64,000 bases of DNA from an uncultured Clostridia bacterium. Its GTDB lineage: Bacteria; Bacillota; Clostridia; Lachnospirales; Lachnospiraceae. The position numbers and the translations under genes are program-made. The DNA lies in contig CAOKDX010000007.1 of the NCBI GenBank assembly GCA_948467395.1, forward strand, positions 89,190 to 153,189, read 5' to 3'. The notes under the pieces are model-generated. The model was not told the DNA's origin, ran no database searches, and worked only from the letters and a program-made list of their open reading frames with translations. This document shows positions 1 to 64,000 of the stretch, in pieces. Numbering within the stretch: the first letter of the stretch is position 1; each line of letters begins with the position of its first letter.

Positions 1-1457
1 ACCTCTTCCGCCAGATCTGCCAGCCGCAGTACATCCTGACGCCAGGTAGGAATATAAACGTTCTTGTTTGCCTTATTGGAAATCAGTCCGGCCATATTCC
101 AATATTCACACATCTGGTCTTCTGATACCTCGATGCCAAGGAGATCGTTGATCTTTTTAACATCATAGGTCACATAAGACGGTTCCCTCTTCTGGGGATA
201 TACATCGACACGGCCGCCCACCACTTCTCCCGCGCCAAGCTCCTCGATCAGCTGGCAGGCCCGGTCCATGGCTTCCAAAGTAGTGTTCGGATCCAGTCCT
301 TTTTCAAACTTTGCCTGTGCATCGGTTCTCATTCCAAGCTTCTTACCAGACAGACGGATATTGGTGCCGTCAAAGCAGGCAGCCTCAAAAAGCATTGTCT
401 TTACCTCATCGGTGATCTTGGAATTCTCTCCGCCCATAATACCGGCAATCCCGACAGATTTCTCACCATCGCAGATCATCAGCACAGAGGGGTCCAGCAC
501 TCGCTCCTGACCATCCAGTGTCTGGAAAACCTCTCCCTCCTCTGCCCTTTTCACTACAATTTTTCTGCCGGCAATGGTATCAAGATCATACGCATGCATT
601 GGCTGTGCATACTCCTGCATCACATAATTCGTAATATCCACAATATTGTTGATTGGACGGATTCCACTGGCTGCCAGACGTCTCTGCATCCACTCCGGCG
701 ACGGGGCCAGTTTAATATTTTTCACTACCCGGGCCACATACCGCGAACACAGCTCCGGAGCCTGGATCTCTACGGAGATATAGTCCTCGGTCCTCTCATT
801 ATTTCCCACCTCAGTAATCATCGGCGGCGCAAAGGGCTTCCGGAATGTGGCGGCAGCCTCTCTGGCTATGCCAATCACGCCAAAGCAGTCCACCCGGTTC
901 GATGTTACCTCATACTCAAAATTAGCATCCCGCAGTCCAAGCAGCGCAATGGCATCGCTGCCTATGGGAGCATCCCTGTATTCCGGATTATCGCTGAGAA
1001 TATAAATACCGTCCTCTGCCGCATCCGGATAGAAATCCGTAGTGGAACCCAGCTCTTCAATGGAACACATCATACCATTGCTCTCTACTCCTCTGAGTTT
1101 TCCCTTTTTGATCTTTAGTCCGCCCTCTACTCTTTTGCCGTCATGGCCGCCTGCCACCCGGCCACCGTCCAGCACCACAGGCACCTTCTGTCCTTCCTTT
1201 ACATTCTGTGCCCCGGTGACGATCTGGGTTGTAGTCCCCTCCTCATCTATGGCAACCTGGCATACAACCAGTTTATCCGCATCCGGATGTTTCTCTATAC
1301 TCTCAATCCTGCCCACAATGATCTTATCCAGGTCGGCATCCAATTTTTCATATCCTTCCACCTTTGTTCCAGACATCGTCATCGCGTCCATATATTCCTG
1401 CTCTGTACACGTAAGCTCCGGTACATAGGCTTTGATCCATGATAATGGTGTATTCAT
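1..1457 (-). CDS. pheT: Phenylalanyl-tRNA synthetase beta subunit, 3' part outside window
   Basis: About 485 N-terminal residues are present; the gene runs off the left edge. The product is the beta chain of the alpha2-beta2 cytosolic enzyme that charges tRNA-Phe. The start ATG at 1455-1457 opens with MNTPLSWIKAYVPEL, typical of PheT, followed by the EMAP/tRNA-binding domain (about residues 40-150, with IVGRIESIEKHPDADKL), the B3/B4 editing region (RVDCFGVIGIAREAAATF) and the beginning of B5. It lies 18 bases after the pheS stop on the same strand, so it is co-transcribed under the T-box upstream of pheS. The identification is firm. Confidence 0.97.
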   Translation of the reverse strand, partial: MNTPLSWIKAYVPELTCTEQEYMDAMTMSGTKVEGYEKLDADLDKIIVGRIESIEKHPDADKLVVCQVAIDEEGTTTQIVTGAQNVKEGQKVPVVLDGGRVAGGHDGKRVEGGLKIKKGKLRGVESNGMMCSIEELGSTTDFYPDAAEDGIYILSDNPEYRDAPIGSDAIALLGLRDANFEYEVTSNRVDCFGVIGIAREAAATFRKPFAPPMITEVGNNERTEDYISVEIQAPELCSRYVARVVKNIKLAPSPEWMQRRLAASGIRPINNIVDITNYVMQEYAQPMHAYDLDTIAGRKIVVKRAEEGEVFQTLDGQERVLDPSVLMICDGEKSVGIAGIMGGENSKITDEVKTMLFEAACFDGTNIRLSGKKLGMRTDAQAKFEKGLDPNTTLEAMDRACQLIEELGAGEVVGGRVDVYPQKREPSYVTYDVKKINDLLGIEVSEDQMCEYWNMAGLISNKANKNVYIPTWRQDVLRLADLAEE

Positions 1458-1475
1458 ATCCCGTTATCCCCTTTC

Positions 1476-2495
1476 CTAAAACTGTGAAAGAAAACGCGTA
1501 TCGTTTTCATAGAGAAGTCTCATATCATCTATCTCATATTTCAACAGGGCGATCCGCTCCAGCCCGACGCCGAAAGCGAAGCCTGTATATTTCTCCGGAT
1601 CAATATCCCGCATCTCCAAAACATGCGGGTGAACCATGCCGCAGCCAAGAATTTCGATCCAGCCCTCGCCTTTGCAGAAACGGCAGCCTCTGCCACCGCA
1701 TTTAAAACAGCTCACATCCATCTCGGCACTCGGCTCGGTAAACGGAAAATGATGGGGACGGAACTTTACTTTCGTCTCCTCGCCAAACAGCTGCTTTGCA
1801 AACTGCTCCAGTGTTCCTTTTAGATCGGCAAAGGTAATGTGCCTGTCGATCACCAGTCCCTCCACCTGATGGAAAGAAGGGGAATGGGTGGCATCCACAT
1901 CATCGCTGCGGAACACGCGCCCCGGACTGATCATACGGATGGGCAGCTTCCCTTTCTCCATCTCGTGCACCTGTACCGATGAAGTCTGGGTGCGCAGCAG
2001 GATCTGGTCATTGATATAAAAGGTATCCTGTTCATCCTTTGCGGGGTGATCCGCCGGAATATTCAGGGCTTCGAAATTATAATAATCATATTCAATCTCC
2101 GGTCCCTCCACCACTTCATATCCCATTCCGATAAAGATTTTCTCTACTTCATCCAGCGCCAGCGTATTGGGATGTCTGTGCCCGAACTCCTTTTTACTCC
2201 CCGGCAGTGTCACATCTATGACTTCCTGTCTCATTTTCTCTTCCCGGAGCTTCTTTTCAAAAGCGGTCTTCTTCTCCTCCAGCCTTGCCTCGATCTTTGT
2301 CCTGGCCTCATTCACCAGCTGTCCCACCTTGGGACGGTCCTCCGGCGCCACGTCCTTCATAGACTTCAGAACACTGGTGAGTTCACCCTTCTTGCCCAGA
2401 AAGGCCACCCGGATCTCATTTAATTTCTCCAGTTCCCCGGATTCTTCGATCTGATGCAAGGCATTGTCCAAAATACCCGATAATTTTTCCTTCAT
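1476..2495 (-). CDS. pheS: Phenylalanyl-tRNA synthetase alpha subunit
   Basis: 339 residues, the usual length for bacterial PheS. It forms the catalytic chain of the class II enzyme that attaches phenylalanine to tRNA-Phe in the cytoplasm. An N-terminal coiled-coil arm (residues 1-85) is followed by the catalytic core, with motif 2 around FRSDDVDATHSPSFHQVEG and motif 3 at GFAFGVGLERIALLKY near the C-terminus. The open frame extends further upstream through the leader RNA, but ATG 2495 has a clear ribosome site (AAGGAAGG) and gives the canonical MKEKL start. It is first gene of the pheST operon. Confidence 0.97.
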   Translation of the reverse strand: MKEKLSGILDNALHQIEESGELEKLNEIRVAFLGKKGELTSVLKSMKDVAPEDRPKVGQLVNEARTKIEARLEEKKTAFEKKLREEKMRQEVIDVTLPGSKKEFGHRHPNTLALDEVEKIFIGMGYEVVEGPEIEYDYYNFEALNIPADHPAKDEQDTFYINDQILLRTQTSSVQVHEMEKGKLPIRMISPGRVFRSDDVDATHSPSFHQVEGLVIDRHITFADLKGTLEQFAKQLFGEETKVKFRPHHFPFTEPSAEMDVSCFKCGGRGCRFCKGEGWIEILGCGMVHPHVLEMRDIDPEKYTGFAFGVGLERIALLKYEIDDMRLLYENDTRFLSQF

Positions 2496-2519
2496 GGTCT
2501 CTATCCTTCCTTTCCATAA

Positions 2520-2806
2520 TAAAAATCCCCTGCAGGAAATCCTGCAAGGGACGAAAATTCCGCGGTACCACCCCGATTCCTGCCAGCCGGACTGACAGAC
2601 TCTCATATGCGCGTAACGAGCGCGAAACGATGCTCCCTAGTTGACAAACCCGTATCAAAACTTCGTCTTTCAGGAACACAACTCCGGTGGGAAATTCAAC
2701 CATAACCTGGACCTGACAGGACTTTCAGCCGGCGATCCCGTCTCTCTGATGGAAAATCATGATCTGTGGGCAGTCTGCCCGCACCTTCTTCGTCTTTAGT
2801 GCTTTA
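2520..2806 (-). promoter_or_regulatory. T-box riboswitch (tRNA-Phe) upstream of pheST
   Basis: The minus strand contains the conserved T-box core GGGTGGTACCGCGG at 2560-2573, directly followed by a GC-rich terminator hairpin ending in a T-run (2521-2552). Upstream are an AGAGAGA element (about 2740) and a CTGAAAG stretch resembling the distal loop of stem I. Known T-boxes bind uncharged tRNA through a specifier codon and switch from terminator to antiterminator. A TTC at 2691-2693 is a plausible Phe specifier; that assignment is inference. The location before pheS fits the specificity. Confidence 0.93.
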
Positions 2807-2807
2807 T

Positions 2808-2837
2808 ACTGTAACACAGACCTCCTCCCGGTGTCAA
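2808..2837 (-). promoter_or_regulatory. Sigma-A type promoter of pheST
   Basis: Minus-strand TTGACA (2832-2837), an 18-base spacer and TACAGT (2808-2813) lie just upstream of the T-box leader and only a few bases past the stop of the anti-sigma gene. Assigned by motif only. Confidence 0.6.
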
Positions 2838-2853
2838 GAGGGAATTCAAAATT

Positions 2854-4323
2854 TCAATTTAGCTTCACATACTTCTGCTTCATCATATAATCAAGGCTAA
2901 GGAACATTTTATCTGTCATATCACCATCCACCATATAGGCGAAATGAAAAATTCTCTCCTCACCAGCCTTCATTTTCTTCAGCCGGAAGCTGTCCCCCTT
3001 CTCTGCTTCTCTAAAGCAGCAGGGCATAAAATCCATCAGGGAATCGTTGATGCGCTGCGGACGGCTGTACTGATGATACAATTCTGTGTCATAATAATTC
3101 CCGCCTTCCTTCTCAAAGAATGTAATACCCGGCAGCCCAAAAAGCTCCTGATCCTTTTTCGCTCTCACCTTCATCGTAATATATACCATCTTCGGCTGTA
3201 TCTTCTCCCGTCCAGTGACGAAACATTCCGGTGTGGATACGCCATCGCCCCATGCGATGGATTCCCGGATATAAGATTTCAAATTTCCCTTTTCATCCCA
3301 CAAAATGCTTCCTGACGGAATCTGGGTATCATCCAGCTTGTTTTTATCCTTATCTTTTATTTGGGAAGAGACCTCCACATCCTTCACCTCATACACAAAC
3401 GCCTCGTCCTCCAGTTCCTGCCCGATGGGCTTAATGGAATCTGTAACCAGTCTCTTTTGAGGTTCCGGCATGGGGACGGCGGCCCCCTTTTGATACAGAC
3501 TCAGATACGTGTAACGGGATGCCTTTTCCTCACCGCATTCCGACACTTTCGTTTTCTCTGCCAGGGCAGTGAGTCTTTCCCGTCCCAACCCCTGCATTCC
3601 ACAGTACTCGATAATATACCCGTATTCTTCATAGAAAACATAGATCTGGATGGTATAATCCGTATCCTTTTCCGAGCGGTATCGAGATCCCTTTATCCCT
3701 CCGGACTGACAGATCAATGCCCTGTGTCCGTTTACTGTGATCTCCTCCTTCTGATTCTGGTCATATAGCTTTAGGACGGCATTTTCCTTCTGATCTACAT
3801 AGATCACCTCATAATAAAAATCCTTTCCTGCCTCAAACCCATCCTTATGGCAATATGAATAAACCCCATCCGTACCTATTTCCGGCTGTTCTTCATGGGA
3901 AACCATTCTGCCGTCTTCATTCTGTTCATAATAGATTTCATCCCCGGCCTGTACATACTCCTTCCCAAAGTGGGATTTCACCTGAATATATTTCATTTTT
4001 TCCTCTAAACCATTTTTATCCCGGACCGAACCCGGCTCCGCCGCATCCGTCTTGTCCAGACTGATTTGTGCCTGATACTTTTCCCCGCTGATCTTAACTG
4101 TAAAATACTGGGAAAGCTTTTTTGCTGCAAATACACCGGAGGGAATGATCAGTGCCAGCCCAAGGCAGGCAGCCAGGCCGGTTTTCCACCTCATACGCAA
4201 ATGTCCGGCTTTCTCTCCTTTTTCTCCCGCTGTAACGGACTGCTGAATTTCCCTGCCGATGCGTTCTTTTGCTTTTTCCGGCATCCGGAGCCGGGAATAC
4301 GATTCTTTTATCTTCTCTTCCAT
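2854..4323 (-). CDS. Membrane anti-sigma factor, DUF4179-like
   Basis: 489 residues. A short hydrophilic N-terminal part (1-45) precedes one membrane segment (about 48-66, GLAACLGLALIIPSGVFAA), and a large C-terminal region should be outside the cell. This layout and the position right after an ECF sigma gene fit anti-sigma factors of the DUF4179/RsiV type, which hold the sigma factor inactive at the membrane until an envelope signal arrives. A longer frame begins at a TTG, but ATG 4323 has GGAGG at correct spacing and starts MEEKIKESYSRL. The signal sensed is not evident. Confidence 0.75.
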   Translation of the reverse strand: MEEKIKESYSRLRMPEKAKERIGREIQQSVTAGEKGEKAGHLRMRWKTGLAACLGLALIIPSGVFAAKKLSQYFTVKISGEKYQAQISLDKTDAAEPGSVRDKNGLEEKMKYIQVKSHFGKEYVQAGDEIYYEQNEDGRMVSHEEQPEIGTDGVYSYCHKDGFEAGKDFYYEVIYVDQKENAVLKLYDQNQKEEITVNGHRALICQSGGIKGSRYRSEKDTDYTIQIYVFYEEYGYIIEYCGMQGLGRERLTALAEKTKVSECGEEKASRYTYLSLYQKGAAVPMPEPQKRLVTDSIKPIGQELEDEAFVYEVKDVEVSSQIKDKDKNKLDDTQIPSGSILWDEKGNLKSYIRESIAWGDGVSTPECFVTGREKIQPKMVYITMKVRAKKDQELFGLPGITFFEKEGGNYYDTELYHQYSRPQRINDSLMDFMPCCFREAEKGDSFRLKKMKAGEERIFHFAYMVDGDMTDKMFLSLDYMMKQKYVKLN

Positions 4324-4379
4324 AATATTACCTCCATTTCGAAGCGCCCTACACAAAAACTGCCTTCGTATCAATTTTT

Positions 4380-4838
4380 TTACAATAGCTCCTGCTTCAA
4401 TATCTTTCTCGCCTTCTGCAGATAGGTCCGTATTGTAGAATCCGGTTTATGGAGCAGTCTGGCAATTTCCCTGCTGTCATAGCCCTCATAATAATATAAA
4501 TAGACGGCTGTCTTATATTTCTCCGGAAGGCTCATGACCAGTTCCATCATATCATCGGCCTCTGCCATCTCTTCACCGGCCGCCTCTTCATACTCATCCA
4601 GACTCCTTTTTTTCCGCCACCATTGTTTCAACAGGTCTTTACAATGATTGGATGCCGTAACAATCAGCCATGCCTTCAGATGATCGGGATTTTCAAACTC
4701 TTTATGGCTGTAAAAATACTTTAAGAAGGTTTCCTGTACCGCATCCTCCGCATCCATCTGATTTTTCATGAAAGAAAAACAAAGCCGGAAAATATCATCA
4801 ACGTACCTTTCATACACCTTTGTAAATTCCTGTTCCAA
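4380..4838 (-). CDS. RNA polymerase ECF sigma factor
   Basis: 152 residues, typical for ECF sigma factors. Region 2 is seen at residues 5-70 (VDDIFRLCFSFM and DAEDAVQETFLKYF) and region 4 at 95-150 (LPEKYKTAVYLYYYEGYDSREIARLLHKP as a helix-turn-helix). It should recruit RNA polymerase to its own regulon. The start is a TTG at 4836-4838 preceded by a run of eight G that includes the ribosome site. The anti-sigma gene follows after 56 bases, so the two form an operon. The alternative start codon and unusual G-run may limit translation (inference). Confidence 0.93.
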   Translation of the reverse strand: MEQEFTKVYERYVDDIFRLCFSFMKNQMDAEDAVQETFLKYFYSHKEFENPDHLKAWLIVTASNHCKDLLKQWWRKKRSLDEYEEAAGEEMAEADDMMELVMSLPEKYKTAVYLYYYEGYDSREIARLLHKPDSTIRTYLQKARKILKQELL

Positions 4839-4897
4839 TGTTTCCCCCCCCTTTCACTATAGATACGATTGAGACAGTGAATATGTCGAAGTAAATT

Positions 4898-4937
4898 CAA
4901 AAAAATCTGCAGGATGCTGCCATCTGCAGATTTTCAA
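4898..4937 (-). terminator. Rho-independent terminator after azlCD
   Basis: On the minus strand AATCTGCAG and CTGCAGATT form a 9 bp stem followed by a run of T. It sits between the azlD stop and the upstream region of the sigma gene, separating the two units. Confidence 0.8.
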
Positions 4938-4959
4938 AGAAAAAAGATTCCTATGTCTC

Positions 4960-5274
4960 TCAGCCAAACCAGAACAGTTCCACCGCATACACCGTCCCAC
5001 AGGCAGCCACTGCCACCGTAGTGAGGCCCTTTCCCCACAAAGCGAAGATGACAGCCACCACAATCCCCGCCAGCGCCGACACAAAATGATCCGTGGCATA
5101 CAGGGCGGCGGGCAGCGTCATGGCGGTAAGCACCGCATAGGGAATATAGTAGAGAAAGGAACGGATAAACCGGTTTTCAATCTTCTCCCGGACCAGTGAA
5201 AAGGGTATCGTACGGATCAGATAAGTGGAACCCGCCATAATCAGTAGATAGAGAAAAAATATATGTAATTCCAT
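4960..5274 (-). CDS. azlD: AzlD-type branched-chain amino acid exporter subunit
   Basis: 104 residues with about four hydrophobic segments, the size and pattern of the small AzlD subunit, for example YLIRTIPFSLVREKIENRF near residue 18. AzlC/AzlD pairs export branched-chain amino acids and analogues such as azaleucine. Its ATG overlaps the azlC stop by one base (TAATG), a sign of translational coupling. A terminator follows immediately. Confidence 0.9.
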   Translation of the reverse strand: MELHIFFLYLLIMAGSTYLIRTIPFSLVREKIENRFIRSFLYYIPYAVLTAMTLPAALYATDHFVSALAGIVVAVIFALWGKGLTTVAVAACGTVYAVELFWFG

Positions 5275-5993
5275 TATTCCGCCTCCTTATCTGCGTCAAC
5301 CGGGAACAGCACCGCCCCTGCCGCCGCTGCCACAACAGCACAGATACTGATGGCAAGTCCCGGTGAAACCCGTGAGAGAACCGGTACATAATAAAACAGA
5401 CAGCTGGCTGCAAAGGCGGCCAGCACAACAATGACCACTTCCCTTTTCCTCTTCATCTCCGGCACAACGATGGCTGCAAACATGCCATAAATAGCGAGAC
5501 TCAGAGCACTCATCAGCCGCACCGGCAGAATATTGCCCAGCAGTGCGCCAATCAGTGTCCCCGCCGACCATCCGAGATAGGGAATCGTACTCAGCCCGGC
5601 AAAAAAAGACCGGCGCACATTATCCTCTGTCACCGCCACGGCAAAGATCTCGTCCGTCATAAAGAAGCCCAGCAGCCAGCGGTATATCCCCCGGAACTGC
5701 CTGTCTGCCTTTTGTGACAGGGATATGGACATAAAGGAATATCTGACATTGATGGTAAGCTGTGAGAGAAGCATCTCGATGTAATGCCCCGGATACAGCA
5801 TTACGCCGATTCCGGCAAACTGGCCTGCGGAAGTCACTGTGGTCATGGATATCACAAGGGCCTGCCACCAGGTGAACCCATAGGAAACTGCCATGATTCC
5901 AAATGTAAACGAAACTGACAGATATCCAAGCCCAATGGGAATTCCGGCATGGAGCCCCCTGACAAACTCCTGTCCTGTATTTCTTTTTTTCAT
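5274..5993 (-). CDS. azlC: AzlC-type branched-chain amino acid exporter subunit
   Basis: 239 residues, multi-span membrane protein of the AzlC family, with GIPIGLGYLSVSFTFGIMA near the N-terminus and FFMTDEIFAVAV in the middle, both typical. It pairs with AzlD to form an exporter of branched-chain amino acids. The frame extends upstream, but ATG 5993 with GGAGG nine bases before it gives the family N-terminus. Divergent from the yihY-like gene. No Lrp/AzlB-type regulator is adjacent. Confidence 0.92.
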   Translation of the reverse strand: MKKRNTGQEFVRGLHAGIPIGLGYLSVSFTFGIMAVSYGFTWWQALVISMTTVTSAGQFAGIGVMLYPGHYIEMLLSQLTINVRYSFMSISLSQKADRQFRGIYRWLLGFFMTDEIFAVAVTEDNVRRSFFAGLSTIPYLGWSAGTLIGALLGNILPVRLMSALSLAIYGMFAAIVVPEMKRKREVVIVVLAAFAASCLFYYVPVLSRVSPGLAISICAVVAAAAGAVLFPVDADKEAE

Positions 5994-6086
5994 ATATGTA
6001 AATTCCTCCGGAAACAATATCGATCGAGTTAAAACTGCCCAATGACGCCAATATGAGTGTAGCACAAGATGATTTACATAACAAGA

Positions 6087-6115
6087 TTGATTTTTTGGAT
6101 TATATTTCATATACT
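6087..6115 (+). promoter_or_regulatory. Promoter of the YihY-family gene
   Basis: TTGATT (6087-6092), 17-base spacer, TATACT (6110-6115) in the divergent gap between azlC and the YihY-family gene. Assigned by motif only. Confidence 0.5.
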
Positions 6116-6166
6116 TAATAATATGATGCCAAGATCAATAGATTATAATTATGTCGGGAGGTTTCC

Positions 6167-7042
6167 ATGAACAATATCTTTTTCTGGTTCAGCCGAAAAT
6201 TCAATGAACACCGGGTATCCGTCCATGCTGCCCATGTTGCTTTTTTTATACTGGTATCTATTTTTCCATTCCTTATGTTTCTGATCTCCCTGCTTCAGTA
6301 CACTCCCCTGAGGGAGGATGTCATCTCCTCTGTCGTAAAGGATGTAGTGCCGGGATATCTCAGCACCATGGTAAACTCATGGCTTCTGGAGACCTACCGT
6401 GCGTCTAACAGCACCATCCTGTCCGTCACTGTCATCGCAGCGCTGTGGACCGGATCCAAAGGGCTCTGGGGGATCGTCTATGAGATGGATCAGATCTATG
6501 AAGTCAGGAAGAAGAGAAATCTCCTGATCTGCCGCCTGCAGTCTATATTCTATACTGTCGTTTTCACACTGATGATCATAATCAGCCTGATTCTCCTGGT
6601 CTATGGCAACCAGATCGTACAGCTGATCAATACCTACTTCCCCTTCTTCCGGGAGATCAACCTGATCGTCTTTCTGCTGCGCTCCTGTGGGTCATTTCTC
6701 GCATTCGTCATCTATTTCCTGTTCTTGTACCGCTTTGTGCCCAAGCACAAAACTACCTTCCGGAATGAGCTTCCCGGAGCCGGCCTTGCCGCCTTCCTGT
6801 GGATCGTCTTCTCTTATCTGTACTCGCTCTATATCGATTCCTTTCACAGCTTCTCCTCCGCCTACGGAAGCCTTACTTCCATTGTCCTCCTTATGCTGTG
6901 GCTCTATTTCTGCATCCTGTTTATCTTTGTGGGGGCTATGCTGAACCAGTATCTGAAAGAGCATAAGGGCCGGCTGAATCTTCTCTCCTCTATCCGAGAG
7001 CTCCCTGGGACTGTACGGCTGTTCCTGGAAAATAGAAAGTAA
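6167..7042 (+). CDS. YihY/BrkB-family inner membrane protein
   Basis: 291 residues with six predicted membrane helices and family landmarks: HAAHVAFFILVSIFPFLMFL near the start, ALWTGSKGLWGIVYEMDQIY in the middle and SAYGSLTSIVLLMLWLYF near the end. The family was once called ribonuclease BN, but that activity belongs to another protein; the true role is unknown. ATG 6167 has GGGAGG seven bases upstream. The last 53 bases overlap the 3' end of the convergent SpoIID-like gene. Confidence 0.93.
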   Translation: MNNIFFWFSRKFNEHRVSVHAAHVAFFILVSIFPFLMFLISLLQYTPLREDVISSVVKDVVPGYLSTMVNSWLLETYRASNSTILSVTVIAALWTGSKGLWGIVYEMDQIYEVRKKRNLLICRLQSIFYTVVFTLMIIISLILLVYGNQIVQLINTYFPFFREINLIVFLLRSCGSFLAFVIYFLFLYRFVPKHKTTFRNELPGAGLAAFLWIVFSYLYSLYIDSFHSFSSAYGSLTSIVLLMLWLYFCILFIFVGAMLNQYLKEHKGRLNLLSSIRELPGTVRLFLENRK

Positions 7043-8765
7043 GGATATCCGCATATGTTTTGTTCTGTTTCGCCATAATATTGGCACCGTTCTGGCTCAT
7101 TCCCACACCATGTCCGTACCCTCCCCCGCGGAAGATAAAAGAATCCCCCTTTTTTTCGATATAGAAAAAACCGCTGGGAAGAATGCTGAGACCGCTGACT
7201 ATCTTTTTATCCTGCCGGGTAAACTTTGTGTCGTCGCCGATCAGCAGGGCACGGACATTATATTCCGTATAGACCTGCACTACTGCCTCCGTCCCCTGAA
7301 TTTCAATCATGGAAATAATCCCGCTCTTCCCCCGTTTCCTTACAATGATATCCTGTATCTTTCCCACCGAGCGCACCGGACGGCTGACAAAGCTCCCGTC
7401 ATCCGCCCGAACCTGGATCTGCGTAGGATTCACCTGATACCGCTTCTCCAGAGAGCGCTCCACAGACTTTTGCAGACTGGCGGAGGATATTGTTGTCTCC
7501 CACCGATACCAGCCGGATTCGCTGTCCACCGTCTGGGGCTTCTCCTTCATAAATGCCGCAAATTCTTCTTCGGAAGAAAGGTCCCGGGAGGACCGCCCTG
7601 CATCCAGAAGGCATGAGGGGAGATATTTTATATTTTTCTTCGTATACCACACATCTTTTGTCCCCGCCGAGCTTCCGCAGGATGTAGAATAAAAATAAGT
7701 AGACGCCACTTTTCCGTTATACGCCACCACCTGATCCTTTGTGGCATTCACCGCCGCTATGGCCTTCTCATCCTCTCTGAGATTATTGTATACCTGAAAC
7801 GACACACTGTCATCCACATGAGCGCCATATTCCGCCAGCCGGTGGCTCTGCATCTGACGGACCGCATAGCTTCTGGCGCACACAGCCTGTGCCTTCAGCG
7901 CCTCCGCGGCGTACTCTGTCGGCATTTCACTGGGCACCACACTGTACAGATACTCTTCCAGGGGCAGTTCATTGATCACCTGCAGCGCCCCGTCTGATCT
8001 GTAAATCTCGAGGCGTCCCCTGTATGCCGGCGTCCCCTGGCTTCTCTTCAGATTCTCCAGGATGAGCCGGCCGCCGTTATCCGGCGTAATAACCAATCTT
8101 TCCGTGACATTATCCGGTGTCAGTGTACTCTTCTCCCCCTTTCCATGGCGGCTTGTCCGGTCCCCCTGCGCAATGGTATACGCTGTATCGGATGAGACAA
8201 CCACCTTCTCCATATCGTAGGAGGACCCGCTGCTATTCTGCAGGATAACCCGGATATCCCGCAGACCCTCCGCCGGGATAACGGCTGCACAGAGCCTTTG
8301 CTGTACCGCCACAAACCGGACATTCCCGGCCCCGATCATAAGATCGGACGCCTTCCCCTGCGTTACCTTCCCCGCCTGATCCATTCTGTACACAACAAAA
8401 TTGCTGTCCAGTGCCACCTCTCCGTAGTCTGCCAGCTGAATACTCCCCTTTGTGATCTTCAAAATCTTACCCTTCACCTCTTCCGGCTTTTTCACAATCC
8501 GCACAACCTTATCCTCCCTGATATGCAGATCCGCCACTCCGGTGACCGACTGCCCCGTCACAGCAGAAGCCATTTCCAGGCTCTGTTCCCCACCGTTGTG
8601 CAGCACCCGGATGGATGTACCGCTGCTCTCTGTTACATAAGCGTTATGTAACGTGCTCTCCCTCTCTCTCTGTTTCGCCTCGCGCCATGACTGGAATATC
8701 CACATCCCCATAATACTGCCTGCGATAAGTATAAATATCAATATCACTCTGCCTGTCCGTCTCAA
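6990..8765 (-). CDS. SpoIID/LytB-domain cell wall protein
   Basis: About 591 residues: one N-terminal membrane anchor (residues 6-25), a variable region to about 250, then a SpoIID/LytB domain (LPLEEYLYSVVPSEMPTEY, AEALKAQAVCARSYA, FYSTSCGSSAG, GYGHGVGMSQNGA). Relatives are lytic transglycosylases acting on denuded glycan in sporulation or enhancers of amidase LytC. It is longer than typical SpoIID (about 340) and is not in a spoIIQ context, so it may be a wall-remodelling paralogue. Start chosen at TTG 8765 because AAAGGGGGA precedes it at good spacing; an upstream TTG at 8798 lacks such a site. Confidence 0.85.
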   Translation of the reverse strand: MRRTGRVILIFILIAGSIMGMWIFQSWREAKQRERESTLHNAYVTESSGTSIRVLHNGGEQSLEMASAVTGQSVTGVADLHIREDKVVRIVKKPEEVKGKILKITKGSIQLADYGEVALDSNFVVYRMDQAGKVTQGKASDLMIGAGNVRFVAVQQRLCAAVIPAEGLRDIRVILQNSSGSSYDMEKVVVSSDTAYTIAQGDRTSRHGKGEKSTLTPDNVTERLVITPDNGGRLILENLKRSQGTPAYRGRLEIYRSDGALQVINELPLEEYLYSVVPSEMPTEYAAEALKAQAVCARSYAVRQMQSHRLAEYGAHVDDSVSFQVYNNLREDEKAIAAVNATKDQVVAYNGKVASTYFYSTSCGSSAGTKDVWYTKKNIKYLPSCLLDAGRSSRDLSSEEEFAAFMKEKPQTVDSESGWYRWETTISSASLQKSVERSLEKRYQVNPTQIQVRADDGSFVSRPVRSVGKIQDIIVRKRGKSGIISMIEIQGTEAVVQVYTEYNVRALLIGDDTKFTRQDKKIVSGLSILPSGFFYIEKKGDSFIFRGGGYGHGVGMSQNGANIMAKQNKTYADILTFYFPGTAVQSQGALG

Positions 8766-8853
8766 AAAAAATCCCCCTTTGCACTTATATTTATGCAAAG
8801 AGAGAGAGAAAAATAACCTTTTTATTGTATTTTTTCAAATTGAGGCCCTTGGG

Positions 8854-9828
8854 CTACCACTCCAGCAGGACCGCTCCCCATGTCAGTCCGCCTCCAAATC
8901 CAGACATAATAATCTTATCGCCCCTCTCCAGGAGCCCGTTCCGGTTCAGTTCGTCCAGAAGGATCGGGATACTGGCGGAGGAGGTATTGCCATAATGATC
9001 CAGATTGGTAGGGAATTTCTCCAGATCCACCTTAAGGCGGCGAGCGATAGCCTCGATAATCCGGTAATTTGCCTGATGAAGTACAAAATATTTGATGTCC
9101 TCCGTCTCCAGCTCCGTCTTTTTCAATATCTGCCGAATGCACCGGGGAACCGTGCTGACGGCGAAACGAAAGACTGCCTGGCCGTCCATGCGGATGTAAT
9201 CCTTCTTACGCCTGGAAGTGTGGAAGGGATTCTGGATTCCCCTGCCCTTACAGGTGAGAACATCTCCCTGAGTGCCGTCAGATCCGGTAATGCTGGCCAG
9301 GAACCCCCCCTCTGCCCCGTCATCCCTCTGAACGACAGCGGCGCCGGCGCCATCGCCAAACAAAATGCAGGAACTGCGGTCAGACCAGTCCACCTCACGG
9401 GACAATGTCTCAGATCCCGCAATGAGAACGGTCCGCGCCATCCCCATCTCAATGTAGGCATAGGCGGTATTCAGGGCAAATAAAAAGCCGGAACAGGCGG
9501 CATTGATATCAAAACAGGTGGCACGGATGGCGCCAATGGTTCCCTGCACGGAACAGGAGGTACTGGGAACATACGTATCCGCCGACACGGTAGCTACGAT
9601 AATCATATCCAGATCCTCCGCTGGGATGCCGGCATTTTCCAGTGCCGCTTCCGCCGCATGGGTCGCCATATATGTAGTTCCCTCATTGCCATCGGATAAA
9701 TGCCTCTCCTTAATCCCTGTACGCTGTCTGATCCACTCATCATCCGTATCAACAATAGTGGATAAAAAATTGTTATCTGCAATCTTATCCGGAAGATAAC
9801 TGCCGGTACCAATAATTCTGACTGCCAT
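8854..9828 (-). CDS. fabH: Beta-ketoacyl-ACP synthase III
   Basis: 324 residues, full length. FabH condenses acetyl-CoA or branched acyl-CoA with malonyl-ACP to begin fatty acid synthesis. The catalytic triad is visible: Cys112 in INAACSGFLFAL, His in VLHQANYRII, Asn in YGNTSSASIP, and the C-terminal GFGGGLTWG loop. It stands alone rather than in a fab cluster, with its own promoter upstream. Start ATG 9828. Confidence 0.96.
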   Translation of the reverse strand: MAVRIIGTGSYLPDKIADNNFLSTIVDTDDEWIRQRTGIKERHLSDGNEGTTYMATHAAEAALENAGIPAEDLDMIIVATVSADTYVPSTSCSVQGTIGAIRATCFDINAACSGFLFALNTAYAYIEMGMARTVLIAGSETLSREVDWSDRSSCILFGDGAGAAVVQRDDGAEGGFLASITGSDGTQGDVLTCKGRGIQNPFHTSRRKKDYIRMDGQAVFRFAVSTVPRCIRQILKKTELETEDIKYFVLHQANYRIIEAIARRLKVDLEKFPTNLDHYGNTSSASIPILLDELNRNGLLERGDKIIMSGFGGGLTWGAVLLEW

Positions 9829-9892
9829 ATTCCATGTTCTCCTCTATTTTCGCTCCGGCACAATACCGGACGATATTCACTATCAGATAATA

Positions 9893-9922
9893 AGTATACT
9901 GCCTAATGATGGCAAATGTCAA
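9893..9922 (-). promoter_or_regulatory. Promoter of fabH
   Basis: Minus-strand TTGACA (9917-9922), 18-base spacer, TATACT (9893-9898), about 65 bases before the fabH start. A short inverted repeat CCGGTATTGTGCCGG (about 9853-9867) lies in the leader. The rest of the gap to 10015 shows no convincing gene. Confidence 0.7.
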
Positions 9923-10015
9923 TCGTAGCAATGAAAACCATATGTCGGCTTACTCTGAACTACCTTATCCTTTCCCGCCAGGCAGTGCCTCCTGTTTGCA
10001 GCGGGGGCGGACAGA

Positions 10016-10555
10016 TTACCGGAACAGGGAATGAAATCGGGCGCAAAACCACTTCTTAGCCTCCACGTAGGCAAGATCATAGAGAAACCAGGCCACAGCG
10101 CCGGCACCGAGCATTACCGGCAGAAACCAGGCTTTGGCAGCAATGCTTCCGGATACAAGAAGCTGGGGGAGAAAGACAACCAGAAGCCCATACAGCACAG
10201 CAAAAACAACAAAGCGCACAAGCCGGTGCAGCCATTCCTTCTTCCTGCCAGGATCCATTTTCCCCAGGCACTGATAACTTCCCTCGCATACGAGTATATA
10301 GAGCGCCAGGGCAAGGTAAAGAAAGAGATGGAGCTTATTCGGATTAACGAAGAAGTCCAGTGCGGCACAAACACATAGAAAAACAGTGCCCGCTCCGAAT
10401 CCATAATAAATAACGGCAATTCCCACCAGAAAGGCGGCCGCCGCCGTAAAAAAAACCGTATTCACAGAAATGACAGTACCAAGTACAGTCAACACCGTAC
10501 TCAACGCTGCCATCATGCCGAGTAACGCAATTCTCTTTGCCTTCTTTACATACAT
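10016..10555 (-). CDS. Small integral membrane protein of unknown function
   Basis: 179 residues with five or six hydrophobic segments (for example LLGMMAALSTVLTVLGTVI and FLYLALALYILVCEG). The arrangement resembles small-molecule transporter S components, but no specific family is recognised. ATG 10555 was chosen over a GTG at 10579 because GGGAGGGG lies between them at correct distance. It overlaps the end of the DnaJ-domain gene by 10 bases and is the last gene of a four-gene cluster (zinc ribbon, DUF5685, DnaJ, this gene). Confidence 0.65.
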   Translation of the reverse strand: MYVKKAKRIALLGMMAALSTVLTVLGTVISVNTVFFTAAAAFLVGIAVIYYGFGAGTVFLCVCAALDFFVNPNKLHLFLYLALALYILVCEGSYQCLGKMDPGRKKEWLHRLVRFVVFAVLYGLLVVFLPQLLVSGSIAAKAWFLPVMLGAGAVAWFLYDLAYVEAKKWFCARFHSLFR

Positions 10556-11214
10556 GCGCACAAATCCCCTCCCATACACTCACAAAGAGTATCCGCACAC
10601 CAGAGATCACAGCAGATATTCCCCGTGCCGCAGGAATCATTTCCGCCACCGTACCGCCCGTAACCGCCATAGCCTCCATAACCTCCACCATAGCCGCCGC
10701 CAAAGGGATTCCCGCTGAACATAGTCCCCCCGTTCTGCAACTGCTGGTAATACTGCCGGAACTCCTGATTGCCCGGATCCATCTCAACAGCGCGCCGGGC
10801 GTAATCCAGCGCCACCACATTGTTTCCCAGGCCCTGATTGGCACAGGAACTGAAAAAATACCATCTGGCACTGCGGTTCTCCATAGAATTCAAAACATTT
10901 ACGGCCTCATTATAACGGCGGGCACGGATGTAATTCATCGCCGCCATCAGATGCTGATCCTCTTCCGTATAATTTTGCTGGCTGCTGCCGTAGCCGCCGC
11001 CATACTGCTGCCTGCCTTTGCCAGAACGCTCATCCACAATCTGATTATAAGCCTCCTGTACCTCACGGAACTTATTTTCAGCCCATGCCTTCCGGCTCTC
11101 ATCGGGATAGGAATCCGGATGATACTTGCGGCTCATCTCACGGTATGCCTTTTTGATCTCCCTGTCCGTGGCGCCCCTTGTGACACCCAGTATGCTATAT
11201 GGATCATTCATCAT
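10546..11214 (-). CDS. DnaJ-domain protein
   Basis: 222 residues. Residues 3-65 are a J domain (DPYSILGV, HPD motif in KYHPDSYPDE, FREVQEAYNQI), which stimulates Hsp70 ATPase. The middle (75-165) is helical and TPR-like (YNEAVNVLNSM, ALDYARRAVEMDPGNQEF). A glycine/tyrosine-rich stretch (about 178-200) and a Cys-rich tail follow. It lacks the DnaJ zinc-finger and C-terminal substrate domains, so it is a specialised J protein, not DnaJ itself. Start ATGATG at 11214; it overlaps the DUF5685 gene by 11 bases, implying linked function. Confidence 0.85.
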   Translation of the reverse strand: MMNDPYSILGVTRGATDREIKKAYREMSRKYHPDSYPDESRKAWAENKFREVQEAYNQIVDERSGKGRQQYGGGYGSSQQNYTEEDQHLMAAMNYIRARRYNEAVNVLNSMENRSARWYFFSSCANQGLGNNVVALDYARRAVEMDPGNQEFRQYYQQLQNGGTMFSGNPFGGGYGGGYGGYGGYGRYGGGNDSCGTGNICCDLWCADTLCECMGGDLCACM

Positions 11215-12025
11215 GTTTTCGTTTCCTTTCGTATTTTGTCCAAACTCCTTCATATAAAATATTTCGAAGGACTGCCAGGTCCTGTTCGCAGGGGAGCTTC
11301 TCAAATTCAGCTGCCGCCATGCGAAGCGTACTGTCCAGAATCCCATGGATGCGTTGTTCAAATCCATCCCTTCTATACTCCTCCAGAAAAGGATTGTAAC
11401 AATTCTTTGTTCTATCCTCTTCCAAATCCATATAGGCATCCATAATATAGATAAATTTCCCCAGATAGAAGCCAAACATCCTCAAGATTTCCTGAAAGGG
11501 ATCCTCTTTCCAGACGAACAGCTCCGCCATAAGGGTTCCAAAGGGACGGGCCGCCGCATCGATGTCACGGCAGTTCTCGCGTTCCCTCTCTGCCAGTTCT
11601 GCCAGGGCATGTTCCACCGCCTCCGCCTGTCTTGGATACTTTTTTATAATACGCCGTTTCCTCCCTGCAAATACCTTCATTCCGATAAAAGCCGGTATTT
11701 TTTTCTCATCCTCCCAGTCGTCGCGGAAATGGTCGTGAGTCAGAAGGATATTCATATCCGCCGCATAATCCGTGATATCATTGGTCAGCATAAACTGCTT
11801 CTTCGCCGGATGAACCAGGCACCTCTTCCGGCACTCCGCCGTCTCCGGTTCATACAGGGAGCTCAGCAGAAGGACAAGAAAGGTCATATCATAGGTCAGG
11901 GTAAGCTGCGAGAGACGTCCATGATTCTGACGGAGCCTCCTGCACAGGCCGCAGTAAAATCCCCTGTAACGGGCAAACTCCCTTATCTTCAGTTCCGGTT
12001 TATTCGCTGTCACATAGCCAAACAT
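11204..12025 (-). CDS. DUF5685 family protein
   Basis: 273 residues, predominantly helical, with conserved Cys in the N-terminal YCGLCRRL motif and a later CLVHPAKK segment that suggest metal binding, and acidic/His motifs (HDHFRDDW, MDAYMDLEED) reminiscent of all-helical prenyl-synthase-like folds. I recognise it as DUF5685, commonly found beside a DnaJ-domain gene in Clostridia. Function unknown. Start ATG 12025. Confidence 0.75.
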   Translation of the reverse strand: MFGYVTANKPELKIREFARYRGFYCGLCRRLRQNHGRLSQLTLTYDMTFLVLLLSSLYEPETAECRKRCLVHPAKKQFMLTNDITDYAADMNILLTHDHFRDDWEDEKKIPAFIGMKVFAGRKRRIIKKYPRQAEAVEHALAELAERERENCRDIDAAARPFGTLMAELFVWKEDPFQEILRMFGFYLGKFIYIMDAYMDLEEDRTKNCYNPFLEEYRRDGFEQRIHGILDSTLRMAAAEFEKLPCEQDLAVLRNILYEGVWTKYERKRKHDE

Positions 12026-12037
12026 GACTCACTCCTA

Positions 12038-12445
12038 TCAGGTCTTCTTAATAAACTCAAAGCGGCACTTCGGACAGGTAATGGCAATCTTTCCCTTACC
12101 CCGGGGTACACGGATAGTCTGATGGCATTTGGGGCAGCGGAACAGTTTTTTTACACCGTTGCGCTCCCGGATCCGGAGCTTTAGATATTTGAAATAATTT
12201 TTCAACGGAGTCCACATCTGAAGAAATTTCTGGTTCTCCCTCTGCCTTTTATAAATATTCCTCGACAAAAAACGAAAGAAATAAATGAATACCACAACAT
12301 AGCTCAGCGCCATCAGGATCATCCCCGGCACAGAATTGCGGAATGCAAACTGAAATACAACGAGTATCACATAGATAAAAAACAGACATGTGGACAGCTG
12401 GTCACTGCCGTATCTTCCATACATAAATCTCCGAAACCAGTTCAT
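12038..12445 (-). CDS. Membrane protein with C-terminal zinc ribbon
   Basis: 135 residues. Two membrane segments (about 20-36 and 42-60) followed by a basic linker and a C-terminal zinc ribbon with paired CPKC motifs (about 103-106 and 124-127). Likely a membrane-tethered zinc-ribbon protein; role unknown. It is 12 bases upstream of the DUF5685 gene and looks like the first gene of that operon. Confidence 0.75.
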   Translation of the reverse strand: MNWFRRFMYGRYGSDQLSTCLFFIYVILVVFQFAFRNSVPGMILMALSYVVVFIYFFRFLSRNIYKRQRENQKFLQMWTPLKNYFKYLKLRIRERNGVKKLFRCPKCHQTIRVPRGKGKIAITCPKCRFEFIKKT

Positions 12446-12502
12446 AACAGCCTTCCTTTCTTCTTGATTAAATAGTAATCTTACACTGAATTTGTGAATT
12501 AA

Positions 12503-13396
12503 CTATGAATTATTATCCGGATCCCCGGAAGGATTTACATGGACCATGCAATGCTTCACAGAGGGAAATTTCTTCTCCACCTGATGATGGACGCACTCAG
12601 CGATATAATGTGCCTCCCTCAGATTCATATTGCCGTCTGCGCTGATCTCAATATCCACATATGCCTTATTCCCAAACATTCTCGTCTTAATATCGTCCAG
12701 CGCAATAACTCCCTCCTGATGTCTCACCACGTCTTTAATATCTTCCACCATCTTATCATCACACGCCTCGTCCGTCATTTTGCCGACAGCATCCCGGGAT
12801 ATATCAAAGGCAGCTTTCATTATAAATGCGCAGATAACGACGCTGGCAATGGGATCCAGAATGGGATAACCCATCTTTGCTCCCAATATACCCACAAAAC
12901 TGCCGACAGAGGACAGTGCATCAGAACGGTGATGCCATGCATCCGCCTTCAGGGCGCCGGATTGAATGCGCACCGCCGCATGAATGGTATACCAGTACAT
13001 CCCTTCTTTGGCAAGAATGGATATGAGGGCGGCGGCCAGCGGCAGCGCCGTAGGCACGGTGATACCCTTACCCTCCGTACCAGAGATAATGGTCTGCAGG
13101 CCCCGGTAACCGATTCCGATTCCTGTGGCGGCGAGGAGCAGGGCAAGGATCAGGGACGCTACACTCTCCAGCCGTTCATGGCCATAGGGGTGGTTTTCAT
13201 CAGATTCCCGGTTGGAGATTTTCACTCCCACCATGACCACAATGGTGCTGAACACATCAGAAGCGGAGTGCACCGCATCCGATATCATGGCGCTGGAGTG
13301 GCCGACGATCCCCGCAATAAATTTGGCAGCTGACAATAAAATATTTACTAATATACTATTTCGCGACACCCGCATCGCAATTTTTTCTTCTTCCAT
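12503..13396 (-). CDS. Cation diffusion facilitator (CDF) family transporter
   Basis: 297 residues, six transmembrane helices and a cytoplasmic C-terminal ferredoxin-like domain. Metal-site motifs are seen in helix 2 (SDAVHSASDVFS) and helix 5 (WHHRSDALSSVG), and the C-terminal domain has conserved His (REAHYIAECVHHQVE, HCMVHVNP). CDF proteins export Zn, Mn, Fe or Co by proton antiport; the His/Asp sites here fit zinc, iron or manganese but do not decide. Start ATG 13396 with GGGAGG upstream. Confidence 0.93.
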   Translation of the reverse strand: MEEEKIAMRVSRNSILVNILLSAAKFIAGIVGHSSAMISDAVHSASDVFSTIVVMVGVKISNRESDENHPYGHERLESVASLILALLLAATGIGIGYRGLQTIISGTEGKGITVPTALPLAAALISILAKEGMYWYTIHAAVRIQSGALKADAWHHRSDALSSVGSFVGILGAKMGYPILDPIASVVICAFIMKAAFDISRDAVGKMTDEACDDKMVEDIKDVVRHQEGVIALDDIKTRMFGNKAYVDIEISADGNMNLREAHYIAECVHHQVEKKFPSVKHCMVHVNPSGDPDNNS

Positions 13397-13498
13397 CCTG
13401 TCGTGCCTCCCTTTTCCTTCGATACCTCATTCCTATTACAATATCACAAATACAAGGGGAATACAACCGGGAACCGGACGAATTTGAAAATCTAAACA

Positions 13499-13527
13499 TT
13501 GAATAATTTACTATTTTATGCTATATT
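13499..13527 (+). promoter_or_regulatory. Promoter of the ibrAB-like operon
   Basis: TTGAAT (13499-13504), 17-base spacer, TATATT (13522-13527). The expected transcript start near 13535 leaves a leader of about 90 bases to the ATG at 13627. The rest of the 13397-13626 gap holds nothing else obvious. Confidence 0.55.
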
Positions 13528-13626
13528 TACCTTTATATGGAAATGATTTATGATTCTACTACTGGCCGGGCGGCGGCTTTCGATAAATACCGCCAGGCTA
13601 AGAAAAAGCGAACGGGGAGGATTCTG

Positions 13627-14952
13627 ATGATACGACAATATGTGGCGCAGAATGTCTATGACGCTCTGCAGGACAGACTAAAGCTGATTTTTGAAGAATT
13701 TGAAAATATATACCTTTCTTTCTCCGGCGGAAAGGACAGCGGACTTCTATTAAATCTGGTACTGGATTATCAAAAAAAGAATTATCCTGACAAAAAGATC
13801 GGTGTCTTCCATCAGGACTTTGAGGCACAATATACTGTGACAACCGAATATATTGAGAGAACCTTCGAGGCGGTCCGGGAGGATGTGGAACCATTCTGGA
13901 TATGTCTCCCCATGGCCACCAGGACTGCCGTCAGCAGCTATGAGATGTTCTGGTATCCATGGGATGACACAAAGAAAGAAGCCTGGGTCCGGCCCATGCC
14001 AAAATACGACTTTGTGATCAATCTGGACAACAATCCCATCAGCACATATAAATACCGGATGCATCAGGAAGATCTGGCAAAACAGTTCAGCCGGTGGTAC
14101 AAAATGTCCCATGGCAATAAGAAGACCGTCTGTCTTCTTGGGATGCGCGCCGACGAATCCATGCACCGCTACAGCGGGTTTCTAAATAAAAAATATGGGT
14201 ATAAAAATAACTGCTGGATCAGCAAACAATTCAGTGATGTCTGGTGTGCGTCTCCCCTCTACGACTGGTCCCTGAATGACGTCTGGCACGCCAACGCTGT
14301 CTTCCACTACGACTACAATCATCTGTATGATCTGTACCACATGGCAGGGCTGCAGGTGTCCCAGATGCGTGTTGCCTCCCCCTTTAACGACTATTCCAAG
14401 GACAGTCTGAACCTCTACCGGGTCATCGACCCGCAGATATGGAGTAAGCTGGTGGGACGGGTACAGGGGGCAAATTTTGCCTCCATATACGGAAGATCCA
14501 AGGCGATGGGCTACCGGAGCATCACTCTTCCGCAAGGACATACCTGGAAATCCTATACACAGTTTCTTCTGGAAACTCTTCCCGTGCGTATCCGCAATAA
14601 TTATGTAAAAAAATTTAACTCCTCCATCCATTTCTGGCACAATACAGGAGGAGGGCTGGATGAAGAAACCATTGCGGAACTGGAAGAACATGGCTACAAC
14701 ATAAAACGGAACGGGGTATCCAATTACACTCTGGATAAAAAATCCCGCATTATCTTTCTCGACAAAATACCCGATGATACGGACGACATAAAATCTACCA
14801 AGGATATTCCCAGCTGGAAAAGGATGTGCTTCTGCATCTTAAAGAACGACCATATCTGCCGATTTATGGGATTTGGCCTTACAAGGCAGCAGCAGAAGCG
14901 CATAGATATCATTAAATCGAAATATAAAAGTCTGGAGGAAATCAAACTATGA
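13627..14952 (+). CDS. IbrA-like PAPS-reductase-family protein (DUF3440)
   Basis: 441 residues. The N-terminus carries the PP-loop SGGKDS (residues 33-38) of the PAPS reductase/ATP pyrophosphatase superfamily, and the rest matches the IbrA/DUF3440 type (LLGMRADESMHRY, WISKQFSDVWCASPLYDWS). IbrA with IbrB controls immunoglobulin-binding Eib genes in E. coli; the chemistry is unresolved. The frame reaches 13537, but ATG 13627 has a strong GGGGAGG site and gives the expected N-terminus, whereas 13537 would lie at the predicted transcript start. It overlaps the ibrB-like gene by ATGA. Confidence 0.85.
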   Translation: MIRQYVAQNVYDALQDRLKLIFEEFENIYLSFSGGKDSGLLLNLVLDYQKKNYPDKKIGVFHQDFEAQYTVTTEYIERTFEAVREDVEPFWICLPMATRTAVSSYEMFWYPWDDTKKEAWVRPMPKYDFVINLDNNPISTYKYRMHQEDLAKQFSRWYKMSHGNKKTVCLLGMRADESMHRYSGFLNKKYGYKNNCWISKQFSDVWCASPLYDWSLNDVWHANAVFHYDYNHLYDLYHMAGLQVSQMRVASPFNDYSKDSLNLYRVIDPQIWSKLVGRVQGANFASIYGRSKAMGYRSITLPQGHTWKSYTQFLLETLPVRIRNNYVKKFNSSIHFWHNTGGGLDEETIAELEEHGYNIKRNGVSNYTLDKKSRIIFLDKIPDDTDDIKSTKDIPSWKRMCFCILKNDHICRFMGFGLTRQQQKRIDIIKSKYKSLEEIKL

Positions 14953-15476
14953 GCGAGAAAAGTCCGGTATACAATGTGATCGCAGTACCCATCGAAAAGA
15001 TTAAGCCCAATACATATAACCCCAACGCCGTTGCCCCGCCAGAGATGAAGCTGCTCTATGAGAGCATTCGGGAAGACGGTTATACGATGCCAATTGTATG
15101 TTATTATTCACAAAAAAACGATTATTATATCATTGTAGACGGTTTCCACCGCTATCGGATCATGCTGGATTATCCCGATATTTATGAGAGGGAGCAGGGC
15201 ATGCTTCCGGTCTCCGTCATCGATAAGCCCATCGACCACCGTATGGCTAGTACCATCCGGCACAACCGGGCAAGGGGAAGCCATAATGTGGAGCTTATGA
15301 GCAACATCATCAAAGAGCTCCACGAAATCGGCAGATCCGACGCCTGGATCTCAAAGCATCTGGGGATGGACCGGGATGAGATTCTCCGCCTGAAACAGAT
15401 CACAGGACTCACTGCGCTGTTTCGGGATGTAAAATTTGGAAATGCCTGGCAGCCGGCAGAGGAAGAGGATCTGTAG
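14949..15476 (+). CDS. IbrB-like ParB/sulfiredoxin-domain protein
   Basis: 175 residues. The N-terminal part (10-105) is a ParB/Srx-type nuclease domain (VPIEKIKPNTYNPN, IVDGFHRYRI, TIRHNRARGSH), followed by a helix-turn-helix-like region (WISKHLGMDRDEILRLKQITGL). This is the IbrB type, always paired with IbrA. Together they may act in nucleotide or sulfur chemistry coupled to DNA binding; this is unproven. Translationally coupled to the preceding gene. Confidence 0.85.
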   Translation: MSEKSPVYNVIAVPIEKIKPNTYNPNAVAPPEMKLLYESIREDGYTMPIVCYYSQKNDYYIIVDGFHRYRIMLDYPDIYEREQGMLPVSVIDKPIDHRMASTIRHNRARGSHNVELMSNIIKELHEIGRSDAWISKHLGMDRDEILRLKQITGLTALFRDVKFGNAWQPAEEEDL

Positions 15477-15503
15477 CCAGATTCCCCGCAGTCTGCCGAG
15501 AGT

Positions 15504-16700
15504 TCATTCGGACATGAGCTCCCTCACCGGCACCTTTTTCATTTTCTCCGTGTAGACGTACATAACTGTCTCATAAAATAAAAGAAACACAAGTAAGGAC
15601 ACCATCATCATGGGAAGATCGAACCGGTATTCCGGAACCCCTTTGACTCCCTTAAAGACAATATCGACCATGATTCGAAGCAGCAGGTACTGATAAACAG
15701 TACCGAGGGCAAACCCAATATAAGAAAGCGGCCGGTAACCGCCTAAAAGTGCGTGGCAGCATTCCCTCTGTGTATACCCGGACACCCTCATCAGGGCGAT
15801 TGTCCGGGTATTCCCATTGATTACAGTTGTAATGGCAAGAAAAAGCGTTACACAGGCCAGGATGATGCCGATACAGAACATCATGATTCCCATCATCTCA
15901 CTTGACAGATCCTTCATACTAAAGGACATCTGCGTCATGGCTGAAAAACAGAAAGAGGCAAATACTATAAAAAACACCAGGGATTTTTTTGACCTCAGGG
16001 TAGTCCTCTTCCGTTCTTCCAAAAAGCTTCGTTCTCTCCCTGCCCCCAAAGCTTTACGCCTCCGTCTGCGAATCCCGCATTTCCAGTCCTGTCCCAGCAA
16101 TAACATTCTCACTGGCATTTTCAGCCTGATCCTGGCATAGCATACGGCAAGCATAGAAAAAACAACTGTGGGCAGCAATACAAAGAATACCGCTGCAGCG
16201 GGATGAAAATGCATTACAATTTCCGGCAGGATTCTGTCCTTATTCTGCATCTCATAAAACTCCGGCATAAGGAGGAATGCACCGCCAAATCCGGCTGCCG
16301 TGCCAAGAAAAACACTGCTTCCAAAAACCCAGAAATGTCTGGCTATTTTCCACTCTGTATATCCCATCGCTTTCAATATCCCCAGCTGCTTTTTATGGGT
16401 ATCAATATAATGCCTGATATAAAAGAAGAGCATAACAACCGATGTGGCAAGAAGACACCCTCCGCTGATAAAGCATACAGCCTTTGCCGTGGATACCTGC
16501 GCCTCATAAAAGATTCTGGCCCGCCCTGATGTAATTTGATCTTCAAGCATGATCACGTCCAGATAATATGTTACAAACAGCGTACACACGATAACAGCGC
16601 AGCAAGAGATTACAGAAATCCCCAGCAGCTTAGCCGAATCCCGGAATGACACTACCATATCCTCACCATCCAATCTCATAAGCATTCTTTTGTTGATCAT
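15504..16700 (-). CDS. FtsX-like ABC transporter permease
   Basis: About 398 residues with two FtsX-type membrane blocks (residues about 35-200 and 250-390), each followed by a cytoplasmic stretch; FYIRHYIDTHKKQLGILKAMGYT is the hallmark coupling region. It is about half the length of the BceB/YtrF-type two-block permeases with large extracellular loops. It works with the ATPase next door, probably to export or relieve a membrane-active compound. The start is uncertain: ATG 16700 overlaps the ATPase by 38 bases; internal ATGs at 16685 and 16658 are possible. Confidence 0.82.
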   Translation of the reverse strand: MINKRMLMRLDGEDMVVSFRDSAKLLGISVISCCAVIVCTLFVTYYLDVIMLEDQITSGRARIFYEAQVSTAKAVCFISGGCLLATSVVMLFFYIRHYIDTHKKQLGILKAMGYTEWKIARHFWVFGSSVFLGTAAGFGGAFLLMPEFYEMQNKDRILPEIVMHFHPAAAVFFVLLPTVVFSMLAVCYARIRLKMPVRMLLLGQDWKCGIRRRRRKALGAGRERSFLEERKRTTLRSKKSLVFFIVFASFCFSAMTQMSFSMKDLSSEMMGIMMFCIGIILACVTLFLAITTVINGNTRTIALMRVSGYTQRECCHALLGGYRPLSYIGFALGTVYQYLLLRIMVDIVFKGVKGVPEYRFDLPMMMVSLLVFLLFYETVMYVYTEKMKKVPVRELMSE

Positions 16701-17400
16701 TCGTTCTGACACCGGATATCCTTCCACTGTTCATCTCGATGACGGTTTTGGCCATCTGCGATATATTCTGATTGTGTGTCACCATAACAATGGTAAAATG
16801 ATAGATTTCCTGCAGTCTGCTGATATAATCAAGAATCTGTCTGCCCGTCTCTTCATCCAGGGCGCCTGTGGGCTCATCCAGAAATAATACTCTGGGTTTC
16901 TTCGCCAGCGCCCGCGCCACTGAGACCCTCTGCTGTTCTCCTCCCGATAATTCACCCGGATACCGGTACAGTTTATCTCCCAGCCCAACGGCCCGGATCA
17001 CTTCCCGGTAAGCCCTCTTCTCCTGAAGCCTTTTCTCCCTGCGCCAGCCATGGTTTCCCGGACTGCCCGCCAGATCCGCCCCCATCTTAACATTTTGATC
17101 CACATTCATATCCGTGAGCAGATAATACTGCTGAAAAACAAACCCAACGGTTTTTTTCCGGAATTCTGTCAATTCCCTGTCTGAAAGAGAAGTAATATCC
17201 GTCTCATCATAGCAGACCGTCCCCGCATCCACAGGCTCAAGTCCGGATATTACATTAAGCAGTGTGGATTTCCCTGAACCAGATGCACCAAGTATCACAG
17301 TAAAATCCCCGTCCTGAATGGAAAGAGAAATACCCTTTAAAACTTCAAACCGACTCTCCCCCCTGCCATAATATTTTCTGACATCCTTTACCTCGATCAC
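16663..17400 (-). CDS. ABC transporter ATPase, MacB/LolD type
   Basis: 245 residues. Walker A GASGSGKST (residues 37-45), ABC signature LSGGEQQRVSVARAL, Walker B VLFLDEPTGALD, and H-loop VTHN are intact. The family powers FtsX-like permeases. It starts with GTG at 17400, overlapping the TetR stop (GTGA), and overlaps the permease downstream, so the three genes are translated as one unit. Confidence 0.95.
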   Translation of the reverse strand: MIEVKDVRKYYGRGESRFEVLKGISLSIQDGDFTVILGASGSGKSTLLNVISGLEPVDAGTVCYDETDITSLSDRELTEFRKKTVGFVFQQYYLLTDMNVDQNVKMGADLAGSPGNHGWRREKRLQEKRAYREVIRAVGLGDKLYRYPGELSGGEQQRVSVARALAKKPRVLFLDEPTGALDEETGRQILDYISRLQEIYHFTIVMVTHNQNISQMAKTVIEMNSGRISGVRTNDQQKNAYEIGW

Positions 17401-17975
17401 TGTTTATTTTCCTCCCTTATAGTGTTTATAAGACTTATAAAAACCTCCGTCAGCATTCCACTGAGCTCATCGCCTGTAAACCGGCACATTCTGGTAGCAC
17501 ATAAGGAAGCAATGCCGTGTGTATAGATCCACAAGTGGTGATACAGCCTTTCTGCTTCGGAATCTGCCAGTCCGTACCCCTCCTTCAGGGAAAAATGGAT
17601 CTTTTTATAGTTCTCATCAATCAGTGGCAATATCTCTTTCAGATCCGGTATTTCCTGTTTTTCTTTCATAAAAAGAAGCTGAAAGAGTTTGGGTTCCTGA
17701 ACAGCAAAAAGAATATACTGCATACCCACTCCTTTGAAGGGCAGCTCCTCCCCCAGCCCCTTTTCTACATAACCGGCATACAGCTCCTTCGCCGCTCCCA
17801 TAACTGACTGCTGAACCTCCTCCATATTCCGGAATACAGTGAATATCGGTCTCGCAGAGCTTCCCAGCCTGTCTCCCAGTGCCCTGGCTGTCAGAGCTGG
17901 AAAACCTTCTCTCCGGACGATTTCCATTGCGGCATCTATGATTTCTTTCTTCGTAAATTTGGCCCTTGGCGGCAT
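17397..17975 (-). CDS. TetR-family transcriptional regulator (WHG-domain type)
   Basis: 192 residues. Residues 8-55 form a TetR helix-turn-helix (KKEIIDAAMEIVRREGFPAL, LGSSARPIFTVFRN). The ligand domain resembles the TetR_C WHG type. It leads the ABC exporter operon and probably represses it until a substrate binds. A palindrome in the promoter gap (18007-18038) is a likely operator. Confidence 0.9.
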   Translation of the reverse strand: MPPRAKFTKKEIIDAAMEIVRREGFPALTARALGDRLGSSARPIFTVFRNMEEVQQSVMGAAKELYAGYVEKGLGEELPFKGVGMQYILFAVQEPKLFQLLFMKEKQEIPDLKEILPLIDENYKKIHFSLKEGYGLADSEAERLYHHLWIYTHGIASLCATRMCRFTGDELSGMLTEVFISLINTIREENKQ

Positions 17976-18006
17976 TGCATCCCCTCCCGGTATTTACTGA
18001 TATAAT

Positions 18007-18038
18007 ATAAAACATTAGTTTTGCAACATATGTTTTAT
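18007..18038. promoter_or_regulatory. Probable TetR operator palindrome
   Basis: Perfect 9-base inverted arms ATAAAACAT (18007-18015) and ATGTTTTAT (18030-18038) separated by 14 bases, 32 bases upstream of the tetR start in the divergent promoter region. The size is normal for TetR-family operators; binding is inference. Confidence 0.65.
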
Positions 18039-18131
18039 TATAACAGTGATTATCAAAAAGTCAATACATACAATCCGTGATTCCTGTAAATACTATAAAA
18101 ACCATTAAATGAATTGGAGGAATCCACGAGT

Positions 18132-18428
18132 ATGAAAGAATCTTTGCGATCAGAACTGCCAAAGCTTGCCATGGACGATATCCCCACACCTGCTGAGGAT
18201 GCTGTCACCATTACCGGACTGGTAAAGGATCATGGCAGGATTTCCGGCTATCAGCTGTCGGACAACCGTATTATCAGCCGTTCGGAAGGTGTGGCATTGG
18301 CCCGCTCCGGCGGTATCCGCGGAGTAGGAATCGCCCATAATAAGGATACAGAATATCTGAAATCCATACCAGATGATTCCGAGGGAAATAATCTGTCTTC
18401 CCTTCCGACAGTAAACAGGGCGGAATAA
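18132..18428 (+). CDS. DUF3892 domain protein
   Basis: 98 residues. The core around residues 34-90 (SGYQLSDNRIISRSEGVAL, GIRGVGIAHNKDTEYLKS, SEGNNLSSLP) is DUF3892, a small domain of unknown role common in Firmicutes. GGAGG at 18115-18119 supports ATG 18132 rather than the upstream in-frame TTG. Divergent from tetR and ends at a terminator shared with the carboxypeptidase gene. Confidence 0.85.
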   Translation: MKESLRSELPKLAMDDIPTPAEDAVTITGLVKDHGRISGYQLSDNRIISRSEGVALARSGGIRGVGIAHNKDTEYLKSIPDDSEGNNLSSLPTVNRAE

Positions 18429-18436
18429 AACCAATG

Positions 18437-18475
18437 AAAAAGAGAACAGATGGATTATGGCATCTGCTCTCTTTT
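18437..18475. terminator. Bidirectional terminator
   Basis: Stem formed by AAAGAGAxCAGATG and CATCTGxTCTCTTT with A-run before and T-run after, between the convergent DUF3892 and vanY-like genes, so it can serve both strands. Confidence 0.85.
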
Positions 18476-18479
18476 CCAT

Positions 18480-19286
18480 TCAGTTCATTAATTCTTCCCA
18501 AAACTCTTCCAGGGTCAGATCCTGGGAGTGCATATATACCGCCGCCTTTTTCCCCACATAGCGAAAATGCCATGGTTCATAGTTAATCCCCGTCAGGGAT
18601 TTCTTCTTCTCCGGATAGCGCAGGATAAAACCGTAGCGCCAGCTATTTTCCCTGAGCCAGATATTTCCCGGTTCCGCCTCCTGGGACCGGTCCATGGCCA
18701 TATTGCCGGAGCAGAGTATATCAAGGGCAAGCCCGGTCTCATGTTCGCTGTGGCCGGCAGGCATTGTCTCCTTATATGTTTCCTTCAATGCCTGTTCATA
18801 TGACATTCCCTTTTCCATACCCGCCCTGACATCCTGATCCACCAGTTTCTGCTGCTTTTCCCTGCTGCGCCAGGCAGAGGCAATCCAATACCGGTGTCCT
18901 TTCGCTGATGCATCCTCCAGCATATCGACCAGTTCATCATACATTCTGTCCGAGGCCTGCAGGCGGCCGTTGCAGATTGTCCTGAGGGACACATCGTAGC
19001 CCTCGGGCAATGCCTTCTTGTTATTTACCAGTATGAGCAGCCGTTTATTCTTCTCATATATTTTCCGTGCTTCCTGCTCCCCCTGGCCTGCCTTCTCCCT
19101 CTTCTCCTTCGTACTGTCGCCAGACCTGTCATTCCGGCTATCACGTTCTTTACTTCTACTCCCTGTACTTTGGTCCATTTCACCATAAACCTTATTTCCC
19201 GGTGAAAGAACAAAGATCCCTGTCAGGACAACACCCTCTATCGCCAATACTCCCATAATTACCGCTAACATCTTTCTCAGCTTCAC
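18480..19286 (-). CDS. M15-family D-alanyl-D-alanine carboxypeptidase (VanY-like)
   Basis: 268 residues. N-terminal signal anchor (5-27) and a low-complexity linker (30-65) precede a VanY domain with zinc and catalytic motifs SEHETGLALDI and NYEPWHFRYVG. It should trim the terminal D-Ala from peptidoglycan stem peptides outside the membrane. Start is GTG 19286 with GGAGG immediately after a perfect hairpin. It lies downstream of a two-component system on the same strand, an arrangement similar to van clusters, though no vanHAX genes are present. Confidence 0.9.
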   Translation of the reverse strand: MKLRKMLAVIMGVLAIEGVVLTGIFVLSPGNKVYGEMDQSTGSRSKERDSRNDRSGDSTKEKREKAGQGEQEARKIYEKNKRLLILVNNKKALPEGYDVSLRTICNGRLQASDRMYDELVDMLEDASAKGHRYWIASAWRSREKQQKLVDQDVRAGMEKGMSYEQALKETYKETMPAGHSEHETGLALDILCSGNMAMDRSQEAEPGNIWLRENSWRYGFILRYPEKKKSLTGINYEPWHFRYVGKKAAVYMHSQDLTLEEFWEELMN

Positions 19287-19297
19287 AATAATGCCTC

Positions 19298-19330
19298 CTT
19301 ATCTCAGTGATTTTTAAAATCTGAGATAAG
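19298..19330. promoter_or_regulatory. Perfect 10 bp palindrome abutting the vanY-like ribosome site
   Basis: CTTATCTCAG (19298-19307) and CTGAGATAAG (19321-19330), 13-base loop, with no T-run. On the minus strand the GGAGG of the carboxypeptidase gene starts right at the end of the stem. It may be an operator or an RNA hairpin tuning translation; either is inference. Confidence 0.5.
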
Positions 19331-19369
19331 TATATCGGTAAGCTGTAACCAACTCCCCGCAAATCCCCA

Positions 19370-20218
19370 TCAAAACTGTATCATTTTGTCCAGGGGAAGT
19401 CCGAGACGGTAATCCTGAAATTCTATGCTGTTTGTCCCTTTACATAGAAAGTTGATCTGATACCGTTCATCAAATTCCACTACCGCGGCTGTCTGCTCAT
19501 CGTTGATCCATGAGTTGACGGTTCCTTCCTGATAGGATGAAATATCATAATATTCCATTATCAGGGGCCAGCAGTTTTCAATGGTGCCTCCAACTTTGGT
19601 ATATCCATCTTTCGTCTGCGAAGCTGATGATACATCAAATACCGTCTTTGTTTCCTTATAATGGATGACCATATAATAAATCTTATGGTATTCTTCATCC
19701 AAATAAAAGGAGACCGTTCTTTTTGAAGTCTCGTATACCAGTTTCCATAAACTGATCCCTTTCATCCCCCCCGATTCTTTTGTCTCATAGATCGTGTATC
19801 TCTCGCAATGAACCAGACGCTTCTCTTTGGGATTCATTTGCTTATCCAATACTGACAGTTTATATAATTTATCCAGTTCCTTTTTCACGATCCTTGTCAG
19901 TTCTGTCCGATTTGCCGTTTCCTCTAGTTCATTTGTCCGGATTGCCCGCATACCGGTATTCTCCTGCCATGCTCTGGCAATGGCATGTAATTTTTCTACA
20001 AATGAATTGTAAGATGCCTCATAAGTTGTTACATTGACATCGGAAAAAGAGATGTGATTCAGCGTATTCTGGTCATAGAACCGGCTGTAATAACCCGGAA
20101 ATACCATCGCCGCACCAAAGAGACCAATAATAAAAAATATTCCCAGAACAGTATATATGGTCTGTCTGATATGAAAATTCTTTCTCCTGCCTTGATATCT
20201 ATCCTCGTACCTACTCAT
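19370..20218 (-). CDS. Membrane-anchored protein of unknown function in the two-component operon
   Basis: 282 residues: basic N-terminus, one membrane helix (about 20-43) and a mixed extracytoplasmic domain. No named family is recognised. Its start overlaps the kinase stop by eight bases, so it belongs to the same operon and may be an extracellular sensor or partner of the kinase. Architecture suggests export with the C-terminal domain outside. Confidence 0.7.
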   Translation of the reverse strand: MSRYEDRYQGRRKNFHIRQTIYTVLGIFFIIGLFGAAMVFPGYYSRFYDQNTLNHISFSDVNVTTYEASYNSFVEKLHAIARAWQENTGMRAIRTNELEETANRTELTRIVKKELDKLYKLSVLDKQMNPKEKRLVHCERYTIYETKESGGMKGISLWKLVYETSKRTVSFYLDEEYHKIYYMVIHYKETKTVFDVSSASQTKDGYTKVGGTIENCWPLIMEYYDISSYQEGTVNSWINDEQTAAVVEFDERYQINFLCKGTNSIEFQDYRLGLPLDKMIQF

Positions 20219-21662
20219 CCTTTTCTACCACCCCATTCTGGCTGTCCTGATCCGGTATCCTCCCGGAGTCAGGGAAAAATATCCGTATACGCGTTCCCTC
20301 GCCTACCCGGCTCTGGATCTCCCACCGGGCATGATGCATTTTTACGATCTTTTGGCAGAGTGCCATACCGATCCCGGCACCACCTTCTTTTCTCGCCCTT
20401 GACTTGTCAATCATATAAAACGGTTCTGTAATCTTATAGATCTCTTCCTCCGGCATTCCGCACCCATTGTCTGTCAGGCACAGACAGTAACCCTCTTCAC
20501 TCGGTTCTCCCTCCAGCCAGATCGTCCCTCCCGCATCGCATGCCTTTCTGGCATTATCGATCAGATTGGAAAAAAGGGACAGAAGGAGGTCTGGATCTCC
20601 GTACACCACTCCTTCCCGGATATGGAGTTCCAGACGGATATTTTTCTCTTTCCGTATCTTTTCTGTCATCTCCTGTACCTGGCCTGCAAGGATGGAAACA
20701 ATATTCTCCTGATAGTGTATCTCCTGTCCGTCAAGATAAGACATCTCAAGCATTTTCAGAGCCAGCCGCTCCAGCCTCCGCCCCTGTCCTACAATATAAT
20801 TCGCCGAAAGGCTCCGCTCTTCATCCGACATCGTATGGGAACGCAGGATATCGGCATATCCAATGATTGAAGTGAGAGGAGTTTTTAGTTCATGGGAAAA
20901 GGCTGCCGTAAATTCCTCCTGACGTCTCGCTTCCTCCTCCAGCTGTGCGATGCTTTCTTCCAGCTGCGCCGCCATCTGATTAAAGTCCTGCCCCAGCACA
21001 GCCATCTCGTCATTCCCCCTGATCTTCACTCTCTTTTTGTAATCGCCATCTGCAAAGGCCCGGGTAGCCTGGGAAAGTCTCCTGACCGGACGAGTAAAAT
21101 GAAGAGAGAGGATCAGCAGAACAACGGCGAAAATAGCGGCTACAACAATGAGAAGAAGCTGATATCTGTCATACAGCCGTTCCCTGTCCTGATAGACATG
21201 ATCGATGCTCCGGTGTATCTCCAGTACATATTTCCCTGCCATACTATTGATCTCACATAATGATTCCAGATAATAATGTCCATTGTGGCTGGCGATCTGC
21301 CAGGCGCCCGTATGTCCTTCCCTGTCCGTCTCCAGCAGCCGGCTCTGATAATCGCTGTCCTGCCAGACAACAGTATTATCCCTGTCATAAAGAACAATGC
21401 CTCCCTGATCACCATACAAACTCTGCTGGATGGATTGAACAATTTCTGCCGCCGCCAGATCCACTGCCTGATAATCCTTTGGCAGACCCTCCAGTGACGC
21501 CAGCATCGCATACTGGAATATTCTCATTTCCTCTATATTCTGCTCCGTCTCCCTGTTAATGGTAGTTTCAAAAGCAGTAAATACCAGTATATTTCCCAAT
21601 ACCATAAAGGAAAGGATCATCACACACATCATGGTGATAAACTGTTTAAAGAATATTCTCAT
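20211..21662 (-). CDS. Sensor histidine kinase (HAMP, HisKA, HATPase)
   Basis: 483 residues. Two membrane helices (about 8-31 and 168-188) enclose an extracellular sensor region; then HAMP (190-243), HisKA with phospho-acceptor His257 in FSHELKTPLTSIIG, and HATPase_c with N box (SNLIDNARKAC), G1 (DNGCGMP) and G2 (GGAGIGMALC). It overlaps the response regulator by four bases (ATGA). Signal unknown; the VanY neighbour hints at cell-wall stress. Confidence 0.95.
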   Translation of the reverse strand: MRIFFKQFITMMCVMILSFMVLGNILVFTAFETTINRETEQNIEEMRIFQYAMLASLEGLPKDYQAVDLAAAEIVQSIQQSLYGDQGGIVLYDRDNTVVWQDSDYQSRLLETDREGHTGAWQIASHNGHYYLESLCEINSMAGKYVLEIHRSIDHVYQDRERLYDRYQLLLIVVAAIFAVVLLILSLHFTRPVRRLSQATRAFADGDYKKRVKIRGNDEMAVLGQDFNQMAAQLEESIAQLEEEARRQEEFTAAFSHELKTPLTSIIGYADILRSHTMSDEERSLSANYIVGQGRRLERLALKMLEMSYLDGQEIHYQENIVSILAGQVQEMTEKIRKEKNIRLELHIREGVVYGDPDLLLSLFSNLIDNARKACDAGGTIWLEGEPSEEGYCLCLTDNGCGMPEEEIYKITEPFYMIDKSRARKEGGAGIGMALCQKIVKMHHARWEIQSRVGEGTRIRIFFPDSGRIPDQDSQNGVVEKDE

Positions 21663-22327
21663 ACTTCCTCACCCGGAAGGGAAAAGCGGTAACCAACTTT
21701 ATAAACTGCCTCGATCTGCTTATCCAATCCCGCTTTCTTGCGAAGGCGCTGCACATGAAGGTCTACGGTCCGGCTGTCTCCCATATAGGAGCTCTCCCAT
21801 ACATGCTCATAAATTACTTCCCGATAAAGAGCCACTCCCGGATTGCGCACAAATAACAGCAGAAGATCAAACTCCTTGTACGTAAGACGAAGCGGAATCC
21901 CTTTTTTAGTCACCGTCCTGGAAGCTATGTCAATATGCAGATCCAACACATCCACACTGGTCTCTGTCTTTTCATACCGCCGGAGCACGCTTTCCACCCT
22001 GGCAAGAAGCTCCAGCACATCGAAGGGCTTTGTAATATAATCATCCGCTCCCGCTCTCAGGCCCTTCACCTTATCCTGTGTCCGCCCTTTCGCTGTCAGG
22101 AAGATCACGGGAAGATCCATGCTTTTGGCATAATCTAACAATTCATAACCATCCACCTTTGGCAGCATGATATCAAGCAGGCAAAGATCGTAATGCTCTG
22201 CCTGCATCCGGTTGGCCCCATCCTCCCCGTCATATGATACATCACAGTGATAACCTGCATTTTTCAGGCTCATTCGAATAAGGTTTGCAATAGGCTCTTC
22301 ATCCTCCACTACTAAGATCCGGTTCAT
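21659..22327 (-). CDS. OmpR-family response regulator
   Basis: 222 residues. Receiver domain (1-115) with phospho-acceptor Asp52 in LLDIMLPK, switch Thr in FLTAKG and Lys in YITKPF, followed by a winged-helix DNA-binding domain (125-222, LTYKEFDLLLLFVRN, SRTVDLHVQRLRKK). First gene of the RR - kinase - membrane protein operon. Confidence 0.96.
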   Translation of the reverse strand: MNRILVVEDEEPIANLIRMSLKNAGYHCDVSYDGEDGANRMQAEHYDLCLLDIMLPKVDGYELLDYAKSMDLPVIFLTAKGRTQDKVKGLRAGADDYITKPFDVLELLARVESVLRRYEKTETSVDVLDLHIDIASRTVTKKGIPLRLTYKEFDLLLLFVRNPGVALYREVIYEHVWESSYMGDSRTVDLHVQRLRKKAGLDKQIEAVYKVGYRFSLPGEEV

Positions 22328-22450
22328 AAGCTGCTGCTCCTTCCCATACCCTTTTATCAGAAAGCCAGCTCAACGGCGTCATTGAGCTATGTACCTGATT
22401 ATCATAATTCACTATTGTATCATATTTGCATACTATTTTATGCATATTTC

Positions 22451-22485
22451 AAAAAATTCAGAGCTGTCCTCTCTGAACAGCCCTG
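22451..22485 (-). terminator. Terminator after the gene remnant
   Basis: Minus-strand stem CAGGGCTGT / ACAGCTCTG (one G-U pair) followed by AATTTTTTG. It lies just past the stop of the broken gene fragment. The remaining gap (22328-22450) also has an AGCTCAA/TTGAGCT inverted repeat near 22365-22388, and no gene. Confidence 0.65.
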
Positions 22486-22506
22486 ATTCCCATTCACCCG
22501 AAAATC

Positions 22507-22671
22507 TCATTCCAGCACGAGCAGATCCCATGCGAACACCTCATTTGTCTCAGGATCAATGGTAACTCTACCCGTACAGTTGTTCTCTGCCGTGAATTCA
22601 ATTCCGATTGACACTATTTTCCAACTAGAGCGAAAAGAGTACAAACCACCAGAATAGACTTGTACTATTGG
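22507..22671 (-). pseudogene. 3' remnant of an unidentified gene
   Basis: An open minus-strand frame of about 55 codons with no start, ending at TGA 22507-22509 and reading ...SSWKIVSIGIEFTAEN...TNEVFAWDLLVLE. It overlaps the abnormal tail of the truncated response regulator in another frame and is followed by a terminator, so it looks like the C-terminus of a gene whose 5' part was deleted. Family unknown. Confidence 0.5.
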
Positions 22672-23140
22672 ACTGATCCAGAAGAGAAAATTCCCTTGGT
22701 GTGAGGTCGATTTCCTGCTCCCCCCGAAATACCTGCCGCTGATCCAGATTCACCGTGACTCCCCCCAGGATAAAGCGGGTCTCTTCCTGGCGGAAACGCC
22801 GCAGCACAACATTGACTCTGGCAATGAGCTCCATCATCTCAAAGGGCTTGACTATATAGTCCTCCGCCCCCAATGTCAGACCATGAACCTTATCCTGCAG
22901 CTCCCCCCTTGCTGTAACAAAGATCACCGGAATGCCGCTGCATTTCCCCATCAGTTCAAAACCGGACAGTCCTGGCAGCATGACATCCAGAAGGATCAGG
23001 GCAAATCTGCCGCTGTTCAGTCTGTCCTCCATCTCCTTTCCATCCCGGCACATCTCACAGTAATAACCCGCAAGCTGTAAGTTGAGGCGAATCAGCTCGC
23101 GAATGTTTTTGTCATCCTCTACAACCAGAATCCGTTCCAT
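22625..23140 (-). pseudogene. Truncated OmpR-family response regulator
   Basis: Residues 1-115 are a normal receiver (Asp52 in LLDVMLPG, VTARG, YIVKPF). The winged-helix domain starts (VFRGEQEIDLTPREFSLLD) but stops after about 30 residues and is replaced by an unrelated tail (QSNSTSLFWWFVLFSL). The DNA-recognition helix and wing are missing, and no kinase follows. Start ATG 23140. This is a deletion remnant; the receiver could still fold and act as a phosphate sink, which is speculative. Confidence 0.85.
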
Positions 23141-23256
23141 AGCACTTTCACTCCTATTTCCAACCGGTGCTGTCGAAACAGCCGCCGGACGATATAACGC
23201 CATGATACCACAGTGAGGTTACAAAACGGTAATCAACGGATAAATTAGAACTGGCT

Positions 23257-24165
23257 TCAGCCTGTCCTCTTTGCCCGGTTTCCGGCCAGTCTGTTTATCA
23301 TGATATAGATTCCAAGCAGCAGCACAACAGATCCGCCCACAATAAGGTACATGGCTGAGATGCCCACCTTATCTCCGTAAAAATATAGATTGCAGTCCAC
23401 CCCATCCCGGATTCCCTCTATGACCTCCGGCGGAAAACCAATCTCCGACATTTCCTCAAATACGCCCCGCATCGAATGATTGCGGATCAGGGAAGTGCCA
23501 TAGGTTCCCGGCAGAAACGAAAGGACCTTCTGCAGTCCCTCTCCAAAGTTCGAGATGGGCATATAGGCGCCGCAGATAAACCCGTACCCCGCACTGATAA
23601 TCGTTCCCACAGCCGAAATCTGCCCCTGCGATGAGAGGAAGAAGTTGATGATGCTGGACAGCGCGGTGCCAAACATCACCAGTAAAAATACGTCAGCAAG
23701 AATAAAAAGAATATCCGACGCACTCAGATACCATCCTACATTCAAAAGATAAATCACGCCAGCGGCAGTAGCTGCAAGACAGATGATCATAGTAGAAAAA
23801 AAGGTCGCAATATAGTAGCTCAGTGCCAGTACCGACGGTCTCACCGGGGCAATCGTGAGGTCACTCCTCGCTCCTGATACCTTATCCTGAACCATCAGCA
23901 TATTCGAACAGAATGCCACCGTCACGCAGCAGACTGCCAGAAGGGAAGAAAACAGTTCTCCTCCCACCAGTCCATTCATTACCTCATCAGCCACTGTAAC
24001 ACCCTCTTCCAGCGAACTCTGAAAACTGTCACGATACACATTGCCCAGAAATGTAATATACAGCACCAGAAGGATCAGCGGTGTGACCATGGAAGTAAAA
24101 AACATCCCTTTGTCTTTAAAAAACAGTTTTGCATTCCGCTTGATCAATGCAAATAATGTATTCAT
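23257..24165 (-). CDS. ABC-2 type transporter permease
   Basis: 302 residues, six membrane segments, ABC-2 pattern with a cytoplasmic N-terminus (LIKRNAKLFFKDKGMFF) and DLTIAPVRPSVLALSYYIA in the middle. It pairs with the ATPase upstream, overlapping by ATGA. The family exports drugs, lipids or polysaccharides; substrate not evident. Confidence 0.92.
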   Translation of the reverse strand: MNTLFALIKRNAKLFFKDKGMFFTSMVTPLILLVLYITFLGNVYRDSFQSSLEEGVTVADEVMNGLVGGELFSSLLAVCCVTVAFCSNMLMVQDKVSGARSDLTIAPVRPSVLALSYYIATFFSTMIICLAATAAGVIYLLNVGWYLSASDILFILADVFLLVMFGTALSSIINFFLSSQGQISAVGTIISAGYGFICGAYMPISNFGEGLQKVLSFLPGTYGTSLIRNHSMRGVFEEMSEIGFPPEVIEGIRDGVDCNLYFYGDKVGISAMYLIVGGSVVLLLGIYIMINRLAGNRAKRTG

Positions 24166-25076
24166 TCTTTCTCACCTCCTGTCAATTGTTTTCCTGTCAC
24201 AGCAAGAAAAACATCATCCATCTTTCCCTTCGTGATCTCATAGTCCTGAAAGAGCTCCGGATGATCCAATATGAGTTTTGTGGCTGCCGATGTATCCGGC
24301 ACTGCCACGCGGTATGCATCGCGTATTTTCTCATAAGCCAGATCCAGACTGGCAATGCTGCTCTCCTCCACCCCATAAAATGTAATAAAATCACCGGTAT
24401 AGGTATTTTTTAGCTGCAGCGGCGTCCCCTCGGCAGATATTTTTCCGTGATCCAGTATAATGACATAATCGGCATCTGCCGCTTCTTCCATATAATGTGT
24501 TGTAAGAAATACGGTCATATGGGAATCCTTCCGGAGCTGTGACACCACATCCCATAGTTTCTTTCTGGTCTGCGGATCAAGCCCGGTGGTAGGCTCGTCC
24601 AGAATGAGTATCTTCGGTCGATGCAGCAGGGCGCGGGCAATGTCAATCCTGCGCCGCTGTCCCCCGGAAAGTTTCCCCACCGGGCGTTTCATAAGGTCGC
24701 CAAATTCCAGAAGTCCCTCCAATTCATCCAGCCGTTCCTTAAACGCCCTCCCGGTCATGCCATACAGAGCTGCTCTGCTCTCCAGATTATCCTGTACAGT
24801 AAGCGCCTTATCCAGTACCGAGTTCTGAAATACTACACCTAGGTTCCGTTTGATTGTATCCACATTGTGATCCAGATCCACTCCGTCAATTCGGATCGAA
24901 CCACTGTCCTTCGCAAGCTGTCCGCACATAATCGATATTGTCGTACTCTTTCCTGCCCCGTTTAATCCAAGAAAGGCAAAAAGCTCCCCCTTCTTTACCC
25001 GAAAACTCAGATCCTGCACCGCCTTTACTTCGCCAAAGGTCTTTGACAGGTTCTGTATCTCAATCACATTTCCCAT
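24162..25076 (-). CDS. ABC transporter ATPase, drug-exporter (DrrA/CcmA) type
   Basis: 304 residues. Walker A GLNGAGKST, signature LSGGQRRRIDIARALL, Walker B ILILDEPTTGLD, H-loop TTHYMEEA, and the DrrA-type C-terminal extension after residue 220. ATG 25076 is preceded by GGAGG at five bases; an ATG at 25088 overlaps that site and is less likely. Forms a two-gene exporter with the permease. Confidence 0.94.
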   Translation of the reverse strand: MGNVIEIQNLSKTFGEVKAVQDLSFRVKKGELFAFLGLNGAGKSTTISIMCGQLAKDSGSIRIDGVDLDHNVDTIKRNLGVVFQNSVLDKALTVQDNLESRAALYGMTGRAFKERLDELEGLLEFGDLMKRPVGKLSGGQRRRIDIARALLHRPKILILDEPTTGLDPQTRKKLWDVVSQLRKDSHMTVFLTTHYMEEAADADYVIILDHGKISAEGTPLQLKNTYTGDFITFYGVEESSIASLDLAYEKIRDAYRVAVPDTSAATKLILDHPELFQDYEITKGKMDDVFLAVTGKQLTGGEKE

Positions 25077-25156
25077 CTCTTCCTCCATTCCAAAATATTA
25101 TTTTTTTTAGTTTAACAGAAAACACTTATGTAAGTCAAATGTCTATAATAATTCAA

Positions 25157-25195
25157 ACGGTGTCCGTCTTGGAAAATTTCCAAAACGGACACCGT
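25157..25195 (-). terminator. Strong hairpin after the zinc-ribbon operon
   Basis: CGGTGTCCG and CGGACACCG with an extended inner stem (TTGGAAA / TTTCCAA), followed by TTTG on the minus strand. It lies 15 bases past the stop at 25210. Confidence 0.75.
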
Positions 25196-25209
25196 AAGTA
25201 ATTTCTCTG

Positions 25210-25854
25210 CTATAAATCAAATGTTTGATTTTCTGATTTGAAATCAATCGAAATCAATCCCTCCATAAAAGCAGTTACTTTTACAGTAAGATTCTCCTTT
25301 GTCCAGGATGATGTCGCAGCTCTTTTTGGATCTTTGTCCTTTGAACCATACATCCTGGTAAGTATTGATTCATACTGCTTTATCAAATCACTATTCTGTA
25401 CCTCTGCTTCTTTGTCTATTGTAATCACTATTATTACTCTTGAGAATTTATCCTCGGTAAATTTATAGGATATACTACTAGTAACGCCTTTGACACCTAA
25501 ATAATCAGTTTCCATTACAGTAATGTTCCGTTTATCCTTTTTATCCTCAATTGCATCGTCAGGATACCGGCCTTTCAGTTCCTCCAATACCGATTCATAA
25601 CTACTGCCCCAGTCCATCTCCACATAAAACGGATTCTTTAACGCCCTGATTTTAAAAAATATAGTTACTCCAATTGAAATTAACAAAAAAAATAAAAAAA
25701 TAGCAATACCGCTTATAATAAGCTTTTTATGCTTTTTCTTTTTCACGGCCTGTATTTCTCTCAGAATCTCAGTCATAGGATTGCCGCATTTCATACACAT
25801 CTCGGACTTTTCTGAAACACTTGCTCCACATTCGTTACATTTTATCAGTGCCAT
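25210..25854 (-). CDS. Zinc-ribbon membrane protein
   Basis: 214 residues. Zinc ribbon at residues 6-25 (CNECGASVSEKSEMCMKCG), basic linker, one membrane helix (45-67), then a soluble extracytoplasmic domain (70-214) of unknown fold. Begins MALIKCNECG, closely similar to the start of its neighbour 2 bases upstream, so the pair arose by duplication of this N-terminal module. Function unknown. Confidence 0.75.
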   Translation of the reverse strand: MALIKCNECGASVSEKSEMCMKCGNPMTEILREIQAVKKKKHKKLIISGIAIFLFFLLISIGVTIFFKIRALKNPFYVEMDWGSSYESVLEELKGRYPDDAIEDKKDKRNITVMETDYLGVKGVTSSISYKFTEDKFSRVIIVITIDKEAEVQNSDLIKQYESILTRMYGSKDKDPKRAATSSWTKENLTVKVTAFMEGLISIDFKSENQTFDL

Positions 25855-25856
25855 AA

Positions 25857-26663
25857 TCAGTCCTCCGTATAAAGCGCCATCTCTTTATAGCAATTCATAG
25901 TCTTAGTATCTGCATCATTAAATGTGCTTGTATATGTTGTCAGGCTTCCCGTTGGATCAATAGCGCAGCCAACCAACTCCGTATAGGAATCATAGAACTT
26001 TTTTAAAGCAGTATATGCATCTTCATACTCTGCTGGTGGATTCTTCAAGTCTTTCATCAATAACTGAACCGTTTCCTGATTTCTCTTAATCTCATTAATG
26101 TCAGATTTGAAAGATTGATCCGAAAAAAGATTGGAAAGTGCTGTATCAAAATCAATAAAAAAATCATATTTTCCTTTTGTAAACTCATCTGTCTCATCAT
26201 CAGATTTTTCATATATTGCATTTTTCCATACTTTATGTATCAAATTACCACAGCTTTCTGCTTTTGCTGCACCAGATAACATAGTTATAACTGCTGTCTG
26301 TAAATTTTCTTTATAAACTGCTGCTGTTTTCTTATCATGCCATTGTTTCACAAAAAATCCGCCCGCACAGCCGAGAAGAATAACTGCTATAGCCACTATA
26401 ATTAGATTGCGCTTCATTTTGCTCATTTTCTGCTTTGCATTTATTATCTCAACCTTTTGTGGTTCTGCAGTCGTTTCCTCCGCCAAATGAACAGGACAGC
26501 CACAGTGTGGGCATATCGTATCTATATCATTGAGTATTTCTCCACATTCGAGACACTTTTTCTCTAACTCTGGTTCTTCTTTCAAAATTGTTCCACAATG
26601 AATACACTTCACTGCTTTCTCAGAAATCTGTTCTCCACATTCCGGGCAATATATTAATGCCAT
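25857..26663 (-). CDS. Double zinc-ribbon membrane protein
   Basis: 268 residues. Two zinc ribbons (CPECGEQISEKAVKCIHCG at 6-24 and CLECGEILNDIDTICPHCG at 37-55), a membrane helix (about 88-108) and a helical extracytoplasmic domain. Same layout as the following gene; two bases separate them. No known family beyond zinc-ribbon proteins. Confidence 0.75.
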   Translation of the reverse strand: MALIYCPECGEQISEKAVKCIHCGTILKEEPELEKKCLECGEILNDIDTICPHCGCPVHLAEETTAEPQKVEIINAKQKMSKMKRNLIIVAIAVILLGCAGGFFVKQWHDKKTAAVYKENLQTAVITMLSGAAKAESCGNLIHKVWKNAIYEKSDDETDEFTKGKYDFFIDFDTALSNLFSDQSFKSDINEIKRNQETVQLLMKDLKNPPAEYEDAYTALKKFYDSYTELVGCAIDPTGSLTTYTSTFNDADTKTMNCYKEMALYTED

Positions 26664-26685
26664 AAAACTTCCTCCTCTGTCGTAT

Positions 26686-26718
26686 TTTTACCCCACAGAA
26701 TTCACCTGCGGGGTAAAA
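26686..26718. terminator. Symmetric terminator between gpmI and the zinc-ribbon operon
   Basis: TTTTTACCCC and GGGGTAAAA flank a short loop. It can terminate gpmI on the minus strand; the stretch to 26752 holds nothing else. Confidence 0.55.
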
Positions 26719-26752
26719 TCAAAAATTTACTCATATTATTCTATTTCTTTCA

Positions 26753-28300
26753 TCATCCCTTTTTCACCAGCAATGATTTTCCTGTCATCTCTTCTGGCTG
26801 CTGCAGTCCCATCATCTGGATCAGTGTCGGGGCGATATCAGCAAGACACCCTCCCTCACGGAGCGTATACTTTTCATCGTAATTCACAAGAATAAACGGC
26901 ACCGGGTTAATGGTATGTGCAGTAAAGGGGGCACCGGACTCATAATCCACCAGCTGCTCGGCATTTCCGTGATCCGCACAAACAAACATCTGTCCATCCA
27001 CTTCTTTTATGGCCTCCACTGCCCTTCCGACACACTCGTCTACTGCCTCTACCGCTTTGATGGCAGCATCCTCAATCCCAGTATGGCCAACCATATCTGG
27101 ATTGGCAAAATTAATAATGATCACATCATATTTATCGGATTTGATGGCATCAACCAGTCCGTCGCATACTTTATAAGCGCTCATCTCCGGCTGCAGATCA
27201 TAGGTCGCCACTTTCGGGGAATTTACAAGCAGGCGCTCTTCTCCCTCATTGGGTTCCTCAATCCCTCCATTAAAGAAAAAGGTAACGTGGGCATACTTCT
27301 CTGTCTCTGCTGTGCGAAGCTGCTTTAATCCATTCTTTGCCAGAAATTCTCCGAAAGTATTTGTGATCTCCACCTTATGGAAGGCAACAATCTTATTGGG
27401 GATCGTCACATCATATTCCGTGAAGGCAATAAATGTCGTGGGGAAGAACCCTTTCCTTCTCTCAAAACCATCGAATTTGTCATCGCAGAAAGCACGGGTT
27501 ATCTCACGTGCGCGGTCCGGGCGGAAATTATAAAAAATAATAGAATCCTTTTCCTTTACCGTCGCCACTGGCTTGTCATCCTTCATAATGACAGTGGGCT
27601 TTACAAACTCATCGGTCTCTTCTTTATCATAGGAATTCTGGACCGCACAGAGACCGCAGGCCGCTGTCTCGCCCTCACCGAGAACCAATGCATTGTAAGC
27701 CTTTTCTACACGGTCCCAGCGGTTATCACGGTCCATGACATAATAGCGTCCCATCACTGTCGCTACCTGTCCGACACCGATCTCTTCCATCTTGTCCATT
27801 GCCTCTTTAACAAAATCCTTACCGGATGCCGGAGGAGTATCCCTGCCATCCAGAAAGGCGTGAAGATATACATTTTCAATACCGTTCCGCTTTGCCATCT
27901 CAAGCAGGGCGTACATATGGGTATTGTGGCTGTGTACGCCACCATCTGAAAGCAGTCCAAAGAGATGCAGGTCAGAATTATTGTTCTTACAATTCTCCAT
28001 GGCTGCCATCAATGCCTCATTTTCAAAGAATACACCGTCCTCAATCTCCTTGGTGATCCTTGTCAGCTCCTGATATACGATACGGCCGGCACCCATGTTC
28101 AGGTGTCCTACCTCAGAATTACCCATCTGCCCATCGGGAAGTCCCACTGCCATTCCACTGGCATTTCCTTTCACAAAAGGACAATCCCTCATCAGTCCGT
28201 CCATTACCGGGGTATTTGCCTCTGCCACGGCATTCCCCTCTGTCTTTTCATTTAATCCATATCCATCTAAGATCATCAATACGGTTGGTTTCTTACTCAT
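26753..28300 (-). CDS. gpmI: 2,3-bisphosphoglycerate-independent phosphoglycerate mutase
   Basis: 515 residues, full length. Interconverts 3- and 2-phosphoglycerate in glycolysis using two manganese ions. Catalytic Ser62 in QMGNSEVGHLNMG, metal motifs MILDGYGL, NYDEK..., and CADHGNAEQL. ATG 28300 has AAAGGAG upstream and was chosen over the GTG two codons earlier. Own promoter upstream. Confidence 0.97.
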   Translation of the reverse strand: MSKKPTVLMILDGYGLNEKTEGNAVAEANTPVMDGLMRDCPFVKGNASGMAVGLPDGQMGNSEVGHLNMGAGRIVYQELTRITKEIEDGVFFENEALMAAMENCKNNNSDLHLFGLLSDGGVHSHNTHMYALLEMAKRNGIENVYLHAFLDGRDTPPASGKDFVKEAMDKMEEIGVGQVATVMGRYYVMDRDNRWDRVEKAYNALVLGEGETAACGLCAVQNSYDKEETDEFVKPTVIMKDDKPVATVKEKDSIIFYNFRPDRAREITRAFCDDKFDGFERRKGFFPTTFIAFTEYDVTIPNKIVAFHKVEITNTFGEFLAKNGLKQLRTAETEKYAHVTFFFNGGIEEPNEGEERLLVNSPKVATYDLQPEMSAYKVCDGLVDAIKSDKYDVIIINFANPDMVGHTGIEDAAIKAVEAVDECVGRAVEAIKEVDGQMFVCADHGNAEQLVDYESGAPFTAHTINPVPFILVNYDEKYTLREGGCLADIAPTLIQMMGLQQPEEMTGKSLLVKKG

Positions 28301-28338
28301 GTTCACGAGCTCCTTTCCTCAAATGCTTCTACTGACCT

Positions 28339-28367
28339 ATTATAAAGGAGTTTCCCGGAGAAGTCAA
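28339..28367 (-). promoter_or_regulatory. Promoter of gpmI
   Basis: Minus-strand TTGACT (28362-28367), exact 17-base spacer, TATAAT (28339-28344). Confidence 0.75.
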
Positions 28368-28382
28368 TAATCGGCAAGAGTA

Positions 28383-29957
28383 CTATAGAGTAAACCTCTT
28401 TGTCTGCCGGCTCAGGTCTTCACTGAGTTCGGAAAGTCTCTCCGTCTCCTTATGACATTCCGATACAGCCGATGACAGACTCTGCATACTGGCGCTGGTC
28501 TGCTGGGTGGATGCCGCATTCTGTTCGGAGATGGCGGCCAGCTGCTCCACCACACCGTGGATAATGTCCTTCTGTTTCTCCAGAAGACCCGTCTGCTCGT
28601 AAATGCTGTCGGAAACAGACGCCACATCCCCCATTCCCTTCTGCAGCCCCTGAAAAGCCTCTCTGGTGTCCTCCAGCTTCACTTTCTGGGAAATCACTGC
28701 CTGATTTACCTTTTTCATGGTAGATACGCTGACACCAGAATTAGTCAAAAGCTCCTTCACAACCTCTTCAATCTCACCTGCACTTTCGGCAGATTCCTCC
28801 GCCAGCTGACGAATCTCCTCTGCCACAACGGCAAATCCCTTCCCCGCCTCTCCCGCTCTGGCGGCCTCGATGGAGGCGTTCAGGGATAAGAGGCTGGTCT
28901 GTTCGGCGATATTCTGTATCATCTCCACAGCCTCCTCAATCCGCTCTGCCGAGACATTGGTAGCCTTTGTCTGATCTGCCACCTGCCCGATATCGGAAGA
29001 CGTCTGTTGATTGATCACGGCAAGATCCCGCAGGATCTCGTCTACCCTTCTGGATAAGCCTGTCATGGAAGAGACCGCCTGTTCCAGTTTCTTCGTATTC
29101 TCCACATTCCTCACTATCACATCGGCCATATCGGTAACCTGTTCACTGGCCGATGAAGTCTCCTGAGCCTGGGATATACTTCCCTGGGCAATCTCCTCCA
29201 TGGCATTATCCACACTGCTTACACTGTCCGCAATATGGGTAAACCTTTTAGAAAATTTCAGATTGCTGCTGTTGAGCTGCTCGGTTTGTTTGGCAATAAC
29301 AGAAACAATGATCTTCAGCTGCCTGTGCAGGTCGGAAACGGCATTATTGATAATCACAATTTCATTTCGGCTCTTCCTCTTTGATGTCTCCTCCACCGGT
29401 GCACTCAGATCGCCCCTGGCCAGTGTCTCTACCCGTTTCGAAGTCTTGCGGATCCGCGAAGCAATGGAATTCGAGATCAGTATCGCGATGACCAGGCAGA
29501 ACACATAGGCGATAACGCCCACAATCACAAGTGTTATCACCGTCTCTTTGATAAACTGGTCAACACCCTCTTTGGGTTCCCCGGCCAGTACCATGCCGCG
29601 GTCTGTCATTTTATACAGTCCATAATATACCTGTCCATTGATGACAACATCATCCGAAAAATAGGTCTCCCCATTCTCAATCACCTTCTGTACAACTACA
29701 TCACTGGCCTTTTCTCCAAACATTTCAGGGGTTGAACTGCTAACTACCGTATCCCCGTCGTATGCTACAAGAGTGATTCCCACACCTTCCAAATATCCCA
29801 CATAACCATTATAGCCGGTAACAGCAACCTCCAGTGTCTCCCTTACCCGGCTGTTCATCTCACGAACTGTAATCCGTATGCTGCACACAATAAGCAGCGC
29901 GGTGAGAATAAACAGAGAAATCATTTCCATCAGAATTAATTTTGTCTTAATCTTCAT
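28383..29957 (-). CDS. Methyl-accepting chemotaxis protein
   Basis: 524 residues. Membrane helix (7-29), extracellular single-Cache-like sensor (30-135), second helix (137-165), HAMP (about 165-220), then the signalling domain with the hairpin tip [20 protein letters not shown] and [17 protein letters not shown]. It relays ligand binding to CheA/CheW. No other chemotaxis gene is adjacent. Ligand unknown. Confidence 0.95.
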
Positions 29958-30021
29958 ATGCCTTCATCCTTTCTGGTGTTTCGAGCAGGTCACAGCGGGC
30001 TGGCGGCAGAAACGGGGAATA

Positions 30022-31656
30022 TTATCCCCTGTTCTGCGCGTCAACCAGATTTTCACTCTGATACATCCTGCGTAATTTTGGTTTCTCAATTTTTCCTGTG
30101 GGGTTCCTCGGCACATCGGCAAAGAAGATCCTGCGCGGCCTCTTATACCTCGGCAGTCCCCTGCAAAAATCATTGATCTGATCTTCTGTACAAATCATAT
30201 CCGGCTTCAGTTCTATAATAGCTGCCGAAATCTCTCCCAGGCGGTCATCCTGAAGCCCTATCACCGCCACATCTTTGATGGCCTCATGACGGCTGAGGAA
30301 ATTTTCAATCTGCACCGGATAGATGTTTTCACCGCCGCTGATGATAACATCCTTCTTCCGGTCAACCAGATAGATAAACCCGTCCTCATCCATCTCCGCC
30401 ATATCACCAGTGTAAAGCCAGTCCCCGTGAAGTACCTCGTCAGTAGCTTCGGGATCGTTGTAATAGCATTTCATCACCCCTGGTCCCTTCACCGCCAGCT
30501 CACCCACCTCACCCTGGGCGGCCTCACTGCCATCCTCACCTATAATCTTTGCTTCCCAGCCGTATCCTGGCACACCAATGGCACCCACCTTATGTATATT
30601 TTCCACGCCCAGATGCACGCATCCCGGACCAATGGATTCGCTGAGTCCATAATTGGTGTCATACTGGTGATCCGGAAAATATCCTTTCCATCTGCGGATC
30701 AGGCTCTGGGGCACCGGCTGCGCCCCGATATGCATCAGGCGCCACTGTTCCAGATCATAGTCCTCCTTCTTTAATCTGCCGCTGTCCAGCTCTACCAGTA
30801 TATCCTGTGCCCAGGGTACCAAAAGCCAGACAATGGTGCATTTTTCCTCCGACACTGTCTCCAGAATCGTCTTCGGGCTCACTCCCTTCAGAAGCACTGC
30901 CTTTCCAGCACTGAGAAGACTGCCAAACCAATGCATCTTGGCCCCGGTATGGTACAGCGGCGGAATGCATAGGAATACGTCCTCCCTTGTCTGTCCGTGG
31001 TGCATCTGCTCAACCCGGCAGGAATGCATCAGGCTCTCATGATCGTGCAGAATGGCTTTCGGAAACCCGGTAGTTCCAGAAGAAAAGTAGATCGCGGCAT
31101 CATCTTCATCGGCAAGTTCAATGCCCGGAGCCAGACTGGGACAGTTGGCAGCCAGCTTGTCATAGTCTTCCGCAAAGGATGGGCAGTCCCCTCCTACATA
31201 GAACAAAAGACGGTTCTGGCTGATGGAGTCTGCTATCTCTTCCACACGGCCGGTAAATTCCGGTCCAAATACTAGCACATCCACCTCGGCAAGCTCCAGA
31301 CAGTACTCAATCTCATCCGGGGCATAACGAAAATTCAACGGCACTGCCAGGGCCCCTGTCTTCAGTATCCCAAAATAGATGGGCAGCCACTCCAGGCAGT
31401 TCATCAAAAGAATAGCCACCTTATCGCCCTTGCGGATTCCCCGGCTCATGAGAAGCTGGGCAAAACGATTTGCCTTTTCATCAAAGACATGCCAGGTAAT
31501 CTCTCTGCGGTAATGGCACATGGGACTGGACTCGATGAGTTCATAGTCCCTCCATGTAACCCTTCTCCTCTCCTGAATGTCCGGATTTATCTCAACCAGA
31601 CTGACATCATCCGGATACTGTCTGGCATTTCTTTCCAATAAATCTGTAATCGGCAT
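30022..31656 (-). CDS. Acyl-CoA synthetase / AMP-dependent ligase
   Basis: 544 residues. Adenylate-forming enzyme: A3 motif YFSSGTTGFPKAIL, A5 YGLSESIG, A7 YTGDMAEMDEDGF, A8 VDRKKDVIISGGENIYP and the C-terminal catalytic Lys in NPTGKIEKP. It activates a carboxylic acid, probably a fatty acid, to acyl-CoA via acyl-AMP; substrate cannot be read from sequence. Stands as a single gene; a GC-rich hairpin overlaps its 3' end. Confidence 0.92.
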   Translation of the reverse strand: MPITDLLERNARQYPDDVSLVEINPDIQERRRVTWRDYELIESSPMCHYRREITWHVFDEKANRFAQLLMSRGIRKGDKVAILLMNCLEWLPIYFGILKTGALAVPLNFRYAPDEIEYCLELAEVDVLVFGPEFTGRVEEIADSISQNRLLFYVGGDCPSFAEDYDKLAANCPSLAPGIELADEDDAAIYFSSGTTGFPKAILHDHESLMHSCRVEQMHHGQTREDVFLCIPPLYHTGAKMHWFGSLLSAGKAVLLKGVSPKTILETVSEEKCTIVWLLVPWAQDILVELDSGRLKKEDYDLEQWRLMHIGAQPVPQSLIRRWKGYFPDHQYDTNYGLSESIGPGCVHLGVENIHKVGAIGVPGYGWEAKIIGEDGSEAAQGEVGELAVKGPGVMKCYYNDPEATDEVLHGDWLYTGDMAEMDEDGFIYLVDRKKDVIISGGENIYPVQIENFLSRHEAIKDVAVIGLQDDRLGEISAAIIELKPDMICTEDQINDFCRGLPRYKRPRRIFFADVPRNPTGKIEKPKLRRMYQSENLVDAQNRG

Positions 31657-31696
31657 TGATCTTCTCCTCCAACTGGTATAATAGCACCATTATATC

Positions 31697-32356
31697 TCAT
31701 TGCAGACTTTTTAGCAAGGAAATCGCATCGGTTATCTCATAAAGAATATGATCACAATATTTCCCAAATTCTCCGTCCTCATATCCCCAAGCCTCTTCCT
31801 TCACCCCCACCGTCACAAACCCGCCGCTGCCGGCCCCCTTCAGCGCTGGTATAATGTCCTCAAAAACGATGCAGGCGTCGGGGCTGCAGCCCAGCTTCTC
31901 GGCTTCTTTTATGTATATATCCGGAAACTCCTTGCACCGCTCTACCTCATTCCCCTCGGTAAAGGAGTGAAACAGATCATACACCCCGTTATTTTTCAGG
32001 CACGGTTCAAAGAGAAGTGCCGTATTCGAGGTGGCGACTCCCGCCGGAATCCCCTGCTCCCGCAGCCACAGCAGCAGTTCCATTGTCCCCGGCCGGATCC
32101 GCACCCTCTCTGAATAGGCTTGGAGCGCCATGGCATTCCATTCTGCCATCACCTCACCGGCATTCAGCGGCAGCCGGAACCGGGCAATGGTATACTCTGC
32201 CACCTGTTCAAATCCCATGGCCTTAATGGCATCCGAATAATCTTCCGGCACCCGAATGCCGTATTTCCCCAGAAAATCCACATCCACCTGCCGCCAGACC
32301 CAGGTGGAATCTAAAATCGTCCCGTCAAGATCAAATATAACTCCTTCGATTTTCAA
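31697..32356 (-). CDS. HAD-superfamily hydrolase, beta-phosphoglucomutase-like
   Basis: 219 residues. Catalytic DxD loop in FDLDGTILDSTW (residues 8-19), motif II in GVATSNTALLF, motif III/IV in CIVFEDIIPALKGA. Helical cap of the beta-PGM subgroup between residues 18 and 90. It acts on small phosphorylated metabolites. Overlaps the SGNH gene by four bases. Confidence 0.88.
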   Translation of the reverse strand: MKIEGVIFDLDGTILDSTWVWRQVDVDFLGKYGIRVPEDYSDAIKAMGFEQVAEYTIARFRLPLNAGEVMAEWNAMALQAYSERVRIRPGTMELLLWLREQGIPAGVATSNTALLFEPCLKNNGVYDLFHSFTEGNEVERCKEFPDIYIKEAEKLGCSPDACIVFEDIIPALKGAGSGGFVTVGVKEEAWGYEDGEFGKYCDHILYEITDAISLLKSLQ

Positions 32357-33147
32357 TTTTTTCTTCGTCCTCCATTCCTTATGGCCTTTATCACCTTACT
32401 TCCAATCCTGGCATGCCCTTTCTTATTTGGATGCGGGTCAATATCCCTGCCGGATATGGTCATATTGAGAAGGCTTTCCTCTGTCCTGTCAAACTCTTCC
32501 TTTATATCCACTATCGTATATTCCCCGGACTCACAAAACGCCTCATTCAGCAGTCCGACATACCGCTCTGTCAGATAATGCAGATTGGCAAAACCAGAAA
32601 GATCGCCGCAGGGATTATATACATTGTTGGCATAGATCTGCGCCTCTGGGGAGATACTGTGGATTGCCCGGATAATCTTCGGGAAATTTACGGCAAACTG
32701 GCTGCATGCTTCCCGGAACATCTGATCCCCCTTTTCAATATAATCCCGCAGGTCCCGGTCCAGACTGACGAGATGCAGCAGATCGTTGGATCCGATCGAC
32801 AGGGTGACGATATCCGCATATTTCAGGGTGGCGCGGTATTTGCGGTACATATTATTGTCCGGATTGGTCAGTATATCCAGAAGCTGTTCACTGCGGAGTC
32901 CGTTTGTACCAAGATTTGCCATAAATACATAATCATAATTCTCTTCCAGATAATGTCCCACCTGGCCCACATAAGAATCCTTTTCCGGATCCGGCAGTCC
33001 ATAGCCATGAGCGATGCTGTCGCCCAGTGCCACATAGCGCACGCTGCTCGACACCTTATCTCCTGATCCCACTTTAACTACAGGCATTTTCCAGAATCCA
33101 ATCACCACCGCAGATAAAAGAACACCTGCACGAATCCACCATTTCAC
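32353..33147 (-). CDS. SGNH/GDSL-family hydrolase, membrane anchored
   Basis: 264 residues. N-terminal signal anchor (5-22), block I ALGDSIAHGYG with catalytic Ser, block III SIGSNDLL, and block V DPHPNKKGH with catalytic Asp/His. Likely an extracytoplasmic esterase or lipase. Co-translated with the HAD gene downstream. Confidence 0.9.
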   Translation of the reverse strand: MKWWIRAGVLLSAVVIGFWKMPVVKVGSGDKVSSSVRYVALGDSIAHGYGLPDPEKDSYVGQVGHYLEENYDYVFMANLGTNGLRSEQLLDILTNPDNNMYRKYRATLKYADIVTLSIGSNDLLHLVSLDRDLRDYIEKGDQMFREACSQFAVNFPKIIRAIHSISPEAQIYANNVYNPCGDLSGFANLHYLTERYVGLLNEAFCESGEYTIVDIKEEFDRTEESLLNMTISGRDIDPHPNKKGHARIGSKVIKAIRNGGRRKN

Positions 33148-33231
33148 CCATACCAGCCTCCTTATCCCAAGTCGTTGTACTAGTATTTCCCCAGGCAGGT
33201 GAATTCATGCAGGTAATAAAATTTAATCTGC

Positions 33232-33969
33232 TTATTCTGCTTCCTCTTCTACATTGTGGTAAACATTCTGTACATCATCGTCCTCGTCCAGAAGATCAAT
33301 GATCCGGTTGAACATTTTTTTGTCCTCATCACTGGCAAGCGCCACATAATTCTGCGGAATCATCGTGATCTCTGCCTGTACCATGGGGACTCCCTCCTTC
33401 TCCAGAGCCTCCCTCACCGCACTGAATTCCTCCGGAGCAGTAAGTATCTCGTAGCTGTCCTCTTCCTCATTGAAATCCTCTGCCCCGGCATCCAGTGCCG
33501 CCATCATAAATTCGTCGGCATCCGTATCGTATTCTTCCTTGTCGATTATAATCTGCCCCTTCTGGTCGAACATATAGGAAACGCAGCCGGTGGTTCCGAC
33601 ATTTCCATTCCCCTTCGTAAAAGCATTTCGCACATTAGAAGCGGTTCGGTTCTTATTGTCAGTCAGCGCCTCCACTATGATCGCCGTTCCGCTTGGACCA
33701 TATCCCTCATAAGTACAGCTGACATAATTTACGGCATCCACATTCCCGGCCGCTTTCTTTATCCCACGGTCAATCGTGTCATTCGGCATATTATTTGCCT
33801 TCGCCTTAGCGATCACATCGCGGAGCTTGCTATTACTATTGGGATCCGGTCCTCCCTCCTTAACCGCTACCGCAATCTCTCTCCCGATCACCGTAAAAAT
33901 CTTTCCCCTCTTCGCATCATTTTTTTCCTTTTTGTGCTTGATATTTGAAAATTTAGAATGTCCTGACAT
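33232..33969 (-). CDS. YebC/PmpR-family protein
   Basis: 245 residues, starts [18 protein letters not shown] as in the family. YebC proteins have been described as transcriptional regulators and, for some members, as translation factors relieving ribosome stalling at proline tracts. Three-domain arrangement intact. It starts directly after the argR stop with no gap, the last gene of the long housekeeping block. Confidence 0.95.
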
Positions 33970-34434
33970 TTATCCTTTCCTCCATAATCCATTAATCTCT
34001 TCCATCACTGCCGGCACGAGCCCCGCCGTCCGCACAGCGCACATCACCGTATCGTCACCCGCGATGGATCCAGCAATTTCCTCGATTCCCATGGCATCTA
34101 CTGCCGCCGCCACCGCCATGGCCATACCGCTCACCGTCCGGATCACAACCAGATTATCCGCCTGGACCACCGACACGATCCCGTCCTGCAGCACCCGGGC
34201 GTAGCGGTCGGAGTAGGCGGGCGGCGGGTTTCCGCCATGCTCCGTCACTGCATATTTGGGCTTCCCATTCCTTCCTGACACCTTTGTCAGGGCTAGTTCC
34301 CGGATATCCCGGCTCACCGTAGCCTGTGTTACCTGAAATCCCGCCTCCAGCAGGCGTTTCGCCAGATCCTCCTGGGTCTCTATCTCATACCGGTCTATCA
34401 GCTCCAGTATCTTATTTTGTCTTGAACGTTTCAC
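33970..34434 (-). CDS. argR: Arginine repressor
   Basis: 154 residues. N-terminal winged helix (1-70, RSRQNKILELIDRYEIETQE, TQATVSRDIRELALTKV) and C-terminal hexamerisation/arginine-binding domain (85-150, TVSGMAMAVAAAVDAMG, GDDTVMCAVRT). It senses arginine and controls arginine metabolism. GTG 34434, with GGAG upstream, gives the standard start; the TTG at 34458 is unlikely. The usual downstream recN is absent; yebC takes its place. Confidence 0.95.
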   Translation of the reverse strand: MKRSRQNKILELIDRYEIETQEDLAKRLLEAGFQVTQATVSRDIRELALTKVSGRNGKPKYAVTEHGGNPPPAYSDRYARVLQDGIVSVVQADNLVVIRTVSGMAMAVAAAVDAMGIEEIAGSIAGDDTVMCAVRTAGLVPAVMEEINGLWRKG

Positions 34435-34454
34435 AATACCGCTCCATTCCCCGA

Positions 34455-35312
34455 TCAATCTCTGTTGAGCTTGCTCCGCATTTTTTCAAAAAAACTGACA
34501 TCCCCCAGACTCACCATGTCGAAAGTCGTCTCCGCCCTCCGGATCCATATGGTATCCCCTGTGGACACCGTCCAGAGAAATTTCCCATCCCCCCGGACAG
34601 CCGCCTCATCCTCATACTGCTCCTTGGTCCGCCCCACCTCGATCCGCAGCTCTGCCCCCGCGGATACTACCAGGCTTCTCTTGTTGAGAGAATGGGGGCA
34701 GACAGGCGTGATAATCATCGCCTCCATCCCCGGAGCCAGTACCGGTCCCGCCGCAGAGAGATTGTAGGCGGTAGAACCCGTCGGCGTTGATACCAGGATG
34801 GCATCCGCCACATAGGTATCCAGCAGTTCATCATCCACATATACCCGTGTGGTGATCATACGCCCAAAGTTCCGCTTGCCAATGATAAATTCATTCACCG
34901 CAAGGCTGGAGTCCTCCCCGCATGTGCCTCCCCGGACCACTCCGGAGAGCGCCATCCTCTTCTCCACCTCAAACCTTCCGGCAAGAATGCTGTCCAATGC
35001 CTTTCTGATCTTCGGCCGCTCCACCTCGGTAAGGAAACCGAGAGTGCCAAAATTAACCCCCAAAATGGGAACATCTCTGCCGGCAAAGCGCTTCGCCGCC
35101 TGGATCATGGATCCGTCACCGCCCAGCACCACCGCCATATCCGCCCAGTCCTCCCGTCCCTCGGGCGCGGATACCTTTTCTATTCTAGCACACTTCTCAT
35201 GTTTTTCCAAATATCTTTTTATCTCTTCGGCAGTTTCATAATTCCTGTCCTTTTCCTCGTCCGATATAATATAAAAATTTGTCACGCAATGCTTCTCCAC
35301 CACAGCCTCCAT
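34455..35312 (-). CDS. nadK: NAD kinase
   Basis: 285 residues. Phosphorylates NAD to NADP. The GGDG motif is in VLGGDGSMIQAAKRF and the NAD site in TPTGSTAYNLSAAGP. Three bases from the tlyA stop and 20 bases before argR; the tlyA - nadK - argR order is standard in Clostridia. Confidence 0.96.
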   Translation of the reverse strand: MEAVVEKHCVTNFYIISDEEKDRNYETAEEIKRYLEKHEKCARIEKVSAPEGREDWADMAVVLGGDGSMIQAAKRFAGRDVPILGVNFGTLGFLTEVERPKIRKALDSILAGRFEVEKRMALSGVVRGGTCGEDSSLAVNEFIIGKRNFGRMITTRVYVDDELLDTYVADAILVSTPTGSTAYNLSAAGPVLAPGMEAMIITPVCPHSLNKRSLVVSAGAELRIEVGRTKEQYEDEAAVRGDGKFLWTVSTGDTIWIRRAETTFDMVSLGDVSFFEKMRSKLNRD

Positions 35313-35314
35313 TC

Positions 35315-36133
35315 CTACAGCGTCTTATGTGCCGTCTCTACCAGCCCTCGAATCCTCTGGCGCCACTCATCGGTAATCCCGGAAAAATTCTGTCCGCCAT
35401 TCTCCATATAGAGAAGATATTCAATATTCCCCTCTGGTCCGCGGATGGGTGAATGATCAATTCCAAGTATGCGGAAACCGAGTTCTCCGGCATGGCAGAT
35501 TACCATCCCAATGACTTCTTCATGGACCTCCGGGTCCCGGACAACCCCCTTTTTGCCAACCTTTTCCCGCCCCGCCTCAAACTGCGGTTTGATCAGGCAC
35601 ACAATCTGTCCCTCCTGGCACATCAGCGCTTTCACTGGTGCCAGAACCTTCGTCAGGGAAATAAATGCCACATCAACAGAGACAAAATCCACCTGTTCGC
35701 CGATATCATCTGGTTTCACATACCGGATATTTGTTTTCTCCATCGACCTTACGCGCTCATCCTGCCGCAGCTTCCAGGCCAGCTGGTTCGTTCCGACATC
35801 AATGGCATACACATAGCGGGCGCCGTTCTGAAGCATGCAGTCGGTAAAGCCGCCGGTGGAAGATCCCACATCCATACAGGTCTTTCCGGACAGCTCTATG
35901 GGAAAACTCTCCATGGCGCGCTCCAGCTTGTAGCCGCCCCGGCTGACATATTTCATTTTCTTTCCTCTGACTTCGATGCCTGCCGTCACAGGAAAGGTCT
36001 GTCCCGCCTTGTCCTCACGCTGTCCGTCCACAAATACCTCTCCCGCCATGATAACAGCCTTGGCCTTCTCTCTTGATTCTGCCAGCCCCTGTTTCACCAG
36101 CAGAACATCCAGTCGTTCCTTCTGCTCCTTCAA
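35315..36133 (-). CDS. tlyA: TlyA-family rRNA (cytidine-2'-O)-methyltransferase
   Basis: 272 residues. S4 RNA-binding domain (1-65, RLDVLLVKQGLAESREKAK) and FtsJ-type Rossmann methyltransferase (80-260, DVGSSTGGFTDCML). TlyA methylates 16S and 23S rRNA at C1409/C1920 in relatives. The start is a TTG at 36133 overlapping the dxs stop, so coupled translation is likely. Confidence 0.94.
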   Translation of the reverse strand: MKEQKERLDVLLVKQGLAESREKAKAVIMAGEVFVDGQREDKAGQTFPVTAGIEVRGKKMKYVSRGGYKLERAMESFPIELSGKTCMDVGSSTGGFTDCMLQNGARYVYAIDVGTNQLAWKLRQDERVRSMEKTNIRYVKPDDIGEQVDFVSVDVAFISLTKVLAPVKALMCQEGQIVCLIKPQFEAGREKVGKKGVVRDPEVHEEVIGMVICHAGELGFRILGIDHSPIRGPEGNIEYLLYMENGGQNFSGITDEWRQRIRGLVETAHKTL

Positions 36134-38001
36134 TGCCTCAATTCCCTTTCTATCCTCTCCGCTGCAGCCGCAGGACTCATTCCATATTTTTCATACAGCT
36201 CTTCCGGCGCCCCGTGCTCAATAAAGGAATCCGGAAGGCAGACCGGAAGGCAGTTCCTTCCTCTCCACCCACGGCTCATTAAAAATGCCTGAATCCTCTC
36301 TGAAAATCCGCCGCTGTATACATTGTCCTCCATTGTCACCACAAGGGAATGACTCTCTGACAATCTTCCTGCCAGTTCTTCGTCAAAGGGCTTGACAAAC
36401 CGCATATTCACAACCGTAGGACAAATTCCGGATCCCTTCAGCCGCTCTGCAGTCTCCAGGGCAGTTTTCACCATATTCCCCACCGCCAGGATCAAAACCT
36501 CCCGGCCCTCCTGCAGCACCTCCGCCTTACCGTACCGCATTTTGGTATGTGTTCCCCTATACTCATAAGCTGCCCCCCGGGGATACCGGATCACCACCGG
36601 AGCCTTTACATGATACATGGCAAAGTCCAGGGATTCCGTTAATTCCGCCCCGTCCATAGGGGACAGCACCGTGATGCCCGGAATGGACGAGAGATAGGAA
36701 ATATCAAAGATCCCCTGGTGTGTCTCGCCGTCCTTTCCCACAATGCCGCTCCTGTCCAGTGTAACGATCACAGGAAGCCGGTTAATGCACACATCATGAA
36801 GCAGCTGGTCATAGGCACGCTGCATAAAGGTGGAATAAAGGGATACCACCGGTCTCAGACCTCCAGCGGCAAGGCCGGCGGCAAATGTCACCGCATGCTC
36901 TTCTGCGATGCCTACATCATAAAAACGTTCCGGGTATTTCCCGGAAAATTCCCGCAGCCCTGTGCCATCAGGCATGGCCGCACAAACCGACACCATCGTT
37001 TCCTCTTTCTCCGCCGTATCCATCATCCACTGGCCAAAGATCCCGGTATAGGTGACGGCCTCCTCTGCCTCCGGTTCCCCGCTCCTGATGTCAAAGGAAC
37101 CGACGCCGTGAAACACATCCGGCTTCTTCTCTGCCGGCCGGTAACCCTTCCCTTTCTTCGTCAGCACATGAACCAGCACCGGCTGGTCATGAATCGATGA
37201 TGCGGTATGGAAGGCAGTCACCATCTCATCAATATTGTGACCATCCACCGGTCCGATATAGATCAGTCCCATATCCTCAAACATCATCCCCGGGATCAGC
37301 AGATGCTTCAGGGAGGACTTGGCTTTCTTGATATGTCTCGTAATGGGCTTCCCCAGATTCGGCAGCCGGTCCAGGGCATTCTCCACATTTACCTTCAGAT
37401 CCCGGTACTTCCGGTTTGCCCGGATCTTCCCCAGATAATTTGAAATGCCCCCCACATTCTTGGCAATGGACATTTTATTGTCATTCAGAACAACTACCAT
37501 ATTGGAATGCAGGGAAGCCGCATTATTCAATGCCTCAAATGCCATGCCCCCGGAAAGTGCACCGTCGCCGATCACCGCAAATACTTTCTCGTCCGTTCCC
37601 TTCAGATCTCTTGCTTTCGCAAACCCAAGCGCCACAGAAATAGAAGTGGAGCTGTGCCCCGTATCGAAGGTATCGCTCTCATTTTCCCTCACTTTGGGAA
37701 AGCCGCTGATTCCGCCCAGACACCGCAGCGTATCAAAGACATCTGCCCTTCCCGTCAGCAGCTTATGCACATAAGACTGATGTCCCACATCCCAGACAAG
37801 CTTGTCCTTCGGAAAATCCAGACAGAGATGCAGAGCCATTGTAAGCTCAACCGCTCCCAGATTTGACGCCAGATGTCCGCCTGTCCGGCTCACACTCCTC
37901 ACCAGCTTGCGGCGGATCTCCTTCGCCAGCGCCGGATAATCCTGAGGATCAATATTCTTAATATCATTTTCCTTTATGATCGTTTGCAGTAATTCACTCA
38001 C
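36130..38001 (-). CDS. dxs: 1-deoxy-D-xylulose-5-phosphate synthase
   Basis: 623 residues, full length. First enzyme of the MEP isoprenoid pathway, joining pyruvate and glyceraldehyde 3-phosphate with thiamine diphosphate. TPP motif GDGALSGGMAFEALNNA, catalytic region DVGIAEEHAVTFAAGLA, and transketolase C-terminal domain are present. Starts with GTG 38001. ispA lies directly upstream, so prenyl precursors and chain elongation are made from one operon. Confidence 0.97.
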   Translation of the reverse strand: MSELLQTIIKENDIKNIDPQDYPALAKEIRRKLVRSVSRTGGHLASNLGAVELTMALHLCLDFPKDKLVWDVGHQSYVHKLLTGRADVFDTLRCLGGISGFPKVRENESDTFDTGHSSTSISVALGFAKARDLKGTDEKVFAVIGDGALSGGMAFEALNNAASLHSNMVVVLNDNKMSIAKNVGGISNYLGKIRANRKYRDLKVNVENALDRLPNLGKPITRHIKKAKSSLKHLLIPGMMFEDMGLIYIGPVDGHNIDEMVTAFHTASSIHDQPVLVHVLTKKGKGYRPAEKKPDVFHGVGSFDIRSGEPEAEEAVTYTGIFGQWMMDTAEKEETMVSVCAAMPDGTGLREFSGKYPERFYDVGIAEEHAVTFAAGLAAGGLRPVVSLYSTFMQRAYDQLLHDVCINRLPVIVTLDRSGIVGKDGETHQGIFDISYLSSIPGITVLSPMDGAELTESLDFAMYHVKAPVVIRYPRGAAYEYRGTHTKMRYGKAEVLQEGREVLILAVGNMVKTALETAERLKGSGICPTVVNMRFVKPFDEELAGRLSESHSLVVTMEDNVYSGGFSERIQAFLMSRGWRGRNCLPVCLPDSFIEHGAPEELYEKYGMSPAAAAERIERELRH

Positions 38002-38014
38002 TTTCGTACCCTCT

Positions 38015-38914
38015 TTACATTTCTCTGTTTACCAGCGATTCCATAAGCCCCCGCAGAAGGCTTTTCTCCTCCCTCTCTGCGGTCTCCATATGATCCAGTC
38101 TCTCCAGCGCACGGTCCGTATATTCCCGCACCCTCTGCCGGCTCTCCTCCAGCCCGCGCATCGACACAAATGTGGATTTCCTGTTTCTCTCATCACTATG
38201 TACCGGTTTCCCTATCTTCTTTTCATCACCAGCCACATCCAGTATATCATCCTGGATCTGAAATGCAATCCCGATGTCCGTACCGATGCTCTCTGCCGTG
38301 TCCAGCTGCTCTTCTGAAGCTCCCGCCAGCACAGCGCCGATCATCAGGCTTCCCTCTATAAGTGCAGCTGTCTTGTTTTTATAGACATAGAACAGTGTGG
38401 CTTCATCCACAAACTGCCCGTTATTCTCCACATCCACAACCTGTCCGCCTACCATGCCATAGATCCCCGCCTTATGACCGAGTATACGGAGTGCGGACGC
38501 AATCCTCCGGCTGTCCGTACGGCTGTCAAAGGCCCGGAACGCCGTTTCATAAGCAAGATTCAGCAGGGCGTCTCCGGCGAGTATCCCCATATCCTCTCCA
38601 TACTTTTTGTGGGTCGTCAGCTTTCCCCTGCGGTAATCATCATTGTCCATCGCCGGCAGATCGTCGTGTACAAGAGAATAGGTATGTATCATCTCCATGG
38701 CCATCATAAAGGGCCGGACAGCCGCTTCGTCCGTCCCTCCCATAATCCGGTACATGCCATACATGAAAAGAGGACGCAGCCGCTTGCCGCCAGCCTGAAG
38801 ACTATAATTCACCGCCCGGAGCACCGTCTCCTGATATCCGGTTTCCTCCGGCAGATAGGGACGGAATCCCTCCTCCGTCTCCTTCAGTCTCTGTACAAGA
38901 GCCTCCTTATTCAT
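38015..38914 (-). CDS. ispA: Polyprenyl (farnesyl) diphosphate synthase
   Basis: 299 residues. Builds farnesyl or geranylgeranyl diphosphate from C5 units. Aspartate-rich motifs DDLPAMDND and DDILD are both present. ATG 38914 (MNKEALVQRL) overlaps the xseB stop as ATGAATAA and is preferred; in-frame ATGs at 38929 and 38920 are possible. Confidence 0.94.
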   Translation of the reverse strand: MNKEALVQRLKETEEGFRPYLPEETGYQETVLRAVNYSLQAGGKRLRPLFMYGMYRIMGGTDEAAVRPFMMAMEMIHTYSLVHDDLPAMDNDDYRRGKLTTHKKYGEDMGILAGDALLNLAYETAFRAFDSRTDSRRIASALRILGHKAGIYGMVGGQVVDVENNGQFVDEATLFYVYKNKTAALIEGSLMIGAVLAGASEEQLDTAESIGTDIGIAFQIQDDILDVAGDEKKIGKPVHSDERNRKSTFVSMRGLEESRQRVREYTDRALERLDHMETAEREEKSLLRGLMESLVNREM

Positions 38915-39101
38915 CCCCATCGCCTTCATCTCCCATCAACACCTGTATTTTCTTCTCTACCTGATCAATCGCCTTATTTCCCTCTCTGACATATTTCATT
39001 CCCTCAGAAAAGCACTGATAGGATTCCTCCAGGGACAATTTTTCCTGTTCCATCTTCTTTACCGTATCCTCCAGCCTGTCCATAATCTCTTCCAGTTCCA
39101 C
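38907..39101 (-). CDS. xseB: Exodeoxyribonuclease VII small subunit
   Basis: 64 residues, typical. Helical hairpin with LEEIMDRLEDTVKKMEQEKL and SLEESYQCFSEG. It partners XseA to degrade single-stranded DNA. Start overlaps the xseA stop. Confidence 0.95.
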   Translation of the reverse strand: MELEEIMDRLEDTVKKMEQEKLSLEESYQCFSEGMKYVREGNKAIDQVEKKIQVLMGDEGDGDE

Positions 39102-40321
39102 TATTTCCCTCCGTTCTCAGACAATGTGATCTCCTTCACCTCCGCCGACACTGTGCCATCGGCAAATGTCACACAGATCCTGTCGCCGTTCTTTACCCCA
39201 TGTGCCGAATCTATCATTTTATCTTCCCCATCCGATACATAGGCATATCCGCTCTCCAGCTTTTTCAGCGGGCTTACGCTGTCAAGCCGCCCCGCCAGCA
39301 GGGCAAACTCATGCTTCTTCTCCGTGCAGGTCTGCGTGATCAGGACAGTGAGCCTGTCCTCCAGATTTGTGAGGCGCTGTCTCTGCTCCCGGATCTGCTG
39401 CTCCGGATGACGGCTCTTCAGCTTATCCTCCAGAAAACCCAGTCTTTCACAGCATGTCTCTACCTGACGGAGAATGCTCCGGGCCAGACGGTCCTTATAG
39501 TCGTAGAGCTCCTGCAGCGCCTGTCTTACATCGTATATGGCAAGCTCTGCCGCCGCAGACGGGGTCGGCGCCCTCAGATCCGCTACAAAATCAATTATGG
39601 TAAAATCCGTTTCATGTCCCACTGCAGAGATCACAGGCGTCCGGCAGGCAAAAACTGCGTCTGCCACCGTCTTCTCATTAAATGCCCACAAGTCTTCCAT
39701 AGAGCCGCCGCCGCGGCCAACAATGATCACATCCACATCCGCATTATCCAGAACACGGATTCCCGCTGCAATGGTGTCTGCGGCCCCTTCCCCCTGAACC
39801 CGGGCAGGATACAGGATCAGCTGTACATAAGGATTCCGCCGTCTGGCGATATGGATCATGTCCTGCACGGCGGCTCCGGTCTGCGCTGTGACGATCCCAA
39901 CCCGCCTGACGTATTTGGGAAGCGGCAGTTTCCGTTCCTCATCAAAATAACCGGCAAGCTCCAGCTTTTTCTTTAATCGTTCATACCGCTCCGCCAACAT
40001 GCCATCTCCTGCGAGAACGATTTTTTTGGCATACAGCTGATATTTCCCGTCTCTCTCATAAACACTGATGGAGCCGCCCACAATGACCTCCTGTCCGTTT
40101 TCCATTGTGAAACCAAGACCTCCCCGGTCACCGCGGAACATAACGCAGGCCAGCTGCGAGCCCTCGTCCTTGATCGTAAAATAAATATGCCCAGAGCTAT
40201 GATATTTGCAATTGGATATCTCGCCTTTTACAAATACAACCGACAGGGCATATTCGTTTGAAAACATATTCTTGATATACTGGTTTACAGAAGAGACGGA
40301 ATACACTTTTCCTCTATTCAT
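39101..40321 (-). CDS. xseA: Exodeoxyribonuclease VII large subunit
   Basis: 406 residues. N-terminal OB fold (1-100, VYSVSSVNQYIKNMF, FVKGEISNCKYHSSGH), catalytic domain (VGIVTAQTGAAVQDMI, IIVGRGGGSMEDLW, ISAVGHETDFTI), coiled-coil C-terminus binding XseB. Overlaps the nusB stop by eight bases. Confidence 0.96.
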   Translation of the reverse strand: MNRGKVYSVSSVNQYIKNMFSNEYALSVVFVKGEISNCKYHSSGHIYFTIKDEGSQLACVMFRGDRGGLGFTMENGQEVIVGGSISVYERDGKYQLYAKKIVLAGDGMLAERYERLKKKLELAGYFDEERKLPLPKYVRRVGIVTAQTGAAVQDMIHIARRRNPYVQLILYPARVQGEGAADTIAAGIRVLDNADVDVIIVGRGGGSMEDLWAFNEKTVADAVFACRTPVISAVGHETDFTIIDFVADLRAPTPSAAAELAIYDVRQALQELYDYKDRLARSILRQVETCCERLGFLEDKLKSRHPEQQIREQRQRLTNLEDRLTVLITQTCTEKKHEFALLAGRLDSVSPLKKLESGYAYVSDGEDKMIDSAHGVKNGDRICVTFADGTVSAEVKEITLSENGGK

Positions 40322-40712
40322 TTACTATTTTCCCCAGGATTCCATTGACAAAAGCAGATCCGTTGTCCTCACCATACTGCTTTGCCAGTTCTACCGCTTC
40401 ATTTACCGCCACACCTACCGGTACACTGTCATCATACAATGCCTCATAGATGGCCAGACGCAGAAGCGCCAGTTCCGCTTTGGCGATGCGGTCGATCTTC
40501 CACCCGCGCGAATGGGCGGATATCTTCTCATCAATCTCCGGCAGCTTCCGGATCAGTGCCTCCAGCTTATCCAGGATTTCCTGTCTTTCCTTTTCCTTTA
40601 GTTCCTTTTCCTGAAGGAAGTTATCTCTCTGCTCCGCAAACTCCCCTGCCGGATAAAATTCATTCTGAAATACCAGACAGAAAAGGTACTCTCTCATCTC
40701 TCGTCTCGTCAT
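40314..40712 (-). CDS. nusB: Transcription antitermination factor NusB
   Basis: 132 residues, helical bundle (TRREMREYLFCLVFQ, LRLAIYEALYDDSVPVGVAVNEAVELAKQYG, FVNGILGKI). NusB with NusE/S10 supports rRNA antitermination. ATG 40712 with GTGAGG upstream gives the standard start; a longer frame upstream lacks support. Confidence 0.94.
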   Translation of the reverse strand: MTRREMREYLFCLVFQNEFYPAGEFAEQRDNFLQEKELKEKERQEILDKLEALIRKLPEIDEKISAHSRGWKIDRIAKAELALLRLAIYEALYDDSVPVGVAVNEAVELAKQYGEDNGSAFVNGILGKIVNE

Positions 40713-40741
40713 GTCAATCCTCACTTCCAAACGGGGCACCG

Positions 40742-41119
40742 TCAGTCCTTGTTCTCAATCTCCACTCCGGCAATCCTCACGTTGACTGCCCTGACTCTCA
40801 ACCCCGTCATGGAATTGATCGCCTGTGCGACCTTCTCCTGTACTTGTGCACAAGCCTTTGGAATATTATATCCGTACTTCATATTAATGGCAAGATCTAC
40901 TCTCACAGAGTCGTCATTTACCTCTACCTTGACACCCTTGGACAAATTTCTGACGCCAAATTTTCCTGCCAGTTCATTCTTAAACCCGCCTGCCATGGAT
41001 TCCACACCTTCTACTTCCGATGCTGAAATACCTGCAATGCTGGAAACAACCTCATTGGCGATCTGCACCTCTCCGATGCCGGACTGGCTTTCAAATGTAT
41101 CATGATTGTTATCTGTCAT
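40742..41119 (-). CDS. Asp23/Gls24 family envelope stress protein
   Basis: 125 residues. Conserved GEVQIANEVVSSIAGISASEVEGV and GVKVEVNDDSVRVDL. In B. subtilis the homologue YqhY sits at the same place before nusB and is linked to acetyl-CoA carboxylase regulation; in staphylococci Asp23 attaches to the membrane. First gene of the downstream block, with its own promoter. Confidence 0.93.
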   Translation of the reverse strand: MTDNNHDTFESQSGIGEVQIANEVVSSIAGISASEVEGVESMAGGFKNELAGKFGVRNLSKGVKVEVNDDSVRVDLAINMKYGYNIPKACAQVQEKVAQAINSMTGLRVRAVNVRIAGVEIENKD

Positions 41120-41171
41120 GATCCTGGTACCTCCTGTCTATATGATAATCTCATATAACTATTATTTTCCT

Positions 41172-41200
41172 ATTATAACAGATTTATTACTTTTTGCCAA
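41172..41200 (-). promoter_or_regulatory. Promoter of the asp23-nusB-xse block
   Basis: Minus-strand TTGGCA (41195-41200), 17-base spacer, TATAAT (41172-41177). The -35 box is inside the 3' end of spoIIIAH, allowing vegetative expression independent of the sporulation operon. Confidence 0.75.
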
Positions 41201-41861
41201 CAGGAGAAATGACAATTTTATCTGCCGCACATTCCGTCTTCCGTTTGACTACATCCTCAATTTGGGCGATCTGCTGTTCCGTAAGCTCCTGGGCATTCAC
41301 CACAACGTCTACGCTGTCATCCAGTATCGTCACAACCGCCTCATGGAATCCCTTGGCGGCAAGAAGATTCTCTGTCGCTGTCTCCTTTTCACTGACCTGT
41401 GTCATATTCATAATCTCGTTCATGGCCTTCTGTTTCTGTGCGTCCGTGGCATTCTGGTTATTGACCAGCTGTGTCAGGGTATCTTTATTTTTCGCTCTTG
41501 TCTGCTCACGGGACAGCTTTGCTTCCTCAAAGTAGTTCTTTGTAACCGTATTGCTCACAAGCACGGCCTCTCCGGCATTTTCCCTGGATGCCAGCTCCCC
41601 GGAGGATCCGTCTGTCACCTTGGCCGGCGTCTGGGACTCCTCTGCTGAAGCTGCTGCCACTGACACGCCGCTGGCAGAATCTCCTCCGTCCAGCACGATA
41701 TCCTCATCTGAGATATCCGCCACCTCATTATCCTGTATCACCTCATTCTCTGTGGTCATACTAAGTTCATCCCGCTCTGTCATACTTAAGTACCCGGCCA
41801 TTGCCACCATGACAACAAGCCCTGTGATAATAATCTGGTTTTTCCGCAAAAGTTTTTTCAC
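41187..41861 (-). CDS. spoIIIAH: Stage III sporulation protein AH
   Basis: 224 residues. N-terminal membrane helix (8-26), acidic/serine-rich linker (30-85), and C-terminal ring-building domain (100-224). SpoIIIAH on the mother-cell side binds SpoIIQ across the engulfment space and forms the feeding-tube channel. Overlaps spoIIIAG by four bases. Confidence 0.93.
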   Translation of the reverse strand: MKKLLRKNQIIITGLVVMVAMAGYLSMTERDELSMTTENEVIQDNEVADISDEDIVLDGGDSASGVSVAAASAEESQTPAKVTDGSSGELASRENAGEAVLVSNTVTKNYFEEAKLSREQTRAKNKDTLTQLVNNQNATDAQKQKAMNEIMNMTQVSEKETATENLLAAKGFHEAVVTILDDSVDVVVNAQELTEQQIAQIEDVVKRKTECAADKIVISPVGKK

Positions 41862-42397
41862 TCCTTTGCCTCCTTACTCTTCATTATTTTAATTTTATGA
41901 CTCTCAATCTGAAATAATGCACTGACTGCCTCAGTTATTTCTCTTTTTATTCCGGCGTCCGCACCCCCGTCGCAGACAATAACCACTCCCTCCAGCTCCG
42001 GCTCCTTTTCCTGTATCACATAAGGAGATGAATTCCTCTCGCTATCTTCAATCAGAACGGTCTGCTCCTCAGTGGCATTCCCTCTGTCCGAATTATCCTT
42101 TAAGGTCACCTTCTCATTGGTGGCTTTCAGTGTCAGCATCACTTCCACACTGCCCACTCCCTCCACACGTCGCAAAAGTTCTATCAGTTCCTGTTTCATC
42201 TGTTCCCTGTACCGGTTCTGTTTCACCATGGCATCGGTCTCCACCGCCTCCGTTTCCCTTTCACCGCTCTCCCCGCCGACTTTCTCAAAGGAAACCCCGT
42301 AGGAAATAAGGATCAGTAATATCCCGCATATAACCAGAGCCCCAAGACGCATGGGTCCCGCTTTCTGTATCAGCTTTTTAATCTCTTCTGTCTTCAT
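41858..42397 (-). CDS. spoIIIAG: Stage III sporulation protein AG
   Basis: 179 residues. Membrane helix (18-35), then a ring-forming domain with ELIELLRRVEGVGSVEVMLTL. It forms the large 30-mer ring of the SpoIIIA-SpoIIQ channel in model species. ATG 42397 with GGAGGGG upstream; overlaps spoIIIAF by 20 bases. Confidence 0.93.
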   Translation of the reverse strand: MKTEEIKKLIQKAGPMRLGALVICGILLILISYGVSFEKVGGESGERETEAVETDAMVKQNRYREQMKQELIELLRRVEGVGSVEVMLTLKATNEKVTLKDNSDRGNATEEQTVLIEDSERNSSPYVIQEKEPELEGVVIVCDGGADAGIKREITEAVSALFQIESHKIKIMKSKEAKE

Positions 42398-42617
42398 CCA
42401 GTATCCCCTCCTGTATCGTAAGGTCTGTCCACTCCCTCAGATCGATCCCCCTGCTGATCAGCTTGAAAAAGGGAGACACTACCAGCACAATGACGATTAG
42501 CCCCATGGCATACTGCAGATACTTCTTATATTCCGTGCCGGAAAAAATATTTGTTACCAATGTGGCAATCAGTATAAACACCGTAACCCTCTGTACCATG
42601 AAAAGAATCTCCTGCAT
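42378..42617 (-). CDS. spoIIIAF: Stage III sporulation protein AF
   Basis: 79 residues, shorter than the B. subtilis protein (about 200) because the C-terminal ring-building domain is missing, although the two membrane helices (about 7-24 and 34-53) and the conserved YKKYLQYAMGLIVI are present. ATG 42617 with AAAGGAG six bases upstream is favoured over an upstream frame start. Confidence 0.88.
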   Translation of the reverse strand: MQEILFMVQRVTVFILIATLVTNIFSGTEYKKYLQYAMGLIVIVLVVSPFFKLISRGIDLREWTDLTIQEGILDEDRRD

Positions 42618-42683
42618 CTTTTCTCCTTTCCAACCTGTAATGGCAGTCTCCGCCAGAGCATAACCTCTTCTGCCCAATCCTCT

Positions 42684-43892
42684 TTATATAATATTTGTAC
42701 ATACCAGTACGATAATAATGGATAAAAGAAACATCAATGCGCCGGCAAATACATAACCTGCCAGAATCCTTCCGCTCTCCGCCGCCGCATGGAGAGCCGC
42801 CGCCACCCGCCGGTCACTGACTGGCTGCACAACAGCGCCGCCAATCCGGTACAGCAGGGTAAATATAAGGATCTTTACCAGCGGATAGAAGCAAAGTACA
42901 AGGATACAGATGAGGCCGCCCACCCCGATGGCACTTTTTATCAGCATACCGCTCCCCACCACCGTATCCGCCACGCTTCTCACCGTATTTCCCACTCCCG
43001 GCAGCCCCTTCGCCGTCTGCAGCACTGTGTTATTCTTTACCCTGTCGATCACCGGAAGCAGGATTCCCTGTATCCCCTGATATCCCACCAGCACGCCGAA
43101 AAGGATCCTCTGGCTCCACCGCAGGAAACTGCGGACAAGCTCGGTCAGCCGTGAAAAATGATTTTCTGCCAGCTGGTTCATCATACTCAGGAAAAAATAT
43201 ACCTGTACGCCGGGCAGCAGAATATTTACCATCAGTGTCTCCAGAAGGCTGATGGCGATCAGCATAGATTCATAGTATGCCGCCGATGTCCCTCCCCCGG
43301 TCCCCATAAGAAGAGACAGGGAAAAGGCTGGTATCAGCGCCCTCATGAAATCCAGAAGATTCCCAATGGTCTGCTCCGCCACGCGGTATACCATATAGAA
43401 TCCCGCCGTCATGGTGGCAAATAATAACAAATAGGTGACATAAAAGCCCATCTCCCCCAGATTCCTGTCTCCAATCGTCCCGGAAAAGTTAATAAAGATG
43501 CCGGCGATAATCCCCAGGGCAAGAATCTGAAATAATACCCTTCTCTGATTATTAAACTGGTCTGCAATATGTGCCAGACCCTTATTCCAGATCTCCGCCA
43601 GTGAGAAGGTGGCTCGTCCGGCCATAATGTCTTCCACATATTCCTTTAGGGAAAAACTGCTTTCCGTTCCCTGCATGCTGCGAAACGCACTCTCCACCTC
43701 ATCCAGTGGTATGCTGTCCTGCCAGTCTGTCACGTTATAGCTGTCCTGCCCCTCGACACCGTTTTCTACTCCGGTATTGATATCCTTATCCGTCTCCCCT
43801 GTAACTGCCGCCTCTATACAGAAGGCCCCATCTCCCAGCAGCACCGCACAGAACATTAACAATATAATCCATTTTCCATTTCGAATCTTCAT
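42684..43892 (-). CDS. spoIIIAE: Stage III sporulation protein AE
   Basis: 402 residues. Signal peptide (1-28), then polytopic membrane domain. It is the transporter-like membrane core of the SpoIIIA complex. Landmarks KGLPGVGNTVRSVADTVVGS and ISLLETLMVNILLPGVQ are conserved. Overlaps spoIIIAD by four bases. Confidence 0.94.
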   Translation of the reverse strand: MKIRNGKWIILLMFCAVLLGDGAFCIEAAVTGETDKDINTGVENGVEGQDSYNVTDWQDSIPLDEVESAFRSMQGTESSFSLKEYVEDIMAGRATFSLAEIWNKGLAHIADQFNNQRRVLFQILALGIIAGIFINFSGTIGDRNLGEMGFYVTYLLLFATMTAGFYMVYRVAEQTIGNLLDFMRALIPAFSLSLLMGTGGGTSAAYYESMLIAISLLETLMVNILLPGVQVYFFLSMMNQLAENHFSRLTELVRSFLRWSQRILFGVLVGYQGIQGILLPVIDRVKNNTVLQTAKGLPGVGNTVRSVADTVVGSGMLIKSAIGVGGLICILVLCFYPLVKILIFTLLYRIGGAVVQPVSDRRVAAALHAAAESGRILAGYVFAGALMFLLSIIIVLVCTNII

Positions 43893-44269
43893 GATAACAG
43901 TTCACCTATCGTTTTCACAAGGGAAGAGATGACCGGCAGACTCACGATAAGCATACTGACCTTCCCGGCAAACCCAATCTGACTGGCAATGGCACCCTGT
44001 CCGGCATCCCCGCACAGGCTCACTGCAAGCTGTGTCAGATAAGCAATTCCTACCATTTTGAGCAGCACTGCCATGTACTCGTGTTCCAGACCAATGGCAT
44101 TCTCAAATGCCTGGATCTGCTCCATGATCAGCGATATCCTGCTGAGCCCGTATGCCGAAATGGCTGCCGCCGCACATATGGCAATGGCTATTCCATACTC
44201 CCTGCGGATATTCCCCGCCAGCAGTGACAGGAAAATTGCCGCCATACCGATCAGAACTACCTTTAGCAA
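43889..44269 (-). CDS. spoIIIAD: Stage III sporulation protein AD
   Basis: 126 residues, four hydrophobic helices, small membrane protein of the channel complex. Starts with TTG at 44269 with AAGGGGG upstream. Between AC and AE in the standard order. Confidence 0.92.
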   Translation of the reverse strand: MLKVVLIGMAAIFLSLLAGNIRREYGIAIAICAAAAISAYGLSRISLIMEQIQAFENAIGLEHEYMAVLLKMVGIAYLTQLAVSLCGDAGQGAIASQIGFAGKVSMLIVSLPVISSLVKTIGELLS

Positions 44270-44296
44270 GAAATATTCCCCCTTCCGGATCAGTCT

Positions 44297-44491
44297 TTAA
44301 AAGGTAAATAAGTCCTCTACTGTCTGAAATAGTTCAGATATGTATGGAATCACCCAGAAAAGTACGAGCATCAGCCCCGCCAGGCTGACAAGAAATGCCT
44401 GTTCTTCCCTTCCCGACTGTTTCAGTATCTGGTTCAGTATCGTCACCAGAATCCCAACCAATGCAATCCTAAAAATAATTGTTATTTCCAT
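44297..44491 (-). CDS. spoIIIAC: Stage III sporulation protein AC
   Basis: 64 residues, two membrane helices (IIFRIALVGILVTILNQIL and FLVSLAGLMLVLFWVIPYI). Standard length and place. Confidence 0.93.
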   Translation of the reverse strand: MEITIIFRIALVGILVTILNQILKQSGREEQAFLVSLAGLMLVLFWVIPYISELFQTVEDLFTF

Positions 44492-44512
44492 AGCTACCTC
44501 TATTCGCGCATA

Positions 44513-45025
44513 CTACATAATGATCAGACAGATCAGTGCTCCGCCCATTGTTCCCAGCACCGGATACAGTCTCGCCTTTTTCTCCTTCTCCCGTTCCTGC
44601 ATCCGAAGGCTCCCCTCCAGTCTCTTTTCATAGAGCTCCAGCGCCTGTATCTGCATCCGGGCATCCAGATACCCCAGCGTATTCCCCAGTCCCGCCAGCT
44701 CCTGACGGTCCTCCTGCCTCATCTCACTGGCTGTCAGTATCTCCTGCAGAGACGTGATCCATATATCCTCCAGCCGTCCACCGCCCTCTTCCAGCCGCCG
44801 GGACACCGTATCAAAGAAAACCGACACACTTCCGCTTGTCCTTCCTGCCATCTGGGCAAATGCCAGAGGAAGCGGGGTCCTTCCATAGGTAATCTCATTT
44901 CGCAGGATCATCAGCGCCTTCTGACAGTTCTGGAGATTGCGCCACTTTCTGATACAGAGCTGGCTGTACCAGATACCCGCTCCCATACATCCGCACAAAA
45001 TCATCAGCATTCCCGCAATCTTCAC
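44513..45025 (-). CDS. spoIIIAB: Stage III sporulation protein AB
   Basis: 170 residues, one N-terminal and one C-terminal membrane helix enclosing a helical GspF-like domain (LRNEITYGRTPLPLAFAQMA). Overlaps spoIIIAA by four bases (ATGA). Confidence 0.93.
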   Translation of the reverse strand: MKIAGMLMILCGCMGAGIWYSQLCIRKWRNLQNCQKALMILRNEITYGRTPLPLAFAQMAGRTSGSVSVFFDTVSRRLEEGGGRLEDIWITSLQEILTASEMRQEDRQELAGLGNTLGYLDARMQIQALELYEKRLEGSLRMQEREKEKKARLYPVLGTMGGALICLIIM

Positions 45026-45936
45026 CCAGTCATCACCTGCCCTCTGCCGTCATACACTGTCACGCCCTTTCCCGGCGTCCCGCCCTGAAGAAAGAGAATC
45101 CTCTCAAACATTTTCTCCTCCATGATTCTCTTGATCTGGGGCTTCTCACGGATATGGCGGAATGAGTTTCCGTGAACGGTGGCCAGCAGAGCGCATCCGC
45201 TTGTCAGTGCCGTACTCAGCGCCTCATAATCCCTCTCCCCCCCAATCTCATCCACTGCGATTACCTCCGGCGCCATGGAACGGAGCATCATATAGATTCC
45301 TTCCTGCTTCTGGCAGCCATCCAGCACATCGCAGTGTATTCCCACATCTCTCTGGGGTATCCCCATATAGCATCCGGCAATCTCCGAACGCTCATCAATA
45401 ACCGATACCTTTTTTGCCGGAAACATTTTTCCCCCTGATGCAGTCTGCCGGACAATATCCCGCAACAGCGTTGTCTTCCCCGCTCCCGGCGGCGACACAA
45501 TAAGAGTGGACATAAATCTTCCATTCTCAAAGAGATAGGGCATGATCCTGTCCGCACACCCTGTTACCTCATGAGAGACACGGATGTTGAGAAACGACAT
45601 ATGGCGGATGGTCTTTACCTGCCCCTGTTCCATCAGCACCCTTCCCGCCACGCCGACACGATGCCCGCCAGGTATCGTCAGATAACCCTTTCGGATCTCT
45701 TCTTCAAACGCATACATGGAATAATTGCTTATGTACTCCAGGATCTCACGAAGTTCTCTGATTCCCACAACCTGTCCCCCCTGGTCAGGCATTATTTTCT
45801 CACCTCTGATCACCAGTATGATGCTGCCTCCGCTGCGGATATGAATTTCCTGAAGGGAATTCCACTCCCTCACGCTCTGTTGAACGATCCGGCGGATGCG
45901 ATCCGGCAGAATCTGTAATATTTCTTCCTGTTTCAT
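45022..45936 (-). CDS. spoIIIAA: Stage III sporulation protein AA, ATPase
   Basis: 304 residues. Secretion-ATPase-like: Walker A SPPGAGKTTLLRDI, Walker B EVIAVDEIGGERD, sensor ATVHG. It powers the SpoIIIA channel during engulfment. ATG 45936 with GGAGG five bases upstream is better than the TTG four codons earlier. First gene of the eight-gene operon. Confidence 0.95.
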   Translation of the reverse strand: MKQEEILQILPDRIRRIVQQSVREWNSLQEIHIRSGGSIILVIRGEKIMPDQGGQVVGIRELREILEYISNYSMYAFEEEIRKGYLTIPGGHRVGVAGRVLMEQGQVKTIRHMSFLNIRVSHEVTGCADRIMPYLFENGRFMSTLIVSPPGAGKTTLLRDIVRQTASGGKMFPAKKVSVIDERSEIAGCYMGIPQRDVGIHCDVLDGCQKQEGIYMMLRSMAPEVIAVDEIGGERDYEALSTALTSGCALLATVHGNSFRHIREKPQIKRIMEEKMFERILFLQGGTPGKGVTVYDGRGQVMTG

Positions 45937-45958
45937 AGTTACCTCCAATCCTTACAAC

Positions 45959-45987
45959 ATGTATATGCCTGTCCCGAATAATTATTC
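45959..45987 (-). promoter_or_regulatory. Candidate sigma-E promoter of spoIIIA
   Basis: Minus-strand GAATAATT (45980-45987) and CATATACAT (45959-45967) resemble the mother-cell sigma-E elements (GNATATT-like and CATACA-T), spaced 12 bases, just upstream of spoIIIAA. The known spoIIIA promoter is sigma-E dependent; the match here is by eye. Confidence 0.5.
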
Positions 45988-45988
45988 C

Positions 45989-46027
45989 AAAAAAAGGACA
46001 GGGTATATATTACTATATACTCTGTCC
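45989..46027 (-). terminator. Terminator with T-run upstream of spoIIIA
   Basis: Minus-strand GGACAG.GTATATA pairs with TATATAC.CTGTCC and is followed by seven T. It isolates spoIIIA from the lipoprotein transcript. Confidence 0.85.
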
Positions 46028-46034
46028 ACATAAC

Positions 46035-46076
46035 AAAATGCCGGGGACTGTCTCTGTGTTCTGCAGTTCCCGGCAT
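46035..46076 (-). terminator. Second terminator after the lipoprotein gene
   Basis: ATGCCGGG and CCCGGCAT stems with TTTTG after it on the minus strand. Between it and 46184 a further stem AAGAATCAGC/GCTGATTCTT (about 46119-46141) is present and no gene is seen. Confidence 0.7.
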
Positions 46077-46184
46077 TCTTACATTTACTTTTTTAGAAAA
46101 GACCGTCTTGTGCGGAGCAAGAATCAGCAAAGCTGATTCTTGGAGCGTCGTGATTTTCAGTCAACGCTTTTTTATATGTATGCC

Positions 46185-46595
46185 TTACTTAGATGAATAT
46201 TCCTTTGAGTAAATCTCTACCCCTTTGCTGTCTACATACTTGATCACAACATAAGCGGTATCCACATCAACATACTTTTTGATTTCCTCACAGGTATTCT
46301 GGAAGGTAGAATCCTGCTGCTGCAATGCTGCTTCCAGCTGCTCTGCCATACCGTCTGTCTTCTCAACCTTCTCATAGGTGTAAGTATAGACCATCTTGTC
46401 GCCGTCAGCAGTAACATCGATCTTCATACCAGAGCCCTCAACCTGTTTCTTCACGGAATCAAGCTGTGTCTTAACCTGATCTGAATTCAAATATTCTGAT
46501 ATGGAAGAAAATTCTTTTCCACCGCATGCAACCAGACCGAAAGTCATAGCCAGTACCATCAACAGTAACGTCAATTTGGATGTGATTTTTTTCAT
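46185..46595 (-). CDS. Small lipoprotein, DUF4854-like
   Basis: 136 residues. Signal peptide with lipobox LVAC (Cys24), then a compact domain (SSISEYLNSDQVKTQLDSV, YVDVDTAYVVIKYVD) resembling DUF4854 lipoproteins of Clostridia, function unknown. Own promoter and terminators. This is the last gene clearly belonging to the host before the prophage. Confidence 0.8.
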   Translation of the reverse strand: MKKITSKLTLLLMVLAMTFGLVACGGKEFSSISEYLNSDQVKTQLDSVKKQVEGSGMKIDVTADGDKMVYTYTYEKVEKTDGMAEQLEAALQQQDSTFQNTCEEIKKYVDVDTAYVVIKYVDSKGVEIYSKEYSSK

Positions 46596-46673
46596 AGTTT
46601 TCTTTCTCCTTTTTTAATCCCGTGTGCAGACATTTTACAAACGTTTCACACTATATTTATTATATCGAAATAC

Positions 46674-46703
46674 ATTTTACCAACTTATACATTGATTTGT
46701 CAA
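46674..46703 (-). promoter_or_regulatory. Promoter of the lipoprotein gene
   Basis: Minus-strand TTGACA (46698-46703), 18-base spacer, TAAAAT (46674-46679). It shows that host sequence reaches at least 46703, limiting the prophage end to 46704-46876. Confidence 0.7.
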
Positions 46704-46782
46704 GTAGGATTTCAAATAAAGCGACAGCATGAAAAAGTCAACATTAAATGCGAAAAAAATTTATAATTTTTCATCTTTAGCA

Positions 46783-46826
46783 TTTTGCACAATAAACATA
46801 GCCGTTTTATTGTTACTTTTGCACAA
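46783..46826. repeat. Direct TTTTGCACAA repeats and hairpin near the prophage end
   Basis: TTTTGCACAA occurs at 46783-46792 and again at 46817-46826, with an ACAATAAA/TTTATTGT inverted repeat (46789-46796 and 46806-46813) in between. A related TTTGCGCA lies in inverse orientation at 47989-47996. The 22 bases from 46784 match those inward from 47996 at 15 positions (hand alignment). These may be transposase-binding ends. Confidence 0.4.
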
Positions 46827-46876
46827 ACAGACAAAACAAATAAAACCTGCTGCCTCTCTGCTGCCGGTTAATACAC

Positions 46877-47908
46877 TTATGCCGCTTTTTTTAACTCCTC
46901 CTCGAATAACTGTTCTGATGTTCTGTAATCAAATATGCGGCGCGGGTAATTATTGATCCACTCCTCTATTTTTTCAACCTCTCTTTGCGTCTTATCGTCA
47001 AAATCTGTCCCTTTCGGAATATGTCGCCGCACTAACTTGTTTTGATTTTCATTGCTCCCACGCTCCCAACTGCTGTATGGGTGGCAATAATATATCTTTG
47101 TACGGTCTTTCTTTCCCCTGCGGGATCGTTTCATTCCCTCATAGTCCGCAAACTCCGATCCATTGTCTACAGTTATGCTTTTGAATATATCCCGGAATTT
47201 TGCCCCTAGTTTTCTTTCCAGTCGATCCAATGCTTTAACCACCGCTGCCGCTGTATGCTCTTTAAGCAGCATAATAATTTCTTTTCGCGTTTTTCGTTCT
47301 GTGAGAACCAAAAGAGACTTTTTAGAAACGCCTCTTTTTCCTACAACGGTATCCATTTCCCAATGCCCAAACTCCCCACGCTCGTTAATCTCCTCTGGTC
47401 TTTTTTCTATGCTTTCGCCTTTGCTCGCCCTTTTTGCCGTCGTTCTCCTATATGCTCTCTTTTCCCCTTTTCTTTTTACTGGTAGCTGCTTATTTGTTAA
47501 ATTAAGGAATATACCTTTATCTATATAGCTGTATAATGTGGTAACGCATATTGAAAATGTGTAGCCCTCCTCTTTCACTTTTGCCAATGCTGCTGCCGGG
47601 CTATAGCCGTCATTTATTATAATTTCCTCTATGCGGTCTGCAAATTCTCTTTCTTTACCTATTTTAATATCTGCGCCTTTGGCAGCTAACGCCTCGTTTT
47701 TCTTTTCCTGTGCAATATCCGGGCTGTATCTTTCCTCTGTTGTGTAATCAGAATTTAACGCCTCAAACCTCCCTCGCTTGATTTCTCTATATATAGTGCT
47801 TATATGAACGCTTAAAATATCTGCTATTTCTTTTTTCTTATGTCCTGCTTTTAATAATACCTCTATTTTCAAGCGGTCGTTAAATGTTAATTGCTTGAAT
47901 GTTCTCAT
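46877..47908 (-). CDS. IS30-family transposase
   Basis: 343 residues. N-terminal helix-turn-helix (FNDRLKIEVLLKAGHKKKE, SVHISTIYREIKRG), second DNA-binding part (YSFIDKG-like TLYSYIDKGIF), then DDE integrase core: GHWEMDTVVGK with first Asp, TVDNGSEFADYEG with second Asp, and SWERGSNENQNKLVRRHIPKG with the Glu. All catalytic residues are intact. ATG 47908 is favoured by GGAGGG. It is either a resident IS or the integration enzyme of the prophage; its place at the extreme end and the lack of an integrase in view favour the latter (inference). Confidence 0.92.
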   Translation of the reverse strand: MRTFKQLTFNDRLKIEVLLKAGHKKKEIADILSVHISTIYREIKRGRFEALNSDYTTEERYSPDIAQEKKNEALAAKGADIKIGKEREFADRIEEIIINDGYSPAAALAKVKEEGYTFSICVTTLYSYIDKGIFLNLTNKQLPVKRKGEKRAYRRTTAKRASKGESIEKRPEEINERGEFGHWEMDTVVGKRGVSKKSLLVLTERKTRKEIIMLLKEHTAAAVVKALDRLERKLGAKFRDIFKSITVDNGSEFADYEGMKRSRRGKKDRTKIYYCHPYSSWERGSNENQNKLVRRHIPKGTDFDDKTQREVEKIEEWINNYPRRIFDYRTSEQLFEEELKKAA

Positions 47909-47928
47909 TGTGTACCCTCCTCTCACAA

Positions 47929-47973
47929 GAAAACGCCGTAGGCTATCCCATTTCGGTAGCCTGCGGCGTTTTC
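47929..47973. terminator. Strong hairpin between RHH gene and transposase
   Basis: GAAAACGCC..AGGCTA pairs with TAGCCT..GGCGTTTTC over about 18 bases. It ends transcripts from the RHH gene and shields the transposase, whose ribosome site lies eight bases further on. Confidence 0.8.
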
Positions 47974-47997
47974 TATGGCGTTGTATTATGCGCAAAT

Positions 47998-48189
47998 TTA
48001 CCCTAATTCTTTTTCTAATAAGCTATTTATATATTCGCTCATACTTACCCCCGCTGCTTTTGCTTTTTTCTTCAATATTTCTTTTCTCCCTTTTGGTAGT
48101 AGCAATTCCATACGATCATACTTTTCGCGTTTATAGTCATTCTGGTAGGCAATCTGATTAAATTCCTTTCCGTCTTTGCTCGTCCTCAT
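47998..48189 (-). CDS. Ribbon-helix-helix (Arc/CopG-like) protein
   Basis: 63 residues. The C-terminal half (DRMELLLPKGRKEILKKKA, GVSMSEYINSLLEKEL) is a ribbon-helix-helix fold, DNA-binding in repressors and antitoxins. ATG 48189 with AGGAGG nine bases upstream. A palindrome (48238-48259) in its upstream region is a possible operator. It follows the small hydrophobic ORF and may regulate the prophage end region. Confidence 0.75.
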   Translation of the reverse strand: MRTSKDGKEFNQIAYQNDYKREKYDRMELLLPKGRKEILKKKAKAAGVSMSEYINSLLEKELG

Positions 48190-48237
48190 TTCCAAAACCT
48201 CCTATCTTGACTTTACTTTCTTTCTGTGATAAAGTGT

Positions 48238-48259
48238 AACCAAGTTAAGGGGCTTGGTT
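48238..48259. promoter_or_regulatory. AACCAAG/CTTGGTT palindrome
   Basis: Arms AACCAAG (48238-48244) and CTTGGTT (48253-48259), between the RHH gene and the small ORF. Candidate operator of the RHH protein or part of the 3' structure of the small ORF transcript. Confidence 0.4.
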
Positions 48260-48424
48260 TACAAGTTACTCTTTACGATCTTTGGGGTTGTCGTCTTGGT
48301 TGGTGTCAGCCCCTTTTTTAATGTCCTTTATCACTTCTAAGATTGTCACTGTTACAATGGCTATTTCCAAAAGCACTTTTATTACTATCATTTTGCTACT
48401 CCTTTTCGGTGTAGCCCCTTAACT
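48243..48424. repeat. Perfect 12 bp inverted repeat flanking a short ORF
   Basis: AGTTAAGGGGCT at 48243-48254 and its exact complement AGCCCCTTAACT at 48413-48424 enclose the 41-codon ORF. In the minus-strand transcript they would join the 5' leader, next to the ribosome site, with the 3' end. Confidence 0.75.
48266..48391 (-). CDS. 41-residue hydrophobic small protein, type I toxin-like
   Basis: Too short for usual ORF calling. ATG 48391 follows AAAGGAG at seven bases. The peptide begins MIVIKVLLEIAIVTVTILEV (one membrane helix) and ends in a charged tail rich in Lys, Asp and Asn. Such short helix-plus-charged-tail peptides occur as Fst/TxpA-like toxins, holin-like peptides and phage accessory proteins. 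The flanking 12 bp inverted repeat supports a folded-back mRNA. No antisense RNA promoter was identified with confidence. Confidence 0.55.
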   Translation of the reverse strand: MIVIKVLLEIAIVTVTILEVIKDIKKGADTNQDDNPKDRKE

Positions 48425-48500
48425 GATTACAATATTATTTTATAACATATTCTGTAATATGTCAATACATATTCTGTAATATTTTATAAATTTTCCCAAT

Positions 48501-48530
48501 AAAAAAAGTGCCGGGGCGTCTGCCCCGGCT
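48501..48530 (-). terminator. Terminator at the end of the lysis cassette
   Basis: GCCGGGGC / GCCCCGGC stem followed by a run of seven T on the minus strand, 30 bases past the last lysis-region gene. Confidence 0.9.
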
Positions 48531-48559
48531 ACTCTTTCAAATACGTTTCTATATTTTCT

Positions 48560-48826
48560 TTACTCTGTTACTGTGGCTGTAAATCCTGCCTTTTCTACCG
48601 CTGCCGCGTTTGCCTTTGCGATCTGCGCTGTGGTGTATGTCCCGAACAAAATAACAAACTCGCTGCCCCGAACCATAAGCCCGGCACTCTTAAAACCTTT
48701 TTCAAATACCTTTTTTAACTCTGTATTTGCCTCTGATTTGTTCTTAAAACCTTTTCCGGTAACTTTATACTCCTTTACCGGTTTTGCTGCCTCTTTCGCC
48801 GCTGTAGCGTTCTTTCCTGCTGCCAT
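48560..48826 (-). CDS. SPOR-like small phage protein
   Basis: 88 residues. Ala/Lys-rich N-terminus (1-18), then a SPOR-like fold (YKVTGKGFKNKSEANTELKK, FVILFGTYTTAQIAKANAA). SPOR domains bind denuded peptidoglycan glycan. Directly after the endolysin, so it may help in lysis or target wall material. Start ATG 48826 with GAGGAGG upstream. Confidence 0.65.
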   Translation of the reverse strand: MAAGKNATAAKEAAKPVKEYKVTGKGFKNKSEANTELKKVFEKGFKSAGLMVRGSEFVILFGTYTTAQIAKANAAAVEKAGFTATVTE

Positions 48827-48845
48827 TTTTCTTTACCTCCTCTGA

Positions 48846-49724
48846 TTATGATAACTTTAACAACTTTTTCCATGTTGCGTTTTTTGCCGTTACTTCTCCG
48901 TCCGGTTTTTTCTGCCCTACAATTTCCTTTTGGAAACTCTTAACCTTTTTTTCTGTGGCTGTGTAAAAATCTCCGTCAGCGTCACACTTATAGCCGTAAT
49001 AGGTTAAAAGGCTCTGCAATGCCTTAACCGTCTTTGGTTTCTTTGCTCGCGTTTTCTTATTGAGTGTCGGCGTTGCTGCAAATGTTTTAGATCCCGGTAT
49101 GCCGTCCACCACAAGCCCTGCTTTATACTCGCTATTCAACGCTTTTTGTAATGTTCTGATGATCTCTTTGTAGTTGTCTGCTGTACTTGCGTTTGCGCCC
49201 GCTTTTCCCCCTGCTGTTTTGGTTCCATTGCTTAACGCTATCGCCGTATGACCGCTTGCTAACAAAATATCTCCACGTTTCAAGTATTTATCAGACGTCA
49301 AATACTTACTTTCCGTGTGTACTGTAAATTTTCCAGTCGCCACCAGTGCGCTTTTTTCATTCCCTGTGTATATATCCTTGCTTACTCTTATTCCGGCTGC
49401 GTTTACGCACACCGCAACCAACGCGCTACAATCTGTTTCGCACTTGCTTTTAATGCCTGCAATATTCCAGTTATTAGCCTTTGCCTTTATGTAAAGCGTC
49501 GTCCTTTCGTTCTGGTCGTAGCCGATATTGTCATTTGCACAAGCCGCCTCCATAGCTTTTGCAATTTTTTTGGCTACTGTACTGCTTTTCGGTCTAATTA
49601 CCGCAATCCACGGCTTATTATACCAATCTCTTGTACAAACCTCCCTGCCGGTCTGATCTCCTGCTGCTCCTCCTCTTGCTTTTCCGCGCTCGTCAATGCT
49701 TGCGTGTCCGATTCTTACGCTCAT
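48846..49724 (-). CDS. Phage endolysin with C-terminal peptidoglycan-binding domain
   Basis: 292 residues. The N-terminal 170 residues resemble phage NlpC/P60- or CHAP-like cysteine amidases (Cys99 in ETDCSALVAVC, His159 in GDILLASGHTAIAL). Residues 180-290 hold one or two peptidoglycan-binding modules (VDGIPGSKTF, YYGYKCDADGDFYTATEKKVKSFQK). It should cut the wall at lysis. It is next to the holin and in the same operon. Confidence 0.88.
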   Translation of the reverse strand: MSVRIGHASIDERGKARGGAAGDQTGREVCTRDWYNKPWIAVIRPKSSTVAKKIAKAMEAACANDNIGYDQNERTTLYIKAKANNWNIAGIKSKCETDCSALVAVCVNAAGIRVSKDIYTGNEKSALVATGKFTVHTESKYLTSDKYLKRGDILLASGHTAIALSNGTKTAGGKAGANASTADNYKEIIRTLQKALNSEYKAGLVVDGIPGSKTFAATPTLNKKTRAKKPKTVKALQSLLTYYGYKCDADGDFYTATEKKVKSFQKEIVGQKKPDGEVTAKNATWKKLLKLS

Positions 49725-49727
49725 GTT

Positions 49728-50276
49728 TTAACCCTCCATTTCTTTTGTTTTGTAGTGGTTGCACCGATCTTTGATACTGCAAACTTCGCAATTCTGATTT
49801 TTACATACAATACCATTGATCGTATTATCTAATTTGTTATCCGTGACCTTTAGCACCTTTACTAACCATGTAGGCACTTTTTCCGGCATGATAACATATA
49901 GATTTTCCAATATGCTTGTAAATTCATTGATTAGCATGACTGCCGTTACATACCAACCAATATAAATAGAGAAATCCAGATCAAGACTTATCTGCGTTCC
50001 TATGGTCTTTATTCCGTAGCCAATCAAAAACGCTACGCCGATCAAAACAAAATACATAGCTTTTTTAATGATCCCTTGTAGCCCTGTCTGGCTATTCCAC
50101 TCTTTCAAAAAAAAGGCTGCTTTTACCCAACCTGTCAAGTAATCAATCGCTACTGCTGCCATAAATAAAATAAGCAGCGTTGGTACTTTATTAAAAAGTG
50201 CCGCCACTGCTGTAAATACTGCTGATACGCTCAACTTTAACCCTCCAATATCTGATTTTAATAGTATTTCTTTCAT
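49728..50276 (-). CDS. Phage holin (TcdE-like family)
   Basis: 182 residues with three to four membrane helices (TLLILFMAAVAIDYLTGWV, AMYFVLIGVAFLIGYGI, YVTAVMLINEFTSILENL) and a long Cys-rich soluble tail (CKNQNCEVCSIKDRC). The AIDYLTGW motif marks phage_holin_4. It opens the membrane for the endolysin. The Cys cluster at the C-terminus is unusual and could bind metal. Start overlaps the stop of the small gene before it. Confidence 0.9.
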   Translation of the reverse strand: MKEILLKSDIGGLKLSVSAVFTAVAALFNKVPTLLILFMAAVAIDYLTGWVKAAFFLKEWNSQTGLQGIIKKAMYFVLIGVAFLIGYGIKTIGTQISLDLDFSIYIGWYVTAVMLINEFTSILENLYVIMPEKVPTWLVKVLKVTDNKLDNTINGIVCKNQNCEVCSIKDRCNHYKTKEMEG

Positions 50277-50587
50277 TCTGTGCCCTCCTCTCCTGTGATC
50301 GGCTCCATGCCCGGATCTGCCATTTCCCGCGGTTCCTCAATAACTGGCTCTTCATACACTGAACCGTCATTCGATAGAATAAAGCCGCCCTCAACTTCTT
50401 TCCATACCGTAGTATAATTTTCATATACTCCGTATGCCTCGCCCTGCTCGTTAAGCAATTCAATTTTTTCCGTATTGACAATATCCGCTTTCAAATCCGG
50501 GGATATAATCAATATTCTGCTCTCGCATAATCTTACGAACCCTGCCGGGTAGGTTCTCTTGGAACCTGCGAAACGTAATGTTTCCAT
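50273..50587 (-). CDS. Hypothetical phage protein
   Basis: 104 residues, acidic, no known domain. Predicted beta-rich N-terminus and Pro/Glu-rich tail (EEPVIEEPREMADPG). ATG 50587 has GGAGG nine bases before it, inside the 3' end of the reverse transcriptase gene, so 128 bases are used in two frames. Overlaps the holin by four bases. The function is unknown. Confidence 0.65.
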   Translation of the reverse strand: METLRFAGSKRTYPAGFVRLCESRILIISPDLKADIVNTEKIELLNEQGEAYGVYENYTTVWKEVEGGFILSNDGSVYEEPVIEEPREMADPGMEPITGEEGTE

Positions 50588-51746
50588 GCTCTATACCTCC
50601 ATTTTCTTTATTGAATACAAATAAGGAATTAAACAATTTATCCATATTTTGTATTGTCCGATATGCGTTTGTGTGGCTTATATGCCCTCTCCAAGACTTG
50701 TATTGTGTATATATTTCTTTGAACAATACTAAGCCCTCTAACTCTTTCTTTTTAAGCCTCTTTAGCTTTCTGCGTTCTCTGGTTATTGACGCCTTACACG
50801 GTTTCTTTATTATCTTTCCGCTTTCTGTCAAATAATGACGCGTTTTAAGAAATGTAAAACCACGGCTTATTTTTACAATCTGTGTTTTCTTCTCATTTAC
50901 TACAATTCCTAACTCTTTGTACTTTTCCCGCAATATATCTAAGCATTTTCTTAAATAGTTTTTATCTTTGTGAATTATGTAGCTGTCGTCCATGTATCTG
51001 CCATAGCATTTAATCCCTAATTTCTCTTTGATGAAATGATCTATAGTGTTAGGATAACTAATTGCTAAAATCTGTGAAATCTGGCTGCCTATCCCCAAAG
51101 ATTTTGCGGATCCGTCTTTTTCTCTGAATGGCTCTATTAGTTCTTTTGTTAAATTCTTAATGCGCTGATCCTTAAAATTCTTGTCAATTATGCTGTAACA
51201 ATGCTCGTGGCGTATGTTATCAAAATAACTGCTGAAATCAATCAGTAAAATATAGCCCTCGTTACTGAAATTGTTGTGCCTATAGTACCAGTGCAAGTGT
51301 TTATCCAATCTATTTAACGAAAAATGTATGCCTTTGTTTTCAAGGCTTGCGCCATTATCATATATCAGACTGTTAGACAGCACCGGCACTAGCGCATGAT
51401 CGCATAGTACCCTTTGTATGCAACGCTCCTTTATGTGAACGCTTTTAATATGCCTCATTTTCCCGCGTTCCCTCAAATCAAACTCAATAAATCCTTGTGC
51501 CACCGGATCCCCGGCGGCTAGTTTCTTCCGGCTATCGTTCGTTTGTTGTAATAGGTTCATTTCATACCGTTGTACGCTTGACTTCCAAGACACGCCTTTT
51601 TGTGAACGCTTAAAGGCACCAATTAAATTATTGGCGTCTAAAAGATTGTTGAAATTATCGTATTCCCCTAGCCGCGCACGTCGTTTTTCTTCCCGCGCCG
51701 CCTTTCTTCTTTGGTATCTAGCCTCATGCCTTTCTTTGCTATTCAT
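50460..51746 (-). CDS. DGR reverse transcriptase
   Basis: 428 residues. A basic N-terminal extension (3-26), RT palm motif A LIDFSSYFDNI (168-178), the DGR-type GIGSQISQ (218-225) in place of the usual QGxxxSP, and the catalytic YMDD (251-254). After this come thumb-like helices. It should copy the template RNA and mutate adenines. ATG 51746 was chosen for GGAGTG upstream; the longer frame to 51869 runs into the DGR RNA. Placed downstream of the template repeat as in known DGRs. C-terminal 128 bases overlap the next gene. Confidence 0.93.
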   Translation of the reverse strand: MNSKERHEARYQRRKAAREEKRRARLGEYDNFNNLLDANNLIGAFKRSQKGVSWKSSVQRYEMNLLQQTNDSRKKLAAGDPVAQGFIEFDLRERGKMRHIKSVHIKERCIQRVLCDHALVPVLSNSLIYDNGASLENKGIHFSLNRLDKHLHWYYRHNNFSNEGYILLIDFSSYFDNIRHEHCYSIIDKNFKDQRIKNLTKELIEPFREKDGSAKSLGIGSQISQILAISYPNTIDHFIKEKLGIKCYGRYMDDSYIIHKDKNYLRKCLDILREKYKELGIVVNEKKTQIVKISRGFTFLKTRHYLTESGKIIKKPCKASITRERRKLKRLKKKELEGLVLFKEIYTQYKSWRGHISHTNAYRTIQNMDKLFNSLFVFNKENGGIEHGNITFRRFQENLPGRVRKIMREQNIDYIPGFESGYCQYGKN

Positions 51747-51954
51747 TATAAATTCACTCCGTACAGTAAAATTTGACGTACCTACTAACTGCGTGACAAT
51801 ACCGGGTATGAAATAAACCGCGCACGTCTGCGGCTTACCATGCAAGCAGCGTCCACCCGATTGTATCAAAGTGACTATTTACCCTTGCCGGGTGGGTTAT
51901 CTACTCCTTTCCTCTGTGAGTAAAGCGGTTCACAAACCTTTTAATTACTCTGAC
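51747..51954 (-). ncRNA. DGR template RNA spacer between template repeat and RT
   Basis: 208 bases between the end of the template repeat and the RT start. In characterised DGRs (phage BPP-1) the RNA downstream of the template repeat binds RT-Avd and primes cDNA synthesis. Here a 7 bp inverted repeat CCACCCG (51853-51859) / CGGGTGG (51889-51895) can form a stem-loop. No conserved ORF. The boundaries of the RNA are inferred. Confidence 0.6.
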
Positions 51955-52084
51955 GAAATCCGGGGCGACGCCATTACTGTTGCGCGCGTCGTTGTTGTTG
52001 GCGTTGCCGTTGTTGTTGACATTGCAAAAGTTGGTAGTGTTCGACGCGGACGGCGACGAAAGCCACCAGTTGTAACGCGATCCG
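51955..52084 (-). repeat. DGR template repeat (TR)
   Basis: 130 bp, 33 adenines in the coding-strand core, including 13 AAC/AAT codons in the frame of the target. It aligns without gaps with the variable repeat at 52761-52890. All 14 differences are at template adenines (coding strand), with none at C, G or T. It lies between avd and the RT gene. Confidence 0.96.
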
Positions 52085-52105
52085 TACAGTAAATAACCCA
52101 TAATA

Positions 52106-52699
52106 TTATTTCTGCTCTGCTTTCTGTTTGCCTGCCTCCTGTTTTTTAATTCTCTTTGCTATTTTTCCGTTTGCTTTCCTCCAACCTTTTAGCACTGCAA
52201 TTTCAAACTCTACCTTATCCACATAAGGTAATAATTTGTTTACGTCTATAGGTAGGATTTGCATAACGTATTGTAAATCTTGCAATAATATTTCACAATC
52301 TTTTATAGCCGCGTTCTGGTAATCCCTCCTTATTTCCAACTCGTGAAAATTGACCGGATAACCATTTGCTCTTACTACATGATCTACAAGATTGTTTAAT
52401 GTTGCAATTATCTTTTGCCGTAACATTTCTGTAACCCATGCCGGGTATTCTCTCAAAATTTCATGCGTTTCTAGTTCCTCCTCCAACTTGTACGCCATGC
52501 GTATAAACTTACCTACTCGCGGGTTTTTCTCTGCGATTTGCTTTATTTCCTCCTCGGTAAAACTTCCTAAGTATTTTCCTGTGGTTGTCTTAATCCCAAA
52601 ATTCCGTAATAAAATTCTTGTTAATTCTACCCTAAGTTTTGCCGCTGTGTTATACGCCTCCATTTCGGAAATGCCCCGCTCATTTTTCAACACTGCCAT
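52106..52699 (-). CDS. avd: DGR accessory protein, Avd-like
   Basis: 197 residues, entirely helical and basic at the C-terminus (KGWRKANGKIAKRIKKQ). Residues about 95-170 (RRDYQNAAIKDCEILLQDL, LPIDVNKLLPYVDKVEFEI) fit the four-helix Avd bundle, which forms a pentamer that binds RT and DGR RNA. It is larger than BPP-1 Avd (128 residues) with an extra N-terminal part. Located between target and template, as in classic DGRs. Confidence 0.8.
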   Translation of the reverse strand: MAVLKNERGISEMEAYNTAAKLRVELTRILLRNFGIKTTTGKYLGSFTEEEIKQIAEKNPRVGKFIRMAYKLEEELETHEILREYPAWVTEMLRQKIIATLNNLVDHVVRANGYPVNFHELEIRRDYQNAAIKDCEILLQDLQYVMQILPIDVNKLLPYVDKVEFEIAVLKGWRKANGKIAKRIKKQEAGKQKAEQK

Positions 52700-52719
52700 T
52701 TTGTCTTATTCCTCCCCTG

Positions 52720-52738
52720 CCGCCCCATATAGGGGCGG
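52720..52738. other. DGR target-recognition stem-loop downstream of VR
   Basis: CCGCCCC (52720-52726), loop ATATA, GGGGCGG (52732-52738): a perfect 7 bp GC stem 22 bases beyond the VR end and just after the target stop. A comparable hairpin/cruciform is needed for homing in BPP-1. There is no T-run, so it is not a terminator. Confidence 0.75.
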
Positions 52739-52748
52739 GATCTAAAGA

Positions 52749-53687
52749 TTAACCGATAAGGAAAGCCGGGGCGACGCCATAACTGTTGCGCGCGTCGCTG
52801 CTGCTGGCGCCGCCGTAGTTGTTGACAAGGCAAAAGTTGGGAGTGTACGACGCGGACGGCGACGAAAGCCACCAGTCGCAACGCGATCCGCTGTCTGCCT
52901 TTCCTTTTCCAAGTCCTTTAATAACGTGTTTATATGATCTTTGGTAGCCCTCCCATTGTTTACTACCGCCGGAACCATACCCCGCCTCGCTCCATGCTAC
53001 ATTTCCAAATACTTCTACCTCGGTTGGCAAAAACAATTTTCTACCGTACCAACTCCAACCACCCTTAGTACTTTCTAAGCGTCTGCACTCTAATATTGCA
53101 TTTTGTAAGTCTGCCGGAAATGTTGTTAGAATGGTTTCTAAACTTGTTTTTAATTTTGACGCATTAAAGCCGCCTGTGTTTACTGGATCGTCATTGTATG
53201 AATAAGTCGCCGCTAAACAATCCCTTGTCTGCATTAAAACATGAGGCTTTCTAATCGCCGTATCGCCAAAATAAAGCATGGTATTAAATCCCATAATCTC
53301 CGCGCGCACCGCCTCGCCGCTCGTTGTTGAAAAGTCGATATAATCATACAAATGTAATCCGCTAAAATCTTCTGTCGCCACTTTTGCTTTTAGCTGCGCA
53401 AAAGTCATATTCAGATTAACGCCGTCATATCCTGCCCCGGTTCGATCTCGTAAATCTTGTATTGCCTCGGCAATCACAACGCCGTCTGGTATGTAGCCAT
53501 TTTCTGTAATGTTTAGGCTTTCTACGATCTTTTCCGCGTCAAATTTACTGTTCTTCAGATATAACAAATTTTCCAAAAGTTGAATATATCGCGGGTTAAA
53601 TTCTTCGTATGATCCCGGCGTGTCCTTTGTCATAGCCTCCATGACTAAATTAAATACTGGATTATCCGCGAGTGGTAATTTTGCCAT
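52749..53687 (-). CDS. DGR target: tail-tip protein with variable lectin-like domain
   Basis: 312 residues. Residues 1-190 hold a helical/structural region; residues 200-310 resemble the DUF6273 formylglycine/C-type-lectin-like fold (FLPTEVEVFGNVAWSEAG, SGSRCDWWLSSPSA, YGVAPAF). The variable repeat encodes residues 267-309 at the very C-terminus, as in all DGR targets. Located among tail genes, so it probably forms the receptor-binding tip of the phage tail. Start ATG 53687. Confidence 0.92.
   Translation of the reverse strand: MAKLPLADNPVFNLVMEAMTKDTPGSYEEFNPRYIQLLENLLYLKNSKFDAEKIVESLNITENGYIPDGVVIAEAIQDLRDRTGAGYDGVNLNMTFAQLKAKVATEDFSGLHLYDYIDFSTTSGEAVRAEIMGFNTMLYFGDTAIRKPHVLMQTRDCLAATYSYNDDPVNTGGFNASKLKTSLETILTTFPADLQNAILECRRLESTKGGWSWYGRKLFLPTEVEVFGNVAWSEAGYGSGGSKQWEGYQRSYKHVIKGLGKGKADSGSRCDWWLSSPSASYTPNFCLVNNYGGASSSDARNSYGVAPAFLIG
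52761..52890 (-). repeat. DGR variable repeat (VR)
   Basis: 130 bp at the 3' end of the target gene. Ten codons differ from the TR: Tyr to Cys, Asn to Asp, Asn to Tyr (3), Asn to Leu, Asn to Gly, Asn to Ser (3), Thr to Pro, Asp to Ala count as the encoded changes, by 14 adenine substitutions. The 3' GC-rich part (GGCGTCGCCCCGG) is conserved and may act as the initiation-of-homing site. Confidence 0.95.
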
Positions 53688-53701
53688 TTCTTATGCCCTC
53701 C

Positions 53702-54085
53702 TTACATGGTATCGTTGATCTTGAATGTCATCTCGAAATCGCTATCTTTTCCTTTTGCCTTAAAGTTTTTGATAGTAACTAAATCTCCGTCGGCGTCTAC
53801 AAGCGCAATTTCGCTAATATCCTTGTCTACTAATTCGTTTTCATCTAACGTACAGTAGTATTTAATTTGTGTGTCGCTTATAATTTCAAATTTATCAATA
53901 TCTTTTCTGTAAACCTCCTCTCCTAACTCCTGCTGCCCCTCACTTGGTTCTAATACTTCCCCAGCGACATTAACGCCGCCAATTCCAAAAGCCATTTTCG
54001 TAATTTGCGGTAACTCCTGCTGCCCGGCTCTCGCAAGTAGCATTTTCTTTTTTGCTATCGTTGTTGTGATTGCTTTTGTTGCCAT
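53702..54085 (-). CDS. Tail-fibre-like phage protein
   Basis: 127 residues, beginning MATKAITTTIAKKKMLLARA, a motif of phage tail-fibre N-terminal proteins in Clostridia (often annotated phage tail protein/DUF3751-like). Probably links the baseplate to the variable receptor-binding protein next in the operon. Identification by N-terminal similarity and position only. Confidence 0.6.
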   Translation of the reverse strand: MATKAITTTIAKKKMLLARAGQQELPQITKMAFGIGGVNVAGEVLEPSEGQQELGEEVYRKDIDKFEIISDTQIKYYCTLDENELVDKDISEIALVDADGDLVTIKNFKAKGKDSDFEMTFKINDTM

Positions 54086-54088
54086 TTT

Positions 54089-55054
54089 CTAAACTTCCTC
54101 CTTTATTTCCTTTGCGTCAAGTTTTTTGCTACCGTCCAATTTCGCGGAACCGTCCAAATACCATAAATCCCGCCGCATTGTTACGGTTATATCCTCAAAA
54201 GTTTCCGTCGTTTTTACTGACGTTTCCAACTCTACCGCCGCTGTTTGTTCCCACAAAACGGCGTCAAGTTTTTTGCTACCGTCCAATTTTACGGAACCAT
54301 TTAAGCACCATATTTTAGGATTGCTCAACCACCAATTAACAGTTGTTTCTAACTCCGTTTCCCCTTTCGTTTCTTTCATTTCAAGAAATGTCGTTATTTC
54401 ATTTTCTATAGCCTCTAACTTAAACTGCTCTGCCGTTTTCGCTTTCGTTTCTAATTCTAATGCTATATTCTGCCGCCATATTGCCGCATTTAATAGCCTG
54501 CTGCCATCTAACTTTACAGAACCGTCTAAGTACCATGCGTCTTTTCGGTTTCCCCACCAATTAACTGTTGTTTCCAAGTCAAGTGCTTTTGGCGTTTCTA
54601 TCATTTCAAGAAATGCCGTAGCCTCATACGCAAAATATATATAGATGTTTAATCCTAAAATTCCGTCCAGAGTTTTATATATTGTCCCTACATTATTCAC
54701 TGCGTCGCCAACAATAATGCTCAATTCGTCATTGTCGTAATCTGGTGCTAAATCAATCTCACTCGAATAGTTTTGTATCAGATTTAGAATATCCTTAAAG
54801 CTAAGATTTTTCTTTGCAACTCTTATTAGTACCACTATGCGGCGTTCCTCTATGCTTTGTTCCGGTGTTGGCACTATCCCTAGTTCCTCCTCAAATCTCG
54901 CTATTCCGTGTTCATCTGATGTAGTGATAAACATATTCGCTAATAACCGGTCTACCTCTTTATTTATATTGTCAAATTCCGGCTGCTCTGCTTTGCATAT
55001 TTCTTTCATTTCCCGGATTTGTCCTACTACTCTTGGGTAATAATCAATCAACAT
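54089..55054 (-). CDS. DUF2313 (YmfQ/XkdU-like) baseplate protein with repeat-rich C-terminus
   Basis: 321 residues. Residues 1-145 are DUF2313 (MLIDYYPRVVGQIREMKEI, EARFEEELGI, DILNLIQNYSSEIDL), a baseplate wedge family. Residues 147-317 consist of about 75-residue repeats containing WYLDGSVKLDGSRLLNA-like and ETTVNWW motifs: two full and one partial. Such KLDGS repeats may bind metal or form fibre contacts. A 29-base identical DNA segment is found twice (54114-54142 and 54261-54289). Confidence 0.85.
   Translation of the reverse strand: MLIDYYPRVVGQIREMKEICKAEQPEFDNINKEVDRLLANMFITTSDEHGIARFEEELGIVPTPEQSIEERRIVVLIRVAKKNLSFKDILNLIQNYSSEIDLAPDYDNDELSIIVGDAVNNVGTIYKTLDGILGLNIYIYFAYEATAFLEMIETPKALDLETTVNWWGNRKDAWYLDGSVKLDGSRLLNAAIWRQNIALELETKAKTAEQFKLEAIENEITTFLEMKETKGETELETTVNWWLSNPKIWCLNGSVKLDGSKKLDAVLWEQTAAVELETSVKTTETFEDITVTMRRDLWYLDGSAKLDGSKKLDAKEIKEEV
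54104..54616 (-). repeat. Tandem KLDGS-type protein repeats
   Basis: Codes for repeat units at residues about 147-222, 223-291 and 292-317 of the DUF2313 protein, each with a (L/A)DGSxKLDGS core. Identical 29-base segments in the coding DNA point to recent duplication. Confidence 0.8.
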
Positions 55055-56117
55055 TTGCTATCGCCCCCTTGACCGGTATTGTGTTTCTGTGTAGCGTTAT
55101 ATTGTCCTCTGAACCGTTTAGCAACAAATCTTGAATATCAATTACATTCTCCACACTCGCCATAGCCTCTGCCACCTTTAACGCCCTTACAATCAATCCG
55201 TTTTTTCCTGTGTCCTCCCATGTTTTGTTAAGTTCGGTAAAATATCTACTTATTGCCTCCTCTATGCTCGGTAGCACTGTTTCAAAATTCGCCCCCGGCG
55301 ATAATTCAAATTTTGCGCTTATGTTTATTTCCTCTGTTTCCACCGGGTAAACGTCTACAACGTGCCAAAAAGGGGCTTTCCCCTCTCCGTCCCCTTGATT
55401 GTCTTTCGGATCTACCGCCTGCTGCACCTGCGCTATAATATCGTCGCTCGGTTTTCCCCACAGGGACGATATTATATAGGTGTTTATGCGTTTATGCTCT
55501 TTTTTTACCCTTTCTTGCTTTACTCCTCCTACTCCGATCAACTCTTTAATGAATTTCTTGTAGTCTGCCCTGTTTCCGCTCATGGTGTATTCTTGCTTTC
55601 TCTCTGCAAGGTATCTTTCCCTATATACTTCTGTTTCCTCGTCGTCCGTTGCCTCCTCTACAAGTTCTATCAAATCGCCGGTTTCGTAGTCGTCAATAAA
55701 TTCTATTGGTAATAACTCGTCGTCCGGTTTCGTGTTTCCCTCCGTGCCCGCTGTTTCACATTCCAGATAATATTTTTTCTCTGCCACCTTTTCTATGCTG
55801 ATATACGTTAATTCTCCCGCCTCAAAGCGTTCCCCCACTTCAAAATCTACATTAAATTCTGCAAGCCATTTAGCATTTGTGGCGGTCTTGATCGGTATAT
55901 TGTTTTCGTTTCCAAATATAATTAAATGCTCTCTGTCGCAAGTTAGGGCACTTCCGTTTAAGTCTGCTACTTCCAGATTGTTATATGCCTCCTCTAACTC
56001 TGCCGCTGCGGGTGCTAATGCGAAATTTACAAGTGTTCCTTCTCCGGTGTTTATGCTGCCGTTTACTCTCGCGCACATATCCCCTAATATAGTGTCGTAA
56101 TCTTTGTTATCATACAT
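55044..56117 (-). CDS. Baseplate J-like protein (XkdT-like)
   Basis: 357 residues. Family landmarks: NFALAPAAAELEEAYNNLEV, SGNRADYKKFIKELIGVGG, and ENVIDIQDLLLNG. Gp J wedge subunits link the tail tube base to the fibres in contractile tails. It overlaps the DUF2313 gene by 11 bases. Confidence 0.93.
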   Translation of the reverse strand: MYDNKDYDTILGDMCARVNGSINTGEGTLVNFALAPAAAELEEAYNNLEVADLNGSALTCDREHLIIFGNENNIPIKTATNAKWLAEFNVDFEVGERFEAGELTYISIEKVAEKKYYLECETAGTEGNTKPDDELLPIEFIDDYETGDLIELVEEATDDEETEVYRERYLAERKQEYTMSGNRADYKKFIKELIGVGGVKQERVKKEHKRINTYIISSLWGKPSDDIIAQVQQAVDPKDNQGDGEGKAPFWHVVDVYPVETEEINISAKFELSPGANFETVLPSIEEAISRYFTELNKTWEDTGKNGLIVRALKVAEAMASVENVIDIQDLLLNGSEDNITLHRNTIPVKGAIANVD

Positions 56118-56546
56118 TTACGCTACCTCCGTTTCGTATGTGTCGCTGTCGCTATCTCCGTAAATTGTTTCTATTGTTACCGTGGCACTAAAACGCCCAT
56201 TCTGATATTTTGCGTCCGAAACGTCCACCGCCTCTATATAATCGTTTTCAAGCAAGCACTCCTCTATCATTCTTGCCGCCTCGCTCTCTATATGTTCTGC
56301 GCTGAACCCTTGACCGTATAAATCTTCTATTTCGCTGCCATAGTCCCAACTACAGATAAAAAAATGGTATCGTGCTACCCTTAATGCCAAATAACACCAT
56401 ACCTTGATTGCCTCTATACCCTCTACAATTTCCCCGGTTAATTGTCCTGTTGTAAAATCTATTCCAAATTCTCTTGGTGTTTCTAATTCCTCCTCCAAAT
56501 CCTCTAATACTTCGTCGTCCTCAATGTATGCCGGAAAAAGGCTCAT
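56118..56546 (-). CDS. DUF2634 baseplate protein (XkdS-like)
   Basis: 142 residues. REFGIDFTTGQLTGEIVEGIEAIKVWCYLAL with FICSWDYGSEIEDLYG are hallmark DUF2634 features, corresponding to gpW/gp25-type wedge proteins. Overlaps the DUF2577 gene by four bases. Confidence 0.9.
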   Translation of the reverse strand: MSLFPAYIEDDEVLEDLEEELETPREFGIDFTTGQLTGEIVEGIEAIKVWCYLALRVARYHFFICSWDYGSEIEDLYGQGFSAEHIESEAARMIEECLLENDYIEAVDVSDAKYQNGRFSATVTIETIYGDSDSDTYETEVA

Positions 56547-56788
56547 AACTCCACCAACCTTTCTATAATTGCGTAGGTTTCATCATTGACACGCTGCACT
56601 AAAACCGTATCGCCTTTTTTTAATTCTCCCTTTAAATGATCGGCTACTAAAAGATCGTCGCTGTCTAAAATCAGATCTCCTATGTCGCACTCTGCCGGTG
56701 CTGTCATTTCCGCAAGCCTCGGTACTGGCAAGTTATTAACTTCCCCCTGCTGCCTCATTAGTTTTATGATCTGTTCGTAACCGTTCAT
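56543..56788 (-). CDS. DUF2577 phage protein (XkdR-like)
   Basis: 81 residues. Beta-rich small protein with GDTVLVQRVNDETYAIIERL at the C-terminus, typical of DUF2577, an OB-like baseplate component. Standard place between XkdQ and XkdS homologues. Confidence 0.88.
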   Translation of the reverse strand: MNGYEQIIKLMRQQGEVNNLPVPRLAEMTAPAECDIGDLILDSDDLLVADHLKGELKKGDTVLVQRVNDETYAIIERLVEL

Positions 56789-56799
56789 TTTATCGCCTC

Positions 56800-57777
56800 C
56801 TACGTTGTTTTCTTATCCATAATATTCTTAAAATTCAATTCCAAACTCATAGTGTGTTTTCCTCCCTCCCATGTGTGGGTATCGCTGCCAATCCAAAATA
56901 AACCGTCTAGCCCGGTAGCCTTATCATGCACTTTTACGCCGGATCCGGCGGTGCATTTAATGTTTCCGTTTATGATTTCTGCATTTACTTTTTTCTCTAC
57001 TCCCACAAGCATATTCTTAGCGGCTTTTTTGGCGTTCACTCCCTTTTCTTTTGTGTATATTTCTTGGTAAAGCCCATAGCGTTTTAGGTGCCCTGCATTT
57101 TTTACTACTCCTATCTGTTTACCCTTGTCGTTGTATATCCTAACTTGATCTACCATGTTTTCTATTGTTTCCTCGTATGAGGCTGAAACAATGTTTTTCT
57201 TTTCGTCCAGTGAATAGCCGCTTACCACTGTGCCTTTTACCTTTGTGCAAAATTTCTTTCCTTTCATGTAGCACATATACTTTTTCCCTGTGCTTTTCGC
57301 TGCCTTTGTATATGCGATCATAATTGTATCGTAAATGCTGCTGCCATCTATGATAATCTTGTTTATGGCTTTTTTTGTCTTTGCTATAGTTCCGGTCTGT
57401 ATTCCGTATTTTTTGCACACTAATTGAGTAATCCGCTCTGCCGTTTTTTTCTTGTATTTTCCTTTGTGCATGATCCGTAAAAGGTGCCCCAATAAATCTG
57501 TTGCATTGTATGTAACTGTCCCAATCTCCCCTTTTTTTTCGCTTGTCTGGATTTCTCCGTAAAAAATATTTTTTCCGTCCTCATATAGTGCTATTACGTC
57601 GCCCACTGCCAAATTTAATTTTAATTTCTTTATGTTCGGATCGTTCGGCGCATTTAATACAGTTATGCTTGCCTGCCTCGCCGCCTGCTCTACGGATCCG
57701 CTCCATGTAACCGTACCTACTGCTTTTGTTATGTTGTAGGTTTTCTTATTGCTTTTCTTCGTCCATTTTACAATCAT
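56800..57777 (-). CDS. Phage late control D/XkdQ-like hub protein
   Basis: 325 residues. Rich in beta, resembles gpD/XkdQ proteins forming the baseplate hub (VGDVIALYEDGKNIFYGEI, ATDLLGHLLRIMHKG). The C-terminus ends in a conserved THTWEGGKHTMSLEL. Overlaps the LysM gene by four bases. Confidence 0.9.
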   Translation of the reverse strand: MIVKWTKKSNKKTYNITKAVGTVTWSGSVEQAARQASITVLNAPNDPNIKKLKLNLAVGDVIALYEDGKNIFYGEIQTSEKKGEIGTVTYNATDLLGHLLRIMHKGKYKKKTAERITQLVCKKYGIQTGTIAKTKKAINKIIIDGSSIYDTIMIAYTKAAKSTGKKYMCYMKGKKFCTKVKGTVVSGYSLDEKKNIVSASYEETIENMVDQVRIYNDKGKQIGVVKNAGHLKRYGLYQEIYTKEKGVNAKKAAKNMLVGVEKKVNAEIINGNIKCTAGSGVKVHDKATGLDGLFWIGSDTHTWEGGKHTMSLELNFKNIMDKKTT

Positions 57778-58346
57778 GGTTTTATCGTTACCTTTTTTCC
57801 AACCGGGGGCTTTTTCTTATTAGCCATTTTGTTTTGTTTCGCAATCTTTTTGGCGTTCTTGCTTGAACCTGTGTACTTTTTGGCTAATTTCGCCCATGTG
57901 TCGCCTTTCTTTACTGTAACAGTAACCTTTTTTGCTTTCTTAGTGCTGCGCTTTTTAACCGGTCGCCTATACCTCTTTATCTGCATTGTATAGTGAATGT
58001 CCCCGGTTCCGTCGGCATATTTCCATTCAAATTGTTCTATGGTTGCCTCATAATTGATTAACGGCGTGACTATAAATCTAATCACGCCGTTCTTTTTCAT
58101 TTTTTTAACTAGCTTTACGCACTTTTTAGGACTTGGGTAGCCGCTGTACTGGTCGTAATACATGGGCTTTTCTGGAAAATGTGCCTCTAAAGACACTGTT
58201 TCCAGTTTCGGCAAACCTAATAAGTTTACCTCCCCCAAAGCATTTACAATTTCCGTTTTATTGTCCTGCTCGCTGCTCTCTCCTACCTCCTGCGGTAATA
58301 TAGGCAGCCTTAATTGTTTCTTTCCCTGCTTTAACCAAATTTCCAT
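57774..58346 (-). CDS. LysM-containing tail protein (XkdP-like)
   Basis: 190 residues. The N-terminal 130 residues resemble XkdP/gp53 tail proteins (RLPILPQEVGESSEQDN); the C-terminal 50 residues are a LysM module (VKKGDTWAKLAKKYTGSSKN) that binds peptidoglycan. It connects the tape measure and hub. Confidence 0.9.
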   Translation of the reverse strand: MEIWLKQGKKQLRLPILPQEVGESSEQDNKTEIVNALGEVNLLGLPKLETVSLEAHFPEKPMYYDQYSGYPSPKKCVKLVKKMKKNGVIRFIVTPLINYEATIEQFEWKYADGTGDIHYTMQIKRYRRPVKKRSTKKAKKVTVTVKKGDTWAKLAKKYTGSSKNAKKIAKQNKMANKKKPPVGKKVTIKP

Positions 58347-61174
58347 TACGCTACCCCCATATTTATTGCGGTATCTCTTAGTTTCGTTGCTATTTCCTCC
58401 GCTATTTTGTCAATGTCCTTTGTGTCTTTAACTATAATCTGCTCTGCAAGTTTCGGAATAGTTATTGTAATGTCGCCTTTTCCTTTCTTGTCTGCTGCTG
58501 TTTTTTCTAGGCTTGCCACTCTCCGATCTGCCGCCGCCAACTTTCCGTTTGCGGACTTTCGCGCCATTTGTACGCTTTGATCGTGAGGATAAACCCTTGA
58601 TCCTTTTGGCAAGTCTACAATCTCGCCGCCCTTTTCGCTAATTTGAACAATGCCGCCTTTCCAGTCTGGCGTACCTTTTGCAAGTGTCGGTATTGTCGGT
58701 ATGCTAAACCCTATATGCTTGCCACCGACAAGCGGGATCCCCTCTGGAATGTCTACGGAAATACTGTTAATTCCATTGATTGCACTGTTGATTAGTCCAA
58801 TAACTGCATTGATTGGAACCTTGCACAAGCCGCTTAATGCCTCAAATGCGCCTCCGAATATGTTTTTAACACCCTCCCAAGCCTTACTCCAATTTCCAGT
58901 AAATACGCCGCCTACAAAGTCTATAACACCGTCAAATACCTTTACCACGCCGCTTATAATCTGCTTAATGCTCCCTGCCGCTGATGATATAACATTAGCT
59001 GCCGTCCTAAATGTCGTGCCTATTACTTTTCCTACAACATTCATTACCGTTTTTACGATAGTACCTATCACATTAAAGACTGGCTGTAATTTCTTTACCG
59101 CTCCGCTCACGACGCTAAACACTTTTGCGAATACAGTTGAAAACGTACCCGCCAATTTCGTAACAACCGGCGAAACTTTCCGAATTGCAAATACAAGAAC
59201 GCCGCCGATCGTTTTGGCAATCCTGTTTATGCTCGGCATTATTTTTGTAATGGTTTTTCCAACAAAGGAAAACGCATTTGAAAATAGCTTGCCGATAACC
59301 GGGATCACTGCTTTTATTACATTCCCTATTGTTTTAATAACTGGATTGAGTTTTTGTAGTACGCTCACAAACGTAGAGGCTATAATAGGTGCTACTTTCA
59401 CTACAACCCCTATAACTGTCTGGATTACCGGCGTAATCGACTTTATTACCGCTTTTACGGTTTCTATCGCTTTTGGCAATATTTTTGATAATGTTGCAAC
59501 GATTGTCTGTATAATCGGCAATATTGCTTGAATAACCGTTTTTATGGTTTCAACTGCTGCGGGCAGCATAGTTTTTAATGCTGATACAATCGCCTGCACC
59601 GCGGGCATTGCTGCGTCTATTCCGTTTTTAATAAACTGCCCCACGCTCGGCATAATTGATTTGACGCCATTCATTACAGCCGTGAATACTGTCTTAAATC
59701 CGTTGATCGCTTGCTTGATCGTTCCTCCGAATGTGTCAACAAACCATGCTTTCACATTCATAATAACCGGCTTTATCTTATCCCAATTCTTAACAACCAA
59801 CACGGCTGCTACTGCGATAGCTGCTAATACGCCGATTACAATACCTGCCGGGCTTGTGATTAGTGCCATAACCGAACCCGCTTTTGCTACTGCCCCGCTT
59901 ATTCTTCCAAAAATACTTACTGCTTTTCCTACTCCGGTTACTACTTTTCCAAAAATCAATATACACGGCCCAATAGCTGCGGCTATTCCCGCCCATTTCA
60001 TTATTGAGGTTACTTGTGCGTCGGATAGGCTGTTAAACCAGTCTGTAGCCTTTTGTACCCAACCTACCGCCGTTTTGACGTATGGCGTCAGTTTATCCCC
60101 TATCGTAATTGCTGCGCCCTCTAAAGCGGACTTTAATAGGGTTAATTGACCGTTTAAGTTATCAAGCTGTGTCTGCGCTGCCTCGTTTGCCGCTCCTCCG
60201 CTGTTCTTGATTGCGTCTGATAGTGCGTTATAATCTTTTGTTGATGTATTGATAATGGCAAGCATACCCGCCATGCTCTCTTTTCCGAAAAGCTGTTTTG
60301 CGTATGCCGCCTGCTGATCCTGCGTTAATCCCTTGAATGATGTTTGCAGATTTTTAATAACGTCGCCCCATGATTTCATGCTGCCGTCTTGATTTGTAAT
60401 GCTTATTTTCAAATCGTCCATAGCCGTTTTCATATTTTTTGTTGGGGCTGCCATATTTGATATAGCATTTTTTAGCGTCGTTCCTGCTTGGCTGCCTTTA
60501 ATGCCCATATTTCCCATTGCCGCTAACGACGTTGTTACCTCGTCAATGGAATATCCCATAGTGCCGCATATAGCACCGCAATACTTGTAACTTTCTCCCA
60601 GTGTTTCTACTGATACATTTGCAGAGGTACACGCCTTTGTCATTGTGTCCGCAAATTTCGCACTGTCTGACGCTTTATAACCAAACGCGCTGATAGCGTC
60701 CGTCATAATATCCGACGTTCTCGCAAGGTCTGTACCACTTGCACTGGCAAGGTCTAAGATACCTTTTAATCCCGCTACATTATCTGCCGCCGTCCAACCC
60801 GCCATGCCGGTATATTGCATAGCCTCGGCACATTCTTTTGCGCTCCATGCGGTAGAGGCTCCAAGATCCTTGCCTAATTTTTCTAATTTCTTAAAGTCAT
60901 TGCCGGTTGCTCCGGTAATCGCTTTAACATTGCTCATTGCGCTTTCGTAGTCTGCCGCTGTCTTTACTGCTGCAATTCCTACTCCTGCAATCGGGGCGGT
61001 TACGGTCTTGGTTAGGCTTTTCCCTGCGTTCTGTATGGTATTTCCTGCGCTCTGTATGCTTTTTCCTGCTGCTTTCGCCTCATTTGCCATTTTCCGCATA
61101 TTTGCAATCGTTTGTTTTGACGGATTACTAAACGCGTCAATGAACTGTATGCAGGTACTTATTACTCTGCCCAT
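58346..61174 (-). CDS. Phage tail tape measure protein
   Basis: 942 residues. TP901-type core in the first 300 residues (AKTAADYESAMSNVKAITGA, MQYTGMAGWTAADNVAG), then long hydrophobic/helical repeats with Ile/Val-Lys patterns (residues 370-720) and a Gly-rich end. It sets tail length: at about 0.15 nm per residue about 140 nm is expected (calculation from family rule). Start ATG 61174. Confidence 0.95.
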   Translation of the reverse strand: MGRVISTCIQFIDAFSNPSKQTIANMRKMANEAKAAGKSIQSAGNTIQNAGKSLTKTVTAPIAGVGIAAVKTAADYESAMSNVKAITGATGNDFKKLEKLGKDLGASTAWSAKECAEAMQYTGMAGWTAADNVAGLKGILDLASASGTDLARTSDIMTDAISAFGYKASDSAKFADTMTKACTSANVSVETLGESYKYCGAICGTMGYSIDEVTTSLAAMGNMGIKGSQAGTTLKNAISNMAAPTKNMKTAMDDLKISITNQDGSMKSWGDVIKNLQTSFKGLTQDQQAAYAKQLFGKESMAGMLAIINTSTKDYNALSDAIKNSGGAANEAAQTQLDNLNGQLTLLKSALEGAAITIGDKLTPYVKTAVGWVQKATDWFNSLSDAQVTSIMKWAGIAAAIGPCILIFGKVVTGVGKAVSIFGRISGAVAKAGSVMALITSPAGIVIGVLAAIAVAAVLVVKNWDKIKPVIMNVKAWFVDTFGGTIKQAINGFKTVFTAVMNGVKSIMPSVGQFIKNGIDAAMPAVQAIVSALKTMLPAAVETIKTVIQAILPIIQTIVATLSKILPKAIETVKAVIKSITPVIQTVIGVVVKVAPIIASTFVSVLQKLNPVIKTIGNVIKAVIPVIGKLFSNAFSFVGKTITKIMPSINRIAKTIGGVLVFAIRKVSPVVTKLAGTFSTVFAKVFSVVSGAVKKLQPVFNVIGTIVKTVMNVVGKVIGTTFRTAANVISSAAGSIKQIISGVVKVFDGVIDFVGGVFTGNWSKAWEGVKNIFGGAFEALSGLCKVPINAVIGLINSAINGINSISVDIPEGIPLVGGKHIGFSIPTIPTLAKGTPDWKGGIVQISEKGGEIVDLPKGSRVYPHDQSVQMARKSANGKLAAADRRVASLEKTAADKKGKGDITITIPKLAEQIIVKDTKDIDKIAEEIATKLRDTAINMGVA

Positions 61175-61177
61175 GCC

Positions 61178-61767
61178 TTAACCCTCCTCTCCTCCAAATA
61201 TTGCGTTAATTTCCTCGTTGCGATCTTCCAAGTATTGCAGCATATAGGCGTGTGCGATCCGCTTTTTTCCATAGGGTAAATTGATGTACTCCCCTATTTT
61301 CCAATGTAAAAACCGATAGTGTAGGTAATCAAACTGTACCTCGCTATCGGTTTCAATTAGTTTTTTACTTCCTTGTCTACCTCGTCTGCGTCAATGTTAA
61401 AGCCCGCCATTTTATTAACTTCCGCTGCAATGGTGTTTGTTTCTCCTTTGAAAAGTTTTAGTGCTGCCTGCGCCGGTGTCGCTACTCCAAGATGTTTCAT
61501 TAGATCCGCGTCCTTTAACGGTGGATCCACGACTGCTGCCGCCACAATCAAGCTGTTTGTTTCAAGCGTCTTTGTGATAATCGGGTTTCCGTCGTCGTCC
61601 AATCCGCTTGCGGATAATTCTAAGATTTCCTGCGGATCGACGCTCTGTATTGTAACAGTTGCTTTTTCTCCCAGAATTTCAGACAGCATTTTACTTTTCA
61701 TTTCCTTTGTTTTCTTTTTGTTAAATTCTCCGCTGTCGATTTTCATTAACTTTTCTACTAAATTCAT
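61178..61767 (-). CDS. Tail assembly chaperone, -1 frameshift product (gpGT-like)
   Basis: At the 0-frame end GTA AAA AAC TAA the slippery heptamer AAAAAAC (A AAA AAC; plus-strand 61360-61366) allows a -1 shift into a 60-codon open frame (CTA ATT GAA ... GAG GGT) ending at TAA 61178-61180, four bases before the tape-measure start. The extension (LIETDSEVQF..., HYRFLHWKIGEY, AHAYMLQYLEDR) has no own start or ribosome site. The arrangement equals gpG/gpGT of lambda and XkdN/XkdO-type pairs. Total about 195 residues. Confidence 0.85.
61357..61767 (-). CDS. Tail assembly chaperone, 0-frame product (XkdN-like, gpG-like)
   Basis: 136 residues. Phage chaperone XkdN-type fold: KKTKEMKSKMLSEILGEKA, ILELSASGLDDDG. 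It binds the tape measure before tube polymerisation. Ends at a slippery site that yields the longer form. ATG 61767 with GGAGG upstream. Confidence 0.9.
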   Translation of the reverse strand: MNLVEKLMKIDSGEFNKKKTKEMKSKMLSEILGEKATVTIQSVDPQEILELSASGLDDDGNPIITKTLETNSLIVAAAVVDPPLKDADLMKHLGVATPAQAALKLFKGETNTIAAEVNKMAGFNIDADEVDKEVKN

Positions 61768-61793
61768 TGTTCTACCTCCGTTTTTTTTGCATT

Positions 61794-61826
61794 AAAAAAG
61801 GGCTATGCCTGCCGCGTAGCCCTTTC
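61794..61826 (-). terminator. Intra-operon terminator between tube and chaperone genes
   Basis: Minus-strand AAGGGCTA / TAGCCCTTTTTT stem-loop with a T-run between tail tube and chaperone genes. It could lower chaperone expression relative to the highly expressed sheath and tube. Confidence 0.85.
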
Positions 61827-61839
61827 GTTGATTTGTTTA

Positions 61840-62268
61840 TTAAATAGTTTCCAAAAGCTCCCAACTGTCAAACGTAAACCCATAAGAACGCTCGCCCATT
61901 TTACCGCTCTCAAAATCTGTCAAAATCATCTTATCAAGAACGCAATTATAAAACGCTATTCTTTCCGCTCCGATTGCGTCGGGATCGTCTACGTTGGTAA
62001 TAATTGTATGTGTCGCTGTTTTTCCTGCTTTTAACGCCTCCTGCTCCTTTTTCATAACAGTGCTGTTAATGTGGTGGATCTTAAATTCTCCCTTTGGCTC
62101 CAAGCCGGTAATTTTTTGCCCCTCAATCATCTTGCAAACCTGCTGCACTGCCGTTTTTTTATAACTTACCTCCGCTTTACATGAGATCGTTTCTGCCATG
62201 TACTCGCCGTCATACCAAATTTGCCCCCATGTGCCGCTAATTACCTGTTCTGGCTTAAATTCTTTCAT
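61840..62268 (-). CDS. Phage tail tube protein (XkdM-like)
   Basis: 142 residues. Beta-rich with GTWGQIWYDGEYMAETISC and YGFTFDSWELLE ends, as in XkdM tubes. Forms the inner tube of the contractile tail inside the sheath. Located between sheath and chaperone as standard. Confidence 0.93.
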   Translation of the reverse strand: MKEFKPEQVISGTWGQIWYDGEYMAETISCKAEVSYKKTAVQQVCKMIEGQKITGLEPKGEFKIHHINSTVMKKEQEALKAGKTATHTIITNVDDPDAIGAERIAFYNCVLDKMILTDFESGKMGERSYGFTFDSWELLETI

Positions 62269-62285
62269 TTTGTCGTTACCTCCTT

Positions 62286-63428
62286 TTAGATTGCAATAGG
62301 CAAGTCAACATCTTCCATAGCGTCTAATATGGTTACATTACCTTTTAAGTACACTTTAGATCCGGTTCCTAACTTTGCTATTGCTGTGTCGTCCATTGCT
62401 GCTAACTGCTCCTCGGTATATTTCCCCCTGCTGATGTGGTACGTCCTCAAAGCGTCTATATCAAAAGTTACCTCGTAATCCGTATCTATGATTTCGTCCA
62501 TAGATAACTGTTTGAGATAACCTTTAATTGCTGTAATCAGCACACATTTGTTATCATAGCTGTTTGGGAATTTTCCTAAATAGCTGTCCTGCGCCGTCTT
62601 TGTAATGTCGTCTGCTATCAGATCCATAGCGTCTACAATTTTAATCTTTTTGTAACTGTCGCCTTTTCCTTGCACCGTCGTTACAAAGCTGTTTACCGCT
62701 CTTACCGTTTTGACTTTTTCGCCGTCGTAGAAAATAATAAATTCGCCTTTGCTTACCGGCGTGTCAATATCTTCTAATCTTGTGCAATCGTCCAATTCTG
62801 ACATTGGCGCATACGTCGCCGAAATCTGTAACGGTGTCCCGGCAATAAGCCCGGCAATTCTGCCGCAATACTGTTCACAATTATATTCTGTCGTGATCCG
62901 CTCTACACTTCCGTCTTTCTGTGTAATGTCCTCTGCGAACACATTTTTATCAATCGTGTAATTGATAATTCCCTCATGGTCTGCCGGTGTATGCGGCAAC
63001 ACTGCCTTAATTCTCTTTTTCTTTTCCCTCATGGTTTTAATCCATGCGGCGATCTCCTGCGCCTTTCCGTCTGTTGACACGGTGGGAATTGCCAAATAAT
63101 CAAATTTGATGGTTTCCCATGCTTTTAACGCGGCTGTGTATGCCTCGTCTACATTCGCTCCCTCCTCGTCTACGCCCATGCCATACACCAAAACTTTAAT
63201 AGGCGTCGTCTGGTAGCCGATAAGTGCTAACTTAATCTGCTCCTTTGTAACGTCCGCTATCCCACTTGGAATATCGCCTGGGCTTGTAATCGTGATAGGG
63301 TTTACCATAGGCATTACAAAGGTGTCTTTTACGCCCAATAATACAATACCTCTGGATCCTCTTTCGATTGCGCTTTTAGCCCTTTCGATAAAGGAAATGT
63401 TAATTTCCGGTGCTTTAATATCGCTCAT
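62286..63428 (-). CDS. Phage tail sheath protein (XkdK-like)
   Basis: 380 residues. N-terminal PEINISFIERAKSAIERGSRG and C-terminal IDALRTYHISRGKYTEEQL. It forms the contractile outer tail, so the phage is a myophage. ATG 63428 with GAGGAGG nine bases upstream was favoured over the frame start at 63524, which would overlap the previous gene. Confidence 0.94.
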   Translation of the reverse strand: MSDIKAPEINISFIERAKSAIERGSRGIVLLGVKDTFVMPMVNPITITSPGDIPSGIADVTKEQIKLALIGYQTTPIKVLVYGMGVDEEGANVDEAYTAALKAWETIKFDYLAIPTVSTDGKAQEIAAWIKTMREKKKRIKAVLPHTPADHEGIINYTIDKNVFAEDITQKDGSVERITTEYNCEQYCGRIAGLIAGTPLQISATYAPMSELDDCTRLEDIDTPVSKGEFIIFYDGEKVKTVRAVNSFVTTVQGKGDSYKKIKIVDAMDLIADDITKTAQDSYLGKFPNSYDNKCVLITAIKGYLKQLSMDEIIDTDYEVTFDIDALRTYHISRGKYTEEQLAAMDDTAIAKLGTGSKVYLKGNVTILDAMEDVDLPIAI

Positions 63429-63429
63429 G

Positions 63430-63873
63430 TTATGCCTCCTCTGTTTTTGATAAATTAAAATCCATTTCCCCGGCTGTTTCTCCCTCCGGTTCTGTGGTTG
63501 TGTTTTCGTAAAACTCAAAATCAACTGATATTTGCAAAATATCTTCTTTTTGCCCTATATAATCGTGGGTTATTTCTCCTACTGTTAATCTCCTGTCCTG
63601 CACAGTAAAAACCATGCCGAAAGCCTCTTTTACCGTGTCTACAAGCTGTAGTTGCTGCAATTCGTCTGGCGCCTCTTGAAAATATGTTATTTTCAGTGTA
63701 AAACCCGATTTTGCAAAATCTCTTGTTTCTCTCTGAAATGGCTTTGATATAATTTCAATAAATAAAGAGGGCGTTGTATAGCCCTCTGTAATCTCTTTGC
63801 CGTATATTTTCAATCCGGTAGCGTTTTTTAACAACTCATTTGCTGCCGTTTTTATTGCTGCTTGGGATAACAT
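63430..63873 (-). CDS. Tail terminator-type protein (DUF6838-like)
   Basis: 147 residues. Alpha/beta protein (TTPSLFIEIISKPFQRETRD, QQLQLVDTVKEAFG, VDFEFYENT) fitting the phage tail terminator/DUF6838 group, which caps the tail and connects to the head. It is located directly before the sheath. Start overlaps the previous stop (TAATG). Confidence 0.75.
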   Translation of the reverse strand: MLSQAAIKTAANELLKNATGLKIYGKEITEGYTTPSLFIEIISKPFQRETRDFAKSGFTLKITYFQEAPDELQQLQLVDTVKEAFGMVFTVQDRRLTVGEITHDYIGQKEDILQISVDFEFYENTTTEPEGETAGEMDFNLSKTEEA

Positions 63874-64000
63874 TATAAATCATGCCTCCTTAATGCCTCG
63901 TCGCATAATTTTTCAAAGCGTTCCGGCACTTTACTTTCATACTCATTTTGATGTTGTATCATAATACTTGACACTTCCACTTCACGGATATATAAATAAA
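63873..64000 (-). CDS. 3' end of a head-tail connector-region gene
   Basis: The last 42 codons of an open frame that enters from the right edge (…EVEVSSIMIQHQNEYESK…CDEALRRHDL) and stops at TAA 63873-63875 overlapping the tail terminator start. Too little is present for identification; position suggests an HK97-gp10-like or minor capsid protein. Confidence 0.6.
   Translation of the reverse strand, partial: YLYIREVEVSSIMIQHQNEYESKVPERFEKLCDEALRRHDL

Follow-up and report, generated by a model that had tools for sequence, protein, structure and literature searches.

A diversity-generating retroelement with a variant hairpin and a GATT/GCTT repeat switch in a Lachnospiraceae prophage

The element lies on the minus strand of a 64,000-nt stretch of DNA (the window, whose coordinates are used here; positions within the repeats are counted on the minus, coding strand). 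Read on this strand, the cassette runs from a target gene with a variable repeat (VR) at its 3′ end through a hairpin, an avd-like gene, the template repeat (TR), a spacer and a reverse transcriptase (RT) gene to a small overlapping ORF, followed by holin and endolysin genes (Table 1). No family was found for the small ORF in searches against family profiles. Ahead of the target lie genes for a tail tape measure protein, a LysM protein, a YqbQ-like protein, a sheath initiator, baseplate J, a Gp48-like protein and the N-domain of a tail-collar fibre.

Table 1. Positions of the cassette, its repeats and the prophage edge in the window, with the second target of the sister prophage on its own contig
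Feature	Position	Strand	Basis or context
Prophage edge and IS30-family transposase gene (46877-47995)	46729..47995	-	NF033563, 241.8 bits
104-aa ORF, overlaps the RT 3′ end by 128 bp	50273..50587	-	ORF
DGR reverse transcriptase, 428 aa	50460..51746	-	profile matches, motifs
TR-RT spacer	51747..51954	-	comparison with L011
Template repeat (TR)	51955..52084	-	repeat search, pairwise alignment
IMH* counterpart in TR: GATT, A at 51959	51957..51960	-	TR-VR alignment
avd-like gene, 197 aa	52106..52699	-	PHROG 3206 Avd; alignment with relatives' Avd-position proteins
Hairpin/cruciform 3′ of VR, 7-bp GC stem, 5-nt loop TATAT (coding strand)	52720..52738	.	DNA fold, comparison
Target gene, 312 aa, adjoins tail-collar fibre N-domain gene	52749..53687	-	ORF; Pfam; aligned with three relatives
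Variable repeat (VR1), at 3′ end of target gene	52761..52890	-	repeat search, pairwise alignment
GCTT, the IMH switch of the VR, with its fixed C at 52765	52763..52766	-	VR comparison in phage family and relatives
Second target of the L011 prophage, 213-aa DUF6273 gene, VR2 at end	L070:3086-3727		neighbours RNase H and PemK-like genes

The IS30-family transposase gene at the prophage edge probably encodes the integrase of the carrier prophage. The nearest record by RT is Bacterium D16-51 (L011), and the nearest by RT remnant is an uncultured Lachnospiraceae genome (L016); blastn homology to these two stops at 46730 and 46729, respectively, with differing flanks beyond. A transposase at an edge common to L011 and L016 is the arrangement of IS30-integrase prophages of the Lagaffe type. 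The opposite side of the window's prophage is cut by the contig end, which coincides with the window end, and in the L011 prophage a 17-base string, read by eye, is repeated at both edges. Faecalibacterium phage Lagaffe likewise combines an IS30-family integrase, a contractile-tail prophage and a DGR (PMC5883640, PMC11792537), and Lagaffe_CP is described with two VRs (PMC11792537). By its descriptions, on which this comparison draws, the Lagaffe targets are Mtd-like, whereas that of the window is a DUF6273 protein.

The RT matches RVT_1 (2.7e-16) and PHROG 1423 (8.9e-71), and its closest solved relative is 8ub7 ('Reverse transcriptase', 8.3e-18), which we take to be the RT of BPP-1. In the 430-aa frame, YMDD lies at 253 and IGSQISQ at 221, and DFSSYFD is also present; IGSQISQ fits the motif-4 rule, (I/L/V)GxxxSQ, that presumably marks DGR-type RTs. 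The start of the gene was set by comparison with L011. The avd-like protein matches the PHROG 3206 Avd family weakly (E 5.8e-5, residues 78-196), and both genes lie where the initial annotation had placed them. When the avd-like protein was aligned with proteins encoded at the avd position in relatives, the annotated Avd of Roseburia phage Shimadzu among them, it showed a 49-aa insert between conserved blocks one and two that most of the other proteins lack. A long Avd with an extra N-terminal domain was considered and set aside, as the alignment gives an Avd-like N terminus with an internal insert instead. Solved-structure searches with the Avd returned nothing, or only non-credible matches (best E 0.037).

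The target protein carries a Pfam DUF6273 domain at residues 152-311 (43.4 bits), and a solved-structure search with it gave no credible match. A DUF6273-like domain is reported to resemble C-lec (PMC10743442). Tentatively, the target may be a C-type-lectin-like protein whose last codons, within the 43-codon repeat, are diversified. Other DUF6273 genes exist in the window's genome, without a TR-like DNA match.

The initial annotation had described the two repeats as gap-free, 130 bp each and differing only at template adenines. The repeat search and the pairwise alignment, the latter a check which that annotation had itself proposed, returned the same coordinates and length, no gaps, 89% identity and an abrupt end of homology at either side. 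The recount was likewise identical: 14 of the 130 positions differ, all 14 at the 33 template adenines and none at the 97 other bases (hypergeometric p = 3.7e-10), and the VR bases at these sites are G (7), T (4) and C (3). The TR adenines are placed at codon positions 1 (16), 2 (16) and 3 (1), with AAY making up 13 of 43 codons; the changes fall seven in position 1, seven in position 2 and none in position 3, and of the 12 codons affected, 9 read AAC or AAT in the TR. Across the window's genome, the only long matches to the TR are the two repeats of Table 1, the remaining four matches at E<=10 spanning 14-18 bp, and no further VR was found by TR match.

The sister prophage in L011 is 93.7% identical to that of the window over the 3.6-kb module, and all 15 changes in its own TR/VR1 pair, that at position 126 among them, are at A. 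Between the two TRs, only positions 109 (C in L011, T in the window) and 118 (A in L011, C in the window) differ. Neither of these sites is an A in the window TR, and the L011 states, 109C and 118A, recur in both L011 VR1 and L011 VR2, the latter in a second target gene. Between the window VR and L011 VR1, 21 sites differ, namely 19 template-A sites and the markers 109 and 118. VR differences otherwise confined to A sites, together with markers common to TR and VR, show TR-VR exchange, with A-mutagenesis, after the split of window and L011. The L011 markers thus support recent activity of the window's DGR in the evolutionary sense, as the initial annotation had claimed, and its claim that homing has occurred is borne out by changes confined to template A and by the passage of information between TR and VR since that split.

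The same comparison bears on the TR transcript. Between window and L011, the VR differs at 21 of 130 sites, the target outside it at 61 of 797, Avd at 54 of 594 and the RT at 81 of 1290, but the TR at only 2 of 130 and the spacer (51753-51954) at 2 of 202. Set against Avd and RT (135/1884), the TR plus spacer (4/332) is less divergent (Fisher p = 3e-6, with sites taken as independent), which fits a constrained RNA; a recombination tract could also produce this pattern, because the prophages are mosaic, with 200-bp blocks diverging by 0 to 17%. By analogy with BPP-1, the spacer is presumed to be the part of the RNA that recruits RT and Avd and primes the cDNA. Folded as RNA, TR plus spacer shows a modest signal (z -1.06).

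The window was compared with a survey set of 119 RT loci (window included), chosen by RT similarity and scanned mechanically. With a pair threshold of 80% of mismatches at A and p<1e-4, 88 loci pass, giving 92 TR/VR pairs, and these loci form 74 RT clusters at 90% identity. The 31 loci without a passing pair include L017, L018, L023 (14/19) and L025 (10/15), which are A-biased but under the threshold, as well as L016 and a further relative, L034, which have no TR. A held-out set comprised 67 new locus ids, of which 31 are not within 90% of a first-set RT and 26 have pairs (29 pairs, 22 clusters). The viral scans feeding both sets supplied the best 80 loci each, so that the counts describe near relatives and not all DGRs. 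As a control, the annotated TR and VR of BPP-1 were recovered together with its GAAA hairpin, 18 of its 22 changes in the repeat scan being at A. Ordinary gene conversion or duplication, with A-only differences arising from chance or selection, could give the common markers 109 and 118 through homology-driven transfer alone, but it is at odds with 14 of 14 changes at A, with an RT and an Avd relative adjoining the repeats and with an A-biased repeat pair in 88 of the 119 RT loci, picked though these were by RT similarity. Because the A-restriction holds across lineages, we regard gene conversion as refuted and give it next to no weight against mutagenic homing.

One of the 14 changes is of a different kind. 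The 3′-most, an A to C change, falls at position 126, which is C in VR1 of the window, L011, L034 and L016 (4/4) and in VR2 of the L011 prophage (L070) and of L101, an IMG/VR contig (2/2), and A in both TRs of the phage family (window and L011; 2/2). Judging from these repeats, position 126 is a fixed difference between the initiation-of-mutagenic-homing sequences of the two repeats (IMH in the VR, IMH* in the TR) and not a product of mutagenesis. Position 126 and the bases following it would make the IMH of the VR distinct from the IMH* of the TR. The reading of all 14 changes as hypermutation is therefore rejected, C being fixed in 6 of 6 VRs; the earlier interpretation of the changes as a sign of mutagenic homing holds for 13 of them and fails for position 126. 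After this refinement, the hypermutation count is 13 of 13 at A over positions 1-118 (32 adenines, p = 5.0e-9).

The switch recurs outside this phage family. Across the 74 clusters, A>C accounts for the 3′-most TR-to-VR mismatch in 36, A>G, A>T and C>T in 11 each and another change in 5. At the remaining mismatches of the 92 pairs, by contrast, A>C is the least common of the A changes (242, vs 706 A>G and 415 A>T), so that its excess at the 3′-most site has p = 4e-13 (Fisher on A changes). GCTT stands near the VR end, where the TR differs, in 57 of 74 clusters, the TR counterparts being GATT (43), GCTC (9), GATC (2), GACT (2) and GGCA (1). GCTT is in both repeats in 6 clusters and in neither in 11, BPP-1 among them, and one cluster of the 74 has the two repeats the other way round. 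In the held-out set, 18 of 22 clusters have GCTT in the VR and a differing TR (GATT in 15, three others once each), three have none, one has the same in both, and the arrangement is reversed in 1 of 22; 18 of these 22 have A>C as their 3′-most mismatch.

Two close relatives display decayed cassettes. In L016, the equivalents of window positions 52744-54100 and 50311-50748 are now adjacent, the hairpin, avd, TR and most of the RT having been lost with the 312-aa target frame kept; a search of the L016 genome with this RT gave no further match. L034 retains the equivalent of 52627-54100, which includes the first avd bases, and RT pieces, with the TR lost, the hairpin stem shortened and the 312-aa target frame again kept. 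The loss of the DGR in both indicates that decay occurs in this phage group, which lends some weight to the possibility that the window's cassette no longer works and that its A-only pattern is a fossil, since in these relatives the TR and most of the RT and avd are gone and the target is frozen. We nevertheless consider a dead DGR unlikely. The RT, Avd and target reading frames are all intact in the window, and over positions 18-125 the non-A share against the own TR is 0/11 in the window (L011 VR1, 0/13; L011 VR2, 0/15), as compared with 7/21 in L016 and 6/16 in L034, both counted against the window TR since their own TRs are lost, so that part of this share may reflect older TR change.

The window hairpin lies 22 nt after the VR, with no counterpart after the TR, and, folded as DNA on its own, gives a modest signal (z -1.83). 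The published DGR hairpin consensus has a 7-10 bp GC stem and a 4-nt GRNA loop (Guo 2011); the window instead has the 5-nt loop TATAT. Within 65 nt, hairpins were found 3′ of the VR in 72 of 92 pairs, 3′ of the TR in 1 and 5′ of the VR in 4, with 177 of 4600 in shuffled sequence; the held-out pairs gave 21, 0 and 0 of 29. No hairpin was found by the survey rule in 20 of the 92 pairs, including those of nd12, nd4, Lelie, Brigit, Toutatis and BalMu-1. Loops of 5 nt predominate (47 of the 72 hairpins, vs 17 of 4 nt and 8 of 6 nt), and they read CTTGT, CTTGC (as in Acutalibacter phage Fontainebleau), CTCGT (as in phage Shimadzu), CGCGT, CGTGT/C, TTTAT, TTCAT, TATAT, TAGAT/C and a few others. Elsewhere the loop is GATA (one phage each of Vibrio, Pseudoalteromonas and Aeromonas) or GGAA (Faecalibacterium phage Roos). 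By class, the 74 clusters divide into B (35), inverted B (1), A (12), other (9) and none (17), and the 22 held-out clusters into B (11), A (2), other (3) and none (6).

Loop bases 1 and 4 covary. Counted per RT cluster, they form a Watson-Crick pair in 34 of the 39 loops of 5 nt (mean over permutations 19.4; 0/20,000), the next best loop pair, 1-2, departing mildly from chance (reached in 36/2000 permutations), and in 10 of 12 held-out loops (mean 5.0; 18/20,000). CTTG and TTTA loops presumably resemble known stable DNA mini-loops. Among the exceptions, GCAAT, GTAAT and GCTAA carry G and A at loop positions 1 and 4, as GRNA loops do, GGAGA, GGTGA and TTCTT lie outside both patterns, and L015 has its loop on the other strand (ACAAG).

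The rule for 5-nt loops could be an artefact of hairpin picking or of common ancestry: the classes were named after the first set had been seen, the held-out loci were drawn from that same collection and have related RTs, and loop bases may be inherited together. However, the permutation took all 5-nt loops whatever their class, the class rule was applied unchanged to the held-out set, which repeats the result, and the pipeline recovers the annotated BPP-1 elements. Furthermore, ancestry was corrected for by independent pairs on the RT tree, scored by whether a switch of base 1 between A/T and G/C goes with one of base 4. Six pairs of the first set, on starred branches, gave 6-0-0 in the majority of pairings and otherwise 5-0-1 (median p = 0.031). 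With eight pairs in the combined set, the 200 pairings divided into 120 with 8-0-0, 65 with 7-0-1 and 15 with 6-0-2 (median p = 0.008); for loops starting in C or T, all 200 gave 8-0-0. Indeed, the L011 phage alone holds both pair types (TTTAT after VR1, CGTGT after VR2). An artefact is accordingly improbable in our view, and covariation stands as the preferred account. The loop class was also considered as an RT clade marker; it is clustered on the RT tree, yet classes A and B are mixed, with at least 5-6 changes, so that it does not strictly follow RT clade.

From these sequences we infer that the shape of the tip may be what the DGR machinery reads. The specific form that we propose, at about even odds, is a mini-loop of two bases that loop bases 1 and 4 close by pairing, with one unpaired pyrimidine behind them, in place of the GRNA tetraloop seen in BPP-1. 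The pentaloop and the GATT/GCTT switch were not found described in the literature searched, much subscription literature lying outside the search; the hairpin tip is thus apparently a shape not found described, on a DGR that is itself ordinary.

Comparison with known systems places the cassette further. BPP-1 (AY029185.2) has the same order, target(VR)-bbp7-TR-RT, with A-biased changes and a GC hairpin 3′ of the VR, where bbp7 is, we assume, the avd of BPP-1. It differs from the window in the distance of the hairpin after the VR (4 nt vs 22 nt in the window), in the loop (GAAA vs TATAT), in the target (Mtd vs DUF6273) and in Avd length (128 aa for bbp7, a 387-base CDS, vs 197 aa), and the two RTs are 26% identical over the matched part. 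The nearest named phage by RT is Roseburia phage Shimadzu (LR596903.1; 48% over 87%), which shares the target-Avd-TR-RT order and a class B loop; unlike the window, it has an Avd of 136 aa without the insert and an integrase that its record labels a pseudogene and does not assign to the IS30 type. The Nanoarchaeota DUSEL4 DGRs also combine a lineage-specific hairpin loop with an IMH/IMH* switch, but with a GRA triloop and TGGGGT/TGGAAT in place of the 5-nt YNNRY loop and GCTT/GATT of the window (PMC4372165). The DGR features compared are present in the window except for the GRNA loop, the lectin fold of the target being a putative one; we therefore call the element a DGR and its hairpin/IMH set a variant, the latter label because loop variants (PMC4372165) and an IS30-type DGR prophage (PMC5883640) are described elsewhere.

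The sister phage carries a second target. Its VR2 lies ~31 kb from the TR, in a non-tail gene of the early region. Compared with the window's genome, a 19-kb stretch of the early part of the L011 prophage has matches only at VR and TR. Over TR positions 18-130, all 16 differences are at A, in a tract of 113 bases with 30 adenines (p = 1.3e-11). Homology is absent from TR positions 1-17, where 3 of 12 differences are at A, so that the full 130 positions give 19 of 28. Both L011 TR markers are present in VR2, and a 7-bp hairpin of its own lies 3′ of it. A homologue of the VR2 gene is carried by L101 (IMG/VR contig 2149837006_000115), whose VR2 differs from that of L011 at 15 sites, 14 template-A sites and one G/A, with 31 of 500 sites differing in the gene body upstream; against the L011 TR, 1 of 14 differences of the L101 VR2 is non-A (positions 18-125). 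By this pattern, L011 VR2 is a further case of a two-target phage DGR, here outside the tail region. Phage DGRs with two targets (PMC10743442, PMC11792537) and remote DGR targets in cyanobacteria (PMC7517822) are already known. The tentaclin phages nd4 and nd12 resemble the sister phage in having two targets for a single TR; both of their targets carry C-lec domains, and one is DUF6273-like (PMC10743442). In nd4 and nd12, however, the two targets lie in one cassette, and the survey scan found no hairpin after the VR.

With a probability of roughly 0.93, we read the window element as the DGR of a contractile-tail prophage in which homing has taken place, diversifying a DUF6273 target beside the tail fibre. 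Its parts, namely RT motifs, an Avd relative, a TR, a VR in the target, a 3′ TR/VR difference and a hairpin after the VR, agree with the earlier description of a complete DGR. As inferred from BPP-1, the TR-spacer transcript would be bound by RT and Avd, reverse transcription would begin near the TR 3′ end, template adenines would be misread during copying, and the cDNA would take the place of the VR. Copying extends to position 118 or beyond and ends short of 126, where the TR keeps GATT and the VR GCTT. A broader, joint reading, to which we give an even chance, is that DGR hairpins conserve tip geometry and not loop sequence (the 1-4 pair being C-G, T-A, or G.A in GRNA), that a large group of gut and rumen phages uses a second tip class, with an extra unpaired pyrimidine and a GATT (TR)/GCTT (VR) switch setting direction, and that an early-region non-tail protein is also hypermutated in the window's phage family.

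As a standard DGR, the cassette by itself adds one member, and its value is therefore comparative. Natural markers bracket the end of the copied tract (positions 118 to 126) without experiment, and the frozen relatives display the state of the target after loss of the machinery. cDNA homing into the VR is called incompletely understood in a 2026 paper (PMC12875486), and the covariation in the hairpin tip and the switch between GATT and GCTT offer testable rules for it. Tip and switch may also serve as simple signatures by which to find second targets far from the TR, the early-region gene of the sister phage being one example.

The sister phages carry a second target of the diversity-generating retroelement (DGR) within their early region; it occurs both in the 94%-identical prophage of Bacterium D16-51 (L070) and in IMG/VR contig 2149837006_000115 (L101). 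DUF6273 is the sole domain detected in this target, and RNase H and PemK-like genes adjoin it. Two variable repeats (VRs) per template repeat (TR) were also seen in four further phage loci (L137, L142, L170 and L173), with a hairpin 3′ of each VR in L137, L142 and L170. The window's own genome carries additional DUF6273 genes on contigs C2, C5, C7 (at 24070), C15 and C25, for which the TR search of that genome returned no TR-like DNA match.

Coordinates of the second target and of features in the window
Feature	Sequence	Position
Second DGR target, early region	L070	3086-3727
Second DGR target, early region	L101	3119-3757
Prophage edge with IS30-family transposase	window	46729-47995
TR and TR-RT spacer	window	51753-52084
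Three imperfect 52-nt direct repeats, Gp48-like tail gene	window	54114-54537

Between the window and the D16-51 prophage, the TR and the spacer to the reverse transcriptase (RT) gene differ at 4 of 332 sites, the flanking coding genes being far more diverged. The sister prophages L016 (uncultured Lachnospiraceae) and L034 have lost the TR together with the greater part of RT and avd (at 5999-6000 and 6001-6316, respectively) and retain an intact target frame. The repeat-bearing Gp48-like gene encodes 321 aa in the window, 304 in L016 and 246 in L034.

The edge transposase is probably the integrase. On the opposite side, the D16-51 prophage contig has a 101-aa frame resembling it only in the HTH part (C206:695-862, 51%), an arrangement that resembles the pairing of a repressor with a transposase. 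The D16-51 contig bearing an additional RT (30% identical; L262, G434:C167:6470-7510) also encodes a further IS30-type transposase (61%).
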